From assembly GCA_001632435.1 (NCBI GenBank), contig KV424096.1:44075-55729 (forward strand): a stretch of 11,655 nt of DNA, read 5' to 3'. The first letter of the stretch is position 1. Each line of letters starts with the position of its first letter. The DNA comes from Calocera cornea HHB12733 (Eukaryota; Basidiomycota; Dacrymycetes; Dacrymycetales; Dacrymycetaceae). The translations under genes were made by a program, and so were the position numbers. Below, piece by piece: positions 1 through 11,655 of the stretch. The notes beneath the pieces were generated by a model. The model was given only the letters and a program-made list of their open reading frames with translations, did not search any database and was not told where the DNA came from.

Positions 1-2034
1 AGGTCCCTGACCCAGTTGTCGTAGTGCGGCTGGGGAGCCGGCGCAGGCGTCGCTGCCCTCCCCAAGTCGAAATCGATGTCGATTTCGAGCTCGGGATCGA
101 ACAACACGGGGGAGTACGCCCTCGGCTGCTGCTGCTGTTGCTGCTGCTGCTGTTGCTGCTGTTGCGGCTGTTGCGGCTGCTGCTGTTGCTGCTGTTGCTG
201 CTGCTGTTGCTGTTGCTGCTGCTGCTGCTGGGGCTGGGGCGGGAGCGGGAGAGGGAGAGGGAGAGGGAGGGGGAGGGGGAGAGGGCGTTGCTGAGGCTGA
301 GGCTGAGGCTGGGGAGGGGGAGGCTGAGGCTGAGGCTGAGGCTGAGGAAGCTGGCGAGGTGCGACGCCGAGCTCGTCCTCGAGCTTCTTCTGCATCTCTG
401 GCCAGGGAAGATGCCCTGCCAGTCCCTCAGGAACCCCTCCGTAGGCACGATAGCCTTGACGAACCTCGGGGCGTGCAATGCCCGGGAGGACGGCTGAGGT
501 CGAGCCGCTCGTCGACGCGAGTGCGGGGCTGGGCGGCGCGCTGGTGCGGTACTGGGCGGCGCGCTTGAGCTCGTCGTAGCGCTGCCGCTTCCAGGCAGGG
601 GCGTACGGATCGGCCTTGTAGGCCGTCTCGAACTTGCTCACCGCCTTCTTGCGCCGCTTTGCGCTGAGCCGCTTGCTCGTGCGCTGCTGCGTGGCCGTCT
701 TTGCCTCGTGCGAGATGGTGTTGGCCTCGACGACTTGCTTGGGGAGCTGCCCGGCGAGCTTCTCGGCAGCGTGGGCGCGCTGCTTCTTCACCCAGAGCAG
801 GGTGAAGTTCTCGTCCTTCCACCCTGCAATCGCGCCTGGATCGTTGGCGACGTGCTCGCGGCGTACGGGGCGGAGGATGGGCACGCCGTGCCAGAGGAGC
901 GTGCGGTGCTTGCCGGACTCATCGACTTCGCCCTGCTCGAGGAGGATGCCAACAAAGTTGCGTACGGCGGGGAGGGTGCGGCCGTCGAAGGGGCGCCAGG
1001 TCGCGTGCATGTACAGCAAGCTGTACATGCCGATGAGCTCGCGCACCTTGGCTTGGGCGCACAGCCAGTAGATCCGCGCGTGCCAGTAGGGCATCGCGTG
1101 GAAGAGGTCGGTCTTCTCCTGGGAGAAGTTGCCGCCCCAGCGCTTGGTGAGGTCGCCGTAGAGCTGGCGGTGCGGGTGTGCGTCGGGGAGGCGGGCGACC
1201 AAGGCGCGGATGCGCTCCGAGTAGTCGTCGTGCGCGTCGCAGAGCGTCTTCGCCCACCAGGCGTTGATGAAGCCGGCCGTGCTCTGGCAGATGTCGTTGA
1301 GCAGGCGCGAGAGCCTGACGTGCTCGGCATTGGGCACTTCTCCGTCCCAGAGGTCGTCGTTCGGCTGGCAAAACCTGCCAGTGACGAACGGCGACCACCA
1401 GACGAGGCGAAGGGGCGCCCACCAGACCATGGCGTTGGTCGGATCGCTGGGCGGGCCGGGGCAGTATCCTCGATGAGGATACCGCTCGTCGTACGGCCGG
1501 GGATAGACGGTCGGGTCGAGGGGACCGCGCGCCCACAGGTTGCGCATGTTCTCCGATTTGACGAAGGGGACGTCGCCGTCGTCGAGGTCGCTCTGGCCGA
1601 GGTACCAGGCCTTGAAGCGCGCCTGGAAGTCGCTCCAGTGCTGCCGGAGCTCGAGGTCGGTCGAGTTGGCGATGAGGAGGGCGGGGTCTTCGATCTGCAG
1701 CGCGGCGTACTGCTCGACGCTGTATCGATCCGCTGGGAGCAGGCTTGCGCTGCGTCGGAGGAGGGTCGGCTCGTCGGTGAAGCGATGCACCGTGTCGCGT
1801 GCAAACCGCTCGTAGAGCGTCAGGTGCCGATGGCCGGTGAAGTTCGGCCTCGGCGTGTCTGTAAAGTAGTTAGCAAGCTGTTTTAGATAGTAATGTCATT
1901 GATAACTTACCAGGTTTCCATTTGTACTTATTCTTTACAATGGGCAGGCCGTACTGCGCTGCCCATTCCTCATCGTATCCCTCGGCATCTCTGGGAGCGT
2001 CCCGATACCCTGTCTCGAACGTAGCTGTAGGCAT
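1..2034 (-). CDS. Gene A: unrecognised large protein with poly-Gln, Pro-rich tail (3' end off the window)
   Basis: Coding exons are 1911-2034 and 1858 down to the left edge, joined over a 52-nt intron. The ATG is at 2032-2034 in the context AACGATGCC, and the protein begins MPTATFETGYRDAPRDAEGY. Splicing gives about 660 residues with no stop before the edge, so the C-terminus is missing. The middle (about residues 180-370) is rich in Trp, Tyr, His and Arg, including NAMVWWAPLRLVWWSPF and WWAKTLCDAHDDYSERIR, which suggests a folded domain. A basic, probably helical stretch follows (TSKRLSAKRRKKAV), then PQ and LP repeats and poly-Gln, then an acidic DPELEIDIDFDLG. I do not recognise the family and assign no function. 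The Ser/Thr/Ala-rich and Arg-rich readings in the other frames are shadows. Neither visible intron carries the 24-bp motif found in the genes to the right. The poly-Gln and basic segments would suit a nuclear protein, but that is only a guess. Confidence 0.75.
123..350 (-). repeat. Poly-Gln and Pro-Gln/Pro-Leu low-complexity coding repeat in gene A
   Basis: In the gene A frame, plus-strand positions 126-230 encode 18 Gln, Pro, 2 Gln, Pro, then 13 Gln, from mixed CAG and CAA codons. Just upstream in the protein (about 231-350) are alternating Pro-Gln and Pro-Leu codons. The CAG/CAA interruptions mean this is not a pure triplet microsatellite, which would slow expansion and suggests some maintenance of the Gln tract as protein. 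Confidence 0.9.
1859..1910 (-). other. Intron 1 of gene A (52 nt, no motif)
   Basis: In the sense direction it starts GTAAGTTATC and ends GCTAACTACTTTACAG, with a clear branch point GCTAAC. Removing it joins codon fragment G to AC (Asp42) and restores one open frame between the short first exon and the long second exon. Confidence 0.85.
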
Positions 2035-2038
2035 CGTT

Positions 2039-2093
2039 CTAGCTAGTAGTTAGTCAAACACATCGTGCATACAGCGAAACATACCGTGCTTAC
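2039..2093 (-). other. Probable 5'-UTR intron of gene A (55 nt)
   Basis: In the sense direction it starts GTAAGCACGG and ends GACTAACTACTAGCTAG, with branch point GACTAAC. It ends four bases before the start codon of gene A. No upstream reading frame splices in frame onto the gene A ATG: the candidate MPPRKAVKKILRLRHA further upstream hits stops in every join I tried. It is therefore best read as an intron in the untranslated leader. Confidence 0.6.
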
Positions 2094-2409
2094 CTGCACT
2101 GTTTCCCACGCTAAACACGCCCCCAAACCCCGCCGATCGCTGGTCGTATTGTCGAACGTTGTGCGGTTGCGCACGCCGAGGCCGAAATCCGCACGAGTAC
2201 GCTCCGGAGGACTTACGCGCGTGTCTCAGTCTCAAGATCTTCTTGACGGCCTTTCTTGGAGGCATTTGGTGTGGATTCGCCCTCCTGATGGAGGTCAAAA
2301 GCGCACACCGACCGGGACGGCACGTCTCGAGGGCGGAAGGCGGGGGGGTCGACAGCGGTCGACAGTACCCCTCCTGCTTGACGCCGAGGCCCTCCAGATG
2401 GAGGTCCTC

Positions 2410-2422
2410 AGGCGGGAGGGGG

Positions 2423-2455
<33 letters not shown>

Positions 2456-2600
2456 GCGAGCGGGCGGGGACGGAGGCGGGGGCGGAGGCGGGGGCGGGGG
2501 CGGGGGCGGGGGGGGGGGGGGGGGGGGGGCGGGAGGGGGGGGGGGAGGCGGGGACGGGGGCGGGGGCGGGGGCGGCGGCGGAGGCGGGCAGGGCGGCGGC
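2410..2600 (+). repeat. Extreme G-rich low-complexity tract (possible G-quadruplex DNA)
   Basis: The plus strand consists almost wholly of GGC, GGA and GGGGGC units, with one uninterrupted run of 22 G at 2508-2529 and a second long G run at 2535-2545. Many runs of at least four G separated by single bases fit G-quadruplex formation. It lies roughly 300 bp or more upstream of the gene A start, on the non-template side relative to gene B. Its length in the assembly may be unreliable. Confidence 0.85.
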
Positions 2601-2778
2601 GGCGAGGACGACGACGGCGGCAGCGAGCACGCCGGTGGTGGACAAGACGAGGATGGGGAGACAGGGACCAGGGGACTTAGACGCGCGACGTCCCCTGGCC
2701 CGGAGGCAAATCAGCCACCGAAAGCTGCTGGTCGCTGGACGCGTCGCAGCGGATGCTGATTTCCAGCCCGGAAGCGGA

Positions 2779-2843
2779 CGGATGCAAATCCGCACCCTAT
2801 CCGCCGGTTACTCGACACAGCCGCTTATCGGCTGATAGCCGAT
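2779..2843. repeat. Two short hairpins in a cluster of CGGAT/ATCCG words
   Basis: CGGAT at 2779-2783 pairs with ATCCG at 2788-2792. ATCGGCT at 2827-2833 pairs with AGCCGAT at 2837-2843, with a 3-nt loop. Further copies of GCGGA and TCCGC words lie close by (2748-2810). Dense short repeats of this kind are typical of the subterminal binding sites of CACTA and hAT elements, but no terminal repeat was identified here. Confidence 0.45.
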
Positions 2844-2962
2844 GGATCTGCACTCACCGCGTGTCAGGGTCATATTTGCTGCCGTTAGCACAGGCCTCTT
2901 AGATGACCTCTGATAAGGCTGATGCAGTAAGCAGCAGATGATCTCCTCTTAGGGTTTCGCAC

Positions 2963-2989
2963 GGTTGGCTCACAGCCTATGAGCCAACC
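2963..2989. repeat. Perfect 10-bp stem, 7-nt loop hairpin
   Basis: GGTTGGCTCA (2963-2972) is the exact reverse complement of TGAGCCAACC (2980-2989), with loop CAGCCTA, and is followed by TTTT. It is not coding. It could be a structured element, a transposon remnant or a chance palindrome. The T-run makes it look like a bacterial terminator, but the context is eukaryotic. Confidence 0.6.
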
Positions 2990-3248
2990 TTTTCTGCCCT
3001 CGGCAAAGGTGCCCTGGTGGTAGCCATTTGCTGGTTGGAAAATACAACCTCGGCCAACTTTTAGATAGGTTGCTTCAGGAAATATGATTCACGCTGCACG
3101 CAGCTCATCCTCGCTGATGGCCTGATTGGCTGTGCAATCATCATTCGTCTGCGCTTTTGCGCTCCCGCTGATTCCAGTCCGTTCTAAACTTGATTAACTG
3201 TCTCTAAATCCATCCGATCAACACTACTTCCCGTTTTAACTCTTCACA

Positions 3249-5020
3249 ATGCCTTCGCAGGCCAAGGTAGGCCCGGCAGACATCACTACGCAACTTAAGA
3301 GGCTCTCCGCCCCTCAGCGCCTTGCTCTGGGCAAGGCGATCGCTACGTTGCAGGACGCTCCTGAAGATTGGTGAGTTAGGCGTCGTCTGGACAAGAACGA
3401 GGAAGACGGTGCTTTACCGCACGGTCTTTCTAGCGCGCAGTCCACACCCCTTACGATGACATTTCACGTGCTGACGCGACCCCAGGAACCTCGACCCAGC
3501 TCTCCTTCCCACAGCCCAAAACGAAGCCATCTCAGAGCTGAAAGAAACGGTCGACAAGCTCAAGGACGACGTTAGCGCTCTACTTGACCGTTTGGACGAC
3601 TTGCGCGGCGAGCTGGATACTGCACATGAACAAATCCTCGAGCTAGAACAGAATCAGATTACACATTCTGCACCCAAATCGCGTGCCAAGCGCGTACGAA
3701 TGAATGACGCGGCTCCGCATCCTTCCAACAGTGATGCTGCAAATGATACCGCTCCGCGCCTGGCGAAGAAGCGCAAGACTGCCCTGGACGACACCGAGAA
3801 GGAGATTCGCGAAAGACTGCTTGTGAGTTATCTTGACGAGTTGATAGTAGCATGGTTGGACTCACACGGAAAGCAAGAGAACTCTTGCAAGCACCATCAG
3901 CAATCTCATCGGTTTCGATAAACATGAGAATGACGGGAAGATGCCGGGTAGAGGAAAGCACGAACCAGAAGCCGAAGAAGGCACGCCTGCGTTCATGCTC
4001 CCAGATTGGGCTAAGACCTGGCGTGAAGACGAAAACTACCAGATTGTCGACAAGACCATCAAACTTGTTCAGAGCATGCACAAGGTCTGTCAGCCCAACA
4101 CCCCTTACGATGACATTTCACCAAACTGACCTCTCACAGCCCAATTCTCCACTTGTTCCCGAAGGCAAAGAAGCATGGGTTTCGTACAACAACTTGAGCG
4201 ATATTCTGCATTCACACTGGGGTCAGATGAAGAAGCAATTCGATACAGAGAACGATTCGAAGAAGAAGCAACAACAACATAAGTGGGCTTTGGAAGGGAG
4301 ACTGACCGAAAGGCGCAATACGGTAGGCGGTCCCGATTGTCTGCGTTGTCGATCCATCTCACGTCCTCCTAAGCGATATGGCTGGTGTGTCAAGGGTGCA
4401 GAGCTGGTAGCCGCAGAGAAAGGCATCACCGACATTGACCAATTCGTTGCCGATACCCTTCACGAGTCATGGATGCCGGAGGAACGTGCGTGGGATGACG
4501 AGCCTGACTTGGAGAAGAATACAGCCTGGTGGGAGGAGATGTCTCAGTCAGACGACCTGAGTAGGGTGCAAAAGAAGGACCATACCTCAGCCTGGGAGTT
4601 AAAGCGCCCAGCTTGGATGAGCAGACCTGTATGCGACGGTGATTTCAACATTAGTCGAGTCCAAACTGACCGTGATCCCCGTAGTACTTCCAGTTTCTGT
4701 CCTCCCTGGTGCGCAGGAAAGAGCTTGCCGAGCTCGAGACACCCAGTTCTCGCAGAGGAAAGAAGTCGGCCCCAACTCCTCGCATCGACCTCGGGAACGT
4801 ATCCAATCTTCTGCCCAACCCCCATTTCCCGCCGTTCGAGTTCATGATTGACCCTGCTTGGAAGCAAAGCGAGATGAGCAAGCATCCGACATTCAAGTTC
4901 CTCAAGAAGCTTCCTGCTTCGATCACGGCCGAGGTCGCTGCGGAGCTTCAAGAGCTCAACGGCCCCTGGGTTCACCCCGATTGTTACGACGAGATCAATG
5001 AAGATGAATCATCTGAATAG
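3249..5020 (+). CDS. Gene B: unrecognised coiled-coil protein, five exons
   Basis: Exons are 3249-3370, 3486-3822, 3878-4084, 4140-4628 and 4685-5020. Splicing gives one open frame of 496 residues from ATG (context CACAATGCC) to TAG. A further in-frame 51-nt intron at 4323-4373 is possible and would give 479 residues. The first part (MPSQAKVGPADITTQLKRL) may be helical. Residues 55-98 form a heptad-like coiled coil (ELKETVDKLKDDVSALLDRL). Residues 104-112 (PKSRAKRVR) and 135-138 (KKRK) are basic clusters resembling nuclear localisation signals. The rest has Trp-rich charged segments such as WMPEERAWDDEPDLE and an acidic end (YDEINEDESSE). I do not recognise the family. Introns 1 and 3 carry the 24-bp motif. 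The gene ends 148 bp from the convergent transposase stop, so it may be an accessory gene of the same element or an unrelated host gene. Confidence 0.75.
3371..3485 (+). other. Gene B intron 1 (115 nt) carrying the 24-bp motif
   Basis: It starts GTGAGTTAGG and ends CTGACGCGACCCCAG. Splicing completes the Trp41 codon (TG|G) and continues NLDPALLPTAQNEAISELK. The motif at 3444-3467 ends 18 nt before the 3' splice site, directly before the branch-point-like CTGAC. Confidence 0.8.
3444..3467 (+). repeat. 24-bp motif, copy 1 (perfect; gene B intron 1)
   Basis: Perfect copy in the sense direction of gene B; core CCCCTTACGATGACATTTCA flanked by ACA and C. It is the only perfect copy not followed by a further C. 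Confidence 0.95.
3823..3877 (+). other. Gene B intron 2 (55 nt, no motif)
   Basis: It starts GTGAGTTATC and ends GGAAAGCAAG, with a possible branch site in GGACTCAC. It is needed because the unspliced frame stops at 3919-3921. Phase 0 joining gives REIRERLL-type helix sequence followed by RTLASTISNLIGFDKHEND. The CAAG acceptor is somewhat unusual; a neighbouring AG gives a different frame. Confidence 0.65.
4085..4139 (+). other. Gene B intron 3 (55 nt) carrying the 24-bp motif
   Basis: It starts GTCTGTCAGC and ends AACTGACCTCTCACAG. Splicing is in phase 0 (SMHK | PNSPLVPEG). The motif fills 4098-4121. It starts 13 nt into the intron and ends 18 nt before its end, with CTGAC just after it, the same 3' arrangement as in intron 1. 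Confidence 0.8.
4098..4121 (+). repeat. 24-bp motif, copy 2 (perfect; gene B intron 3)
   Basis: Perfect copy in the sense direction of gene B, followed by CAAACTGAC, which contains the branch point. Confidence 0.95.
4629..4684 (+). other. Gene B intron 4 (56 nt, no motif)
   Basis: It starts GTATGCGACG and ends AACTGACCGTGATCCCCGTAG, which is split here as branch AACTGAC and acceptor CCCCGTAG. Phase 0 joining gives RPAWMSRP | YFQFLSSLVRRKELAELE and leads to the natural stop at 5018-5020. Confidence 0.75.
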
Positions 5021-5168
5021 CGGCGAGTGAGCGATTTCGGGCCAGATCGGGAACGCAATACTGACTTTAAGACAATCAATGCAGATCCGCTCGCTTCACC
5101 AAAATCTCCTCCTGTCCTGTTGTTTAATCGTTGGCTCTGCAAGAGCGCAGGGACACACCGAAAGCTAG

Positions 5169-8100
5169 TTAGAAATCGGGTCCGGTCTGGAAAACTTTGT
5201 CAGTAAATAGTTGGTGAAATGTCATCGTAAGGGGTGTCAATGAGTGCGAGACATCGGCCACCATAAGAGAGGCCGCTTACTTTGTTCAGCCCGGTCGTCA
5301 GCCATATCCGATGATCATCAACTTCAACCACTGCGCGGGCTGCAATCCCGCAAAGTTCGCGCGCCTCCATGATACACGGCGGACCGCCTGTGTCGTCGCT
5401 GTCAAGGTAGATCCCATGCTCCCAGCATCCGACCTCCAGCTCCGGGCTGATTATAGTCGAAGAATACAGAGGGGGGTTAGGTGATTCGCCGGCGGAGGAG
5501 AGCGTTGCGGTGAAATGTCATCGTAAGGGGTGTGGACAGGCGATCAAGAAGCAATACGCAAAGGTGAAATGTAATCGTGAGGGGTGTGGAGGAGGAAAGA
5601 GCACGATCACGTACTATGGTGCGTAGAGCTTGGTCAGCTCCGTCGGTGAAGTTGGGGCCAACCATGCCACCTGGACAAAGATACGCGATATTCCCTCCGC
5701 ATGCTGAGAGTGAACGAAGACACGACGCAGTTCCCCCACCCACGACACGCCTGGTCGCACATGCGTGAGGACCAGGCCGTTGGGCTTGCAGCGCTCGTTC
5801 TGTTGCGCGGTCTCAATCTTGCGTCCTTCCCAGACTAACGCACGGTGCGCCATGATCTGGCGTGTAAGATACTCAATGCCGGCTGGAGGATCGGGTAACC
5901 TTTCGTGGCAGACTTCGAATTCTCTCGTAATGTCTGCAGCACATTTGAGCTTGCAATTGTGAAACCACCGCAGGAGGTTTCGGTAGGTCTTCTCGTCAAG
6001 CATGCCTGGCGAACCAGGGCCGTCCGGAGCGTACAAGTGACCATCTGCACGGACATAAGAGCGGCCTCACTTGTTAATATGGCAACAATGGCTTACACTC
6101 ATTGACTCCGTTCTGTGGGCCGTCCTGCATCTCTGCCAACGCGGCGACAGTCCCGCTTTTAGCATGATCCCGCGAAGCTCCAAACATAACGTTCCCAATA
6201 AGGCGGGCAAGAGGATCGTCATCCTGTGTGCGCAGTACAAGCGTCTGCTTGACAATGAGCTTGAAGACCAGACAAAGTAGCCAGAGACATACCATGCGGA
6301 TAAGTGTTACGTATCGCTTGAACTCTCGAGCGAATGTTACTTCCATTTCACCGCCTTGGTGATTGTTGGTGTTAAAGCTCTTAAGAAGCTTATTGAGCCG
6401 CTCGAAAAGAAACGCCCAAAACCCATGAACGGGTCCATAACGCCGCACTTGCTCTGGCATATGGGTCAGCCAGTGAAATGTCGGCGTGACAGAGGTCGGT
6501 CCATATATCTGGACCGACAATCAGCACAAGGGGTGAGCAGAAGAAGAGGAGAGTAAGGGTGAAATGTCATCGTAAGGGGTGTCAGAACATGGCGTAAGAG
6601 GAGCACCCGCGCACCTCCACGAATTCTCTGAAGAATTCCCTGTACAGGGAGTTCGCACGTTGTAGATTGGCTTCTGTGACTTGCCGGCGTGTATAGATCT
6701 TGATTGCTGCGGCCATACGAAGAAAGTTCTCAGCCGCTTGACTTGATACACGAGGTTGTTCTTCGTCATCATCAGGCAAATGATAGCGAGGTTCTGATTC
6801 GTCTTGACTGGCTCGGGCCGCACGTTGAAGTACAGGAGGGATCTACACACTTTGCATCAACATGGATTATTGTCCTCAAGTCATTGAGGGCTTACCACAG
6901 CAGGACCGTATAGAATGATGAGAGCCCTCCATTCATCAGCAGTTAAACTGCCCCCACGAGGCCGACCAACATCTTTCGGTAGCCTGGCAAACCAGCTCGG
7001 CATCTCAAACTGAAGAGTCTAGTCAGAGTTATTCTCTCTCCAGATACCCGCACTCACCAAGGCGAGAATAGCATGGATCTCATCGAGCTCGTATTGATGA
7101 GTCTTCGTCCCTTGCCGAAGAACCACGCGGTTCTCCTTTCCGCCCAACACCCAAACGTTGTACCACAGCCGCTTGGCCAAACCTGCGAATGATGTCATTA
7201 GTCCATATAGCGGCTATAGAACCGAATGGCTCACCAAGCAGAAGGGCGTGCATTGGATCAATGACGCCCATCTCCACTGGATTGAAATACGGCAATCTGC
7301 AGAATTCAGACCACCGCACGCCGTAGTATCTGGCATACTTCTCACGCTCCCTTTGCGCCTTGATCCGATGATAGCGAGCGGCTCGCTTCTTATGTCTTTC
7401 CCCACACCGAGCTTGAACCGCATGCTCAGGACAGCGAGCGATCTCATTGCGCCGAATCTTGCATTGTGTGCAGGGAAACCTGGAACTGGCTTGATCGCTG
7501 AAGCCAAGGAGCTTACATAGCGCAGGGTGATCGCAGACCGCAGCAACCATGGCGACTCGCACTCGACGGCCTTGAGGAAACTGCGGGGTTTTCACCACGA
7601 CGCCCGCAAGGTATAGTTGTAATAAATCGTCCACGAACGGTCGAAGGAAGCGCTGCAGCTGCTCGCTGTCTGGTTCGGTGGGGCCAGGCAGCGCAGCGCA
7701 AAGATTGAGATTGTAAACGCGATATCTGAGAGAGCCATCAGGTGAAATGTCATCGTAAGGGGTGTCAATACGACAATTACCTCAACTCCGCTGGAAGATT
7801 GGCGATTTGGACGGACAGCGCACCTGTCGAATGATGCGGAGAGCTCTCAGCCGTGAAAGGTTGGAACCTGAGTAATGTTTATTTGGCCGTCTGAGTCTGC
7901 ATCAGCGACCAGCACATACCAGTCTAATGAAACGACAAGGCCTAACCGAAGCTCGTTCTGCTCCTCGGCTTCTTCTCGAGAGCCCGGGAAGAATGGTTTG
8001 TTGTCTGGCGACTGTAAGTTTTGCCAGACGCTACCGTCTTGAATGCAGGTATAAAGGCCAGGCTTGCGCTTGCGATCGAGGTAGCGCATGCAAGCGTCTT

Positions 8101-9424
8101 CTATGCCAGGCTGCCCGAGAAACTCTCCGAGCTGTTCAGAAATCAAGTCGTACGGTGCTTGTTTGAGTGGAATGTGCTGCTTGCTCGCGGCTTTGGCGAT
8201 CGGTGCTTCGTACAGCTGTGCTCCGCATCCGTTCCTGCTGCACATTGGATCGGGAGAGGCTCCGTTATCCGTTTCGGGGGCCAGTTGCCAGCACTTGGGG
8301 CAAACTATTCGCCTCTTGAAGCGATCCTCGAAGCCCGCACGTTTATAGATGGTCTTCAGAGTTCGAGGAGCTGGTTGATCAAGATTCGTTCGGCGGTCGT
8401 TCAATACCGTCAACTGTTCCAGAATGGCAAGGAACACAGCAAGGACAATGTTGCAGGCGACATGTGATACGTGATGCACGCTGTGCAGATAGACCAGCAT
8501 CAAGGAGAAGGCGCGCACTCCAGCATTCGAGTGCAGTTGATAGTATCGGGTTTCAGGCCGTTGATCTTTGTTTCGGCATGCCTCGTCAACCAGCCTGTCA
8601 GGAAGCGGGATCCTCAAGGAGTCGACCGAGATACCATCATCAGATTCGTCCTCTTCCATCCGGTAGTCATTCGTCCTTTCGACCTCGCCGTTGTCCTCTT
8701 CTCCACTACTTGACTGGTCAGACGTGCCGGAGACCTGACTCGTCTGCTGGATAGGCGGAATGCCAGTACTAGTACTAGTGTCCTCCCCTCGATAAGCGGT
8801 GTCCCAGTTATCGTCCAAACGGAAGGTGTAGTCGTCAGATTGCCCCTGCGGAAGACCATCACCCATAGGGTTGATTTGTTCATCGCCCTGTAAGATATCT
8901 TCCATGAGATCGCTGAAAACTGTCTGAAGACCGGCGACACGACTTGGGAGTCGGTACTGGCTCTGAGGGCCCGTCGAGTGCTGTTGGAGGTTATGAGCGC
9001 TCATGGGCTGAAATGCCATCGTGAGGGGTGTACACTCCGGAAGTACGGTCTCCAGAGGTAGAACACCGGGAGAAGGTGTCGGCAGCGAGGTTGGGGTATA
9101 GCTGGTGGGGATAGGAGGATCATCATCCCACAGCGCCATGTCGACATCGATTCCGCAAGGCTCCATACTGAGTAAATCTTCTCCTACGGTCTGGGAATTC
9201 GCTCCGACGTCGGAGAGGGCTTGCATGCTAGATCGGATCGTGGGGCCGAAGTTGTTCACGGCTGTCGATCTTGCATTCAAAGCTCCATTCCTCGCCCGCA
9301 TGACTTTGGGGTTGCGCAAATGGGAAGCGTACACTTTCCGATTCGCCCACTTTCGTCCCTCGTATCTACCCTCAGAGACACAGACAGGACACCGGCATAC
9401 GACCGTCTGGAACTTGGGAGGCAT
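5169..9424 (-). CDS. Gene C: CACTA (En/Spm-like, Tnp2-type) DDE transposase
   Basis: Transposase for cut-and-paste movement of a CACTA DNA transposon, expected to act in the nucleus. Exons in transcript order: 9424-7920, 7867-7781, 7725-7235, 7182-7058, 7009-6896, 6842-6615, 6508-6293, 6244-6097, 6044-5615, 5446-5281, 5186-5169. They join without a stop into 1,175 residues. Cysteines at 10, 12 and 15 and a zinc-ribbon-like C375-C378-C395-C400 precede the core. The core contains ELRLGLVVSLDWFQPF (D501), LPGPTEPDSEQLQRFLRP, GVIDPMHALLLG (D687, H690) and YGPVHGFWAFLFERLNKLLK (E886, in the DUF4218-like part). D501, D687 and E886 are the inferred catalytic triad. The order and spacing match Tnp2 (PF02992) plus DUF4218 proteins of basidiomycetes and plants. 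The C-terminus ends GLNKTGPDF. Introns of 55, 106, 168 and 94 nt carry the 24-bp motif. No disabling change was seen. Removing a possible in-frame 66-nt intron in exon 1 would give 1,153 residues. Confidence 0.88.
5187..5280 (-). other. Transposase intron 10 (94 nt) carrying the 24-bp motif
   Basis: It starts GTAAGCGGCC and ends TTTACTGACAAAGTTTTCCAG, with a near-ideal branch point. Phase 0 joining gives RIWLTTGLNK | TGPDF and the stop. The motif is at 5214-5237, 27 nt before the 3' splice site. Confidence 0.85.
5214..5237 (-). repeat. 24-bp motif, copy 3 (perfect; transposase intron 10)
   Basis: Perfect copy in the sense direction of the transposase. Confidence 0.95.
5510..5533 (-). repeat. 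24-bp motif, copy 4 (perfect; transposase intron 9)
   Basis: Perfect copy in the sense direction; the downstream one of two in the same intron. Confidence 0.95.
5564..5587 (-). repeat. 24-bp motif, copy 5 (two mismatches; transposase intron 9)
   Basis: In the sense direction the core reads CCCCTCACGATTACATTTCA, with two changes from the consensus. It is the upstream one of the pair in intron 9. Confidence 0.9.
6045..6292 (-). other. Transposase introns 7 and 8 (48 and 52 nt, no motif)
   Basis: Intron 7 is 6245-6292 (GTATGT...AAGCAG). It is a multiple of three without stops, so read-through is also possible. Intron 8 is 6045-6096 (GTAAGC...GTGCAG). It is required because the unspliced frame stops at 6074-6076. 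Joining gives GVNE-Y-GHLYAPDGPGSPGM. Confidence 0.7.
6509..6614 (-). other. Transposase intron 6 (106 nt) carrying the 24-bp motif
   Basis: It starts GTGCGCGGGT and ends GTGCTGATTGTCGGTCCAG. Phase 0 joining gives FFREFVE | IYGPTSVTPTFHWLTHMP. The motif is at 6559-6582, 50 nt before the 3' splice site, followed by a long pyrimidine tract and a CTGAT branch site. Confidence 0.8.
6559..6582 (-). repeat. 24-bp motif, copy 6 (perfect; transposase intron 6)
   Basis: Perfect copy in the sense direction of the transposase. Confidence 0.95.
6843..7234 (-). other. Transposase introns 3-5 (52, 48 and 53 nt, no motif)
   Basis: The three introns are 7183-7234 (GTGAGC...CGCAG), 7010-7057 (GTGAGT...TTCAG, branch CTCTGACTAG) and 6843-6895 (GTAAGC...GTGTAG). 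The small exons between them encode LAKRLWYNVWVLGGKENR and FEMPSWFARLPKDVGRPRGG, which fit the family. None contains the motif, so they serve as ordinary-intron controls within the same gene. Confidence 0.8.
7726..7780 (-). other. Transposase intron 2 (55 nt) carrying the 24-bp motif
   Basis: It starts GTAATTGTCG and ends CTGATGGCTCTCTCAG. Phase 2 joining gives IANLPAEL-R-YRVYNLNLC, matching the family pattern. The motif (7742-7765) starts 15 nt in and ends 16 nt before the 3' splice site, immediately followed by the likely branch point CTGAT. Confidence 0.85.
7742..7765 (-). repeat. 24-bp motif, copy 7 (perfect; transposase intron 2)
   Basis: Perfect copy in the sense direction; makes up 24 of the 55 nt of the intron. 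Confidence 0.95.
7868..7919 (-). other. Transposase intron 1 (52 nt, no motif)
   Basis: It starts GTATGTGCTG and ends AACATTACTCAG. Splicing turns SLDW into SLDWFQPFTAESSPHHSTG, which restores the conserved DWFxPF motif of Tnp2 transposases. Reading through instead reaches a stop at 7847-7849. Confidence 0.85.
9008..9031 (-). repeat. 24-bp motif, copy 8 (three mismatches; inside transposase exon 1 as read)
   Basis: Sense core CCCCTCACGATGGCATTTCA; the following C is G here. Read as coding it gives TPLTMAFQ. It may belong to an unrecognised intron at 8981-9046: donor GTACTTCCGG, branch-like TCATAAC, acceptor CCAACAG, 66 nt, in frame. In that intron the motif starts 15 nt from the donor, as in transposase intron 2. 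Confidence 0.85.
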
Positions 9425-10181
9425 TTGCGCATGGAGTCTGAAAGCCCGATTAGCTGGGTTATCAGGTGGAGAGGGCTGAAGGATGCATACTTTTTTTTTG
9501 GCGACCTGTACACCCCATCCCGCTCATCTTCTTTGCCATCTCGAACGTCTTTTTTGGATTCCTGTCGCTCTTTTCCTTTTCCGATTCGAACTAGCATGAT
9601 TCGAGGAGCAATATTGGGCCGCAGATGGGCGGGGAATCCGGATTTGCTGCTGCCGATGGTGCACCGCATGTAGATCGCCGTGGAATGATGTCGAGTCTCC
9701 ATTCAAACCCCACCAGAGTCATGAGGGGTCGAAGTAAGCACGAGACTGTGAGCTGAACGTTGTTGGTGCGTCGCTAGACGGTGCGCACGCAGCAGACGAT
9801 AGATAAGGAGTGTCGCCCTCAACATGTGCAGCACAAAGTTTAAGTCAGGGTCTGTTCAGGGTGTCAATTGATGTCATCAATTATTAATGTCGCCTTTTAA
9901 GCCACATTACGGTCTTGTACAAATCAAACGAGTGCATTAGTGAATGGACGGCCCCGCTGACCTAGCTACAAACGAGCGTGACAGAGTACAGGTTTCCGCA
10001 TACAGATGACGAGAGCATGTATTGAAGGCAGCAAAGGAGTGTGACGATGAACACTGTACCTAATTCCGCACAGACGTTGGCGTCTTTGGTTCAGGTTCAT
10101 AGCGGAAAGACCGAGAGATAATCGGAAACGGAAACGGACGAGTATAGCATGGGAACTTTGAGATATTGAGGCAGTTGTGCC
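9425..10181. other. Non-coding flank between transposase start and gene D stop
   Basis: No supported gene. Just upstream of the transposase ATG is AGCTAATCGGGCTTTCAG in the sense direction, which could end a 5'-UTR intron, and a run of 9 T on the plus strand at 9491-9499. The palindrome AATTGATG-T-CATCAATT is at 9866-9882. The stretch from about 9780 is AT-richer and would include the 3' end of gene D. No transposon terminal repeat was recognised. Confidence 0.5.
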
Positions 10182-10811
10182 CTACACACAGATCACTCTG
10201 CGCACGCCAAGGTGGTCGTGCTCTTGAGAGTAAGTCTGAGTGGGGGGACGGTTGGTAGGAAAGGTCGTCTTGTGCACATTGCCGCGCTGCAACCAGGCCT
10301 GGTCGCCAGCATGGCTCTGCGCCTGGAATTTGAAACCGTTCGCTTGTCCTTTCTTCCAGCGGCGCTGGAAATAGGACAAGTTGCCTTCCGGAACTGCGGT
10401 AGTGGTGTTGCGGGCTGAAACGAGTTTGTTGGCCGGTACTCCAGGCTGCGTGCTCGCAGGAGGGAAGTACGCCTGCTCAGGACTGGGGACGAAAGCAGAG
10501 ACGGGAGCCTGGAGCTCGTATGGCGGAGGAGCACCGCTGCCCTGCTCGGTCCAGCCATCGGAGACGCCAGTAGAGTAGTCCGGGGGGCCACGGGAGACGT
10601 CAACGATCGCACGGAGATGTGAAGAGTAATCGGCACTTGCTCTGCCGTGCATAGCGTTGTTGCGGCCAATCGCCTGCGCCACGGTCTCGAAGTCGTCCAA
10701 GGCATCGGGGTGCGCCTCACGTATCGCATAAGTAAGATATCGAGATCCCAGTCTGGATTGCCGGTAGAGGGAGCAGGAGGAAGAGGGGTCGTCGATGAGA
10801 CGAACGAGTCT
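10182..10811 (-). CDS. Gene D, 3' exon: unrecognised protein with two PPxY motifs
   Basis: The frame is open from just after a TGA inside the last motif copy (10847) to TAG at 10182-10184, 221 residues if read from 10847. The first usable splice acceptor (GGAAG) makes the exon start near 10811. The sequence looks coding: LVRLIDDPSSSCSLYRQSRL, then REAHPDALDDFETVAQAIGR. It then has PPDY and PPPY (about residues 88-91 and 107-110 of the open frame), PPxY motifs that in other proteins bind WW domains such as those of Rsp5/Nedd4 ligases. The end is rich in Gln, Thr and basic residues. The first in-frame ATG is internal, so an upstream exon is expected. I do not recognise the family. The alternative frame that runs through the array extends over this exon but is Arg/Ser/Thr-rich, like a shadow. 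Confidence 0.6.
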   Translation of the reverse strand, partial: RLVRLIDDPSSSCSLYRQSRLGSRYLTYAIREAHPDALDDFETVAQAIGRNNAMHGRASADYSSHLRAIVDVSRGPPDYSTGVSDGWTEQGSGAPPPYELQAPVSAFVPSPEQAYFPPASTQPGVPANKLVSARNTTTAVPEGNLSYFQRRWKKGQANGFKFQAQSHAGDQAWLQRGNVHKTTFPTNRPPTQTYSQEHDHLGVRRVICV

Positions 10812-10839
10812 CTTCCAGAGCGCGGTGCCGTATTGCGAA

Positions 10840-11405
10840 GTGAAATGTCATCGTAAGGGGTGTTGGACAGTGCAGTGCGCATCCCGCCGAGGCCAGCCGC
10901 AGTACTGTCGATGGTGCCACCCCGGAGGCGGGCAGCACCTGGTGAAATGTCATCGTAAGGGGTGTCGGACAGTGCAGCGCGCGTCCCGCCAAGGCCAGTC
11001 GCAGTACTGTCGATGGTGCCACCCCGGAGGCGGGCAGCACCTGGTGAAATGTCATCGTAAGGGGTGTCGGACAGTGCAGCGCGCGTCCCGCCAAGGCCAG
11101 TCGCAGTACTGTCGATGGTGCCACCCCGGAGGCGGGCAGCACCTGGTGAAATGTCATCGTAAGGGGTGTTGGACAGAGCAGCGCGCGTCCAACCGAGGTC
11201 AGTCGCACTGCCGGTGACGGTGCTGCTCCGGAGGCGGGCAGCACCTGGTGAAATGTCATCGTAAGGGGTGTCGGACAGAGCAGCGCGCGTCCAACCGAGG
11301 TCAGTCGCACTGCCGGTGACGGTGCTGCTCCGGAGACGAGTTGCACCTTGTGATATGTCATCCTGCGGAGTGTCGAACAGAGGACGGCGCATCCAACCGG
11401 TCAAG
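10840..11405 (-). repeat. 102-bp tandem array, each unit carrying the 24-bp motif
   Basis: Motif copies start at plus positions 10840, 10942, 11044, 11146, 11248 and 11350, an exact 102-bp period. The first five are perfect; the sixth (11350-11373) has five mismatches and lies in a diverged, partial unit. The remaining 78 bp of each unit fall into two subtypes: three left units with GGTGGCACCATCGACAGTAC-type sequence, two right ones with AGCAGCACCGTCACCGGC. 102 is 34 codons, and two sense frames are open throughout (one gives repeats of DTPYDDISPGAARLR). The third sense frame, used by the next exon of gene D, has TGA in every motif copy. The array may be an intron of gene D or a coding repeat. 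Confidence 0.9.
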
Positions 11406-11553
11406 AAGCGCTTCTGAGCCTTCTTCTCGTTATCGATGGTGGGGATGGGGATGGATGGGCCGTGTCCGTCCCTATCAGTGGGATGATGTCTGAAAGGGCC
11501 TTGGATAATGCCCTCACTAGTTCACCTTCTTCAGGGGGGAGCACCGCAGGATA
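11401..11553 (-). CDS. Possible upstream exon sequence of gene D (uncertain)
   Basis: One frame reads YPAVLPPEEGELVRALSKAL and continues SDIIPLIGTDTAHPSPSPPS before a stop at 11401-11403; it has an amphipathic helix look. A second frame over the left part reads IDNEKKAQKRFLTGWMRR and runs into the array. They are in different frames, and no convincing donor and acceptor join them to each other or to the exon at 10182-10811. The protein start was not found. The remaining bases to 11655 are CT-rich in the sense direction, which is common near fungal transcription starts. Confidence 0.3.
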   Translation of the reverse strand, partial: YPAVLPPEEGELVRALSKALSDIIPLIGTDTAHPSPSPPSITRRRLRSAS

Positions 11554-11655
11554 CTGTTAAGACCGTTCTATATTGCAAGAGACGTCTAGATACAGCACTA
11601 GGAAGGTGGCTGCAGGGAAGGAAGAAGATAGAGAACGAAGGGGACGGAGAATGAC

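What the first reader, a model, noticed from the sequence alone, without database searches (positions are those of the whole stretch)
3444..11373. A 24-bp repeat occurs 14 times, always in the sense direction of its gene and mostly inside introns
Eleven copies are identical over 24 bp and three are diverged (core CCCCTTACGATGACATTTCA). All point in the direction of transcription, in three genes on both strands. Seven lie in introns required or strongly supported by reading-frame restoration. An ordinary transposon fragment would insert in both orientations and into intergenic DNA, but none of the visible gene-free stretches holds a copy. Identity across 11 copies, when ordinary intron sequence is not conserved, suggests recent spread, gene conversion or selection. 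Candidates are an introner-like intron-generating repeat or a conserved splicing or RNA-binding element.
Basis: partly seen in the sequence, partly recalled or inferred. Interest (0 to 1): 0.88.

Follow-up and report, generated by a model that had tools for sequence, protein, structure and literature searches.

The report
Transposon family's own sense-oriented sequence tag
The 24-letter repeat is not a roaming intron but what looks like a private recognition tag of one DNA transposon in the jelly fungus Calocera cornea; the related transposon families examined in the same genome carry tags of their own at matching places, mostly facing the way their genes are read.

Summary
In detail: 11 exact and 3 diverged copies, all sense, in three genes; 7 in introns, 1 in a transposase exon, 6 in a 102-bp coding array. 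It is not genome-wide: 17 places match a 22-bp core with up to 3 mismatches, 13 here, 3 on contig C111 (probably the far end of the same element) and 1 at a related gene on C48. The window is most of a Tnp2 (CACTA-type) transposon of Calocera cornea with gene A, tnp2, gene 3 and, on C111, gene 4. Related elements carry different motifs dispersed the same way. All 8 site groups compared have partners in sister element C88, but the motif changed in concert (identity 93-96% within, 62% between). Orientation over eight sequences: tnp2 40/40 and gene 3 15/15 sense, gene A 15/18, gene 4 12/20; gene 4 has an antisense copy in the same intron in all six loci inspected. Best reading: co-evolving recognition sites of an element-encoded factor, as in VANC/VANDAL and TNPA systems, here probably acting on transcripts. 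The factor is not identified. An introner is not supported.

The parts
2852..2869 (+). Left end of the element: 3-bp ACT, then terminus CACCGCGTGTCAGGG
   Evidence: Same 15 bases at the C88 element; ACGCGGTG followed by ACT at C111:2919-2926
3249..5020 (+). Gene A (unknown protein, coiled-coil N-terminal part)
   Evidence: Public protein P0001, CALCODRAFT_532866; no Pfam family above cut-off
3444..3467 (+). Motif copy, exact, in gene A intron 3371-3485
4098..4121 (+). Motif copy, exact, in gene A intron 4085-4139
5169..9424 (-). tnp2 transposase gene
   Evidence: PF02992 E 1.2e-9; model, last exon by hand with C88
5214..5237 (-). Motif copy, exact, in last tnp2 intron 5187-5280
5510..5533 (-). 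Motif copy, exact, in tnp2 intron 5447-5614
5564..5587 (-). Motif copy, diverged, in the same intron 5447-5614
6559..6582 (-). Motif copy, exact, in tnp2 intron 6509-6614 before IYG, an intron that holds a motif in the other families looked at
7742..7765 (-). Motif copy, exact, in tnp2 intron 7726-7780
9008..9031 (-). Motif copy, diverged, in tnp2 exon (frame TPLTMAFQP)
10193..11521 (-). Gene 3 open frame (5' end not established; contig ends at 11655)
   Evidence: collinear with C88
10840..11380 (-). 102-bp tandem array with five exact copies (10840-10863, 10942-10965, 11044-11067, 11146-11169, 11248-11271) and one diverged copy (11350-11373)

Best explanation
The 24-mer is an element-specific recognition site spread through the transcribed body of a four-gene Tnp2 (CACTA-type) transposon. 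A trans-acting protein, most likely encoded by the element itself (gene A, gene 3 or gene 4), recognises it on the element's nascent or unspliced RNA and thereby marks these transcripts as its own, for processing or for keeping the genes from being silenced. Each family has its own factor, so factor and sites co-evolve: all copies in an element change together while positions stay. SHOWN here: near-confinement to the element, different motif per family, kept positions with switched sequence, sense bias, location in transcribed parts. INFERRED: that a factor binds, that the element encodes it, that RNA rather than DNA is read, and the purpose. The wider claim, a trans-read recognition site on either RNA or DNA, I hold at about 0.85.
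For: Confinement: 16 of 17 core matches lie in the window or on C111; control 0. Own motifs in C88, C19/C13, C7/C26 and C51 and motif-like sequence in the same intron in 12 of 12 further Tnp2 loci. Concerted change: 8 of 8 positions shared by window and C88, identity 0.93-0.96 within and 0.62 between elements; C7 against C26 10 of 10 shared, motif 0.905, flanks 0.74. Motif distance follows transposase distance, Mantel r 0.49, p 0.0014. Sense: tnp2 40/40, gene 3 15/15. Transcribed: 7 copies in 1,054 bp of window introns against 0 in 926 bp of upstream and terminal DNA (p 0.012); 1 copy in 5,906 bp of such DNA over six elements. Exonic copies are read in different frames in tnp2 and gene 3, so the nucleotides rather than a peptide are kept.
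Against: No factor, binding domain or transcript was seen; gene A, 3 and 4 have no Pfam match above cut-off and the gene A model is poor. 11 of 94 copies are antisense: 8 in gene 4, 3 in gene A (two of those, C13 and C19, just 5' of gene A). Window against C88 the motif is more alike than both flanks in only 5 of 8 pairs. A DNA reader could also leave same-orientation sites: VANC motifs are arrayed in one orientation (PMC5735166 passage). Elements share ancestry, so copies are not independent.
Confidence: 0.45

Rival explanations
1. DNA-level sites: an element-encoded DNA-binding protein (VANC- or TNPA-like) coats the element to remove silencing marks or to help transposition; introns are where coding sequence allows long sites.
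For: VANC21 sites lie in introns, intergenic and terminal regions, differ between families and co-evolve (PMC5735166 passages); CACTA subfamilies of soybean differ in subterminal motifs and the putative DNA-binding protein (PMC2613891 passages). Many copies in C7, C26 and C51 have an inverted half copy beside them, as a dimer site would.
Against: Sense bias and near absence from upstream and terminal DNA, where VANC and TNPA sites are found.
Confidence: 0.3
2. Antisense guide: the gene 4 intron, which holds an antisense copy, gives an RNA that pairs with the sense copies in all element transcripts and so controls or marks them.
For: Antisense copy in the same gene 4 intron in 6 of 6 loci inspected; these introns fold better than shuffles in C111, C13 and C26 (z -3.3, -3.9, -4.7); the public C48 protein P0006 splices that intron out. 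The antisense copy follows the family motif exactly in C26, C7 and C13.
Against: C48 z only -1.6; antisense copies of C51 have 2-4 and of C111 2 mismatches to the motif; hairpins are not alike between families; no small RNA data; a protein-binding site may also be inverted.
Confidence: 0.12
3. No function: short sequences copied around inside the element by local duplication, conversion or an introner-like process.
For: A 102-bp array and inverted half copies show that local duplication happens; some motif introns are present in some families only.
Against: Dispersed copies have unrelated flanks, yet orientation and positions are kept between families; C7/C26 motif more alike than both flanks in 9 of 10 pairs.
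Confidence: 0.08

Closest known systems
VANC/VANDAL anti-silencing system of Arabidopsis (Hosaka et al. 2017, PMC5735166, passages seen)
   Same: Family-specific short motif repeated inside the element, including introns; motif and element diverge together; copies share one orientation within arrays
   Different: Plant Mutator-like elements; 8-9-bp motifs in tandem arrays of non-coding, also intergenic and terminal DNA. Here: fungal Tnp2 elements, motifs of about 17-26 bp, mostly single dispersed copies, tied to the sense strand, also in exons, rare in upstream and terminal DNA
TNPA and subterminal repeats of CACTA/En-Spm elements (PMC2613891, passages seen)
   Same: Tnp2 transposase family; subfamily-specific repeated motif thought to be read by an element-encoded DNA-binding protein. 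The En/Spm motif CCGACACTCTTA, recalled and from no call, resembles CCGACACCCCTTA in the array
   Different: Known motifs are subterminal; here the body of the genes carries them and the tested gene A-side ends do not
Introners (Gozashti et al. 2022, PMC9860276, passages seen)
   Same: Similar sequence in several introns of one genome
   Different: Introner similarity extends to near both splice sites; here only a short core is shared, it is confined to a transposon, and it also sits in exons

Membership tests
CACTA/EnSpm (Tnp2) transposon | Tnp2-type transposase | tested here: met
   PF02992, E 1.2e-9, above cut-off
CACTA/EnSpm (Tnp2) transposon | Inverted ends beginning CACTA | tested here: inconclusive
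   Window and C51 CACCGCG, C19/C13 CACTGCG; window-C111 ends agree over 8 bp only
CACTA/EnSpm (Tnp2) transposon | 2-3-bp target duplication | tested here: met
   AAT on both sides of C51; ACT at the window and C111 ends, which lie on two contigs
VANC-target system | Family-specific motif repeated in the element | tested here: met
VANC-target system | Sites in intergenic and terminal non-coding regions | tested here: not met
   1 copy in 5,906 bp of such DNA over six elements; gene 4-side ends not tested
VANC-target system | Element-encoded VANC protein binds the motif and removes methylation | not testable with these tools
   No Pfam match above cut-off for genes A, 3, 4
TNPA subterminal repeat system | Motif clustered next to the termini | tested here: not met
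   Gene A-side ends of six elements: none in five, one copy about 400 bp inside in C13
Introner | Introns alike to near both splice sites, spread through many host genes | tested here: not met
   Only the core is shared; 17 places genome-wide, 16 of them in window or C111

The most novel reading that the evidence does not exclude
The element carries an RNA-level self-recognition code: sense tags along its transcripts and one antisense copy, held in a hairpin in a gene 4 intron, that acts as an intron-derived guide RNA, so that guide and tags change together when a new family arises.
Probability: 0.12. Interest if true: 0.92.

Novelty: new variant of a known kind. Interest (0 to 1): 0.72.

Why it matters
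If right, a fungal Tnp2 lineage has evolved body-wide self-recognition tags like those of plant VANDAL elements, but tied to the transcribed strand. One 32-Mb genome holds 11 loci with about seven clearly different motif types, a ready series for testing how a selfish element and its recognition sites co-evolve and whether transposons tag their own RNA.

Tried and rejected
Introner: set aside after the genome search. Host-wide splicing element: an 18-mer at up to 3 mismatches gives 28 hits, 16 of them in the window, C111 or the C48 gene 4 relative; the remaining 12 equal the reversed control of 12. Viral origin: no exact hit in viral contigs. Selection on a peptide: exonic copies are read in different frames. 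A common RNA fold: copies of the window fold no better than shuffles (mean z 0.14, n 13) and C88 little (-0.63, n 11), while C13, C51, C111, C7 and C26 average -1.5 to -3.1 against controls of -0.1 to -0.6, so no shared fold. Gene A structure: mean pLDDT 44.8; no fold search was run. Literature: searches; their listings show no title on such a motif in fungal Tnp2 elements, but listings were capped. Only passages of PMC5735166, PMC10398659, PMC12730594, PMC9860276 and PMC2613891 were read. Gene models by script give doubtful introns in poorly conserved N-terminal parts and around some C7, C13 and C51 introns; window counts use a hand-checked list.

Full report
What the window is. It is the end of contig C183 (55,729 bp) of a 32.1-Mb assembly. 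The public protein P0001, CALCODRAFT_532866 of Calocera cornea HHB12733 (Dacrymycetes), listed with a 55,729-bp contig, matches gene A, which names the organism. The minus-strand gene 9424-5169 is a Tnp2 transposase (PF02992, E 1.2e-9). The left end, ACT|CACCGCGTGTCAGGG, starts at 2855; C88 has the same 15 bases. C111 begins with a gene 4 and then reaches ACGCGGTG|ACT at 2926; this 8-mer, in either direction, occurs 3 times in 74 kb of other sequence. The gene order fits C51, whose element has AAT on both sides. That C183 and C111 are two ends of one insertion is an inference.

The observation. Fourteen copies, all sense: 7 in introns, 1 in a tnp2 exon, 6 in the gene 3 array. The public gene A proteins of the window (P0001) and of C88 (P0002) both lack the two motif-bearing introns (places by comparison with the DNA).

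Genome-wide. A 22-mer with up to 3 mismatches has 17 places: 13 in the window, 3 on C111, 1 on C48; reversed control 0. An 18-mer gives 28, control 12. C48 holds a gene 4 relative, 59-77% identical in pieces, with three decayed copies of 5-6 mismatches; none of the 24 listed Tnp2 matches lies on C48 or C111 (lower bound).

Sister elements. Window, C88, C19, C13, C7, C26 and C51 were scanned at length. Each shows a dispersed motif; C19 and C13 share one and those of C7 and C26 differ by about one base, so five types are clearly distinct. Four partial loci (C91, C249, C74, C180) had no 12-mer repeated four times or more. On a closer look C249, C74 and C19b show a motif twice, C30 and C91 three times, and C180 none repeated, being placed only by likeness to C51. 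The intron before IYG..VTPTFHW holds motif-like sequence in 12 of 12 loci (C30 and C232 show the same sequence; limits were set by eye). Genome searches: C88 motif 13 hits, 11 on C88 and 2 elsewhere with 3 mismatches, control 0; C13/C19 motif 26 of 26 on those contigs; C26-type motif 41 hits on 11 contigs, control 2. Of those 11 contigs only C26, C7, C249 and C13 have a listed Tnp2 match, so strict confinement is not shown for that family.

Concerted change. Mean pairwise identity of copies: window 0.957 (13 copies) or 0.927 (all 14), C88 0.942 (11), between the two 0.62. Consensus motifs differ at 9 of 24 positions, 6 of them near-fixed by my cut-off. All 8 site groups compared are shared; homologous motifs are 0.61 alike and flanks 0.54, and the motif beats both flanks in 5 of 8. 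C7 and C26 share 10 of 10 sites: 0.905 against 0.74, motif ahead in 9 of 10. Over 11 loci motif distance follows transposase distance, r 0.49, p 0.0014, on a 64-residue piece and motifs delimited by eye; distant motifs are no more alike than shuffled ones.

Orientation and place. With up to 24% mismatches and hand-set gene spans, 94 copies in 8 sequences: 82 sense, 11 antisense, 1 outside. tnp2 40/40, gene 3 15/15, gene A 15/18, gene 4 12/20. The gene 4 antisense copies are the intron copy of C111, C13, C26 and C7 and four in C51, three of them in that intron. Gene A antisense copies are one in a C51 intron and one each just 5' of gene A in C13 and C19. Gene 4 has sense copies 5' and 3' of its coding part in C111, C48, C26, C7 and C13; in C51 no 5' copy was found. 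Window introns, 15 of them and 1,054 bp, hold 7 copies; 926 bp of upstream and terminal DNA hold none (p 0.012); such DNA of six elements, 5,906 bp, holds one, in C13.

Intron history. The intron ELR|YRVYNL holds the motif in window and C88 and is absent in C19, C7 and C26 (C13 not resolved; C51 seems to have one without it). PK|xPxGRxVRV is present with the motif in C7, C26 and C51 and absent in window, C88 and C19. SLDW|F is present in six of seven and never holds it (models). In C19 and C13 the second gene A copy looks exonic at the matching place. Sites are thus gained and lost, and kept whether spliced or not.

RNA structure. Gene 4 antisense introns: z -3.3 C111, -1.6 C48, -3.9 C13 (cut piece), -4.7 C26; two window sense introns -0.29 and 0.06. 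Around all copies results differ by family.

Mechanism. A nucleotide string read in trans and private to each family is the simplest account. The sense and transcribed bias favours an RNA or co-transcriptional reader, which I put at 0.45 for a protein and 0.12 for an antisense guide; a DNA reader stays at 0.3.

Novelty. Family-specific motifs in introns of an element are known from VANC/VANDAL and subfamily-specific motifs from CACTA ends. Dispersed, sense-bound, position-conserved motifs in a fungal Tnp2 element I did not find in the searches named in Tried and rejected.

Noticed in passing
C48 (L014) about 7580-9410, minus strand: Gene 4 relative (public protein CALCODRAFT_508711) on a contig without a listed Tnp2 match; its three motif copies have decayed while the frame is largely kept: a possible orphaned or host-kept gene.
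   Followed up: partly
C7, C26, C51 copies (L047, L034, L035, L046): Many motif copies have an inverted half copy beside them and fold as hairpins, unlike the window's copies.
   Followed up: partly
window 10840-11655 and C88:127846-128044: Both contigs end in or just beyond the gene 3 array, probably an assembly break at the repeat.
   Followed up: no
C149:75309-77773 and C142: C149 repeats the spacing of motif hits of the gene 4 side of C26; C142 has CAAGATTACATACCAAC three times, perhaps a further family.
   Followed up: no
window 3-1895, minus: 631-residue open frame with a long glutamine- and proline-rich stretch; no Pfam match above cut-off.
   Followed up: no
window 2414-2621: Very G-rich tract with a long run of G outside the element.
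   Followed up: no
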